Below, piece after piece: positions 1-56,440 of a stretch of 56,440 nt of DNA; the first letter of the stretch is position 1, and every line of letters begins with the position of its first letter. The notes under the pieces are model-generated. The model saw nothing but the letters and a program-made list of their open reading frames with translations, was not told the origin of the DNA and searched no databases. This DNA comes from Campylobacterota bacterium (GTDB lineage: Bacteria; Campylobacterota; Campylobacteria; Campylobacterales; Nitratiruptoraceae). The position numbers and the translations under genes are program-made. Where the stretch lies: contig PUXX01000021.1 in NCBI GenBank assembly GCA_009659895.1, positions 1 through 56,440 of the forward strand, in the 5' to 3' direction.

Positions 1-213
1 GTTTTTGACCCCTTCGATCATCTGCGTAGAGATCTGATCGAGCTTCTCCTGCGCTTCTACGCCGAAGAAGATGATGGAGTTTCTATCCTTAACGTCGAGG
101 CGATTTTTGAGCTCTTCGATCATCTTCGCCTCTTGCTCGTCCACAGGCGCCAAAGGCCTCTCATGCTGCTCCACGATCGCTTGTTCGATCTTCTCTTTCA
201 CTTTTGTCTGCAT
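1..213 (-). CDS. Toxic anion resistance protein TelA family, N-terminus only (truncated by window edge)
   Basis: Minus-strand frame from ATG at 213 reads MQTKVKEKIEQAIVEQHERPLAPVDEQEARMIEELKNRLDVKDRNSIIFFGVEAQEKLDQIS...; TelA-like, and downstream of an XpaC-like gene. Confidence 0.75.
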   Translation of the reverse strand, partial: MQTKVKEKIEQAIVEQHERPLAPVDEQEAKMIEELKNRLDVKDRNSIIFFGVEAQEKLDQISTQMIEGVKN

Positions 214-228
214 ATGCCATCCTTTCTA

Positions 229-1050
229 TTAGTGTTTGATCTGTCTATCGAGAGTCTCCATCTTCACCTCAAAGTCGAAGGTTCCTTTGGATTTTACCTT
301 CTCAAGCTCTTTGGCAAAGCGCTCCTCCACGTCGTCCATTAGATAGAGCAGCGCCTTTTTCTGCCCTTCGTCCAGCGTCTCTTCCACTTTGACGTAGGAG
401 CTTGTCACATCGTAGAGCGAATCGATAAACACCACCAAGAAGCGGCGCAGCTCCCTGACATATTCTGGCTTTCTCTCCAGCTCCGCCACTACCTCTTGAG
501 CCTTCTTCAAGGCTCTCTTGACTCTAGATCGTAACTCCTGATTTCTTATTTTACTCAAGAGATCTTCACTCTTTCTAATCCCCTCTTTAGCACTGGCGAT
601 TGTCTCCAAAGCCACATCGGCACTTATATCGCCTGTATCTGGGATCTTGTCTTTTGATGGATCGAAACCATACCACAAATAGTAGCCCACCAAAGCGATC
701 ACCCCCAAAAACAAAGACTCCACAAAAGAGTACGAACCTAGCACGAAAGAGGAGTAGATCACCGCTCCAGCCAGCGTAAAGGCTCCTATGGTCTTGTAGG
801 GGACTTTGGGGGCTTTGGCCATTGTGGCCTTGTTGTACTCAAACTCCTGCTCAAACCCCTTCTTGCTAAAATACAGAGCAAAAGCATAGAGCAAAAAGGC
901 GATGAAATTGAGCAAAAAAGCTTTGATATCTAGCGTAAAAAGAGCGACAATGACAGAAATAAGAGGTGGAATGATAAAGAGGTAGAGCAAAAAACCTATA
1001 GTCTTGGTAAAGGGTGTGATCTTGGGATCGTATCTGCGTACCTTGCCCAT
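229..1050 (-). CDS. XpaC-like membrane protein (5-bromo-4-chloroindolyl phosphate hydrolysis family)
   Basis: 273-aa ORF with two hydrophobic hairpins followed by a charged helical domain; adjacent to telA, the usual XpaC-TelA pairing. Confidence 0.65.
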   Translation of the reverse strand: MGKVRRYDPKITPFTKTIGFLLYLFIIPPLISVIVALFTLDIKAFLLNFIAFLLYAFALYFSKKGFEQEFEYNKATMAKAPKVPYKTIGAFTLAGAVIYSSFVLGSYSFVESLFLGVIALVGYYLWYGFDPSKDKIPDTGDISADVALETIASAKEGIRKSEDLLSKIRNQELRSRVKRALKKAQEVVAELERKPEYVRELRRFLVVFIDSLYDVTSSYVKVEETLDEGQKKALLYLMDDVEERFAKELEKVKSKGTFDFEVKMETLDRQIKH

Positions 1051-1051
1051 C

Positions 1052-1138
1052 CTAGCTCCTAAAAAGATAGCTCAAAGGATACCAAGAGGCAGCTCCCGCA
1101 CTGAGTATCAAAAAGAAAAAGCCTAAAAATTTTTTCAA
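1052..1138 (-). CDS. Putative 28-aa hydrophobic microprotein (not in supplied ORF track)
   Basis: TTG start overlaps the upstream TGA stop (TTGA), with AGGTGGG upstream; reads (M)KKFLGFFFLILSAGAASWYPLSYLFRS*, stop 1 nt before the xpaC ATG. Confidence 0.5.
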   Translation of the reverse strand: MKKFLGFFFLILSAGAASWYPLSYLFRS

Positions 1139-2331
1139 AAATCTACCCACCTCATCTCTCCTTTTGTCATGACAGCATCGACACGTCCGTGCACTATTGT
1201 ATCTTGGTAAAGTGAATTGATTGTGAGTCTAGCACTCTTATTGGGATCAAAAAGCACTAGATCTGCGACAAATCCCTCTTCGATCTTCCCGGCCCTTTTC
1301 TTGGCAAAACAGCCTGCGTTGGAGGAGGCTAGCTCCACCACTTTTGGAAAGCTCAAAAGATCTGACTTGACAAAGTGTGTATAGAGCAAAGGCAAATAAG
1401 AGGCTATCGCATCCACACCAAAAGCCGCCTCATCGAAGCTAAGATCCTTGCTCACCATCGATTTTGGGGAGTGGAGGGAAGTAAGCAGATCGATACGTCC
1501 ACTCACCAAAGCCTCCAACAGCTCCTTTCGCTCCCCATCATCCCTCAAAGGGGGTGAGAGTTTGGCCCATGTATTGTATCCATCACAGGCTCTATCGCAA
1601 AAGAGGAGATGATGAATACTCACTTGGGCATAGCAGAGTTTTGAGCTAGCGATCAGATCCAAAGCCTTGGCGGTAGAGACGGCGCAAAAGAGGACAGGGA
1701 CGTTGTAGTATTCGCTATATTGGATGATCTTTGCTACTTCAGCATGCTCTTCTAATTTGCTTATACCTCCCAGTCCTAGCTCAAAACTCACCCTCCCATC
1801 ATTCATGACACCCACATCGCGAAAGAGGCTGTTCTTGGGCTCGATGAAGAGGACAATCTGGTGCATCTTCGCATATTCAAAAATCCTAGCTAGCAAATAG
1901 GGGTTGATGTCGCTGGGGACGTAGACGCTCAAAGCACCCTTCTTCAAAAGGATGGAGATTTCGCTGAGGCCCTCATCTTTGAGCCCGTGGATCAAAGGTA
2001 GGATATCGATGGAGGATCGGTGGGACTTGACGAACTCCAAGGAGATCTCGTCGTTGATGGGCGGGTTGGTGTCGGGAAGGAGTCCTATGCTCGTCACCCC
2101 GCCTCTTTGGGCGCTGTTTGAAAGGCGCTCAAGATTGGTGCTGTTGATCCTATCATCCAGCGGGCGCACACCAAGATCGATGAGACCAGGAAGCACATAG
2201 CGCCCAGCGGCGTCCACCACCTCCTCATCATCGAACCCTCTGCCGATCGCCTGGATAAGGCCATCTTTTATGAGAATGTCCCCCTCGTACTCTTTGTCAA
2301 ACGTCACGATCCTCGCGTTCTTAACGACCAT
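1135..2331 (-). CDS. Dihydroorotase-like protein, probably non-catalytic (PyrC'/PyrX type)
   Basis: 398 aa; amidohydrolase fold signatures (PGLIDL..., GGVTS...DTNPP, AGKIEEGFVADLVLFDP) but metal-ligand motifs degenerate. Confidence 0.8.
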   Translation of the reverse strand: MVVKNARIVTFDKEYEGDILIKDGLIQAIGRGFDDEEVVDAAGRYVLPGLIDLGVRPLDDRINSTNLERLSNSAQRGGVTSIGLLPDTNPPINDEISLEFVKSHRSSIDILPLIHGLKDEGLSEISILLKKGALSVYVPSDINPYLLARIFEYAKMHQIVLFIEPKNSLFRDVGVMNDGRVSFELGLGGISKLEEHAEVAKIIQYSEYYNVPVLFCAVSTAKALDLIASSKLCYAQVSIHHLLFCDRACDGYNTWAKLSPPLRDDGERKELLEALVSGRIDLLTSLHSPKSMVSKDLSFDEAAFGVDAIASYLPLLYTHFVKSDLLSFPKVVELASSNAGCFAKKRAGKIEEGFVADLVLFDPNKSARLTINSLYQDTIVHGRVDAVMTKGEMRWVDF

Positions 2332-2713
2332 ACATCCCCTTTATCTCATGGAGCTTTTGCAAAAAGACCTTCGCCGTCGCGCCCCCTACCAACGCCCTGG
2401 TGATCTTGGAGCCATCAGATCGAAGAAAGTAGAACGTGGGCGTGCCGTAGGCTTTGAAGCCAAGCTTTTTGGCCTCTTTGAGATCGAGCTTGAGAGGGAT
2501 GAAGTTGTGCTCGACGAAGTCTATGAGATCATCGTCCTCAAAAGCCACATCTTCCATATATTCGCAGGTGGGGCAATCTTTTTGGCTTATCATCACCATT
2601 ATCGGCCTGTTTTTCTCTTTTGCCAGTTTTAGGGCCTGGTCGTAGTCTCTCACCCAGTCAAATCCGGCGGCGAAAAGCGCCGTCACTACCACTATCCATA
2701 ACAAAAATCTCAT
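2321..2713 (-). CDS. Exported thioredoxin-fold protein (CPTC active site)
   Basis: 130 aa, N-terminal signal peptide, QKDCPTCEYM motif, cis-Pro GTPTFYF; overlaps neighbours by 11 and 4 nt. Confidence 0.85.
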   Translation of the reverse strand: MRFLLWIVVVTALFAAGFDWVRDYDQALKLAKEKNRPIMVMISQKDCPTCEYMEDVAFEDDDLIDFVEHNFIPLKLDLKEAKKLGFKAYGTPTFYFLRSDGSKITRALVGGATAKVFLQKLHEIKGMYGR

Positions 2714-4446
2714 CGAAACCGCTCCTTCGCCTCTTTGAGTATGCGCAAAAACGCCTCCGGATCTTTATAGCCCACCACCCGCAAGCTCTTGATCTCTTCA
2801 CCCTCCTTGTCGAAGAACAGAATCGCCGGTGGACCGTAGAGCCCGAAAGCTTTCAAAAACTCCTTATCCGCTCGGCTGTTGTCCGTCACGTCCAGACGCA
2901 GCGCCCGGAAATCCTTAAGAGCTTCTTGGACCCTGGGATCACTAAAGGTATTCTCTTCGAGCTCTTTACAGCTGGCGCACCATTTGGCGGTGATATCCAA
3001 AAGGACCGGCTTATTCGAAGAGGCCAAGATCTTCTTGAACTCCTCCAGATCGTTTACGGAGCGAAAGAGCTCCCTCTCCTGCACCTGTGCGATCCCGCCT
3101 TTTTTCAATACCTTTAAAGGATCCAAAAGGCTTGTAGCTCCCGTGACGCTCCCGATCATCAAAAAGATCCCGTAGATAAAGAGTATTATACCAACACTCT
3201 TTTTAAAGTAGGCAAACCAGTGCGCACCTGGCTCAATCCCCTCCAAGGCTCTCAAGTAAACGGCGCTGAAGATAAATAGAGCCGCCCAGAGCATCAAAGC
3301 GATCCCAGGTGGGAGGATGCGCTCGAGCATCCAGATAGCTACGCCAAGCATCACCACACCAAAAACGCGGCTCACCGCCTCCATCCAGCCGCCGGGTTTG
3401 GGCATGAATCTGCCCGCTCCCACGCCCACCAAAATCAGAGGCATCCCCATCCCAAGACTCATGGCAAAGAGCGCCAGCCCCCCAAGGAGCGCGTCTCCCG
3501 TCTGGCCGATATAGACCAACGCTCCCGCAAGGGGCGGAGCCACACAAGGCCCCACGATAAGAGCCGACAAAAACCCCATGATAGCCACGCCGATGAGTCC
3601 TCCCTTGCTTCCGGCCTCATCGCTCTTTTTGGCCAGTCGGGTCTGGATGGAAGCTGGCAGGCCTATTTCATAAAAGCCGAACATACTCAAAGCCAGCGCC
3701 ACGAAAATCGCCGCAAAAAGCACGATGGCGATGGGATTTTGAAAGGCGGCTTGGAGATTGGCCCCAAAGAGCCCGGCGAGGACCCCGGCTATCGTATAGG
3801 TCACCGACATCGCCAAGACATAGACGAGGGAGTAGATGAAGGCCTTTTTGGTGTTCATATCTTTAGCGCCGACGATCAAGGATGAGAGAATCGGAATCAT
3901 CGGAAAGATACAAGGAGTCAAAGCAAGAAGCAGCCCAAATCCGAAAAAGGTCATCAGCACGATCCAGATCGACCTATTTTTCAGCGTCGAAGCGATCGCC
4001 TCCTCCTCGCTCATCTTCTTAGGCTCATTTTCCACTTTTTGTGAAGTCGGTATGGTGAGACGAAACTCCTTTTTTTGCGGGGGATAGCAGATGCCGACCT
4101 CGTTGCAGCCCTGGTACTTGAGGGTGAGGGTCACCTCTTTTGGCAAGACTTCAAGAGGCACCTTGAAGCTGAGATTGCCCTCGTACACCTCATCACCGTG
4201 CAAAATCATCGGCTTTGGAAGATAGGGCCGGATATCGATTGGCTTTTGGTTCGCAAGGAGTTCTATTTTGTCTTTGTAGACATAGACCTTGTCCGCCATC
4301 TGGATACTCACCCGGACCCCGTCTTTTTTGAGCTCTACGGAGGGCTTGTAGGCTTTCTCCACCGGTACGATCTTTGGCATCTCATCCACGAAGCCAAAAC
4401 CAAAAAGATAGATCATACTCATAAAAAGTGCTATCACCACTCGCAT
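2710..4446 (-). CDS. dsbD: Thiol:disulfide interchange protein DsbD
   Basis: 578 aa; N-terminal periplasmic domain, polytopic middle with LTPCIFPMIPI and GPCVAPPLAGAL, C-terminal thioredoxin domain TAKWCASCKELE. Confidence 0.95.
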   Translation of the reverse strand: MRVVIALFMSMIYLFGFGFVDEMPKIVPVEKAYKPSVELKKDGVRVSIQMADKVYVYKDKIELLANQKPIDIRPYLPKPMILHGDEVYEGNLSFKVPLEVLPKEVTLTLKYQGCNEVGICYPPQKKEFRLTIPTSQKVENEPKKMSEEEAIASTLKNRSIWIVLMTFFGFGLLLALTPCIFPMIPILSSLIVGAKDMNTKKAFIYSLVYVLAMSVTYTIAGVLAGLFGANLQAAFQNPIAIVLFAAIFVALALSMFGFYEIGLPASIQTRLAKKSDEAGSKGGLIGVAIMGFLSALIVGPCVAPPLAGALVYIGQTGDALLGGLALFAMSLGMGMPLILVGVGAGRFMPKPGGWMEAVSRVFGVVMLGVAIWMLERILPPGIALMLWAALFIFSAVYLRALEGIEPGAHWFAYFKKSVGIILFIYGIFLMIGSVTGATSLLDPLKVLKKGGIAQVQERELFRSVNDLEEFKKILASSNKPVLLDITAKWCASCKELEENTFSDPRVQEALKDFRALRLDVTDNSRADKEFLKAFGLYGPPAILFFDKEGEEIKSLRVVGYKDPEAFLRILKEAKERFR

Positions 4447-4486
4447 CTGCCATCCTTGATTTAATTTTTCACTTTGGCTATATTTT

Positions 4487-4500
4487 AACCCAAAAGGGTT
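4487..4500. promoter_or_regulatory. Inverted repeat AACCC-AAAA-GGGTT in the dsbD / yyaL-like divergent intergenic region
   Basis: Perfect 5-bp arms, 4-nt spacer, just upstream of the 4502/4538 starts. Confidence 0.3.
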
Positions 4501-4537
4501 TATGATTTGTAAAGAAAGCGCAGTAAAGGAAAAATTT

Positions 4538-6454
4538 ATGGCAAACAGACTAAAAAACGAACAATCCCCCTACCTCCAACAGCACAAAGACAACCCCGTC
4601 GAGTGGTATCCGTGGGGGGACGAGGCGTTTGAAAAAGCGAAAAAAGAGAACAAGCCGATCTTTTTGTCCATCGGATACAGCAGCTGCCACTGGTGCCACG
4701 TGATGGAGAAGGAGGTCTTCGAAAACGAAGAGGCGGCGAAGCTGCTCAACGAGCACTTCGTCAGCGTCAAAGTGGACAAGGAGGAGCGCCCCGACGTGGA
4801 CAAATACTACCAAGAGGTCTATCAGCTCCTCAACCAACGCCCCGGCGGATGGCCCCTCTCCATCTTCATGACGCCGGACAAAAAACCATTTTTCGCCGGC
4901 ACCTATATCCCCTTGGAGCCCAAATACGGCATGCCCGGCTTCATACAGCTTCTCAAGAACATCGTAGAAGTCTTGCGAAAAAACCCTCAAGAGATTGTCC
5001 AGCAAGCAAAGGAGATCGAAAAGTTCATGCGTCCTACCAACCCGACAAAAGCGGTCCGCTTCGACGAAAGCATCGCCCAAAAGTTCGTCGAAGCTGCGAA
5101 GAAGTTCTACGATCCAGTCCACGGAGGATTTGGCTCCAAGCCCAAGTTCCCTCACGCCTCCATCATCAATACCCTCTTGGCCATCCATCGCCTCACCGGC
5201 GACAAGGATGCTTTGGAGATGGCCAAGAACAGCCTCAAAAACATGGCCAAAGGAGGGCTAAGAGACCTCATAGACGGAGGATTTTGTCGCTATAGCGTAG
5301 ATGAAAAGTGGCTCGTACCCCATTTTGAGAAGATGGCCTACGACAACGCCCTGCTCATGGAGAGCTACCTCAAAGCCTACCACACCACGAAGGATGAGTT
5401 TTTCAAAGAGATAGCCTTCGAGATAGCCGACTTCATCACCCGCTACATGAGCCAAAACGGCCTCTTCTTTAGTGCCAGCGACGCCGACAGCGAGGGCGAG
5501 GAGGGAAAATATTTCGTCTACGACTACGACGAAGTGGTCCAAAAACTCAAAGAGGACGGATTTAGCGACGAGGAGATCCAAAAGGTCCTATCGAAGCTTC
5601 AGATCACGAAAGAAGGCAACTTCGATGGCAAGAACATCCCAAGAAGCGAAGATATCTTTTTGTGCGAAACGAGCAAAAAAGCCATCGAGAGCCTCAAGGA
5701 GATCCGGCAGAAGCGATGTTATCCCTTCATCGACAAAAAGATCATCACCAGCTGGAATGCCATGATGATCAAATCCCTCTACATGGCTGCTAGGATCGAC
5801 AACCGCTACTTCGAGGCGGCTGAGGAGTCTATGGACAAACTGCTGGAGAAGATGTATCCAAACGAGCACCTCTACCACTCCGCTCTCATCGACAAAGAGC
5901 CAAAGATCAAAGCCTTTTTGGAAGATTACGCCTATTTGGCCACCGCCCTTTTGGAAGCCTACAAAACGACGCTCAACGAAGAGTATCTTGCCAAAGCCAA
6001 TCTCATCGTCAACGACGCTTTGACTGAATTTTACGATATGGGGCGGTGGTATTTTAGCAAAGGGGAGATCTTCACCGAAGCCGAGCAGACCGACACCAGC
6101 TATCCCAGCAGCGCGGCCACCATCGTGGACGCGATGCTTAGCCTAGGAGTACTGGTCCATGAGAAATATATCAAATTTAGTTTCGACACCATCGAATTCT
6201 ATAGCGAAAAGATCTACCGCTCCATGCCCTGGAGCGCCAAGTTCGTCGAAGACGTGCTCCGCTTCGTCTACGAAGATCGCATCGTCAAAGGGCGGGATCT
6301 GGCCCTTTGCACTACCAAGATAGATTTCGTGCGCTACCCCTTCGTCCTTCTCAAAGCCGAGGAGCACGAGGAGCTTTTGCTTTGCGATAGAAAAAGCTGC
6401 TTCGCCAACGCCAAAGAGTGTGAGGAGATCGTAAGGAGACTCGATGAGAGATGA
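4538..6454 (+). CDS. Thioredoxin domain-containing protein, YyaL/DUF255 (spermatogenesis-associated protein 20) family, cytoplasmic
   Basis: [31 protein letters not shown]..., [12 protein letters not shown] track starts at 4502 but the homologous N-terminus begins at 4538. Confidence 0.93.
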
Positions 6455-6968
6455 GATGATTGTCGCAGGCGGCTGCTTTTGGTGCTTGGAGGCGATATTC
6501 AAGCGCATCAAAGGTGTCAAAAAAGTGACCAGCGGGTATGCTGGATGCAAACACCCAAATCCGACCTACGAGCAGGTCTGCACCGGCACTACAAAATGTG
6601 CCGAAGCGGTGAAGATAGAGTTCGATCCAAAAGCAATAAGCTACGAGGAGCTTCTTAAAATCTTCTTCGCCGTCCACGATCCCACCCAGCTCAACCGCCA
6701 AGGAGCGGATGTCGGAACTCAGTATCGTTCGGCCATCTTTCCTTTAGACGAAGAGCAAAGAGCCACGGCCCAAAAAGTCATCCAAGAGCTCAATCCCTAC
6801 TTCGACGACAAAATCGTCACCACCATCGAAGATCCGGGAGAGTTTTACGAAGCGGAAGCCTACCATCAAGACTACTTCGATCGCAATCCCCATCAGCCCT
6901 ACTGCCAGGCAGTCATCGCGCCAAAACTTAGCAAATTCATGACACACTTCAAGGAGTATCTCAAATGA
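6444..6968 (+). CDS. msrA: Peptide-methionine (S)-S-oxide reductase MsrA
   Basis: [38 protein letters not shown]; 11-nt overlap with upstream gene. Confidence 0.95.
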
Positions 6969-7282
6969 GCAAACTTATAGCCCTTCTTGTGGTACTGTTT
7001 CTAGCAGCCTTTTACAAGATCTACAAAGATTACGAAGGTGATAGAAGGAAGTTTTTCATCGACGTGGGGCTGCTGCTCTTTTTGATATTTGCGACAGGAT
7101 TTAGCAAATATACCAGAGTCTATATGCCCCTCTTTTTGGCCCATATTCTGCTGCTTATCTTTAGCTGGGGATACTACTATCTCTATCTATATGGAAAAGT
7201 TCGAAAAATCATCTACATTTTCGCGCCGATACTCTCTATCGGCGCTTTTTTCATCCTTGGAGCCGTCGCCTCCCAGGCTTAG
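6965..7282 (+). CDS. Small integral membrane protein, unknown function
   Basis: 105 aa with about 3-4 hydrophobic segments; 4-nt overlap with msrA. Confidence 0.75.
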   Translation: MSKLIALLVVLFLAAFYKIYKDYEGDRRKFFIDVGLLLFLIFATGFSKYTRVYMPLFLAHILLLIFSWGYYYLYLYGKVRKIIYIFAPILSIGAFFILGAVASQA

Positions 7283-9450
7283 TAGGGAAACTCCTCGGCG
7301 ACGGTATACTCGCACTCAATATTGATCTGTTCATATTCTGGTGGCGTGGTGGCGTTTGCCTCCGCTTGGGTTCGCATCGGCCAGACGCAAAGGATATAGT
7401 CCCCATTGGCATCGGTCTTTTGCAGATACTTCGATCCGCTACATCCAGCCCGGTAGTACTCCAAAGTGGAGGTAAACTTCAATGGCTTTGCAAGCTTGCC
7501 ATCGACTTTGCAGTGTCTAGCGAAGTTTGCGTACTGATACTTTCTGGGTGTATCCTCAAAGGTGATCTTGACCTTGTAGACACAAAGCTCACTAGCACAA
7601 CTATCCATTTCGCTGCCAATGAGATTGGTACCGGTAAGAGTCCTTTTGAAAGAGTTGCCTATGCGATCTTTGCCCTCACCGGTCGTGACGGAAAAGAAGA
7701 GATCTTTGCCCGCAAAAAAGGATGGATAGTAGAGTCTAAAAGTGGTCTCCCCTTCGTTGCTGAGTTGATAGATCCCATCACGCCTATCCAAAAAGACCAT
7801 GGCAATCGTATCTCTTGTAGGATCGTATCTGGTCTCATTGCCGATCACGAAGCTGAGTCGATCCTTTTTGGGCCCATCATATCGCTGCTTCAAGACCAAA
7901 GAGTCACTTGTGAGCACCTCTACCACATCCCAAAGCCCCAAAATGGTCTTGTCAGTGTTTGGTTTCATCTTGTTTGGCAAGATCATCACTTTGTCCACGC
8001 TTGGAGTTACCTCCAAAAGATCGAATCTTTGGGTCTTGAAGAGCGTCTTGTCCACAAAGCGCTCTAGCACTCCCGTATAGGGCTCGGTATAGATATCTTC
8101 GTAGTAGATGTATGGATTGCTCTGATCTAGAGCTCCACTCAAGAAGGTGTCGTAGTAGACCTCTTCGTATAAGATCTTTGGATTGAGCACGCCGATGCGT
8201 ACTTTTGAGTTGAAAAGCTCAAAATTGTCGGTATGGACAGAGTAGGTATCGATAAAGAGGCCTGTGGCTTTGTCATACTCTGTCCCTACATAGGCGATGA
8301 CAAATTTTCCTATAGGAATATCGGCTACCGGTATGAGGAGTTTGGCCTCTTTGTGGATACCGTTGACAAAATCGACACTCATGACCAAAGAGAAGGTATT
8401 TACGCCACTCAAAGCCTCCACATAGACCATTCCTGCACTCTCAAGATCATCCAACTCCAATCTCTTGACCTTCTCTTGGGTGTTTTTGATCAAGTAGCCG
8501 TTTTGGGCCTCGAAGATGACCTTTTGGATCTGATCTTGTGGGGCCACTTCGCCATTGATCAAGATCTGGTAGTTAACAGCAGCCGCTCTTTGGGGTCGGA
8601 GTCTCTTTTGATCGAAACTTAAAGCAACATCATAAAACTCAACCGGCGGCTTCTCTACATAGAAGGTATAGGTAGCCCGCTTGACGATATCAAAAGGGGT
8701 AGAAGCGATACTCACCTCTATCTCCACAGGCGCGGGACCGGGCCTGTTTTTGCTCAGTACATCAAACTCTCCATAGCCGCTTGGGTTGTCCACCACAAGC
8801 TCATAGACCGGTTTTCGCTGAGGGTCTAAAATCAAAATCTTGTCGCTATCTAGGGTACGTATGATGATACTCTTGATCTTGGATGAGGGGATCTGAGCTC
8901 CAGATGGGTCGGTGATCTTGTAGATCACACTCTTAGTGGCGTTTTGCTTGATCTTGTCGGAGTGGTCCTTGGGTGTTAAGGAAATGAAGAAGTTCTCCTG
9001 CTTGGTCATATTGGTCAATGTCACCGGCCCAAACTCCTGGCTCTTGGTGCTGCTGTACTCTCCCACTTTATTGACCATGAGCTTCTTGCCACTGACGACG
9101 ATGGTCTGGACCATACATCTGGGTGTGGCGAAGGTGATGGTAAATGGCAGATAGTTCCTATCGGTAATGTCGTTGAGCTCAAAGAGCGTGGAGTCCTGGA
9201 CCAGGCAGCTTCCAGCATCGATCTGCTCTATCTGAAGATAATAGCGCTTTGAGGCTAGATCTGTACTGATCCCCTCATTTTCTCCTACATAGAGCTGTCC
9301 TTGGACGGTGTACTCATCTACATAGGAAAAATATGATCGCTCCTGGGCTGTGGCGCTATCAGCACCTTTGGCCGAAGATGGTCCATAGGCAGTAGGCTGG
9401 GTGAAACTTACAAAAAAAGCGGTAATGGCCGCTAGGAGACTCTTTAGCAT
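7279..9450 (-). CDS. Large exported protein of unknown function
   Basis: 723 aa with signal peptide MLKSLLAAITAFFVSFTQPTAYG; beta-rich sequence, Cys-rich C-terminus; no family recognised. Confidence 0.85.
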   Translation of the reverse strand: MLKSLLAAITAFFVSFTQPTAYGPSSAKGADSATAQERSYFSYVDEYTVQGQLYVGENEGISTDLASKRYYLQIEQIDAGSCLVQDSTLFELNDITDRNYLPFTITFATPRCMVQTIVVSGKKLMVNKVGEYSSTKSQEFGPVTLTNMTKQENFFISLTPKDHSDKIKQNATKSVIYKITDPSGAQIPSSKIKSIIIRTLDSDKILILDPQRKPVYELVVDNPSGYGEFDVLSKNRPGPAPVEIEVSIASTPFDIVKRATYTFYVEKPPVEFYDVALSFDQKRLRPQRAAAVNYQILINGEVAPQDQIQKVIFEAQNGYLIKNTQEKVKRLELDDLESAGMVYVEALSGVNTFSLVMSVDFVNGIHKEAKLLIPVADIPIGKFVIAYVGTEYDKATGLFIDTYSVHTDNFELFNSKVRIGVLNPKILYEEVYYDTFLSGALDQSNPYIYYEDIYTEPYTGVLERFVDKTLFKTQRFDLLEVTPSVDKVMILPNKMKPNTDKTILGLWDVVEVLTSDSLVLKQRYDGPKKDRLSFVIGNETRYDPTRDTIAMVFLDRRDGIYQLSNEGETTFRLYYPSFFAGKDLFFSVTTGEGKDRIGNSFKRTLTGTNLIGSEMDSCASELCVYKVKITFEDTPRKYQYANFARHCKVDGKLAKPLKFTSTLEYYRAGCSGSKYLQKTDANGDYILCVWPMRTQAEANATTPPEYEQINIECEYTVAEEFPY

Positions 9451-9499
9451 CGTAAACCCCTCATATTACAAATTGTGATTTAGCTAGATTGTAACGAAA

Positions 9500-10027
9500 T
9501 TATCGTAAAAAATCTTTTAAAATGGACCACTGGGCCCTCTTTTCCTCAAACGAGACCTTTTGGAAAGCTGGTGAGGGTGAGAGGAGATAGTGTCTTGGAA
9601 TCTGAAGATGGTGAAAGTTTCGCTCAAAGAGTTCTTGAGACTTTCTTCCGGTAAAGAAGATCGCTTCGATATTGGGATACTTTTTCAAGAGTCCTTCGAT
9701 ATCGTTGATCTGGATATTTTTAAGGGAGCTATCTAGTGAGTTTTGGCGGCTGCACCCCTTGACCATATCCCATAAGGCGATCCTGTGTCTGCGTAAAAAA
9801 GAGATCTTTTGATCGATACTTTTAGGAGTCTCCTCATCAAAAAGGGATGCTAAAAGCCTCCAAAACTGATTTTGGGGATGGGCGTAATAAAAACTCTTCT
9901 CAAAAGATTTGACACTGGGAAAAGTCCCTAATATGAGGACCTTGGAGTCATTGTCGATGATGGGATCAAAAGGATGGGAAAGAGTTTGGGGGCTACAGCC
10001 CCCTGAAGCGTTATTCGACTTCCGCAT
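9500..10027 (-). CDS. DNA-deoxyinosine glycosylase / uracil-DNA glycosylase superfamily (HDG type)
   Basis: [25 protein letters not shown]...[12 protein letters not shown]...ALWDMV...; likely start M34 of the 9500..10126 ORF, overlapping the dnaK stop. Confidence 0.8.
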
Positions 10028-11906
10028 CGATGACTTCGTCGTCACCGCCACTCTTTTTGTTCTGATCCGAAGAGGCGCCACCGCCAGCCTCACCGCCTTG
10101 CTCTTTTTTGTACATCGCTTCGGCAAGCTTGTGACTTACTTGCGTAAGCGCCTGGACTTTGGCCTCGATCTGCTCTTTGGTGGCGTTTTCATCTTTGAGC
10201 GTCTCTTTGAGATCGTTCAAAGCAGCCTCAATCGCCGCTCTATCTTCGGCGCTGATAGCATCGCCCACCTCTTTGAGGCTCTTTTCGGTCTGATAGGCAA
10301 GCGCATCGGCTTGGTTGCGGGCTTCGATAAGCTCACGTCGTTTCTTGTCCTCTTCTTTGTGGGCTTCGGCTTCTTGGATCATCTTTTGGATCTCCTCTTC
10401 GCTTAGCCCGCTCGATCCTGTGATCTTGATCTCTTGCTCTTTACCGGTCGCCTTGTCTTTGGCGCTCACGGTCAAGATACCGTTGGCGTCGATATCGAAG
10501 GTCACTTCAATTTGAGGCACACCTCTAGGAGCCGGTGGGATCCCTTCAAGTGTGAATTGACCCAGTGATTTGTTGTCTTTGGCCATCTCACGCTCACCTT
10601 GGAGCACGTGGATGGTGACCGCCGGCTGATTATCCTCGGCAGTGCTAAAGATCTGGGTCTTCTTCACAGGAATCGTAGTCCCTTTTTCGATGATCTTGGT
10701 CATGACACCACCAAGAGTCTCGATACCCAAGCTAAGAGGTGTGACATCGAGCAAGAGTACGTCTTTGACATCACCCTTGAGGACCGCTCCTTGGATAGCA
10801 GCACCGATAGCCACCACTTCGTCAGGGTTGACGGACTTGTTGGGCTCTTTGCCAAAGAACTCTTTGACTTTTCTTTGCACAAGTGGAATTCTCGTACTTC
10901 CACCTACCAAGATCACCTCATTGACCTCCTCTTTGCTAAGACCGGAGTCTTTGAGGACATTGGCCGCGATCTCGATGGTCTTGTCCACGAGATCTTCGAT
11001 GAGGCTTTCAAACTTCGCTCTGGTGAGCTTTTTGACCAGGTGCTTCGGACCGGTCTGATCGGCTGTGATAAAAGGCAGGTTGATCTCGGTCTCCATCGCA
11101 GAGCTGAGCTCTTTTTTGGCGTTTTCGGCTGCCTCTTTGAGTCGCTGGAGCGCCATGATGTCTTGTTTGAGATCAATACCGGTCTCTTTTTTGAACTCTT
11201 CGACAAGCCAGTCGATGATTCTGTTGTCAAAGTCGTCTCCACCCAAGAAAGCGTCACCGCCGGTCGCCAATACCTCGACCACATTGTCACCGGTCTCTAG
11301 GATAGTAACGTCAAATGTACCACCACCAAGATCGTAGACGACGATTTTTTCGGCCTTTTTCTTATCAAGACCATAGGCAAGTGCCGCCGCGGTCGGTTCG
11401 TTGATAATCCGAAGGACATTGAGCCCCGCAATCGTTCCAGCCTCTTTCGTCGCCTTTCTTTGAGCGTCGTTGAAATAGGCAGGCACGGTAATGACCGCTT
11501 CGGTGATCTCTTGGCCAAGATAGGCTTCGGCGTCCTCTTTGAGCTTCATCAAGATCTTGGCACTGATCTCTTGTGGAGTGTAGACCTTGCCGTCCACCTC
11601 TACCGCACATGCACCATTTCGATCGACGATCTTGTATGGAAGGCGCTTCTTGGCCTCTTGGGCCTGGGGCTCGTTACACATCATCCCCATGATTCGCTTG
11701 ACGCTGTAGATGGTGCGCTCTGGGTTGGTGATCATCTGTCGCTTGGCAGGATCACCTACTAGCACTTCACCTTTGTCGGTAAAAGCCACGACAGATGGTG
11801 TGGTGTTTTTCCCCTCTTTGTTGGGGATCACCTTCGCCTCTTTCCCCTCATAAATCGCCATACATGAGTTTGTTGTCCCTAAGTCTATACCCAATACTTT
11901 GCTCAT
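10011..11906 (-). CDS. dnaK: Molecular chaperone DnaK
   Basis: [21 protein letters not shown]... full-length Hsp70; start at third codon of the supplied ORF. Confidence 0.99.
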
Positions 11907-11975
11907 TGTCACTCCTTTTGCTGTTTTTCGAAATTATAGTTATTTTGGCTCAAAATATCTGCTACCAAAGTTGCA

Positions 11976-12509
11976 CTATTTGGCGACGCTTACTTTGGCA
12001 GGCCGCAAGATACGCTCTTTGTATTTGTATCCTTTTTGGATGACCTGGACGATCTCTCCCGCGTTCTTCTTAGCATCATCCACTTGAAGGATCGCTTCGT
12101 GAAGATGAGGATTGAACTCTCCTCCCTCTTCGATCTCGATCACTTCGATGCCGTTCTTTTTGAAGGCTTTGATAAATTGATCGATGGTAAGCTCGATCCC
12201 TTTTTTGAGCTCCTCGACCGCCTCTTCGGCGTTGAGGTTTTCATTGCTCACCACCGCCAAAGCCATATCAAGACTATCAAGGGCTGGCAAAAGATCTTGG
12301 GCGAATTTCTCCAGCGCATACTCGATGGCTTGGATCTTCTCTCGCTCCAAGCGCTTTTTGGTATTTTCAAAATCGGCATGGACTCTTAGATACTTCTCTT
12401 CCCACTCCTTAAGCTGCTCTTGACACTCCTGGAGCTTTTGCTCTAGCTCCTCGCAAGAGTGTTTTTGCTGCTCTTTGTGCTCTTTTTGGCTCTGTTTTTT
12501 TTGTGCCAT
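11976..12509 (-). CDS. grpE: Nucleotide exchange factor GrpE
   Basis: YLRVHADFENTKKRLEREK..., C-terminal VIQKGYKYKERILRPAKVSVAK; between hrcA and dnaK. Confidence 0.97.
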   Translation of the reverse strand: MAQKKQSQKEHKEQQKHSCEELEQKLQECQEQLKEWEEKYLRVHADFENTKKRLEREKIQAIEYALEKFAQDLLPALDSLDMALAVVSNENLNAEEAVEELKKGIELTIDQFIKAFKKNGIEVIEIEEGGEFNPHLHEAILQVDDAKKNAGEIVQVIQKGYKYKERILRPAKVSVAK

Positions 12510-12512
12510 GGT

Positions 12513-13289
12513 TCACTCCTTGTCTAGATTTTTCAAAAAGGCGCAGTAATCTTTGTGCAACTCTCCTAGCAACAATACCTCAGCCCTCTTCTCGCTTATG
12601 ACGAAAAATTTGTAGCTTAGGTACTTTCCCTCAAATCTGAGCCCAGGCTTCTCCCAAGCGAGCCTGCGACCCTTGACAATATCGACTAGATTGGCCTTCG
12701 CCCAGCTACTATCTGCCACTCCTAGCCTCAGCAGCTCTTCAAGATTGTAGAGCTCAAACTCCTCCGTAGCGAAGGATTTGATCTTTTGGCCTGCGGCCAT
12801 CAGCCCTACACTCATACAGTGTTCGGCCACATCCAAAGCCTCTTTGCCCACCAGCGAGTCAAGAAACTTTTCCACCTTTTCATTATACGCTAAAATGAGC
12901 TCCTCGTCACCAAATACCACGACCAAAAAGCGATTGTCGTAATTTTGCACCTCTTGAAGAGGAGCCCTTTTGTAGCGACTATACTCACATACCACTTCAT
13001 AGCGGTCTGCTAGGGCCTCAAGATCTGGAAAGGAGCGCAGACGAAAGGTCCGCTTCCTAAGACGTGCCCTCCAGTATTGGCGCAAAGATTTTTGGCTAGG
13101 AATGCGTCCACTGCTGATATGGCGCTTTTGGAGATAGCCATTTTGGGTCAGTTGCTTGAAATAGTAGCGTATCGTCGCACTTGAGAGCGTGATGGGCAGA
13201 TGCTCTTGAAGCTGCTTTGAGCTTACCGGCTCTTGCGTCTTGAGATACTCCTCGATCACACCCTCTAAGACGATATGCCTCTTTTGCAT
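12513..13289 (-). CDS. hrcA: Heat-inducible transcription repressor HrcA
   Basis: N-terminal winged helix (LEGVIEEYLKTQEPVSSKQLQEHLPITLSSATIRYYFKQLTQNGYL), first gene of the hrcA-grpE-dnaK operon. Confidence 0.9.
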   Translation of the reverse strand: MQKRHIVLEGVIEEYLKTQEPVSSKQLQEHLPITLSSATIRYYFKQLTQNGYLQKRHISSGRIPSQKSLRQYWRARLRKRTFRLRSFPDLEALADRYEVVCEYSRYKRAPLQEVQNYDNRFLVVVFGDEELILAYNEKVEKFLDSLVGKEALDVAEHCMSVGLMAAGQKIKSFATEEFELYNLEELLRLGVADSSWAKANLVDIVKGRRLAWEKPGLRFEGKYLSYKFFVISEKRAEVLLLGELHKDYCAFLKNLDKE

Positions 13290-13316
13290 TTAGCACTCAC
13301 CTCTTCCTTTTGCTGA
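13290..13316 (-). promoter_or_regulatory. CIRCE-like HrcA operator (one perfect arm, one degenerate arm)
   Basis: Minus strand TCAGCAAAA-GGAAGAGGT-GAGTGCTAA directly before the ATG; consensus TTAGCACTC-N9-GAGTGCTAA. Confidence 0.65.
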
Positions 13317-13320
13317 GGAT

Positions 13321-13350
13321 ATTATACAATATTGAGTGAAGTAGTGTCAA
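13321..13350 (-). promoter_or_regulatory. Sigma70 promoter of hrcA-grpE-dnaK
   Basis: Minus strand TTGACA (13350-13345) - 18 nt - TATAAT (13326-13321), both hexamers exact consensus. Confidence 0.85.
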
Positions 13351-13483
13351 GTTTATTAAGCTCAATGGGTTAGCTGACAAAAATGGCAGCGATATATCCA
13401 GATCTGAAGGAAAGATCAAAAGGAAAAACAGCAATGGATTTTAGGGAAAAATATTGATGAAGAAAATGGGGAGGAAGAAGAGG

Positions 13484-13753
13484 TTACCCTCTAATTCCTA
13501 GCTCTTTGATCACTTGAGTATATTTGTCGTAATCTTTTTTCTTGAGGTATCGTAGAAGTCTCTTTCTCTGTCCTACAAGCTTCAAAAGACCAAGTCTGGA
13601 TGAGTGATCTTTTTTGTGCTCTTTGAGATGCTCGGTAAGATAGTTGATCCTCTCGCTAAGAAGGGCGATCTGAACCGCCGGACTGCCTGTGTCACCTTCA
13701 TGCTCTGCGAATTTGGAGATGATCTCCTGCTTCTTCGCCGAATCCAAAGCCAT
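13484..13753 (-). CDS. rpsO: 30S ribosomal protein S15
   Basis: [70 protein letters not shown]. Confidence 0.99.
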
Positions 13754-13835
13754 GATAGCCTCCTGATTGGTCTAAATTTTGTGAATGGCAATTATAGCTA
13801 AAAAAGTCTCATTTGCAAAACTCAAGAGAAATCAC

Positions 13836-13863
13836 CCTATAAATAGGATAAATTTAGTATAAT
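13836..13863 (+). promoter_or_regulatory. Promoter/operator region of Rrf2 regulator: palindrome CCTAT-AA-ATAGG and -10 TATAAT
   Basis: CCTATAAATAGG at 13836-13847, TATAAT at 13858-13863, gene start 13891. Confidence 0.5.
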
Positions 13864-13890
13864 TTCAAAAAAGAATATAAAGGCCTATGG

Positions 13891-14292
13891 ATGCTATTTA
13901 CACGAGCCACGGAATATGCTCTTTTGGCGCTGGTGATCATCGCAAAAGAGAACAAGCCCTTGGGTACCGACTATCTCTCAAAAAGGCTCAATATCTCACG
14001 AAGTTTTTTGGCCAAGATCTTGCAAAATCTGGCCAAAAAGAAGATCTTGGTCTCCTACAAAGGAGCGACAGGAGGATTCATGCTGGCACGCCCCGCTCAC
14101 AATATCTCCATCAAAGAGATCACCGACGCAGCTGAGGGGCGGGGGGTAGCCATCTTCGACTGCGCCCCGGATCAAGCCTGCTGTCCTAGCAATCAAGGGG
14201 ACTTTTGTACACTCTGGCCCTTTTTGAACAGACTTCAAACGAAGGTCGACACCTTTTTGCAAGAGCTTAGCCTCAAAGATATCATGGAGTAG
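13891..14292 (+). CDS. Rrf2 family transcriptional regulator with cluster-binding Cys motif
   Basis: MLFTRATEYALLALVIIAKENKPLGTDYLSKRLNISRSFLAKILQNLAKKKILVSYKGATGGFML; FDCAPDQACCPSNQGDFC. Confidence 0.93.
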   Translation: MLFTRATEYALLALVIIAKENKPLGTDYLSKRLNISRSFLAKILQNLAKKKILVSYKGATGGFMLARPAHNISIKEITDAAEGRGVAIFDCAPDQACCPSNQGDFCTLWPFLNRLQTKVDTFLQELSLKDIME

Positions 14293-14294
14293 CA

Positions 14295-15302
14295 ATGGCA
14301 TTTTATCATCTCTCACATACCGACCTGGATGGCTATACCTGCCAATACATCACAAAACAGCTCTACCCCCAGGGGCGCTTTTTTAACGCCAACTATGGAG
14401 AAGAGGTGCAAGTGCGTATCGATCAGATCCTAGATCTCATCGCACAAGAGCAAGAGCCCTCCCTCTTTCTCATCACCGATCTCAACCTCAACGACCATGA
14501 AGCTAGCTATCTCGATCAAAAGATCAAAAAGCTTGAGAGCGTGGAGCTCATGCTCCTAGATCACCACGCCTCTGGACTAGAGACCTCTTTGGGCTATGGA
14601 TGGTACCATCTGGATGTGACCAAATCGGCCTCCTTGATCACCTTTGAGCGATTCAAAAAAGAGAGCATAACCCATCTAGAGCCTCTTGTAAGGGCGGTCA
14701 ACGCCGTGGATATCTGGCTTCAAGAAGATCGGCTCTTTGAATTTGGCAAAGTGCTGATGCGGCTGGTGGATGAGGCCAAGGAGATCAATCGCTACACCTT
14801 CAACGAAGACTCCATAGCCTACAAACACGCCATGCTCCAAAGCGCTCTGCCATATTTGGAGCGACCAGACGGTCATATCGCCCTGGACGATGATCTATGC
14901 AAGATCAAAAAGGCCCACTTCCTCCAAGATGGTGCCGATACGTTGGACAACCTCCTTACAGCCCACATCCTCAAACTCCTAGCCTCTCAAAAGGAGCGTA
15001 TGAGTATCTCTTTTCAAGAGTACAAAGGGATCCTCACCTACGGTATTCAAAATAGCTCTATCGTGGGCAACGCCTTTTTAAAAGCCAATCCAGATTTTCA
15101 CTTTTTCATGAATGTCAGCCCAAGAGGGACCTTTAGTCTTAGAGCCGATAACAAAATGGACGTGAGCAAAATGGCTCAAATGATAGCTGGAGGCGGTGGC
15201 CACCCAAACGCAAGTGGTGGGAAGATCGAGGATTTTCGGGAGTTTTTTGTCTATGAGGATCTGCGCTCCTTCATCCAAGAGCTTTTAGAGCGCAAAGGAT
15301 AG
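14295..15302 (+). CDS. DHH/DHHA1 family phosphoesterase
   Basis: FYHLSHTDLDGYTCQYI, LLDHHASG, C-terminal AGGGGHPNASGG. Confidence 0.9.
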   Translation: MAFYHLSHTDLDGYTCQYITKQLYPQGRFFNANYGEEVQVRIDQILDLIAQEQEPSLFLITDLNLNDHEASYLDQKIKKLESVELMLLDHHASGLETSLGYGWYHLDVTKSASLITFERFKKESITHLEPLVRAVNAVDIWLQEDRLFEFGKVLMRLVDEAKEINRYTFNEDSIAYKHAMLQSALPYLERPDGHIALDDDLCKIKKAHFLQDGADTLDNLLTAHILKLLASQKERMSISFQEYKGILTYGIQNSSIVGNAFLKANPDFHFFMNVSPRGTFSLRADNKMDVSKMAQMIAGGGGHPNASGGKIEDFREFFVYEDLRSFIQELLERKG

Positions 15303-15303
15303 G

Positions 15304-16014
15304 CTACTTCCTGGCAAAAAAGGTAGCAAAGTTGGCCCAGCGAAAGATGGGCTCTACATAGCTAAAACCGGCATTTTTGATCATCTCCATATTCTCCTGG
15401 AGGCTAAAAGGGACCAAGACATTCTCCAGGGCCTCTCTTTTTTGGGCTATCTCAAAATCACTGTAGCCCTGGGCCTTTTTGAAGTCATAATAGATATCGA
15501 TAAGCTGTTTGTTGAGCCTTTTGTCTTCGCTGATTACCTTTTCGCTAAAGATGAAGATCCCCCCATCTTTGAGTCTATTATGGAGTGTTGCCACAAATCT
15601 CTCCCTTTTGAGCGGTCGTACGAACTGAAGCGTATAGTTGGCCACGAAGGCATCGGCCTCCAAAAAAGGATATTCCAATATATCTGCGTGGACAAACTGG
15701 ACTTCGACACCGTAGGCCTTGGCCTTTTTTTGGGATCTTTTTATCATGGCATCGGAGTTGTCCAGGCCAATAAGCTTTAGATCCTCCCTACGCAAAGCCA
15801 GATCGATCAGCAAAGAGCCAGTAGAAGAGCCAAGATCGTAGAGCCTGGCACCTTTTGGGAGATTTTTGATCAGCAGATCGATCACCAAGGCTTTGTTCTC
15901 TTTGTAAAAGGGGACACTTCGCTCGATCATATCGTCAAAGACACTGGCCACCTCCTCATCGAACTCAAACTGCTTGCCAATCGGCCTGGCAAAGAGTCTA
16001 TCTTTTGCCATCAC
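15304..16014 (-). CDS. cmoA: Carboxy-S-adenosyl-L-methionine synthase CmoA
   Basis: [34 protein letters not shown]..., [24 protein letters not shown]. Confidence 0.93.
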
Positions 16015-18007
16015 CCCATCCTATGGACGCTTTTGGTCTTAATCGCTCCTCGATCTTGTCCACGATATGCTCAAAATCTGCCCCGGAAGCAAAACAGCTA
16101 TCGATCGTACAGGCCATGAATCCTTTTGTATCGCTTACTTTATCATGGAGATAAGGATAGGAGATAAAAGGGATCTTGACTAGCACTTTTTGCAAAGACT
16201 CTTTTGGGGCTTTGATCATCACATCGCCGATTTTTAGACGAAAGACCGCCCTGGTGGCAGTGGGGAAGGATGCTGGGGAGTGAAAGATCAGTGCGGATTT
16301 CTCATCGATACTTTTTTTGGCGAAGCGATAGATCTTGGGATCTTCTAGCAAGATAGCTAGATCGAGCATAGCATGATACAAAGTACCTAATGCGCTACTG
16401 TAGTAGCTATCATCCAAAGGGGCGCTCAGATTGTGATCGGTGCGGCTAAAGTACCAGACCCCTTTGTCAAAAAGAGCACCTCTGGCCTCATCGAAAAGCT
16501 CCTTTGCCTTCGTGAGATAGCGTGGCTGCAGGCTCACTTCATAGGCTTTGGTCAAGGCCTTGATCATATATGCGTAGTCCTCTAGCATGCCATCTAGCTT
16601 CGCGGGGTTGTCCAGATATTTTTGATGGTGGAGTCCATTGTGTGCTAAGCTCTGGAGCAGTCTATCTAGTGAAGCTAGAGCCTCTTTTTTATAGCGATCT
16701 TGCAATACAAAAGCGTGAAGCTTGGCTTCGATATACATGGCGTTCCAGGCTGCTATGACCTTCTTGTCGATAAATGGGTAGGGTCTTTCTTGGCGCATCC
16801 GGCGCAAAAGCTCCACCACTTTTGGATCGGGAGCTTGGATGAGAGTGGGATTGGAGGCTTGACCATCAAAGGTCCCATCTGGGGTGATGCCTAGTTTGGC
16901 CAATTGGCTCTTTGGATCTTTGATACCCGCTTTTTTGAGATACTCATAGCTCTTTTGGTATTCAAAGAGGAAGTATCCCCCCTCCTCTTCGCCACTGTCG
17001 GCATCGCTTGCGCTAAAGTACAGCCCCCCGGCACCAAAACGTCTATCGATCTGATCGATAGTCTCTTGAACCACTTTGGCATAGAGGGGATCTTTGGTAA
17101 TAGTATAGGCTTTGGTATAGACTCTGATGAGCTCTGCATTGGTGTAGAGCATCTTCTCAAAGTGGGGAATCTGCCACTTGCGATCGGTGGTGTAGCGGAA
17201 AAAGCCCCCCTCGATCTGATCGTATATCCCCCCTTTGGCCATCTTGGTCAAGGTCATCAGTGCCATATCCAAAGCCTCTTTCTCTTTGGTGATCAAGTAG
17301 ATATCCAAAAGCAGCTCTATGGTCGAAGGCTGAGGAAATTTGATCTTTTTGCTAAAGCCGCCGTATATTGGATCGTAGCGCTCCTTGAGCTCTTGGAGAG
17401 CCTTTTGAGCTAGCCCCATATCCAGCTGTACCGGCACATAACGGGCATTGAGCCTCTCATCCACCATCTTGAGCACCGCTTCGCCCCTTTTTTGCAAATA
17501 GGCTCTTTGCTCTTTGTAGGCTTTGGCCAAAACAGGCAAGATCGTTTTGAGCCCCTTGACCCCGTAGCCATCCTCTGGTGGAATATAGGTAGCGCTAAAA
17601 AAGGGCTTTTTATCTTCGGTCATGATAATGGTCAAAGGCCACCCACCGCTTCTTTGATGCATCACCTCATAGACTGTTTGGTAGTATCTGTCTAGATCTG
17701 GCCTCTCCTCTTTGTCCACTTTAATAGGGATGAAGTTGTCATTGATCAGCTTGGCGATCTCCTCGTTCTCAAAGGATTCTCGCTCCATCACATGGCACCA
17801 GTGGCATGTGGAGTATCCTATGGACAAGAAAATGGGCTTATGCTCCTTTTTGGCCTTCTCAAAAGCTTTTGGCCCCCAAGGAAGCCAATTGACGGGATTG
17901 TGGGCATGCTGACGAAGATAGGGGGACTCTTCGAAGATGAGCTCATTAGTGTGCTCTTTTGCAAAGAGCACCGTCAACGCCAAGATAATCCATAACAACC
18001 TCTTCAT
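15998..18007 (-). CDS. Exported thioredoxin domain-containing protein, YyaL/DUF255 family (paralogue of 4538..6454)
   Basis: Signal peptide [16 protein letters not shown] then [33 protein letters not shown]...[10 protein letters not shown]. Confidence 0.92.
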
Positions 18008-18786
18008 CCAACACCTCTTTCGCTTTTTTGATATCGTGCTCTATCTGTTTTTTGAGATCTTGCAATCTCTTATAGACTCTGTTTGGTCTTAGAAATTGTA
18101 CAAAAATTATACGAACTCTTTGGGCACTAAAGATCTTGGCTCCTATGATATGGGTCTCTACACTATATGCCTGGTCGGTAGAGAGTCTCTTGCCTATGAA
18201 CGTGACACTTTTATAGCAGCGCCCATCGACGATGGCAAAGGTAGCGTAGACCCCCTCCTTTGGCAAGAGATAGCGGTCGATTTTGAGATTGAGCGTAGGG
18301 ACAAGCTCTTTTGATCCGATTCCTTGGCCTTTGATCACAGAGCCCTCTACACTATAGTAGCGTCCCAGCAGCCTGGCTGCCTGGGCCACTTTGCCCTGGA
18401 GCAGGAGCTGGCGAATGGTGCGAGAATGGATAGAGATCTCATCGACCCTGACCTCATCGACCACCTCTACTTCAAAAAAGGGCTCAAGATCTTTGGGACG
18501 GAAGCGTCGATCCTTGCCAAAGGCGAAGTCATATCCGACCACCACCCGTCGCAGATCGGGAAAAAGCTCCCGTAAAAGATGAGCGAAACCTTGAGCATCC
18601 AGATCTTTGATCTCTTCTAATTTCAAAAAATAGCATGGATAGGAGAGATATCGGCAGCGACTTCTGCCTGGCGTGAGCGTGGAGTGGCCCTTATCGATCA
18701 CCACCACCGCTCCATGTGGTCCTAGCCTCTCAAAGAGGGCCTGATGACCCAGATGCATCCCATCGAAGGCTCCGATAGCTATCGTA

Positions 18787-22631
<3,845 letters not shown>

Positions 22632-22635
<4 letters not shown>

Positions 22636-23762
22636 CGCAACGCCCTTGCTACCTCCAATGCTTGTTTATGCTCCTTGACATCATGACAGCGCACGATATC
22701 GGCCCCATTTCCTACCGCCTCCAGATGGATTGCCAGGGTCCCTGGCAGGCGCTCCTCTACCCTGGATGGGATGATTTTGTCGATCATCGACTTTCTGCTA
22801 GCCCCTACCAAGATATCATAGCCAAACTTCTTGAACTCTTGCAGATCACGAATGAGGGCGATATTGTCCTCAAGCCTCTTTCCAAACCCAATACCAGGAT
22901 CTAGCCAGATCTCCTCGATCCCAAAGGATCTGGCCCTCTCGATCCTCTCTTCGAAAAATTGGCTCACCTCCAGCACCACATCCTCATAATATGGATCGAC
23001 CTGCATCGTCTTTGGATCACCCTTTTTGTGCATGAGCACCACCGTAGCGCCAAACTGGGCTGCGATGCGGGCCACTTCGTCGTTTTCTAGGGCGGTGATG
23101 TCGTTGAGGATGCGAAAGCCTCTTTCTAAAGCGTATCTAGCCACCAAGGGGCGGTAGGTATCGATACTAAACTCCACCGACCAGCTCTTTTTACAGATCG
23201 CATCAATAAGAGGCGCTACTCTGGCCAGCTCCTCCTCCTCATCGATCTCTTCGCTTCCTGGCCTGCTGCTCATCCCCCCTATATCGATAATATCAGCCCC
23301 CTCGGCGATCATCCTCTCAATCGCCTCCAAAGCCTTGTGGCCCAAAAAGCGGCTCTTTGGATAGAAGCTATCGTCGTTGGCGTTGATGATGCCCATGATC
23401 TTGGTGGCGTGTGGAGTAGACTCTTTGAGATAGCGTCCTAGCTCCTTGGCCAAAGCCTTGAGACCAAAGGGCTGGGCAAGCTCCTTCTTGGCCAAGATCT
23501 GAATATGTTTCTTGGTACCTATGAGCAGGGCATCGACCCTTTTGTGCTGGCAGGTGACGGTACCCTTTGGGATGGCCAGATCGGCACCGATACTCAAGGC
23601 GTCCTGTTTTAAGATATTGGCAGCGCCCGTGGAGAGGTCTTTGATAAAGAAGTAGTAGATCTTTCCCTTTTGGGCCATGATCTCAATCCCTGGCCTATCC
23701 ACATCCAGATCTCTCATGATCCTGGCGATATCGGCTCTATCACCCACTCTTCGTATTTTCAT
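22632..23762 (-). CDS. folP: Dihydropteroate synthase, epsilonproteobacterial long form
   Basis: 376 aa; MGIINANDDSF, ADIIDIGGMSSRPG, LDPGIGFGKRLEDN, GASRKSMI; roughly 110-aa N-terminal extension. Confidence 0.93.
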
Positions 23763-24364
23763 CTTCGCCTCTTTTGGTGTCGAAGGATAATCAGCCCAGC
23801 AGTGATAAAGATATTTGCTATGTTGGAGTTGAGCTCTATGAGCTCACTGGCTTTGGCGAAGTAGTCCAGCTCCCTTGGATCTAGACCTAGATCTTTGTCG
23901 ATGGTGTAGTGCAAAAGCCCTTTGAGGATCCCTTTGGCTTGGGCCTTGGAGAGATTTTTGGAGTCTTGGATGAGATCGTAGAGCCTGGCTAGATCGAAGC
24001 GCTCAAACCTCCACTCCTCCAGCTCCTCCTTTTGCTCCTTGTGTACCGGAAGTCTTGAGAGAATAGTAGGCAAAAATGCGGATTTAGACCTGGCGCATAG
24101 AACAAAAGAGACGTTGGGAGGGGGCTCTTCCAAGATCTTGAGCAAAGCGTTTTGGGCGTAGACATTGTATCTGTTAGCCAACAAGATCAGCTTCTTTGGC
24201 TGGCTGGCGCTCACATAGGCCTCTTTGATCACCGCTTTGGCATCTTCGATGCCAAACTCCTCTTTTTCAAAGAGCCTCACATACTCCGAAGCGCTAAAGC
24301 GCTCCTTGACCCTGTCGAAATCGGAGGTGATCAAGATCTGACTATCCAAACTCCACCTCCCCAA
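23759..24364 (-). CDS. holB: DNA polymerase III subunit delta'
   Basis: NVYAQNALLKILEEPPPNVSFVLCARSKSAFLPTILSRLPV; located between hobA and folP. Confidence 0.85.
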   Translation of the reverse strand: MGRWSLDSQILITSDFDRVKERFSASEYVRLFEKEEFGIEDAKAVIKEAYVSASQPKKLILLANRYNVYAQNALLKILEEPPPNVSFVLCARSKSAFLPTILSRLPVHKEQKEELEEWRFERFDLARLYDLIQDSKNLSKAQAKGILKGLLHYTIDKDLGLDPRELDYFAKASELIELNSNIANIFITAGLIILRHQKRRR

Positions 24365-24881
24365 AAATCGCAGCCTCTAGACTCTTCTCAAAAAGACGAA
24401 AGAGCTGCAAGAGCTTGATATCCAAAAGATCATCGAAGGATTGGAGGGTGAAGTTGTTTTGCATATCCTCATCCATAATCCACAAAAAGCTGTCATCCCT
24501 TCTTTTTGCTATGCGCACGTATGATGAGGTAGAACGCCCGATATACCAGACAAAAAAGCGATCCTCATAGGAGATACTGAGCATATCAAAGAGCAGATCG
24601 ATCTCTTCGTTGGTCGTGAGCCTGGAGATAAAGGGGGCGATTCTTTTGAGGTCGTAGATAGGAATGAAGGGACGATTTTTGGCTGCGTTGAGCTTGGTGA
24701 CGACATAGTTAGCAAACCAGTCTCGCTCATCATCGCTCAAGATCAGCGTCGTATAGCCTGATACGATCTTCTCCAGCGCATCCTGGGCCAGAGGGAGCCA
24801 CTCGTAGCGCCGCTCCTCCAGCCAGTTCATCATGCTCTTGTCATATCTGATCGTCTGGAGGGTAAACTGATCGAAGGTCAT
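24342..24881 (-). CDS. hobA: HobA, DnaA initiator-associating protein
   Basis: MMNWLEERRYEWLPLAQDALEKIVSGYTTLILSDDERDWFANYVVTKLNA; synteny lysC-hobA-holB-folP. Confidence 0.88.
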   Translation of the reverse strand: MTFDQFTLQTIRYDKSMMNWLEERRYEWLPLAQDALEKIVSGYTTLILSDDERDWFANYVVTKLNAAKNRPFIPIYDLKRIAPFISRLTTNEEIDLLFDMLSISYEDRFFVWYIGRSTSSYVRIAKRRDDSFLWIMDEDMQNNFTLQSFDDLLDIKLLQLFRLFEKSLEAAIFGEVEFG

Positions 24882-26086
24882 CTGTCTAGTTCGTATGCGG
24901 CGTGTAGGGCCCGCACTGCCAGCTCTCCATACTTTTGGTCGATAATCATGGAGATCTTGATCTCACTGGTGCTGATCATCTCGATATTGATATTTTCTTT
25001 GGCCATGGTCTCAAAAGCTTTGCTGGCCACACCACTGTGGGACTTCATCCCTACACCGACGATACTCACTTTCGCCACATCCGGATCATACTCGATCTTT
25101 TGATACTCCTGCTTAAATCTATCCATCACTTTCTTGACCATCTCGAGCTCATTTTCGGGTACGGTGAAGTCTAGATTGGTCTTGTCATCCTCACCGATGG
25201 TCTGGACGATCATATCGACATTGATGTTCTCATTGGCCAAGGCTTTGAAGATCTCAGCGGCGATACCGGGACGATCCTTGACGCCGCGCAGGCTCACTCT
25301 AGCTTGATTCTTATCCAAGGCTATTCCACTGACCAAGGGCTTTTCCATGATATCCTCTTCCTTTGTGATGATAGTTCCTGGGTTGTCGTTGAAACTGCTT
25401 CTGGCCTCTATGACCACCCCCAGTTTCTTGGCTAGCTCCACGCTTCTATTTTGCAGCACCTTCGCTCCAAGACTGGCAAGCTCCAGCATCTCATCATAGC
25501 TGATCTTCTCAAGCTTTTTAGCCTTGGGCTCGATTCTAGGATCGGTAGTATAGACTCCGTCCACATCAGAGTATATCTCACATTTATTTGCATCGAGCGC
25601 TCCTGCTATGGCCACCGCCGTCAAGTCGCTGCCTCCACGCCCTAGTGTCGTGACACGGCCATCCTTGGTGATCCCCTGAAAGCCAGCCACCACGACAATC
25701 TTCCCCTCATCCAGCGCTTTTCGCATCGGCTCTGGATTGATCTTTTCGATCCTGGCCACCGTATGGGACTCATCGGTGATGATCCCCGCCTGTCGTCCCG
25801 TCATAGCCACCGTAGGATATCCCATCTCATTCAAAGCGATGGAGAGCAGCGCCGCAGTGACTCTCTCCCCGCTGCTTAGTAAGAGATCCATATCCTGCTT
25901 ACTTGGAGTGGGGCTAAAGTGCTTCGCATACTCGATGAGCTTGTTGGTCTCACCACTCATAGCCGAGACCACCACGACCACATCCTTGCCCTCTTCTTTG
26001 GCTTTGGCCACTCTTTTGGCCACATTCTCGATCCGCTCAAGACTCCCTACGCTTGTTCCACCATACTTTTGGACTACCAGCATCAA
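24878..26086 (-). CDS. lysC: Aspartate kinase
   Basis: VVQKYGGTSVGSLERIENVAKRV, GRGGSDLTAVAIAGAL, two ACT domains. Confidence 0.97.
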   Translation of the reverse strand: MMLVVQKYGGTSVGSLERIENVAKRVAKAKEEGKDVVVVVSAMSGETNKLIEYAKHFSPTPSKQDMDLLLSSGERVTAALLSIALNEMGYPTVAMTGRQAGIITDESHTVARIEKINPEPMRKALDEGKIVVVAGFQGITKDGRVTTLGRGGSDLTAVAIAGALDANKCEIYSDVDGVYTTDPRIEPKAKKLEKISYDEMLELASLGAKVLQNRSVELAKKLGVVIEARSSFNDNPGTIITKEEDIMEKPLVSGIALDKNQARVSLRGVKDRPGIAAEIFKALANENINVDMIVQTIGEDDKTNLDFTVPENELEMVKKVMDRFKQEYQKIEYDPDVAKVSIVGVGMKSHSGVASKAFETMAKENINIEMISTSEIKISMIIDQKYGELAVRALHAAYELDR

Positions 26087-26553
26087 AAATACCCCTCTTT
26101 TTTGAAATACTCTAGCACCTTTTTGTACACGGGTCGCTTAAAAAAGGTGACATAGTGGAAGAGCTCCTCATATGGGACAAATTTATACTTGCTAAACTCC
26201 GGCTCCTTTGTCTGGAGATCGATCTTGGCACCGGGTTTGAGCTTGACCAAAAAATATTTTTGGGTCTGCCCGTCATAAGGATACATCTTTTTGGCTATTG
26301 TCTTTGGAAAATCGTAACTGACCCATTCTGGATATTCGGCGATGATCTCGATCTCATCGGTGCCGATCTCCTCCTTGAGCTCCCTTAGCAGCGCCTCTTT
26401 TGGATGTTCCCCTTCGTCGATACCGCCCTGGGGGAACTGCCACGAATCGGGAACATCAGTACGAGCCGCTATGAAAAACTCCACTTTTCTTGGATAGTCG
26501 CTAGATAGTACGATGGCAGCCACATTAGGTCGATACCGCTTCTTTTTCTGCAT
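26083..26553 (-). CDS. rppH: RNA pyrophosphohydrolase (Nudix)
   Basis: KKRYRPNVAAIVLSSDYP, WQFPQGGIDEGEHPKEALLRELKEEIGTDEIEII Nudix box. Confidence 0.95.
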   Translation of the reverse strand: MQKKKRYRPNVAAIVLSSDYPRKVEFFIAARTDVPDSWQFPQGGIDEGEHPKEALLRELKEEIGTDEIEIIAEYPEWVSYDFPKTIAKKMYPYDGQTQKYFLVKLKPGAKIDLQTKEPEFSKYKFVPYEELFHYVTFFKRPVYKKVLEYFKKEGYF

Positions 26554-26575
26554 TCTCCGTACTTTACTTTTTAGG

Positions 26576-26584
26576 TGCTATAAT
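26576..26584 (+). promoter_or_regulatory. Extended -10 promoter TGCTATAAT upstream of hemW-like gene
   Basis: TGC TATAAT 30 nt before the TTG start at 26614. Confidence 0.6.
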
Positions 26585-26613
26585 ACCCGCAAACGAATTA
26601 AAAAAGGATAAAA

Positions 26614-27642
26614 TTGCTTCTATATCTGCACATTCCTTTTTGTGACAGCAAATGCCACTACTGCGCTTTCAACTCCTTCACCTCCAACCACCACCTCAAA
26701 AAAAGATATATCCAAGCTCTTTGCAAGCAACTTCGCCACGATCTAGAACACACCGACACCAGATGGCTCCACTCACTCTATATTGGTGGAGGGACCCCTT
26801 CGACCATCGATCCAAGACTTTATGAACCAATTTTCAAGCTCCTAGTTCCCCTCATCACTCCCCATACGGAGATCACCATGGAGGCCAATCCCAACAGCGC
26901 CAAGGCAGAGTGGCTTCAAGGAGTGAAAGCTCTGGGGGTCAATCGCATCAGCTTCGGTGTCCAAAGCTTCGATGATACGAAGCTCTCCTTCTTAGGGCGC
27001 GCCCACTCCGCCCGCGAAGCGATCCAGGCCATAGAAAATGCCGCCAGGGTCGGATTTGAGAGGATCAATATCGATCTTATCTACGATACGGCTCTAGATA
27101 CCAAAGAGCTTTTGCGAAGCGATATCCAACTAGCCATCAATCTCCCTATCGACCATATCAGCACCTATGCCCTGATCTTGGAAGAGGGGACTCCTTTTGC
27201 AAACAAGAGAGAATACAAAAAAGATGATGAGGATCTAGGCTACTTCATCAAAGATCTGATCCCTTTTGAGCACTATGAGGTCTCCAATTTTGGCCAAACT
27301 CCCTCAAGACACAATCTAGGCTACTGGAGGCTTGAAGAGTATTTAGGAGTCGGATGTGGAGCCGTGGGATACAAAGATGGCCAGCGCTCCTATCCGCCCC
27401 AAGATCTAAAAACCTATTTGCAAAATCCTCTCAAAAAAGAGATAGAGCTCCTAAGCCCTCATGATCTACGCCTGGAGAAAATCTTCTTGGGGCTGCGCAG
27501 CTGCGTGGGTGTGCCCAAAAGTCTTGTCGATCCCCAAAAGGCCCAGATTCTTTTGGAGGAGCACAGACTCTATGAACGTGGTGAGCGCCTCTACAACCCC
27601 AACTATTTCCTAGCCGACGAGCTAGCACTCTTTCTAAGCTAA
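26614..27642 (+). CDS. hemW: Radical SAM heme chaperone HemW (coproporphyrinogen III oxidase-like)
   Basis: LLYLHIPFCDSKCHYCAFNSF, SLYIGGGTPSTI, RISFGVQSFDDTKLSFLGRAHS; TTG start. Confidence 0.93.
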   Translation: MLLYLHIPFCDSKCHYCAFNSFTSNHHLKKRYIQALCKQLRHDLEHTDTRWLHSLYIGGGTPSTIDPRLYEPIFKLLVPLITPHTEITMEANPNSAKAEWLQGVKALGVNRISFGVQSFDDTKLSFLGRAHSAREAIQAIENAARVGFERINIDLIYDTALDTKELLRSDIQLAINLPIDHISTYALILEEGTPFANKREYKKDDEDLGYFIKDLIPFEHYEVSNFGQTPSRHNLGYWRLEEYLGVGCGAVGYKDGQRSYPPQDLKTYLQNPLKKEIELLSPHDLRLEKIFLGLRSCVGVPKSLVDPQKAQILLEEHRLYERGERLYNPNYFLADELALFLS

Positions 27643-27912
27643 AGCCTGGGAGCGGATCTTGATGAGGCTCTTGATCTCATCGACTTTTCCAGGCGCCTCT
27701 TTGCGCAAAAAACGGAGCAGCTCCTTGGCTGTATGGGGAGATATGGGGTCTTTGAGCACACGCTTGATGCGCTCTATTTTCTTGGCTATCGGATCTTTAG
27801 AATCCAAGATCTCCACGATCTCCCAGTCTGGATTGTAGATCCCGTAGCTCTTGGCACCATCAGCCAGCACCACTCCAAACAACAACACCAATACCAAAAG
27901 CATCTTTCTCAT
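27634..27912 (-). CDS. Small exported protein, unknown function
   Basis: MRKMLLVLVLLFGVVLADGAKSYGIYNPDWEIVEILDSKDPIAKKIERIKRVL...; preferred start at M10 of the 27939 ORF. Confidence 0.7.
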   Translation of the reverse strand: MRKMLLVLVLLFGVVLADGAKSYGIYNPDWEIVEILDSKDPIAKKIERIKRVLKDPISPHTAKELLRFLRKEAPGKVDEIKSLIKIRSQALA

Positions 27913-28003
27913 TTTCTCTCCTTGGGGATAATGTGACATTATACTTTATCCTTTTGTAATCTCTTTTTGAGTAAAATTTGCCAAATTTGCCTAAGGGGCG
28001 CCT

Positions 28004-28369
28004 ATGTTTGGGATGGGATTTACCGAGATATTGATGATCGCCGTGGTGGCTATTATCTTTTTGGGACCAGAGAAGCTGCCCAAGTTTTTAGTCGATATCG
28101 CCAAATTTTTCAAAAGTCTCAAAAGAGCCGTCAATGACGCCAAGGTCCAGCTGGAGCAAGAGGTCAAGATCACCGAGCTCAAGGAAGAGGCCGAAGAGTA
28201 CAAAAAAAAGTTTCGCTCAATCAGCGAGGAGATGGAGAGCATCACAGCCGAGCTAGAAGAAGACCCTATGGCTCAGATCGAGGAGTTTAAAAGGGCCAAG
28301 GAGCCAAAGAGAGAGGTCGTGAGATTTAAGAAAAAAATAGACGAAGATAAGGATAAAGTCAATGTTTGA
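28004..28369 (+). CDS. tatB: Sec-independent protein translocase TatB
   Basis: MFGMGFTEILMIAVVAIIFLGPEKLPKFLVDIAKFFKSLKRAVNDAK. Confidence 0.95.
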   Translation: MFGMGFTEILMIAVVAIIFLGPEKLPKFLVDIAKFFKSLKRAVNDAKVQLEQEVKITELKEEAEEYKKKFRSISEEMESITAELEEDPMAQIEEFKRAKEPKREVVRFKKKIDEDKDKVNV

Positions 28370-29096
28370 GGAGCTCAAACCCCACCTAGCCGAACTTAGA
28401 AAGAGGCTGATGATCAGCCTCGCTACGATTTTTGTGATGTTCGTGATCTGTTTTGGATTTTGGGAGCATATATTGGATTGGATGATCTTGCCTCTCAAAG
28501 AGGCCTTGCCCCAAGGCAGCAACGTAATCTTCACAAAAGTCGGGGAGGCTTTTTTTACGGCTTTGAAGGTCTCCTTCTTCGCCGCGCTTATTTGCAGTCT
28601 TCCCATTATCTTCTGGCAGCTTTGGCTCTTCGTGGCACCAGGACTCTACGAGCACGAAAAGAAGCTGGTACTCCCCTTCGTCATCGCCGCTACGGGAATG
28701 TTCGTCGCCGGAGCCCTCTTTGCCTACTATATCGTCTTCCCCTTTGGTTTTAGCTATCTTATCAATTTTGGCTCCCAGCTCTTTACGGCTTTGCCCAGCA
28801 TAGGGGAGTATGTGGGATTTTTCACCAAGCTGATGTTTGGATTTGGCATCGCCTTTGAGCTGCCGGTGATCACCTTCTTTTTAGCAAAACTTGGCCTCGT
28901 GACCGATGAGAGTCTCAAGAGCTTTTTCAAATACGCCATCATCATCATCTTCGCCATCGCAGCGCTTCTGACCCCTCCAGATGTCCTCAGCCAGCTCCTG
29001 ATGGCTGGACCTTTGGTGATCTTGTATGGCGTCTCTATCCTCATCGCCAAGATCGTCAATCCGGCCAAAAAAGAAGAGGATGAGAATGGATCGTGA
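28362..29096 (+). CDS. tatC: Sec-independent protein translocase TatC
   Basis: LKPHLAELRKRLMISL, six TM segments; follows tatB with 8-nt overlap. Confidence 0.97.
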   Translation: MFEELKPHLAELRKRLMISLATIFVMFVICFGFWEHILDWMILPLKEALPQGSNVIFTKVGEAFFTALKVSFFAALICSLPIIFWQLWLFVAPGLYEHEKKLVLPFVIAATGMFVAGALFAYYIVFPFGFSYLINFGSQLFTALPSIGEYVGFFTKLMFGFGIAFELPVITFFLAKLGLVTDESLKSFFKYAIIIIFAIAALLTPPDVLSQLLMAGPLVILYGVSILIAKIVNPAKKEEDENGS

Positions 29097-30108
29097 TCCT
29101 CTGCTGCTTGAGAGCTACGACTACGATCTGCCCTCACACCTCATAGCCAAACACCCCGCCGATCCGCCTGAGAGCGCCAGGCTCTTGGTCTATGATCGAA
29201 AAGACAAGAGCATCACCCACGCCACCTTCTTCGATCTGCCCTCCCTCTTGCCCAAGGATTCCCATCTTCTCTTCAACGATACCAAAGTGATCAAAGCAAG
29301 GATTTTTGGCAAAAAGAGCAGCGGAGGCAAGGTGGAGCTGCTCCTCAACCGCCCGTTGAGCGAGGAGAGGTTTAGCGCCTATATCCGTGGCAAGGTCAAA
29401 AAAGGGACGATCCTCCATTTCGACGCAGGGCTTCAGGCCAAAGTAATCGAGCTTTTGGATGATGGCAGCAGGATCGTGGAGTTTTACAAAGAAAAGAAGC
29501 TCGGCTTTTTCGATCTGCTCCCCATACTCCAAAACATCGGCCATGTGCCCTTGCCTCCCTATATCGACAGGGCTGAGACGAAAGCAGACGAGAAGGACTA
29601 TCAGCCCATTTTCGCCAAAAAGCCCGGAGCCGTCGCAGCCCCCACAGCCTCCTTGCACTTTACGCCAAAGCTCTTGGAGCAGATAAAAAAAGAGCATCCC
29701 ATCCACTTCCTCACACTCCATGTGGGAGCTGGGACCTTCAAACCAGTCGAGGCCGAAAGGATCGATAGCCATACCATGCACAGCGAATATTACGAAATCC
29801 CCATCTCCACCCAAAAAATCATCCAAAGCCAAACACCCATCGTAGCAGTAGGGACCACCGTCACCCGTACCGTCGAATACTTTTGGCGCACAAAAAGAGC
29901 CTCCGGGGAGTGCGATCTGTTTTTGCATCCTCAAAATCCGCCCCAAAGAGTCGATCACCTCATCACCAACTTCCACCTGCCAAAATCGACACTTCTTATG
30001 CTCGTGGCCTCATTTGTCGGTCTGGAAAAGACGATGGAGCTCTACCAAGAGGCGATGGAGAAAGGGTATCGATTCTACAGCTACGGAGATGGGATGCTCA
30101 TTATTTAG
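29086..30108 (+). CDS. queA: S-adenosylmethionine:tRNA ribosyltransferase-isomerase QueA
   Basis: YDYDLPSHLIAKHPADPPESARLLVYDR, TASLHFTPKLL, LHVGAGTFKPVEAE; ATG at 29086. Confidence 0.97.
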   Translation: MDRDPLLLESYDYDLPSHLIAKHPADPPESARLLVYDRKDKSITHATFFDLPSLLPKDSHLLFNDTKVIKARIFGKKSSGGKVELLLNRPLSEERFSAYIRGKVKKGTILHFDAGLQAKVIELLDDGSRIVEFYKEKKLGFFDLLPILQNIGHVPLPPYIDRAETKADEKDYQPIFAKKPGAVAAPTASLHFTPKLLEQIKKEHPIHFLTLHVGAGTFKPVEAERIDSHTMHSEYYEIPISTQKIIQSQTPIVAVGTTVTRTVEYFWRTKRASGECDLFLHPQNPPQRVDHLITNFHLPKSTLLMLVASFVGLEKTMELYQEAMEKGYRFYSYGDGMLII

Positions 30109-30152
30109 CAAAATTTTCCTATAATGACCAAAAGCCCTTTTAAGGAGCGACG

Positions 30153-30626
30153 ATGCAGATCCTCTTCATCAGACACGCCAAGGCTCTTGAGAGATCTGAA
30201 TGGGAGGGAGACGATCTTTTGAGGCCTCTGAGTGAGGATGGGCGCCAAAAGGCCAAAGAGTTCTTCGCCAAACTCTCAAAAGTCTACCATATAGACGCCA
30301 TCATCACTTCCAAAGCAGTTCGTGCCGTCCAAACTGCCCAGATCCTCAAGGAGTACTATCCAGCCGCGAAATATTTCGAGACCTCACGCCTCAATCCCGG
30401 CGCAACACCTCTAGCCTTTGAGGAGATCATCGACAGGTTTCGCTGCTACGACACCATCGCCCTCATAGGTCATGAGCCGGATTTCTCCATAGCCGTGGGC
30501 CATCTGGTAGGATGCGATGATCTTGATATTCGTATCAAAAAAGCTGGCGTGGTGGAGCTAAGAGGGGATGAGGCCTATGAGCTTTATGCCCTGCTCTACC
30601 CCAAAATTTTCAAAGGGATCGGATAA
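30153..30626 (+). CDS. SixA-like phosphohistidine phosphatase
   Basis: QILFIRHAKALERSEWEGDDLLRPLSEDGRQKAKEF; RHG motif and ALIGHEPDF. Confidence 0.88.
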   Translation: MQILFIRHAKALERSEWEGDDLLRPLSEDGRQKAKEFFAKLSKVYHIDAIITSKAVRAVQTAQILKEYYPAAKYFETSRLNPGATPLAFEEIIDRFRCYDTIALIGHEPDFSIAVGHLVGCDDLDIRIKKAGVVELRGDEAYELYALLYPKIFKGIG

Positions 30627-30814
30627 TGGAGCTCAAAGCAGGAGATTTGAGCAAGATCTTGATCTTCTTGTTTATTTTGCTCGTTGGGCTTGTAGGGACC
30701 TATTTGGAGTTTCGCAAACCCAAAAAGGAAGAAGAAGAGATCAAGATCGACACCAAAAAACTCAACGAAGAGATCTTGGAGGAACTCAAAAAAGATGAAA
30801 GTAGCCACCTTTAA
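30626..30814 (+). CDS. Small single-TM protein, unknown
   Basis: 62 aa; one TM then Lys/Glu-rich tail; stop/start overlap with sixA-like gene and 20-nt overlap with xth. Confidence 0.65.
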   Translation: MELKAGDLSKILIFLFILLVGLVGTYLEFRKPKKEEEEIKIDTKKLNEEILEELKKDESSHL

Positions 30815-31574
30815 CGTCAACTCCATCAACGCCCGCATCGACCTCATACGCCGATGGCTCGAAGAAAAAAATCCCGTCGATGTCCTCTGCATGCAAGAGA
30901 TCAAGTGTGAAGAGCATAAATTCCCCTTTGGGGTATTTGAGGAGCTAGGATACAGATGTGCCGTCTATGGCCAAAAGGGCTACAACGGCGTGGCAATTTG
31001 TAGCAAGCTAGGTTTTGAAGAGGTGCAAAAGGGATTTGGCGATCCCTTCTGGGATGAGCAAAAACGCTTCATCAAAGCCAGGATCAAAGGGGTCGATATC
31101 TGCAACGTCTACGCACCCCATGGCGATTTGGATGGCCCAAAACATAGCTACAAACTCACATTCTTCGACTACTTGCGCCAATATATCCAAGAGCGCTACG
31201 ATTTAGCCAGAGATCTCATGCTCTTGGTGGGCGATCTCAATGTAGCCAGGGAAGATAAGGATGTCTGGGCTCCCGAGCTTCTAAGAGGGAGCGTGGATTT
31301 CATGGATGATGAGAGAGAGGCTTTTGAGAAGCTCATCTCCATAGGGCTGCACGATCTCTTTCGGGAGTGTCATCCCAATGAGCATGGCTTCACCTGGTGG
31401 GACTATATGACAGCAGCTATATGGCGTGATGAGGGGATGCGTATCGACTATATCCTAGCATCCGATCCCATGAAAGAGCGGTGCAAGGAGATCGTGGTAG
31501 ATCTGTGGACCAGGCGCAGGCGATCTCCCAAACCAAGCGATCACGCTCCTGTGGTGGCGACCTTCGATGTATAA
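30795..31574 (+). CDS. xth: Exodeoxyribonuclease III
   Basis: MKVATFNVNSINARIDLIRRWLEEKNPVDVLCMQEIKCEE, VGDLNVARED, RIDYILAS, SDHAPVVA. Confidence 0.95.
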   Translation: MKVATFNVNSINARIDLIRRWLEEKNPVDVLCMQEIKCEEHKFPFGVFEELGYRCAVYGQKGYNGVAICSKLGFEEVQKGFGDPFWDEQKRFIKARIKGVDICNVYAPHGDLDGPKHSYKLTFFDYLRQYIQERYDLARDLMLLVGDLNVAREDKDVWAPELLRGSVDFMDDEREAFEKLISIGLHDLFRECHPNEHGFTWWDYMTAAIWRDEGMRIDYILASDPMKERCKEIVVDLWTRRRRSPKPSDHAPVVATFDV

Positions 31575-32844
31575 AAAAATGCTGCGCCACATAGGCCAAA
31601 ATCTTTTCGATCTCTACAGGGCCAGTGGGGATATCTTAAAGTGGAGCTTTCTGTCCCTGCTTGTAGGGGCAGGAGTAGGCTTTTGTGTAGGAACGGCCCT
31701 CAATATCCTGGAGACCTCCATCAATGCAAGAGATCCAATTCTAGTTGGATTCCTTCCCTTTATCCTAGCCCTTAGCGGCTACTTGCTCCATCGATTTTTC
31801 AAGGAAGCCAGCGCAGATGGCACAGAAGAGATCATAAGAGCTGCCATCTACGCCGACAAAAGACTCAATCTCTTTCGTTTTCTCCTCAAACAATCAGCCA
31901 CCTTCGCCACACTCTTTTTTGGAGGATCTGCGGGAAAAGAGGCTCCATCGGCCCAGATTGGAGCCTACCTCTCCTCTTTGGGAGCCAAGATCTTCAATCT
32001 TTCGCCAAAAGAGAGGATCATCATCATCGTAGCTGGCACCAGCGCTGGGTTCGCCGTGGTCTTTGGCTCCCCTATTGCAGCCGGTTTCTTCGCTCTTGAG
32101 GCTCTTTTTGCCGGGCGTATCTTGTACCAGGTACTGGTACCCTCCTTCATAGCCAGCTTCGTGGCCTACTGGATCATGCATATTCTCCATGTGGAGTTCA
32201 TCTACCACCCGGTAGCCGTGGGACTGATCCCAAGCTTTTGGGAGATCGTCAATATATCCAAGACAGTAGTGGCAGGAATATTTTTTGGTCTCATAGCCTA
32301 TATAGTCATCTTGGCCATGAATGGAGCCAATACAATGGCCATGAGCCAAAGGATCCACCCGCTGCTCAAGGGAGTGTTGGGCGGGGGGATCATTCTTCTT
32401 TTGGCAGCTTTTGTGGGAGATCGCTATTTGGGGCTTGGGCTTGAAAGCATTGAGGCTGCATTTTTAGACGAAGTCCACTTTAGCTGGGCCGATCCTGTGC
32501 TCAAGACACTCTTTACCTTCTTGACACTAGGCAGTGGCGGAAGCGGAGGGTTCGTCACTCCCATCTTCTTCATAGGAGCGACCTCTGGCAACTTTTTTGC
32601 TCATCTCATCGATGCCAAGGTCTCTTTGTTCGCCGCTTTAGGATTTGTCAGCGTTCTTAGCGGCGCGACCAACTCCCCCATCGCCTCCACCATCCTAGCA
32701 GCAGAGCTTTTTGGGATCGAAGTGGCCCATTTCGCCGCCGTGACAGCTACCATAAGCTATCTGGTCTCTTCCAAAAAATCGGTCTTCGCACCTCAGATCA
32801 TCGAAGTGATCGAGATCAAATTCAAGCGCCACATCAACTCCTAG
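31567..32844 (+). CDS. Divergent ClC-family chloride channel/antiporter
   Basis: 425 aa polytopic; FGGSAGKEAPSAQIGAYL, GTSAGFAVVFGSPIAAGFFALE, GSGGSGGFVTPIFFIGA. Confidence 0.9.
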   Translation: MYKKMLRHIGQNLFDLYRASGDILKWSFLSLLVGAGVGFCVGTALNILETSINARDPILVGFLPFILALSGYLLHRFFKEASADGTEEIIRAAIYADKRLNLFRFLLKQSATFATLFFGGSAGKEAPSAQIGAYLSSLGAKIFNLSPKERIIIIVAGTSAGFAVVFGSPIAAGFFALEALFAGRILYQVLVPSFIASFVAYWIMHILHVEFIYHPVAVGLIPSFWEIVNISKTVVAGIFFGLIAYIVILAMNGANTMAMSQRIHPLLKGVLGGGIILLLAAFVGDRYLGLGLESIEAAFLDEVHFSWADPVLKTLFTFLTLGSGGSGGFVTPIFFIGATSGNFFAHLIDAKVSLFAALGFVSVLSGATNSPIASTILAAELFGIEVAHFAAVTATISYLVSSKKSVFAPQIIEVIEIKFKRHINS

Positions 32845-33244
32845 CACACTCCTTACACACTCCCATTACCATCACGGAAGCCTCTTTTGGGTGAAAGCCC
32901 TCGGGCAGTCTTATTTGAAGATTTCTGGGCTCTTCGATATCGTAGACCTCCCCACAGCTCTCACAGACAAAGTGGCTATGCTTCGCTTTTGCTATCTCAA
33001 ATTTGCTCTTTTTTTGCGGTACTTTGATCTCTTGGATGATCCCGGCCTCTAGCATGGTGTTGATATTTTTGTAGACGGTGGCCAATGAGATGGAGACAAA
33101 ATCCTTTTTGATCTCGTTGTAGATATAGTCCACGTCGGCGTGTCCTTTGCGCTCCAAGATACCCAGCATCGCCACTCTTTGTGGGGTGGATTTGAGATCG
33201 TTCTGTTTTAATAGATTGCTATATTCTATATATTTTTGCTCCAT
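32834..33244 (-). CDS. Fur family transcriptional regulator (PerR-like)
   Basis: LKSTPQRVAMLGILERKGHADVDYIYNEIKKDFVSISLATVYKNINTMLEAGII, HSHFVCESCGEVYDI, GVCKECA. Confidence 0.92.
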   Translation of the reverse strand: MEQKYIEYSNLLKQNDLKSTPQRVAMLGILERKGHADVDYIYNEIKKDFVSISLATVYKNINTMLEAGIIQEIKVPQKKSKFEIAKAKHSHFVCESCGEVYDIEEPRNLQIRLPEGFHPKEASVMVMGVCKECARS

Positions 33245-33319
33245 ATGCTATCTCCCTGTTTCTTCAATGTATTTATACATAAAACTCTGCTAGAAGTCAA
33301 ACAATGTCGATAAAGTATC

Positions 33320-33383
33320 AAATAAAAAAATTTATTTTTAATTCTCATTTATCCTTAAGAACTCTTTGGTCATAATCAAAGAG
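33320..33383. promoter_or_regulatory. Divergent regulatory region: AT palindrome AAATAAA-N4-TTTATTT, Fur-box-like TAATTCTCATTTATC, and IR CTCTTTG-N8-CAAAGAG
   Basis: Positions 33320-33337, 33339-33353 and 33362-33383 respectively, between perR-like and yceI-like genes. Confidence 0.45.
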
Positions 33384-33442
33384 GACAAAAGAGGGCCATC
33401 TCCATCACAAGAGACCCACTCCAAACAGATCAAGGAGAGAGC

Positions 33443-33997
33443 ATGAGAAAAATCGTGATCGTGACGCTGCTATCACTGCTAGCTCTAGCCCAGTGTCAGC
33501 TCCACTCCCTAAGATGGACAGCTTTTAAAACGCCCCTTAAAGCAGGGGTCAAAGGCACCTTCGACAAAATCGCTTTTCTACCCGGCAAAGCGTGCCTGGA
33601 CGGAGCCGAAGTCATCATCAACAAGCACTCCGTCAACACCGGCAACAAAGATCGGGACAAAACCTTGGACGAGGCCTTCTTCTCCAAGCTCAAAGGAGAT
33701 ATCAAAGCAAAAATCGTCCATGTGGACAAAAAGAGGATGGACGTACAAATCACGCTCAACGGCCAAACCAAGACCATCCCTTTTACCTACGAAAAAGAAG
33801 AGGGCTCCATCGAGGCTCACGGAGTCATCGACATCTTCGATTTTAGCGGCTCCAAAGCCCTTCAAAGCATCAACAAGGCCTGTTATGATCTGCACCAGGG
33901 CAAGACATGGAACGACGTGGAGCTCTCCTTTACCATCGATACCAAAAAACACTCCAAATCCCACACTATCATAGATCATGTAAAGTCGATGATGTGA
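33443..33997 (+). CDS. YceI family periplasmic protein
   Basis: Signal peptide then LRWTAFKTPLKAGVKGTFDKIAF..., VTL-type lipocalin-like pattern. Confidence 0.75.
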   Translation: MRKIVIVTLLSLLALAQCQLHSLRWTAFKTPLKAGVKGTFDKIAFLPGKACLDGAEVIINKHSVNTGNKDRDKTLDEAFFSKLKGDIKAKIVHVDKKRMDVQITLNGQTKTIPFTYEKEEGSIEAHGVIDIFDFSGSKALQSINKACYDLHQGKTWNDVELSFTIDTKKHSKSHTIIDHVKSMM

Positions 33998-33998
33998 T

Positions 33999-35162
33999 AT
34001 GAAACAAGCCAGTTTCCTCCATAGCCCCGCTTTGAGTGGGGCACTGCTCATCGTCGCCACCATCGCAGCACTCATTCTCGAAAACTCCTCCCTCTCCCAT
34101 TACTACGACACCTTTTTGCACACGCCGGTGGAGATTCGTTTTGGCAACTTCCACATAGCCAAACCCTTGCTCCTTTGGGTCAACGACGGATTGATGGCCA
34201 TTTTCTTCTTTCTCATCGGGCTCGAAGTCAAAAGAGAGGTCTTAGAGGGCAGCCTCTCATCCATCTCCCAACTCTCTTTGCCGCTCCTGGCGGCTCTTGG
34301 CGGGATGGCCGTCCCAGCCCTCATCTACATCGCCCTCAACCCCAACGACCCCTTCGCCCTCAACGGCTGGGCGATACCCACCGCCACCGATATCGCCTTT
34401 GCGCTGGGGGTGTTGAGCCTGGTGGGGCCAGGAGTGCCCACATCGCTCAAGAGCTTTCTTTTGGCCCTGGCCATCATCGACGATCTGGGAGCCATCGTCA
34501 TCATCGCCCTCTTCTACACCCAGGAGCTCTCCATGATCTCTATCACCATCGCAGCCCTGGCCCTTGGGGTGCTGATCCTTTTCAATAGGTTTGGAGTGCA
34601 AAGAAAAGCCCTCTACGTCATCGTCGGCGCTATGCTTTGGGCCAGCGTGCTCAAATCCGGCGTCCACGCCACTTTGGCCGGAGTCGCCGTCGCTTTTACC
34701 ATACCGCTCCATCTGGCCAAAGAGATGGAAAAGGATCTGCATCTTTACGTCTCCTTGCTCATTCTTCCGCTCTTTGCCTTCGTCAACGCCGGGGTCAATT
34801 TGGAGAGTGTCACCCTCAAAGACATCTTCGCTCCCGTGCCGCTTGGCATCATGCTGGGACTCTTTTTGGGCAAACAGATAGGCGTGTTTGGATTTTCCTG
34901 GATCGCCATCAAAACGGGCCTTGCCAAACTCCCCGACAAAGCCACGTGGCTTCAGCTCTACGGACTCAGCGTCCTCACAGGGATAGGATTTACCATGAGT
35001 CTCTTCATCGACTCCCTGGCCTTCAACGATACGCGCATCTACAACTACGCCGACAAACTGGCCATCCTCCTTGGCTCCTTGCTCTCTGGGATCACAGGAT
35101 ATATCGTCTTGAAATCAGCGCAAAAACAAAAGCCGCACCAAAGCGACGCCAAAGAGGAGTAG
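33999..35162 (+). CDS. nhaA: Na+/H+ antiporter NhaA
   Basis: WVNDGLMAIFFFLIGLEVKREVLEGSL, GWAIPTATDIAFALGVLSLVG, LAIIDDLGAIVIIALFYT. Confidence 0.98.
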   Translation: MKQASFLHSPALSGALLIVATIAALILENSSLSHYYDTFLHTPVEIRFGNFHIAKPLLLWVNDGLMAIFFFLIGLEVKREVLEGSLSSISQLSLPLLAALGGMAVPALIYIALNPNDPFALNGWAIPTATDIAFALGVLSLVGPGVPTSLKSFLLALAIIDDLGAIVIIALFYTQELSMISITIAALALGVLILFNRFGVQRKALYVIVGAMLWASVLKSGVHATLAGVAVAFTIPLHLAKEMEKDLHLYVSLLILPLFAFVNAGVNLESVTLKDIFAPVPLGIMLGLFLGKQIGVFGFSWIAIKTGLAKLPDKATWLQLYGLSVLTGIGFTMSLFIDSLAFNDTRIYNYADKLAILLGSLLSGITGYIVLKSAQKQKPHQSDAKEE

Positions 35163-36626
35163 TCCCACTCCCTCATACCCCGTCACCGCCGCAAAAATCG
35201 CCCCCATCATCAGCGAAAAACTAAAAAGAATAGGCCTTAGATACTCTTTGAGCTCTTTTCTCATCCACTCAAGCTGATAAGGAGACATCTGGACTTCAAG
35301 CTCCCCTTTACTGGCCAGCTCTATGGTCTTTTTGAAATCTTCCACCAAATAGGGCGCTCCCTTGATCTCGTCGATGATCATCTCCACCAGGGAGTCCTTG
35401 TAGCCCAAGGCTCTTGGGATGTTCTTTTGCAAGATAGGCAAGATATCCTTGACGCCGTTGAAATTTTCGATATAGGTGGTGCCAAGCCCCTCGATGATAG
35501 CCGAGACACGGAGGATGTAGATCGCCTCCTGGGGGAGCTTGAATGGGAGCTCTCGCATCGATTCCAAGATCTCAAAGGCTAGGCGCTGCATGTTCACGGC
35601 ACTCAAGCTCTCATCGCTAAAGATAGAAAACATCTCCTCCACGAACTCCGCCACCGCCCCTTTGGGAGCCTCATAGGCCACGACGCCCAGCCTCTTCGCC
35701 GCACTGACAAAGAGCTCGTAGTCCCTTTCGTGAGCCGACTTGATCATCTCGATGATAGCCACTCTTGTTTCGTTGGCGATCCGCTTGACCATCCCAAAGT
35801 CCAAGAGCACCAGCTCCGCCTCTTTCGTGACCAAAAGATTGCCCGGATGGGGATCGGCGTGGAAAAAGCCCACCACCAGCATCTGCTCTGCATAAAAGTC
35901 GATAAGACGCTCCAGCACGGGGCGAAAATCGATCCCCATGCGCCTCAACCCCTCCTTATCATCGAAGCGCACCCCCTCCATAAATTCCATCACCAACGCA
36001 TCGTCGCTGCAATACTCCTCAAAGGGCTTTGGGAAAAGGACTTTGCAGTGCTTGTAGGTGGTGCTGAATTTTTTGAGGTTGGAGAGCTCCTTTTTGAGAC
36101 TCACCTCCTGGATGATCATCGCCGAAAACTCCTCGATCACCGCCTCAAGAGAGTTTTTGGTATATTCGCTAAAAAAGGGCCGAAAGAGATAGAGCAGTAT
36201 CTTCAATGTCCTTATATCCTTGCGCACCTGCTCCTCTATCCCCAGGCGCCGAAGTTTGACGGCCACCTTTTGGCCCTTGAGAGAGGCGACATGGACTTGC
36301 CCGATCGAGGCGCTGGCTATGGGAATGGGATCGAAGCTCTCAAAGGGATTGGTCCTGAAGGCTCTGTGAAATACCTCCTCAAACTCCTCTTTTGACATGG
36401 GAGGCAGCTCATCATGAAGACTCTTGAGCTGTTCTAGATAGGCATCATCAAAAAAGTCGGCCCTCGTGGCCAGTACCTGGGCCAATTTGATAAAACTCGC
36501 ACCAAGCTCCACGATGACAAGGCGCAGACGCTTGGGCTCGTAGGGGCGAAATCCCAAAAAAGAGTCCCGCCTCTTTATCAAAAGAAAAAAGCTAAGAAGC
36601 AAGAAGAAGATTTTAAAAAGTCTCAC
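35115..36626 (-). CDS. UbiB/AarF/ABC1 kinase family protein
   Basis: ELGASFIKLAQVLATRADFFDDAYLEQLKSLHDELPPM, ASASIGQVHVA, FHADPHPGNLLV, VLLDFGMVKRI. Confidence 0.93.
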   Translation of the reverse strand: MRLFKIFFLLLSFFLLIKRRDSFLGFRPYEPKRLRLVIVELGASFIKLAQVLATRADFFDDAYLEQLKSLHDELPPMSKEEFEEVFHRAFRTNPFESFDPIPIASASIGQVHVASLKGQKVAVKLRRLGIEEQVRKDIRTLKILLYLFRPFFSEYTKNSLEAVIEEFSAMIIQEVSLKKELSNLKKFSTTYKHCKVLFPKPFEEYCSDDALVMEFMEGVRFDDKEGLRRMGIDFRPVLERLIDFYAEQMLVVGFFHADPHPGNLLVTKEAELVLLDFGMVKRIANETRVAIIEMIKSAHERDYELFVSAAKRLGVVAYEAPKGAVAEFVEEMFSIFSDESLSAVNMQRLAFEILESMRELPFKLPQEAIYILRVSAIIEGLGTTYIENFNGVKDILPILQKNIPRALGYKDSLVEMIIDEIKGAPYLVEDFKKTIELASKGELEVQMSPYQLEWMRKELKEYLRPILFSFSLMMGAIFAAVTGYEGVGLLLFGVALVRLLFLR

Positions 36627-36880
36627 TTTTTACAAAGCTTCTCAATGTCCTTTTTGGTGGCCAGATCGAGCTCTGCTACGATCTCTTTGAGAAGCTTTTT
36701 GAGCTCCTCTTTGGCTCTTTTTTCCTCCTCTTCGCCTCTTTTTTTCGCCTCTTCGACGATTTTCTTGACCTCCTCTTCAGAGAGTCTCCCCTTCTTCACC
36801 AGTTTTTGGAGCTGCTCTTCGACCTTCTCTTTGGCCAGGAGCGCTCCACCCACACCTAGATAGAGCAGATCTTTGAGCAT
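36623..36880 (-). CDS. Small coiled-coil (phasin-like) protein
   Basis: 85 aa; MLKDLLYLGVGGALLAKEKVEEQLQKLVKKGRLSEEEVKKIVEEAKKRGEEEEKRAKEELKK; 4-nt overlap with ubiB-like gene. Confidence 0.75.
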   Translation of the reverse strand: MLKDLLYLGVGGALLAKEKVEEQLQKLVKKGRLSEEEVKKIVEEAKKRGEEEEKRAKEELKKLLKEIVAELDLATKKDIEKLCKK

Positions 36881-36908
36881 TTTCGCCTCCTTGTTTTTTC
36901 TTATTATA

Positions 36909-37700
36909 TCATTGCTGGGAGATATAACGCCCTGCGATCAAGGCGGAGACGACCCTGTTGACCAGATTGATAGGGATCGCAAATCCTATCCCAGCGCTAG
37001 CGCCGCTTGGACTATATATCGCCGTATTGACACCGATCACCCGCCCAGCACTATCTAAAAGCGGACCTCCGGAGTTGCCGGGATTGATAGCGGCATCGGT
37101 CTGGATGGCGTGCCTGATCCTGGCACCATTTTGCTGGTCGATCACACGCTCTAACGCTGAGATGATCCCCATGGTCATGGTCCAGTCCAGCCCAAAAGGA
37201 TTGCCGATGGCATAGACGATCTGACCCACTCGAAGATCATCGCTATTTCCGATGATCACCGGCTTCATCACTCCAGCTACTGGCTTGATCTTGAGCACGG
37301 CCAGATCGTACCTAGGATCGGCACCTACTAGCTTGGCCTGGTAGCGAAGACCATTGCTCAGTGTCACCACCGCTTCGCTGGCTCCTTCGATGACGTGGTA
37401 GTTGGTGACGATATGGCCAAACTCATCCCAGATAAAACCGCTCCCAGTCCCTTTGGGGATATCCCACACGCTCATACTCCAATAGTCCACTACCCGTTTG
37501 AGCGTGGAGATATAGACCACACTTGGCTTGGCACGCTCAAAGATGGCTATGTTGGTCCTCTCAATCTGCATCAAAGCCCCTCTGGGAGTGATGGCTTTGG
37601 GCTTTGAGGCAACGATACTTTGCAAAAACGGCAAAGCCTCATAGAGCGCAAACCCTACCATCACTATCACCAAAACGGCTTTCATATCTGCCCTTTTCAT
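36909..37700 (-). CDS. Trypsin-like serine protease, HtrA/DegP type without PDZ domain
   Basis: H (VTNYHVIEGA), D (DPRYDLAVLKI), S (PGNSGGPLLD) triad; ends right after the protease domain. Confidence 0.9.
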   Translation of the reverse strand: MKRADMKAVLVIVMVGFALYEALPFLQSIVASKPKAITPRGALMQIERTNIAIFERAKPSVVYISTLKRVVDYWSMSVWDIPKGTGSGFIWDEFGHIVTNYHVIEGASEAVVTLSNGLRYQAKLVGADPRYDLAVLKIKPVAGVMKPVIIGNSDDLRVGQIVYAIGNPFGLDWTMTMGIISALERVIDQQNGARIRHAIQTDAAINPGNSGGPLLDSAGRVIGVNTAIYSPSGASAGIGFAIPINLVNRVVSALIAGRYISQQ

Positions 37701-38408
37701 CTAGGCTCCCATATAGACTATCCGCATCCCCTGGATCTGGATAAGCCCCTCCAGCTCCGCCTCATATATCCGCTCGCCATAGCGTGCCACCGCCTCATCA
37801 AGCGTGGGGGAGGTTCTTAGATACTCCACAAACTCATCTCCTCCCCACTCATCCAGGCTCCAGATCACCTTGGCCACTCCCTCCTGGATGAGCCTGTTGG
37901 TCCCGGGGCTCTCACCTAGTCTATGGGGCGGGACATAGATCTGCTTGCCAGCTTCTAGAGCATACTGAGCACTCCTCATGCTCCCGCTTCTCTCATCAGC
38001 CTCCATCACCACCAAAAACTCCCCAAGCTCCACCACCGTGCGATTTCGCACTACAAAACTCCACCTGGTGGCTCGAAACCCTGGCTCAAACTGGCTTAGC
38101 ACGAGTCCCTCAGCGGCAATCTGGTCGATCAGCTGGGCATTGACAGCTGGATAGCGAAGATCAATCCCACAAGGAAGCACACAGATGGTGTTTTTCGCTC
38201 CAGCACCCCTGTGGGCCAGAGCATCCACTCCCATGGCTCCACCACTTACTACTACATACCCCTTTTGCGCCAGACTCCTAGCAAACCTCAGGGTCAAAGT
38301 CTTGGTGTAGGAGATGGGTCTCCTGCTGCCTACCATAGAGACCTTTGGACGACGCAAGAGCTCTAGATCTCCTAGATAGTGATACTTGATCCCGCCGATC
38401 TCAACCAA
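37701..38408 (-). CDS. dprA: DNA-processing protein DprA (short, Rossmann domain only)
   Basis: MVGSRRPISYTKTLTLRFARSLAQKGYVVVSGGAMGVDALAHRGA; likely TTG start at 38408 with upstream GGAGAT. Confidence 0.9.
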   Translation of the reverse strand: MVEIGGIKYHYLGDLELLRRPKVSMVGSRRPISYTKTLTLRFARSLAQKGYVVVSGGAMGVDALAHRGAGAKNTICVLPCGIDLRYPAVNAQLIDQIAAEGLVLSQFEPGFRATRWSFVVRNRTVVELGEFLVVMEADERSGSMRSAQYALEAGKQIYVPPHRLGESPGTNRLIQEGVAKVIWSLDEWGGDEFVEYLRTSPTLDEAVARYGERIYEAELEGLIQIQGMRIVYMGA

Positions 38409-39738
38409 AATAGTATCTCCATATCCCGACTGCACAGAGTGTCACTACCACCACACCCAAGAGATTGACAACAAATCCGATCTTGGCCATCTCCTTGATC
38501 TTGATGACCCGACTGCTCATGATGATGGCGTTTGGCGGCGTAGCGATAGGAAGCATAAAGGCATAACTAGCGGCGATCGTGGCGGTAAAAAGGATGATCT
38601 GCTCATCGATACCACTTCTTTTGGCAAACTCATAAAATATGGGCAGACTTATGGATGTGAGTGCTGTATTGCTGGTGATCTCCGTACTAAAGGAGACAAA
38701 AAGCGCCACCAAAAAGAGCAGCACCGCCAGGGGCAGATGGGCAAAGGCACCAAAATAGCCCGCTATCGCAGAAGCTAGACCGGTCTTGATAAAGGCTGTG
38801 GCAATAGCAAATCCAGCACCAAACAAAAAGACGATCTCATAGGGCATCTCCTTGGTATCGCTCCACTCCAAGATCGCCACGTTTGGCAAGAACAAAATCA
38901 GCCCAAATCCCAAGAGCAGCAGCTTCTCATCCAATGCGTACTGAGGGGCCAGGGGTTTGAGAAAGGCATTGAGCACCAGCAGCGCCACCAATGCCAGGAG
39001 AATGAGACTCAAGATCCTTTGCTCCCTAGTTTGCAAAGAGCACTCTTTTATCTCACAAGCGATCGGCTCATCCTTGACGCTACGTGAGAGCAACCATGGT
39101 ACTACCAAGATCATCGTCACCACCACCGGAGCGGTCAGCATCATCCACTCCAAAAATGTGGGCGCTCTTCCTCCCACCTCCTCCAAAAAGCCTAGCAAGA
39201 TGAGGTTTGGCGGAGTACCGATGGGTGTGAAGATTCCTCCTATACTGGCTCCATAGGCGGTAGCGATGAGATAGCGGATCTTGAGGCGGATATTTTGGGT
39301 CAAGAACATGGCTATTGGCATGAGCATGATGGTGACGGTGGTATTGGACAAGAATGCACTCAAAGTAGCCGATGTGATGGCCAGGGCATAGATGATACCA
39401 CGGGCACTCTGAGGAAAGAGGGCCATAAGCTTTGAGGCGATGATTTCATGAAGTTTTGTCTTTTGCATAGCGATCGCCAACAAAAAGCCTCCGATGAACA
39501 AAAAGATGATCGGCTTGGAGTAGTTGGGGGCCACTCCTTTTAGATCGACGATCCCCAAAGCCGGAAAGAGAAGCAGAGGAAGCAAAGAGACCACTCCCAG
39601 GGGCAGCGCCTCGCTGCTCCACAAAGAGACCAAAAAGACCACGCTGCCCAAGAGTTTGGCCTGGGTCATATCAAAGACATAAGCACTGAGAGCAAAACTT
39701 AATAATCCAAGTCCGATGGCGATGGAGAGCTTTTGCAT
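38401..39738 (-). CDS. DASS/SLC13 family anion:Na+ symporter
   Basis: 445 aa polytopic; SNTTVTIMLMPIAMFL, GGIFTPIGTPPNLILLGFL, SNTALTSISLPIFYEF, LPIATPPNAIIMSS. Confidence 0.92.
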   Translation of the reverse strand: MQKLSIAIGLGLLSFALSAYVFDMTQAKLLGSVVFLVSLWSSEALPLGVVSLLPLLLFPALGIVDLKGVAPNYSKPIIFLFIGGFLLAIAMQKTKLHEIIASKLMALFPQSARGIIYALAITSATLSAFLSNTTVTIMLMPIAMFLTQNIRLKIRYLIATAYGASIGGIFTPIGTPPNLILLGFLEEVGGRAPTFLEWMMLTAPVVVTMILVVPWLLSRSVKDEPIACEIKECSLQTREQRILSLILLALVALLVLNAFLKPLAPQYALDEKLLLLGFGLILFLPNVAILEWSDTKEMPYEIVFLFGAGFAIATAFIKTGLASAIAGYFGAFAHLPLAVLLFLVALFVSFSTEITSNTALTSISLPIFYEFAKRSGIDEQIILFTATIAASYAFMLPIATPPNAIIMSSRVIKIKEMAKIGFVVNLLGVVVVTLCAVGIWRYYFG

Positions 39739-39747
39739 GGATCACCC

Positions 39748-40683
39748 TTAGAGTCTGAGGTTGTCGATATATATTAGCTCAACATCTTTTAAAATAGTTT
39801 TAGACTCCCTCAACGCTTTGATAGTAGCAGGGCGTGGATGGCCGATAGCGATGGCGAAGCCTTTGGCTTTGGCCCTTTTGATCGCCTTTTTGAGCTGGGT
39901 TTTGATATAGGCTGGATCTGGCCTGTTGTCCAAGAATATATCTCTGGCGATATATCTCTTGCCAAGCTCTCTCATGACACGTGGCACTTGGGTTTTGGAG
40001 GTGGTGCGACTATCCACAAAGACAAAGCCGTAGCGTTCCAAGATAGGAAGAAGTCTGCGCATCGCCTCATAATCAGCCGTAAATCGGCTACCGGTGTGGT
40101 TGTTGAGAAACCTGGCTCTAGGAAAATGCCTGCGCAGATCTCTGATCACCCTCTCCATCTCCTGGCGTGAGGAAGTGGTACGCAAAGTATCGATCTCTTC
40201 ACGCACGAAGCCGTTGGCCTCCATGGGCAGATGGATCATATAGTGCCCAAAGGATCTGGCATAGCGAGGAGTATTGGGATGGCTAGCACTTGGTGGGAAA
40301 AAAGAGAGATTTAGTGGCATACCCAAAGATCTAAGAGCCTTGACCTGCCATCCAAAGGCTACGTCATCGATGATGATGGCAAGTTTTGGCTTGGAGGCTT
40401 GTAGGATCTTTTTTGTGCTTTTGCTCTTTTGTGGCTGGGATTCTGGCTCTTTGGCCTGATCGGAAGAGATCGCCGAGGAGCTGGAGCGGGTAGGCACAAA
40501 AGCACTTGAGCTTACAGGGCTCTCTTGGGATTTTCGCTCTTTGACTCCCTGCTCATAGCCCACCTGATAGAGAAAATAGCCCAAAACGGCACACAAAAAA
40601 GCAAAGAGGAATATCAAAAAGATCAAAAGAAGATAGGTAGCTCTCTTTGGAGGCTGTCTGCGCCTTTTTTTGCCTTTTGCCAT
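39748..40683 (-). CDS. Divergent polysaccharide deacetylase family protein (COG2861)
   Basis: N-terminal TM anchor, PKLAIIIDDVAFGWQV, SFFPPSASHPNTPRYARSFGHYMIHLPMEA, FLNNHTGSRFT, FVDSRTT. Confidence 0.88.
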   Translation of the reverse strand: MAKGKKRRRQPPKRATYLLLIFLIFLFAFLCAVLGYFLYQVGYEQGVKERKSQESPVSSSAFVPTRSSSSAISSDQAKEPESQPQKSKSTKKILQASKPKLAIIIDDVAFGWQVKALRSLGMPLNLSFFPPSASHPNTPRYARSFGHYMIHLPMEANGFVREEIDTLRTTSSRQEMERVIRDLRRHFPRARFLNNHTGSRFTADYEAMRRLLPILERYGFVFVDSRTTSKTQVPRVMRELGKRYIARDIFLDNRPDPAYIKTQLKKAIKRAKAKGFAIAIGHPRPATIKALRESKTILKDVELIYIDNLRL

Positions 40684-40710
40684 AGGCCGTGGAGGGAGCG
40701 AAGCTCCCTG

Positions 40711-41769
<1,059 letters not shown>

Positions 41770-41829
41770 TTATAGTTGTTTAGTTTTGGATAAAAGCTGC
41801 TTTGTTATAATTGGACAAAAGGAGCGAAG

Positions 41830-44481
41830 ATGAAGAAGTTTCGTGTCAGCGATGAACTCAAGAGGGAGATCCGCTACGCCTTGCATGAGCTTTTGGGAGT
41901 CATAGAGCGATTCAATCCCCAGACCAAACGGCTCTTTTTGGAGCTACGTGAGACTTTGAAAAAGACAAGAGAGCAGACTATTAGCCTAGAGCATATCGCA
42001 GAGCATCTAGATACCGCTCAGATGAACGATCTCATCAAGGCCTTTAGTCTCTATTTGATGCTCATCAACATCATCGAGGAGCGCTTCGAAGCCACGAAGG
42101 CCGACATCCAAGAGACCATCGAGGAGCTCATCCAAGAGGGATTTGACAGGCCCGATATCATCGACACTCTCAAAAAGATCCGATTCTATCCTGTCTTTAC
42201 CGCCCATCCCACGGAGTCCAGGCGCAGGACCTTTTTGGAGGCTCACAGAGAATTTAGCGATCTATTTGACAAGATCTTTGGCTACGACGATCAAGAGGCC
42301 AAAAAGCGCTTTCGCTACCGCCTCACCCTTTTGTGGCAGACCAGTCTCATACGCAAGGAGAAGATCGAGGTACTCTTTGAGCTAGACAACCTCCTCTTCA
42401 TTCTGGAGAGCTCCGTCCTAGACGCCCTGGCGGACCTCAACCAGTCCATAGAGCGTCACACCGGAATCCTCCAAAAGCCCATCACCCGTCTTGGCAGCTG
42501 GATCGGAGGAGATAGAGACGGCAACCCCTACGTCACCAACGAGGTGATGGTCGAGGCGATGAAGATCCAGCACAACACCATCATAGGGCTCTACATCCAC
42601 AAGATCGACCGCCTCATCCGTGAGCTCTCCATTTCCACGGACCAAAGAGAGGTCAAAAAAGAGCTCCTAGACTCCATCACCCAGGAGGCGAAATATCTCA
42701 GCGACAAATCGATCAAGCTCCACAAAAGCGAGCCCTTCAGAGCCAAACTCTCCCTCATGCGTCAAAAGCTCAAAAACCGCCTCCTCTTCATCAACGCCAT
42801 CAACGAGCCAAATTTTTACTACCACAGCCCAAAGGAGCTTTTGAGAGATATTGACTTGATCCTGGACTCTTTGGATCCTATCAGCAAAGAGGGTGTGATG
42901 GAGCTAAGAGAGCTGGTGCTCCACTGTGGCTTTCATCTACTGAAGATGGATTTTCGTGAGCACAAATCCAAGATCAAAAACGCCCTCTTTGAGATACTCT
43001 CTCTCATGGGACTCTCAGACACCTCCATCGCCCAGATGCCCTCAGCCAAGCAGATCCAGACCATCGTCAAAGCCTTGGCCAAGCCCCCGGTCAATCTCAG
43101 CCAGTTTCTAGATGGCACCAGCGAAGAAACCGCCCAGATCCTGGAGGCCTTCATCAAGATCCGATGGGCCAAGGAGAAGATCAACAAAAGAATCATCGAT
43201 AGCTTCATCCTCTCCATGACCACTGATGCCAGCGATCTTTTGGCGGTACTTTGGTTCGCCAAACAAGCAAGACTCTGGATACCGGGCAAAGAGGCCCACA
43301 TCTCCATCACCCCACTCTTTGAGACCATCGAGGATCTCAAAAACGCCGCTTCAATTATCCGTACTCTCTATCAGATCAAGCCCTACCGACGCTATCTCAA
43401 AGACCGGGACAACACTCAGGAGGTGATGATCGGCTATAGTGATAGCAGCAAGGATGGAGGACTCTTTGCCAGCAGCTACAACCTCAACAAAGCCACAAAA
43501 GATCTGATCGCTTTGGGAGAGGAGCTTGGGATTAGGTTCTTGCTCTTTCACGGCAGGGGAGGATCGATCAGTCGTGGAGGAGGACCTACGGAGGCCGCCA
43601 TCCTGGCCAGCCCCTACAAAGCGGTGGATGGCTTCTTGAAGCTCACTGAACAAGGAGAGGTGATCAGCTCCAAATACCTCAACCCCAAAATCGCCCGCTT
43701 CAATCTCACCAAAACCATCCAAGCCCTGCTCAAAAAGAGTGTCTATGATCGATTTGGCATCAAGGATGAGTGCGAGGAGAATCCTAACTTCGATCAGATC
43801 TTGCAACTCATCAGTGATACCTCCTATCAGGTCTACAAAGAGCTGGTCTATGAAGATCGTGACTTTTTGACCTATTTCAAAGAGGCCACTCCCATAGAGT
43901 TTATCTCCAAGCTCAATCTAGGATCTCGCCCGGCCAAACGCAAAAAGAGCGAGTCGATCGAAGATCTAAGAGCCATCCCCTGGGTCTTTGCCTGGACCCA
44001 AAACCGCTCCATCATGCCTGCGTGGTACGGGGTGGGCAGCGGACTAGAAGCTGCCAAGGAGCGCTACGATCTCTCAGCCCTCAAGGAGCTCTACGCCCAT
44101 TGCCCCTTTTTCAAAACCACTATCGACAATATCGAGCTCATCCTTACCAAAGTCGATCTCAATATCGCCAAACTCTACAACCAGTTCGTCCACGATCCTG
44201 CCATCGCCCACAAGATCTTCACCAAGATCCAAGATGAGTTCGAAAAGACCAAGACCCATATCCTAGCCATCAAGGAGAAGGACTCTTTGCTAGAAAAAGA
44301 TCCCCTCTTGCGCCAGTCCATACTCTTGCGAAAACCCTACCTTACCGCACTGAGCATCTTCCAGATAGAGCTGATCAAAAAATACAAAACGGCCAAATAC
44401 AAAAAGCAACAAGAGCGTCTGCTCAATCTCATCCACACCACCATCGTAGGTATCGCCCAGGGACTGCGCAACACCGGATGA
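41830..44481 (+). CDS. ppc: Phosphoenolpyruvate carboxylase
   Basis: 883 aa; FTAHPTESRRRTFLEAH, GSWIGGDRDGNPYVT, LLFHGRGGSISRGGGPT, IGYSDSSKDGG. Confidence 0.98.
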   Translation: MKKFRVSDELKREIRYALHELLGVIERFNPQTKRLFLELRETLKKTREQTISLEHIAEHLDTAQMNDLIKAFSLYLMLINIIEERFEATKADIQETIEELIQEGFDRPDIIDTLKKIRFYPVFTAHPTESRRRTFLEAHREFSDLFDKIFGYDDQEAKKRFRYRLTLLWQTSLIRKEKIEVLFELDNLLFILESSVLDALADLNQSIERHTGILQKPITRLGSWIGGDRDGNPYVTNEVMVEAMKIQHNTIIGLYIHKIDRLIRELSISTDQREVKKELLDSITQEAKYLSDKSIKLHKSEPFRAKLSLMRQKLKNRLLFINAINEPNFYYHSPKELLRDIDLILDSLDPISKEGVMELRELVLHCGFHLLKMDFREHKSKIKNALFEILSLMGLSDTSIAQMPSAKQIQTIVKALAKPPVNLSQFLDGTSEETAQILEAFIKIRWAKEKINKRIIDSFILSMTTDASDLLAVLWFAKQARLWIPGKEAHISITPLFETIEDLKNAASIIRTLYQIKPYRRYLKDRDNTQEVMIGYSDSSKDGGLFASSYNLNKATKDLIALGEELGIRFLLFHGRGGSISRGGGPTEAAILASPYKAVDGFLKLTEQGEVISSKYLNPKIARFNLTKTIQALLKKSVYDRFGIKDECEENPNFDQILQLISDTSYQVYKELVYEDRDFLTYFKEATPIEFISKLNLGSRPAKRKKSESIEDLRAIPWVFAWTQNRSIMPAWYGVGSGLEAAKERYDLSALKELYAHCPFFKTTIDNIELILTKVDLNIAKLYNQFVHDPAIAHKIFTKIQDEFEKTKTHILAIKEKDSLLEKDPLLRQSILLRKPYLTALSIFQIELIKKYKTAKYKKQQERLLNLIHTTIVGIAQGLRNTG

Positions 44482-44489
44482 TCTTTTTA

Positions 44490-44498
44490 TGGTATAAT
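44490..44498 (+). promoter_or_regulatory. Extended -10 promoter TGGTATAAT upstream of rnr
   Basis: TGG TATAAT 25 nt before the TTG start at 44523. Confidence 0.6.
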
Positions 44499-44522
44499 TT
44501 AAAAAAAATTTAAGGATAAAAT

Positions 44523-46454
44523 TTGAAAGAATTTATACTCAAACTCATTCGTGGAATCGACAAAAAAGATATACCAAGAGAGTATATCCCTCTAGTAGAC
44601 GATCTCATCCGCCACAAAATCGTCAAAATTGATGGCAAGATCGTCAAAATCAGCTCCAAATATCGCGTCGGCACCATCGACATAGCCAGAAACGGTACCG
44701 GCTTTTTGGAGGTCCTAGGGGTCAAGGCCAAGGATCTTCTCATAGAGCCAGAGCACCTCAATGGCGCCAGCAAAGGCGATCTGGTCATCGCCAAGAGGAT
44801 CTTCAAAGGGGGTGGCCGTCCCAAAGCCAAAGTGGTCTACATCCTTGAGAAGGCCTTTCGCTTTAGCGTGGCCTACTTCGACAAAGAGGCGGGACTCTTC
44901 TTCAATGTCAAAAACGAGGCTCCCATCGCAGTCAAGGCAAGCAAAAAGAGCCTCAAAGAGCTCCCTGACAAAGTGGTCGTCAAGGTAGACAACGAATCTG
45001 GCATCATCGTAGAGGTCCTGGGAGTCCTGGACGATCCAGCGGTCGATGAGAAGATCTCCCTGGCACTCTACAACAAAAAAGAGGAGTTTCCACCTGAAGC
45101 GGAACTAGAAGCATCTGCATACCCGGATGAGATCTACGCCGATCTCTATCCTGATCGCGTGGATCTGAGGGCTCTGCCTTTTTGTACCATCGATCCCGTC
45201 ACAGCCAAGGACCACGACGATGCGATCTACTACGACCAAAAGAGCCGCACACTCTACGTAGCCATCGCCGACGTGAGCGAATATGTCCCACCCATGGGGC
45301 CTATTGACAAAGAGGCCAAGGAGCGGGGCTTTAGTATCTATTTGCCTCACAAATCGATCCCCATGCTACCAAGAAAACTCTCAGAAGGTATCTGTAGCCT
45401 CAAAGAAAATGTAGAGAGGCTGGCTTTCGTGTGCAAGATCACTCTGGATGAGAATCTAGAGCCTGTCAAAGAGGAGCTCATCGACGCAGTGATCAAGAGC
45501 CGCAGAAAGTACAGCTATGAAAGAGTAGATCAGTTTTTGGCCGGGAAGTTTGAGGATCTAGACGATACAGACAAGGAGCTCTTGGAGTGGATGATGCCTC
45601 TATATGAAGTGACCAGAAAGCTTCGATCAAAAAGACTAGAAAGAGGCTTTGAGTTTACCAACCCGGAGATTCGCCTTGTTTTGGATGAGCACGGGGAGCT
45701 TGTCGCAACCAAAATAGAGACCGAGACGCCCAGCCACGCCCTCATCGAAGACTGTATGCTCCTAGCCAACAAAGCGACGGCGAAGATGTTCGATTTTGGG
45801 ATCTTTCGTACCCACGAAGAGCCCTCCATGGAGAAGATCGAAGAGCTTTTGGATGAGCTGGCCAATGTGGGAATCTTCACCAAAGAGTACAACACCATTC
45901 ACGAGCTTTTTTTGTTCATCCAAAAAGAGGCGGAGGCACGTGGGATCAAGGAGCATGTGGACAGGCTCCTCATCCGTACCCAAAAGCAAGCGGGCTACAC
46001 CGCCGAAAATATTGGCCACTTCGGATTGGGATTTGAAAAATACACCCATTTCACATCACCTATTAGACGCTATAGCGACCTCACCCTCCACAGACTCCTC
46101 AAGGCGATCTTGCGTGATGACAAAAAGCAGCTAGATTATATCCTCAAAAACATCGAGCCTTTGACGGTGCGTATCAGCGAGCTTGAGCGAGAGGCGGCCA
46201 AGGTGGAGTGGGACTTCATGGATCGAAAATTCGCCAGATGGGCCGCCAAAAATATCGGCAACCGCTTCGAGGCCGTCGTGACCGACCCAGACTCCACCCC
46301 CATAGCTCAGCTAGACGACGAGATCAAAGGGGCCAGGCTTTTCTTGCCCAAAGCGGAGGTAGAACTTTTTGATAGGGTCTTGGTAGAGATCATCGACGTC
46401 AATATAGCCACCACCAAGATCTACGCAAAGGTGATTGAGAAGATCGATGTATAA
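44523..46454 (+). CDS. rnr: Ribonuclease R (RNase II family)
   Basis: CTIDPVTAKDHDDAIYYDQ, PMLPRKLSEGICSLKENVERLA, HFTSPIRRYSDLTLHRLL. Confidence 0.95.
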   Translation: MKEFILKLIRGIDKKDIPREYIPLVDDLIRHKIVKIDGKIVKISSKYRVGTIDIARNGTGFLEVLGVKAKDLLIEPEHLNGASKGDLVIAKRIFKGGGRPKAKVVYILEKAFRFSVAYFDKEAGLFFNVKNEAPIAVKASKKSLKELPDKVVVKVDNESGIIVEVLGVLDDPAVDEKISLALYNKKEEFPPEAELEASAYPDEIYADLYPDRVDLRALPFCTIDPVTAKDHDDAIYYDQKSRTLYVAIADVSEYVPPMGPIDKEAKERGFSIYLPHKSIPMLPRKLSEGICSLKENVERLAFVCKITLDENLEPVKEELIDAVIKSRRKYSYERVDQFLAGKFEDLDDTDKELLEWMMPLYEVTRKLRSKRLERGFEFTNPEIRLVLDEHGELVATKIETETPSHALIEDCMLLANKATAKMFDFGIFRTHEEPSMEKIEELLDELANVGIFTKEYNTIHELFLFIQKEAEARGIKEHVDRLLIRTQKQAGYTAENIGHFGLGFEKYTHFTSPIRRYSDLTLHRLLKAILRDDKKQLDYILKNIEPLTVRISELEREAAKVEWDFMDRKFARWAAKNIGNRFEAVVTDPDSTPIAQLDDEIKGARLFLPKAEVELFDRVLVEIIDVNIATTKIYAKVIEKIDV

Positions 46455-47406
46455 AAGGGAGTTTGACAGACTCAAGAGTACCTTTGACGCCTATCTCTTT
46501 TGGGGGGAAGAGCCCTACTATATCCGTCGCTACGCCCAAAAGGTAGCTAACTCTTTGGCCCCAAAAGAGGAGCGCCTGCTCCTCTACTATGACGAATATG
46601 ATTTTGAAAGAGCCAAAGAGTATCTTGGCCAAAACTCTCTCTTTGGAAATAGAAATCTCCTCTACATCAAACACGACAAAGCCCTCCCCAAAAAAGAGCT
46701 CCAAACGCTTATAGATCTGTGTCGCAAAAACGAAAACAGCTACTTGATCTATGAGCTTGTCGGCCAAGATGGCAAGAAGATCGCCCCCCTCTTCGCAGCC
46801 GACCATGGCGCTATCAATGTCCGCTTTTTCAAACCCTCTTTGCATGAGGCCAAGGAGGAGCTAGCCCAAAGAGCCTCAGATCTTGGCCTACAGATCGATC
46901 CATTTGCCCTTCAGCATCTTTTGATCTTGCTCGATCTCAATCTAGATCTGGCCGCAAATGAGTTAGAAAAATTAAGCCTCCTGGACCAAAAGATCCAGAG
47001 CAAGGATATAGACCGCCTGGTCTATGCTCTGACTCCCCTCAACCTAGAAAAACTCTACGAAGCGATCATCCTCAAAGAGCCTCTGGCCGATCTGCTCCAA
47101 AAACTGAGTCAAGAGGAGCAAAACGAGATGAAGATCTTGCTAGGCTTTGAGAGCTACATGCGTCAGCTCTTTTTGTTCTATACCCATATGCGTCTTCACG
47201 CCAACGCTAATAGCAAAGAGATACTGGGCTACAAGCTCCCCAGGCAGATCGAAGAGCGGCGTATCCGTCTGGCTATGAGGATCAAGAACTATCCGGAGAT
47301 CTTCTTGACTTTGCAAGAGTGTGAATACCAGCTCAAAACCCAAAGCAATATCGACAAGGCATCCCTATTGTTCTCATATTTAATAAAAATTCAAGCTTTG
47401 ATTTGA
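46447..47406 (+). CDS. holA: DNA polymerase III subunit delta
   Basis: AYLFWGEEPYYIRRYAQKVANSL..., LLILLDLNLDLAANELEKLSLL; overlaps rnr stop by 8 nt. Confidence 0.88.
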   Translation: MYKREFDRLKSTFDAYLFWGEEPYYIRRYAQKVANSLAPKEERLLLYYDEYDFERAKEYLGQNSLFGNRNLLYIKHDKALPKKELQTLIDLCRKNENSYLIYELVGQDGKKIAPLFAADHGAINVRFFKPSLHEAKEELAQRASDLGLQIDPFALQHLLILLDLNLDLAANELEKLSLLDQKIQSKDIDRLVYALTPLNLEKLYEAIILKEPLADLLQKLSQEEQNEMKILLGFESYMRQLFLFYTHMRLHANANSKEILGYKLPRQIEERRIRLAMRIKNYPEIFLTLQECEYQLKTQSNIDKASLLFSYLIKIQALI

Positions 47407-47444
47407 TAATATAGCTTCGCTTTTTCCTACTCAAAAAAGCCTTG

Positions 47445-47458
47445 CCGGCGAAAGTCGG
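47445..47458 (+). promoter_or_regulatory. rpsF leader hairpin CCGGC-GAAA-GTCGG (candidate S6:S18 autoregulatory element)
   Basis: 5-bp stem with GAAA tetraloop 23 nt upstream of rpsF ATG; CCG on the 5' arm. Confidence 0.5.
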
Positions 47459-47481
47459 ATATATAGCCAAAAGGAGAATCA

Positions 47482-47856
47482 ATGCGACACTACGAGACAC
47501 TCTTCGTCCTCAAGCCGACGTTGACGGAAGAGGAGACGAAAGAGAAGTTTGAGTTTATCAAGAGCGTCATCGAAAACAACGGCGGCGAAATCGTAGCCAC
47601 CGAAGATGTGGGTATACGAAAGCTAGCCTATCCTATCGAGAAGTTTGAGCGTGGCCACTACTTCATCATCTACTTCAAAGCCCCATCTCACACTGTCCGT
47701 GAGCTAGAGCGTATCTATCGCATCACCGAAGATGTGATTCGATTTTTGACTATCAAATACGAAACCCACAAAGATATCAAAGCGTGGGAGAAGATGGTCG
47801 AAAGAGCAAAAAAGCATAACAGGGCCCAAGAGAACAAAGAGACTCAAGAAACTTAA
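47482..47856 (+). CDS. rpsF: 30S ribosomal protein S6
   Basis: [18 protein letters not shown]..., [22 protein letters not shown]. Confidence 0.98.
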
Positions 47857-47858
47857 TC

Positions 47859-48326
47859 ATGTACAACAAAGTCATAATGGTGGGCAACCTCACCAGGGAT
47901 ATAGAGCTCAAATATACCGGATCTGGCATGGCGATCGCCAAGAGCGGTATCGCGACCAACAGGCGCTTCAAGACCCAAGGAGGTGAGCAAAAAGAGGAGA
48001 CCTGTTTCATAGATATCACCCTCTTTGGCAGAGCTGCAGAGATCGCCAACCAGTATCTGGGCAAGGGGAGCAGAGTCCTCATTGAGGGACGCTTGATCTA
48101 TGAGCAGTGGACCGACCAAAGCGGAAACAAACGGAGCAAACACTCCATCGCCGTAGACAATCTCCAGATGCTAGGCTCCAAAGAGGAGAGCTCTGGCTTT
48201 GGACAAAAGAGCCCTGGCTACGAGCAGCAAAAACCGGCTCCCCAGCCAAGCGAGCCCGAGCCCAGCCCACAGCCCAAACAAAACATTCCAGAAATCGATA
48301 TTGAAGACGACGAAATTCCATTTTAG
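47859..48326 (+). CDS. ssb: Single-stranded DNA-binding protein
   Basis: [35 protein letters not shown]; acidic C-terminal tip DIEDDEIPF. Confidence 0.98.
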
Positions 48327-48338
48327 AAAGGACTAGAA

Positions 48339-48614
48339 GTGGCGGAAAAGAGAAGATTCAAAAAACGAACCTGTCGATACTGTGAGCAAAAGATCGAATT
48401 TATCGACTATAAAGATATCGAGCTTATCAAGCATAGCCTGAGCGAGCGATACAAAATCATGCCAAGACGACTCACCGGCAACTGCAAAAAGCACCAGGTG
48501 ATGGTGGAAGAGGCGATCAAGAGAGCCAGACACGCAGCGTTGGTACCTTATATCGTCGATCGCAAGCGCGTGGTCCCAAATCCTTTCGAAGAGCTTCAGC
48601 CTCTTTTTAAGTAA
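48339..48614 (+). CDS. rpsR: 30S ribosomal protein S18
   Basis: [65 protein letters not shown] start. Confidence 0.98.
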
Positions 48615-49287
48615 TTTTTTGAAACGTCAAAAGAGCCTTGTCGGGCTCTTGGGCGTAGAGCTCCACAAAATCGATATCCACCAACTCCAATCCATATCCT
48701 TTGAGACTCTGCACTTCGTGATAGTACTGGATGATGCGATCGGACTGCTTGGTATAGCACTCCCCCTCCCGCTCAAAGAGATAAAGATCGGTGAGCAGTT
48801 TTCCGTCTAAAAACTCAGCTTCCACAGCCACGAAGCGATCTAGATGATCTAGCACCAGGCTCCCTTGCGCCACCTCCTCAAAACCCAAGAGGGTATTGAT
48901 ATCGCACAAGAAGTAGCCACCATCCTCTAGTTTATCGGCCACGCATCGCAAAAATGGACCCACCTCATCATCTGCAAGATAGTTGATCACATCAAAAACC
49001 GCCGTAGCGCACTCAAAGCGCCCTTCAAAGGCGCACACATCCACACAGTAGGCCTCCAGCCCACTCTCCTTAGCTCTTTGGACCATCTGCTCGCTGAGAT
49101 CTATCCCCACAGCCTCAAGACCATTTTGGGCCAGCAGCTTCATAAAAGCACCACTCCCACACCCAATATCCAAGACCCTCTTGATACCAAGATCCAAAAG
49201 CTTATGCAAAAAGATCTCATAAAGAGCCTTTTTTTGCTCCTCAAAGCCAAGGAGTGGCTCTATCTTGCCATAGAGCTCAAGACCCAC
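48607..49287 (-). CDS. Class I SAM-dependent methyltransferase
   Basis: [37 protein letters not shown]; probable GTG start at 49287 with AGGAGG upstream. Confidence 0.88.
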
Positions 49288-49894
49288 CCAAGGCCTCCTC
49301 AAGTTTTGATCTTAGATCCAAGACCTCATCCTTTTTGGCAAAAAAGCTGTTTTTGTTGGCGATGAGATAGGCGCTACTTTGCATGATATCCAAAGCTGGC
49401 TTAAGGCCGTTTTGGCGCATGGTCTCCCCGGTCTCGACGATATCGACGATCATGTCCGCCAGACCTACCAAAGGTGCTAGCTCTATGGAGCCGTAGAGCT
49501 TGATGATCTCCACCGGGATCGCCTTTTGACTAAAAAACTTCCTGGTAATATTCTCCATCTTGGTAGCGACTCTATAGGAGGGCTTGCTAAAATCTAGGGT
49601 CTCCTCCTCTTTGATCCCGATACTGACACTACATCTGCCAAATCCAAGGTCCAAAAGCCTCACAAGATCCAAGCCTCCCTCCTCAAGCACATCCAATCCC
49701 ACCACTCCAAGATCGGCTGCTTGATGAAAGACATAGGTAGGGACATCTTGGTTGCGTACCCTCAAAAAGCGAAATCCCCCCTCTTCTAGGATGAGCTTGC
49801 GCTCTCCAAATCGAAACGTCCTATCCAAGATCTTCTCAAAAAGCGCCAAAGAGTCATCTCCAATCCGCCCTTTTGGCAAAGCGATCGTTAGCAT
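49277..49894 (-). CDS. hisG: ATP phosphoribosyltransferase, short form
   Basis: 205 aa; LTIALPKGRIGDDSLALFEKI, DLGVVGLDVLEEGG, GLADMIVDIVETGETMRQNGLKP. Confidence 0.95.
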   Translation of the reverse strand: MLTIALPKGRIGDDSLALFEKILDRTFRFGERKLILEEGGFRFLRVRNQDVPTYVFHQAADLGVVGLDVLEEGGLDLVRLLDLGFGRCSVSIGIKEEETLDFSKPSYRVATKMENITRKFFSQKAIPVEIIKLYGSIELAPLVGLADMIVDIVETGETMRQNGLKPALDIMQSSAYLIANKNSFFAKKDEVLDLRSKLEEALGGS

Positions 49895-50490
49895 AGCCCC
49901 TTCCTTTGTATGATTTTCTCCATCCCACGAAAGATCAGCACAGGATCGTAGGTGGCCTGGAGATAACTAGCAATAATCGGCCCATCTCCACCGGTAATAT
50001 AGATCCTTTGACCCTGGCTCTTGAGCCAGGTCACCAAAGGAGCGATCATCCCATACTCCAAAGCCTCTTTGGTATTTTTTGGTAAGCGATCTAGATCGAC
50101 TTCCCAGCTGGGCTCAAACTCTAGCCTGGAAGATATGGAGCCAAGGGCTCTGCGTGAAGCCTCTATCCCAGGGGTTATAAAGCCTCCTTGATGGATGCGA
50201 CTTCTCATGACATCGACGGTGATGGCACTACCCGCATCCACGATCACGCCATCTTCGACAGCGTTGCAAAGCACCTTGCGATCCACACCCAGCCCCTCAT
50301 AGTCGCTATCAAGCTCCACAAAGGGCTCTATATCGATCCAGCGCTCATAAGAGATCTGGACACGATCGTTGACGCTGATATAGCAGACCCGCTCATCCTT
50401 GTAGCGCGCTAGCTCCTCAAATCCCACAGACCACAGCCGTGTGCCATCATAGAGCTTGGCTCTGGTATTGCCTATATCACACAGCAGCAT
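49888..50490 (-). CDS. coaX: Type III pantothenate kinase
   Basis: MLLCDIGNTRAKLYDG, VDAGSAITVDVM, GGFITPGIEASRRAL, YITGGDG. Confidence 0.92.
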   Translation of the reverse strand: MLLCDIGNTRAKLYDGTRLWSVGFEELARYKDERVCYISVNDRVQISYERWIDIEPFVELDSDYEGLGVDRKVLCNAVEDGVIVDAGSAITVDVMRSRIHQGGFITPGIEASRRALGSISSRLEFEPSWEVDLDRLPKNTKEALEYGMIAPLVTWLKSQGQRIYITGGDGPIIASYLQATYDPVLIFRGMEKIIQRKGLC

Positions 50491-50806
50491 CGACGCTCCA
50501 TCCCTGCTCTTCTAGGACTTTCCTGGCTTTTGAGCAAAGAGGCCCCCGGAGCAAAAGAGCTCTTTTTTTAAAGCCATGGTCCAGACGCTCTTTTAGCTCC
50601 TCCTCCACGCTCAAAAGCTCCCTGGCATCCTTTTGCAAAAAACGGCTCTTTCTTTGGATCTGGACGATGAGCCAGTAGCGCATCTTCTCATCGACGCCCA
50701 CATAGACACTCCAGCGCTTCTTGATCCCAAAGGATCTAAGATCCAATGATCTTAGCTCCCTAAAGAGCACCCCTTTGGACCGAAAATACTCCACCAGATC
50801 TTTCAT
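50477..50806 (-). CDS. Conserved hypothetical protein
   Basis: 109-aa ORF in an unbroken operon (14-nt overlap with coaX, 4-nt with upstream gene). Confidence 0.75.
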   Translation of the reverse strand: MKDLVEYFRSKGVLFRELRSLDLRSFGIKKRWSVYVGVDEKMRYWLIVQIQRKSRFLQKDARELLSVEEELKERLDHGFKKRALLLRGPLCSKARKVLEEQGWSVDAAV

Positions 50807-51804
50807 GGACGGTTGAGGACGAAGTAGTTGTCGCCGTAGTAGACCTTGTCCTTGGCGCAGAAGATATACTCTTCGATCTGGTCAGGAAAGCGAAAGATAT
50901 TGGAGACTCTTAGATCCTTGTCCACCGCTATGATATAGCCTCCCCGCTCGATGATATAGATGTACTCCCCATAGATCGCCCCGGTAAAATGGGCGAAACT
51001 GTACTTTCTGCTCTTGAGGATATTGAGCGCAGGATCGGTGAGGATGATGCGTCCATCTTTTGTGAGGATGTAGACTCGTCCTTTGGTGTAGAGCACGTCA
51101 CTGATCTCAAGATCCAGGCTGCTTGAGAGCTGTGGACTTACGGAGATAATCTTGTTTGGCGTTGCCGCAATGAGCCGCTCATCAATGACATCTAAGAAGA
51201 TGACATTGTTGAAATTGGGCTTGGTACCGGCTATGAGGGTGCGAAGCTCCCTGCCCCTTTTGGGGTCGACCACGACGAGCTTGCCATCTAGGGTTGGGAA
51301 GATCACCAGCTCTCCTAAAAAGTATGGATTGGCTATTTTGGTATCGACGGCGATTGAACCCTTTTGGTCCGAGCTATAAAGAAGCTCATCCGTGTCTATA
51401 TCATAAAGAGCCAAAGAGCCGTTATCGAAGACCAAAGCCAAAAGAGAGCCTTGGATATTGGCAGCGACGGGAGCCTTGGAGTCAAAACGTCTCTCATAGA
51501 CACGCTCCTTGCTCTTTTGATCGATCACCACGACCCTATCACAACGGCTAGCAGCTATATAGTAGCCACCGCCCTTTTTGATAAAGAGGTGATCTTTTGG
51601 GAGGCGATACTCCTCTAGGCCATCTTCGCTGATGAAATGGCCATCTTCCAGCGTCGCTCCATCACGCAAGACATCGATGATCTTTGCGGGGAGCTTGCCA
51701 TCATAGCTCACCACACCCGCCACCTCCTCCGGCTCAAAGTACTTTTTGGAGCTGCATCCCACAAAAACAAGCGCAACCAACAGCGAAGCGATCCAGATCC
51801 TCAT
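50803..51804 (-). CDS. Outer-membrane lipoprotein with PQQ-like beta-propeller (BamB-like)
   Basis: Lipobox LVALVFVGCSS; repeated DGKLVVVDPKRG / NGSLALYDIDTDELLYSS / DGRIILTDPALNIL blades. Confidence 0.75.
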   Translation of the reverse strand: MRIWIASLLVALVFVGCSSKKYFEPEEVAGVVSYDGKLPAKIIDVLRDGATLEDGHFISEDGLEEYRLPKDHLFIKKGGGYYIAASRCDRVVVIDQKSKERVYERRFDSKAPVAANIQGSLLALVFDNGSLALYDIDTDELLYSSDQKGSIAVDTKIANPYFLGELVIFPTLDGKLVVVDPKRGRELRTLIAGTKPNFNNVIFLDVIDERLIAATPNKIISVSPQLSSSLDLEISDVLYTKGRVYILTKDGRIILTDPALNILKSRKYSFAHFTGAIYGEYIYIIERGGYIIAVDKDLRVSNIFRFPDQIEEYIFCAKDKVYYGDNYFVLNRP

Positions 51805-52412
51805 TACTTCGCCTTCACCCCATAGTGGGCCAAAAGCCTGGCGAAGGGATAGGCCAAGGAGTCCTGACCGATTTGCCCCAATCTTTGGTGAGCTATATCG
51901 ACCTTGCCGCTCTTCATGTTCAAATAGCCATCATCCAAGAGAGCCATCTCTTTGAGGATCGCTTCGGGCCTGCTTCCATATCCATAGAGCTTGGCTTCAT
52001 CCTTTTTGAGAGCCGCTAGGTGATAGCTGGCCAGATCTGAGAGTACCGGCATTTGCTTTTGGGCAATTTTCTCTAATGTTTTTTGATCCTGTTCCTGGAA
52101 GGCCTGCCTGTAAAGATAGAGCATATAGAGCTTTTCGTTTTTGGACTCCAAGATCTTAAGTGCCTCTTTATTCTTTGGATCGCTCATGAGCTTCATGTAG
52201 GCCTCGTTGGAAGCTCTAAGATCCGCCTCTTTCTTCCACTCATACCCAAGATATCCCAAAGTCCCCACGATGAGTGCGATGAGAGCTATTTTGAAGTGCT
52301 TGTGGTATTTTTTATAGAACTTCTCGGCTTTTATCACCGACTCCAGCAGCTTCTCGTCGTTGCTTAGCTCTTGCTTGATATACTCTAGATTCTCTTTCGT
52401 GCTCACAAACAC
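51804..52412 (-). CDS. Single-TM tetratricopeptide-like protein (YfgM-like)
   Basis: Cytoplasmic N-terminus, TM HFKIALIALIVGTLGYLGYEW, periplasmic helical C-domain; directly upstream of the BamB-like gene. Confidence 0.7.
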   Translation of the reverse strand: MFVSTKENLEYIKQELSNDEKLLESVIKAEKFYKKYHKHFKIALIALIVGTLGYLGYEWKKEADLRASNEAYMKLMSDPKNKEALKILESKNEKLYMLYLYRQAFQEQDQKTLEKIAQKQMPVLSDLASYHLAALKKDEAKLYGYGSRPEAILKEMALLDDGYLNMKSGKVDIAHQRLGQIGQDSLAYPFARLLAHYGVKAK

Positions 52413-52493
52413 TCCTCTTTTTTTCTCCTAATCTTATCAAACAAATCTTTATTTTATGGTAAAATGCTAAAAAATTTCACGACAAGGCCGAAG

Positions 52494-52781
52494 ATGCAAA
52501 AGATCGACTCTTCACTGCTACACAAGCTAGAAAACCTCAGTATGATCGAGGTAGAAGACGAAGAGAAGGTGCTAGAGGAGCTCAACAGATTTTTGGAGTT
52601 CGTAGAGATCTTAAAAGAGCTCAATGTTGAAGGGTGCGAAGCCACTTTCAATCCGCTTCAAGCAAGCGCTCCTTTGCGAAGGGATGAGCCAAGCAGCCAA
52701 ATCCAGATCTCCCAAGCCATCCTGGAGCGTGCTCCCAAATCCGCCGACAACTTCTTCATAGTGCCCAAGATCATCGAATAG
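52494..52781 (+). CDS. gatC: Asp-tRNA(Asn)/Glu-tRNA(Gln) amidotransferase subunit C
   Basis: MQKIDSSLLHKLENLSMIEVEDEEKVLEELNRFLEFVEILKELNVEG...PLRRDEP. Confidence 0.92.
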   Translation: MQKIDSSLLHKLENLSMIEVEDEEKVLEELNRFLEFVEILKELNVEGCEATFNPLQASAPLRRDEPSSQIQISQAILERAPKSADNFFIVPKIIE

Positions 52782-52788
52782 GAGCTCT

Positions 52789-53853
52789 ATGCAGATCGAT
52801 ATGACATCCTTGTTCAAGACCGTCGTCGCCCACAACGCTTCAGATCTCCACCTAGTAGCCGGTAGTGAGCCCCAGGTGCGAATCGACGGCAGACTGGTCC
52901 CTCTCAACCTCCCCAAACTCACCGGTGACGAGGTCCAAGAGATCTGTTATAGTCTTTTGACGGAGAAGCAGAAAAAGGAGTTTGAGGAGAATTTCGAGCT
53001 GGACTTCGCCTTTACGGTCCCAAACGTAGGGCGATTTCGGGCCAACTACTACAAGAGCCTGGACAACGTGGCAGCAGCCTACCGGATCATCCCATCCCAG
53101 ATCCCATCGCTAGATACCCTGGGAGCCCCGGCGGTATTTAAGTCCCTCATCAAAAGAGAAAAAGGACTCATCCTGGTCACCGGCCCCACGGGAAGCGGAA
53201 AATCGACCACCCTAGCCGCCATGCTCAACGAGATCAACGAAACGGAGCACAAACATATCATCACCATCGAAGATCCTGTGGAGTTCATCCATCAAAACAA
53301 ACGATCCCTCTTCTCCCACAGAGAGCTTGGCGTCGATACCAAAAGCTACGCCAATGCCCTCAAATACGCTCTAAGAGAAGACCCGGACGTCATTCTCATC
53401 GGTGAGATGCGCGACCAAGAGACCATCCAAGCAGCTCTTACCGCAGCAGAGACCGGGCATCTGGTCTTTGGGACACTCCATACCAACTCCGCTCCCGGCA
53501 CCATCAACAGGATCATCGATGTCTTCAGCGGAGATCAGCAGCCTCAGATCCGTGCTCAGCTCTCCACCAGCCTGGTAGCGGTCATCTCCCAGGCCCTCCT
53601 GCCCAAAATCGGCGGAGGCAGGATAGCGGTCCATGAGATCCTCATCAACAACCCAGCCATTTCCAACCTCATCAGAGAGAACAAGATCCACCAGATCTAC
53701 TCTCAGATGCAGCTGGGCCAGCAGCAAACAGGCATGCAGACCCAGACAAAAGTACTCCAAAAGCTTCTTATCAACCGTATCATAGACAAAGAGACGGCCA
53801 TGAAATACTCCAACAAACCAGAAGAGCTGGCCAACTTCATACGAAACCTCTAA
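52789..53853 (+). CDS. pilT: Type IV pilus retraction ATPase PilT family
   Basis: ASDLHLVAGSEPQVRIDGRL, TGPTGSGKSTTLAAML, REDPDVILIGEMRDQETIQAALTAAETGHLVFGTLHTNSA. Confidence 0.95.
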   Translation: MQIDMTSLFKTVVAHNASDLHLVAGSEPQVRIDGRLVPLNLPKLTGDEVQEICYSLLTEKQKKEFEENFELDFAFTVPNVGRFRANYYKSLDNVAAAYRIIPSQIPSLDTLGAPAVFKSLIKREKGLILVTGPTGSGKSTTLAAMLNEINETEHKHIITIEDPVEFIHQNKRSLFSHRELGVDTKSYANALKYALREDPDVILIGEMRDQETIQAALTAAETGHLVFGTLHTNSAPGTINRIIDVFSGDQQPQIRAQLSTSLVAVISQALLPKIGGGRIAVHEILINNPAISNLIRENKIHQIYSQMQLGQQQTGMQTQTKVLQKLLINRIIDKETAMKYSNKPEELANFIRNL

Positions 53854-53859
53854 GAAGGA

Positions 53860-54495
53860 TTGCCCATGGAACAGCTAAGCACTTTCGATATCGTCATTGG
53901 AGCTATCATTCTCTTGTTGGGTCTTAAGGGTCTCATTGATGGCTTTGTCAAAGAGTTTTTCGGGCTTGCCGGGATTATCGGTGGGATATATTATGGCTCC
54001 AGATACGCCCAGCAAATCGGAGAGTTCATCCATCACAACATCTTCCCTATCAAAAACGAAGCGGCCTTGACCTTCATCGGCTTTTTGGTAGGACTCTTCG
54101 CTATCTGGATCGCTATGGTCCTTCTTGGCAACATCGTCTCCAAACTCACCAGCGCTAGCGGCATGGGGATGATCAACAAACTCTTGGGGCTGCTTTTTGG
54201 CTGGGCCAAGATCTTCTTGATCTTTTCGGTCATCATTTATGCGCTTTCTAGTATGGAGGTGACCAAAAGAGTGATCGAAAAATATACCAAAAACTCCCTT
54301 CTCTATCCTCTCATGATGGAGGCAGGAGGCTATATCATCAAGCTCAAGCCCCAAGATCTAGTCTCAAACGACATCAAAGAAAAGGGGAGCCAAACTACCA
54401 CTCAGATCAAGGAAGAGACCAAAAAAAGCGCCATAGAGACGGCAAAAGAGCGCATCGTCAAAGAGATAGAAGAAAATTTGAGCAAGGAGAAGTAA
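53860..54495 (+). CDS. CvpA family protein
   Basis: TFDIVIGAIILLLGLKGLIDGFVKEFFGLAGIIGGIYYGSRYA; four TM segments. Confidence 0.92.
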   Translation: MPMEQLSTFDIVIGAIILLLGLKGLIDGFVKEFFGLAGIIGGIYYGSRYAQQIGEFIHHNIFPIKNEAALTFIGFLVGLFAIWIAMVLLGNIVSKLTSASGMGMINKLLGLLFGWAKIFLIFSVIIYALSSMEVTKRVIEKYTKNSLLYPLMMEAGGYIIKLKPQDLVSNDIKEKGSQTTTQIKEETKKSAIETAKERIVKEIEENLSKEK

Positions 54496-55995
54496 TTGAT
54501 ATTTGACAACCAGTACGAGCAGCTTCGCATCCAAAAGGCCAAGGAGCTCAAAGAGGCCGGTATCAACCCCTACGGCCACGGCTTTTGCAAAGAGATGAGT
54601 AACAAGGAGTTTTTGGAAAAATACGCCTATGTCAAGGAGAGAGAGGATAGGAAAGATGAGAGTGTGTGCGTGCGGCTCAACGGCCGTATCAAGTTCTTGC
54701 GCCATATGGGCAAGGCAGCTTTTGCCAAGATCGAGGATGAAAGCGCCATCGTGCAGATCTACTTCAACCGCGACTCCCTGGGCGAGGAGTGGTTCAAAAA
54801 GGTCAAGAAGCTCATCGAGGTAGGCGATATCGTCGAGGCCGTCGGCTATCCCTTTGTCACCAAGACGGGCGAGCTGACCCTCCACGCCAAGGAGCTCAAT
54901 CTCGTCACCAAAGCGATCGTGCCTCTGCCCGAGAAGTTTCACGGGCTCCAGGACAAGGAGCTCCGCTACCGCCAGCGCTACGTCGATCTCATCATGAACC
55001 CGGAGGTCAAGAAGGTCTTCGTCATGCGCAGCCGGATTGTAAGCCTCATTCGATCCTTTTTCGAAGAGCACGGCTTTTTGGAGGTGGAGACTCCGATGAT
55101 GCACCCCATCCCCGGCGGCGCCAACGCAAGGCCCTTCATCACCCATCACAACGCCCTTGGCGTCGATCGCTACCTGCGCATCGCCCCGGAACTCTACCTC
55201 AAGCGGCTCATCGTCGGCGGTTTTGAAGCGGTCTTTGAGATCAACAGAAACTTCAGAAACGAAGGGATGGACGCCACCCACAATCCAGAATTTACGATGA
55301 TTGAATTTTACTGGGCTTATCACACGTATGAGGATCTCATGAAACTGACCGAAGAGCTCTTCGACTACCTTTTTGAGCGTTTAGCCCTTCCAAAAGAGCT
55401 TCCCTACGGCGAGCATCTCATCGACTTTAGCACCCCCTTTAGCCGTATCAAATACAAAGACGCCATCGTCGAGATCGGCGGTATCCCCAATGAAGTGGTA
55501 GAGAGCAAGGAGGCGATCATCGATCTATTGGAGCAAAAGGGGCTCAAGCCCAAAAAGGCCGAGTCGATGAGTCTTGGGATGCTCCAAGCCGAGCTCTTCG
55601 ACAACTTCGTCGAAGACAAGCTCATCAACCCCACCTTCATCACCCACTTCCCCATCGACATCAGCCCGCTGGCCAGACGAAGCGACACCGATCCCAATAT
55701 CGCCGAGCGGTTCGAGCTCTTCATCGCCGGCAAGGAGATCGCCAACGGCTTCAACGAGCTCAACGATCCTTTGGATCAGTACGAGCGCTTCAAAGCCCAG
55801 GTGGCCAACAAAGATGTGGACGACGAGGCGATGCATATGGATGAGGATTTCGTCCGAGCACTTGGATACGGCATGCCGCCCACGGCGGGAGAAGGCATCG
55901 GGATCGATCGGCTTGTGATGCTTTTGACCAACCAGCACTCCATTAGAGACGTGATACTATTTCCTGCAATGAGACCAAAAGAAGGAGAAAATTGA
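54496..55995 (+). CDS. lysS: Lysyl-tRNA synthetase, class II
   Basis: [72 protein letters not shown] start. Confidence 0.98.
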
Positions 55996-56440
55996 TGGAT
56001 TTTTTGAAAAACGCCGATCCGGCGGTCTATGATATCTTGGAAAAAGAGCTCCAAAGACAGACCGATCATCTGGAGATGATCGCGAGCGAGAACTTCACCA
56101 GCCCGGCTGTGATGGAGGCGATGGGGAGTATCTTTACCAACAAATATGCCGAAGGGTACCCTGGCAAACGCTATTATGGCGGATGTGAGTGGGCCGATGC
56201 GGTGGAGGAGCTGGCTATCCAGAGGGCCAAAGAGCTCTTTGGATGTGAGTTTGCCAATGTCCAGCCCCATTCTGGCAGCCAGGCCAACCAAGGGGTCTAC
56301 CTGGCACTCCTCAAGCCCTATGACAAGATCTTAGGGATGGATCTTAGTCACGGCGGACACCTCACCCACGGTGCCAAGGTCAATGCCAGCGGCAAGATCT
56401 ACCAAAGCTTCTTCTACGGCGTTAACGGCGAGGGGTGGAT
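55995..56440 (+). CDS. glyA: Serine hydroxymethyltransferase, N-terminal part (truncated by window edge)
   Basis: ATG overlaps lysS stop; reads [68 protein letters not shown]. Confidence 0.97.

Follow-up and report, generated by a model that had tools for sequence, protein, structure and literature searches.

A conserved 32-residue membrane microprotein encoded directly before xpaC is a candidate XpaC subunit in Campylobacterota and Gammaproteobacteria

The envelope-stress proteins XpaC and TelA have a wide distribution. Here we analysed a stretch of 56,440 nucleotides from a Campylobacterota bacterium (contig PUXX01000021.1, assembly GCA_009659895.1; hereafter 'the window'), in which a short reading frame directly upstream of xpaC encodes a protein that, judged by its conservation and its constant position, is very likely a genuine and overlooked XpaC partner. 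Our main reading, to which we assign a probability of roughly 0.7, is that the product is a genuine, translationally coupled, single-span XpaC subunit in an envelope-stress module.

The microprotein gene and its start

The following features of the window are used throughout:

1052 to 1150, minus strand: microprotein coding sequence, GTG start, TAG stop, 32 aa, MGRFLKKFLGFFFLILSAGAASWYPLSYLFRS; frame, start and stop kept in 12 Nitratiruptor loci
1158 to 1163, minus strand: Shine-Dalgarno sequence AAGGAG, 7 nt upstream of the GTG at 1150-1148, seen in the sequence
1136 to 1138, minus strand: TTG, the start proposed by the sequence-only reading, probably Leu5; relatives start further upstream with ATG or GTG
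1056 to 1060, minus strand: AGGAG, Shine-Dalgarno sequence for xpaC within the final codons of the microprotein, seen in the sequence
229 to 1050, minus strand: xpaC-like gene, 273 aa, PF10112 (Halogen_Hydrol)
1 to 213, minus strand: 5' portion of telA (PF05816), truncated at the contig end; contig C75 from this assembly carries the remainder
1135 to 2331, minus strand: DHOase-like gene, NCBIfam PRK08417 metal-dependent hydrolase

The sequence-only reading had proposed a 28-residue ORF starting at TTG 1138. On the sequence, the minus-strand frame from 1138 to 1052 reads as claimed, the TTGA overlap with the end of the DHOase-like gene is present, and the stop lies 1 nt upstream of the xpaC ATG (1050). 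The proposed start had to be revised. The frame is open upstream past the TTG as far as the GTG at 1150-1148, and the resulting coding sequence overlaps the DHOase-like gene by 16 nt. Relatives carry ATG or GTG at the site of this GTG. The residues between the two candidate starts are kept as well (consensus M-G-x-F-x-K-K, with F4 nearly invariant). Because of these relatives' start codons and conserved residues, the microprotein almost certainly starts at GTG 1150 and not at TTG 1138, giving 32 residues instead of 28.

Hydropathy supports one hydrophobic membrane helix, and a single-chain structure prediction gave one helix spanning residues 2-30 (mean pLDDT 90.5). This helix is the most conserved part of the protein, not the C-terminus, where W-Y-P-L varies to A-P-L or is replaced by shorter YALGW...SF forms. 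As the C-terminal motif is unfixed, the surface facing a partner is not one rigid motif. The window microprotein contains no cysteine that could serve as a lipobox, and none of the curated Pfam and NCBIfam families matched it above cut-off.

Conservation in Nitratiruptor

We surveyed 22 genomes of the family. An XpaC protein is encoded in 13 of them, all from the window's genus Nitratiruptor, and telA occurs in exactly the same genomes. The region upstream of xpaC was readable in 12 of the 13, the last being interrupted by a contig end. All 12 readable loci carry the microprotein ORF with conserved frame, start and stop, and the stop always lies 1-2 nt before xpaC. Loss of the frame or of the stop position in close relatives, which the sequence-only reading had named as evidence against a real gene, was thus clearly not found. 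The dN/dS-type comparison it had suggested gave pS 0.73 versus pN 0.18 (Nei-Gojobori proportions, uncorrected; 66 pairs of loci, 28 codons). That is, synonymous change is near saturation while amino-acid change is low, indicating that the microprotein is under purifying selection. Among the residues invariant in the Nitratiruptor loci are G10, S17, A18, G19, W23, Y24, P25 and L26. A profile of the microprotein found no match at E<0.01 in family genomes without xpaC. By this conservation, which far exceeds that of a chance ORF, the frame is a gene, and the conserved frame and stop together with the low pN/pS support the earlier proposal of a real, presumably translated, small membrane protein.

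Relatives beyond the genus

When the Nitratiruptor profile was run against 397 Campylobacterota genomes, three matches outside the family were obtained at E<1e-4 (G298, G403 and G249). Each is located directly upstream of xpaC, and no DHOase-like gene was detected beside any of them. A solitary copy of the microprotein was not found in these 397 genomes at the same threshold. Weaker matches in the phylum (E 1e-3 to 0.1) were taken as chance: there was no xpaC in the stretch and many lay inside longer frames. An example from family f7 is the repeated LLIFIAGIAPWYP stretch, likewise with no xpaC in the DNA examined.

For those Campylobacterota PF10112 genes that score above the curated cut-off, a tiny hydrophobic ORF lies upstream in every locus that was read. 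Scanning genome contigs with an XpaC alignment yielded 71 loci, mainly from Sulfurovum, Nitratiruptor and Nitratifractor MAGs and Hydrogenimonas, with a few Pseudomonadota records. Three were truncated at contig edges; in all 68 readable loci a related single-helix ORF of 22-54 aa is found on the same strand, directly upstream of or overlapping xpaC, an adjacency without exception in this set. At least one profile matches 64 of the 68 at E<=0.05. The remaining four (L127, L128, L134 and L136) are readable members, for example MYKLFGFLLLLYALGWSIWVSW with a GTG start. Elsewhere in the 71 scanned stretches, no profile match was obtained at E<0.05.

In the Gammaproteobacteria (the class of genome G407), PF10112 occurs in 26 of 369 genomes, and the loci that were read carry a short hydrophobic ORF at the same place, for example MPRAITKTIGFVLLFATLGFVSWQALFIVF; the second copy in G587 (L190) diverges too strongly for assignment, and L189 is not included here. 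One relative, 47 aa long, is encoded on the Thiodictyon plasmid pTs417 (L211:2784-2927), where it is recorded solely as hypothetical protein WP_172965400.1. A protein search of plasmids using one gammaproteobacterial microprotein as query returned no match. In the class of G408, similar short ORFs are present at some PF10112 loci, and at many PF10112 proteins (L197-L199, L201-L204, L206-L208 and L210) the scan found no such ORF. At L193:1050-1260 and L196:1050-1260, xpaC is immediately preceded by short ORFs (MPKTFQRIAYIALVVLLIGITSGWLGAV and MRSTGFQKVSYVALVVILLGVSSGWLGGL) that perhaps form a separate branch of the family.

The seeds of the Sulfurovum and gammaproteobacterial profiles were hydrophobic ORFs upstream of xpaC picked by eye, which makes scores within a clade circular, so that only the scores between clades are independent. 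A profile built from gammaproteobacterial sequences only placed the window ORF at the top of 1942 ORFs (E 3.2e-6; runner-up 0.17), and the Sulfurovum-type profile matches it at E 3.5e-11. Relatives of the microprotein precede nearly every readable xpaC in Campylobacterota and Gammaproteobacteria, and essentially every gammaproteobacterial locus sampled has one. The sequence-only reading had suggested looking for conservation in other Campylobacterota; it was found there, and the family reaches further, into the Gammaproteobacteria. Together these proteins, 22-54 aa long, make up a family that lies outside Pfam and NCBIfam models and is mostly passed over by routine annotation.

Gene neighbourhood

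In Nitratiruptor the gene order is DHOase-like gene, microprotein, xpaC, telA, an SPFH/Band-7 gene (PF13421, E 1.2e-86) that also encodes a GYF_2 domain, a zinc-ribbon-like gene (Zn_ribbon_3 match weak and below its cut-off) and a convergent LPG_synthase_TM gene. The interval between the DHOase-like and LPG_synthase_TM genes contains only these five genes, with no PspA among them. In the complete Nitratiruptor genomes G001 and G010 the whole five-gene module is absent and the DHOase-like gene adjoins LPG_synthase_TM. The DHOase-like protein (1135-2331, minus strand) reads PGLIDLGVRPLDD at the position of the His-x-His metal site of active dihydroorotases, and may therefore be non-catalytic.

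Beyond Nitratiruptor, the microprotein has its own Shine-Dalgarno sequence, and no adjacent DHOase-like gene was detected. At L084, L086, L094 and L097 and on plasmid pTs417, microprotein and xpaC occur together with no telA found in the stretch examined. Since the microprotein stays beside xpaC where telA or the DHOase-like gene is absent, XpaC is its steady neighbour; across these loci the microprotein tracks xpaC, not telA or the DHOase-like gene. Of the association with XpaC/TelA suggested earlier, the XpaC part is borne out, whereas TelA, like the DHOase-like gene, is missing at some loci that retain the ORF. At L084, L086 and L094 a protein of 566-567 aa with a lipoprotein-like N-terminus follows xpaC in the place of telA.

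The structural model of XpaC comprises four hydrophobic N-terminal helices (residues 16-38 with a break, 42-74, 85-104 and 109-127), followed by a C-terminal helical bundle. Searching the PDB for this fold produced nothing at E<=0.001, and a sequence search with XpaC gave marginal helical matches only.

Proposed role and alternatives

From these data we infer translation, membrane insertion, contact with XpaC and a role in envelope stress. The microprotein would be a 32-aa single-span inner-membrane protein, the first of the five-gene module, whose translation immediately precedes that of xpaC and is linked to it; the coupling is suggested by the xpaC Shine-Dalgarno sequence in the final codons of the microprotein and by a stop that nearly touches the xpaC start. 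Its single helix would most likely pack on the four hydrophobic helices of XpaC via the small residues G10, S17 and G19, with the W-Y-P-L or related C-terminal motif as a further feature behind this packing. Such a small subunit could stabilise or tune XpaC in an envelope-stress complex.

The same arrangement could be that of a translated leader peptide, in which the act of translation, and not the product, would regulate xpaC by coupling or by arrest of the nascent chain. The stop position 1-2 nt before xpaC in 12/12 Nitratiruptor loci and the Shine-Dalgarno sequence inside the ORF would fit such a leader, and the C-terminal WYP stretch resembles a possible arrest-peptide element. However, the spacing of stop and start differs widely elsewhere, some pairs overlapping and others lying tens of nt apart, the hydrophobic helix is better conserved than the C-terminus, amino acids are conserved and codons are not, and neither an unusual RNA fold (z -0.64 and 0.21) nor an Rfam family was found. 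We therefore regard a pure leader as unlikely, while coupling may well exist in addition to a role of the protein. An RNA leader or riboswitch was rejected for the same lack of a fold signal and an Rfam family. A frameshift programmed to fuse the ORF with xpaC was likewise rejected, since the two frames are offset differently from locus to locus.

Just as improbable, in our estimate, is a genuine small membrane protein belonging to the module whose partner is TelA, the SPFH protein or the lipid bilayer instead of XpaC. The five genes do travel together in most loci, but the microprotein keeps its place next to xpaC at loci where the sequence examined showed no telA, and solitary copies are missing at E<1e-4 from the 397 genomes. 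Several gammaproteobacterial members contain LVSC or LVTC with a short polar tail after it, and LVSC-type sequences could be lipoprotein signals, so that a signal-peptide-like or lipoprotein precursor with a short mature tail as its active part was considered; with tryptophan at the cysteine position in Nitratiruptor and most Campylobacterota, and almost nothing after the helix, this is very improbable. A chance ORF without a product, for which shortness, omission from annotation and the GTG start might speak, is hardly credible given the conservation, the low pN/pS and the cross-phylum profile matches.

We return to the XpaC subunit as the preferred reading. Extending it, we lean towards an obligate, previously unrecognised microprotein subunit of XpaC across at least two phyla, in which case XpaC/TelA envelope-stress complexes would have been both studied and annotated with one component missing. 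A partner that stays with XpaC where telA is missing makes XpaC the choice for co-purification and offers a minimal handle on its function.

Comparison with known systems

The Bacillus subtilis pspA-ydjGHI operon shares with the Nitratiruptor module an SPFH/Band-7 protein, a zinc-ribbon protein and a membrane protein encoded together (PMC8581546; PMC11237479). Its membrane partners are described as anchoring soluble components (PMC8581546; PMC11237479), and PspA belongs to a membrane complex together with the SPFH and partner membrane proteins (PMC8581546). The B. subtilis operon has PspA and YdjH, whereas the window operon has XpaC and TelA instead; the portions of these descriptions available to us mention no counterpart of the microprotein (PMC8581546; PMC11237479). 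In the xpaC-telA operons of Lactococcus and Listeria, XpaC and TelA likewise share an operon and have been linked to envelope stress (PMC3139573; PMC12791056). Overproduction of membrane proteins raises the xpaC-like gene tenfold in L. lactis (PMC3139573), and a Listeria telA-homologue mutant is more sensitive to nisin (PMC12791056). Compared by description only, and in the parts available, these operons come with no mention of an upstream microprotein (PMC3139573; PMC12791056). Targeted text searches of the literature, of partial coverage and hence no proof of novelty, gave no mention of an XpaC microprotein.

The gammaproteobacterial ORFs 5' of xpaC (such as the 47-aa WP_172965400.1) resemble the window ORF in position, in size class and in a basic N-terminus that leads into a G-(hydrophobic)-G helix. 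Unlike the Nitratiruptor proteins, they often have a longer polar tail, with Cys-Gln or Trp-Gln versus Trp-Tyr-Pro, and they are either unannotated or recorded only as hypothetical proteins.

CydX and KdpF are operon-encoded single-span microprotein subunits of about 30 aa, with one membrane helix, encoded beside their membrane partner. The window microprotein is like them in size, single helix and gene position, a likeness of kind, and its proposed partner would be XpaC.
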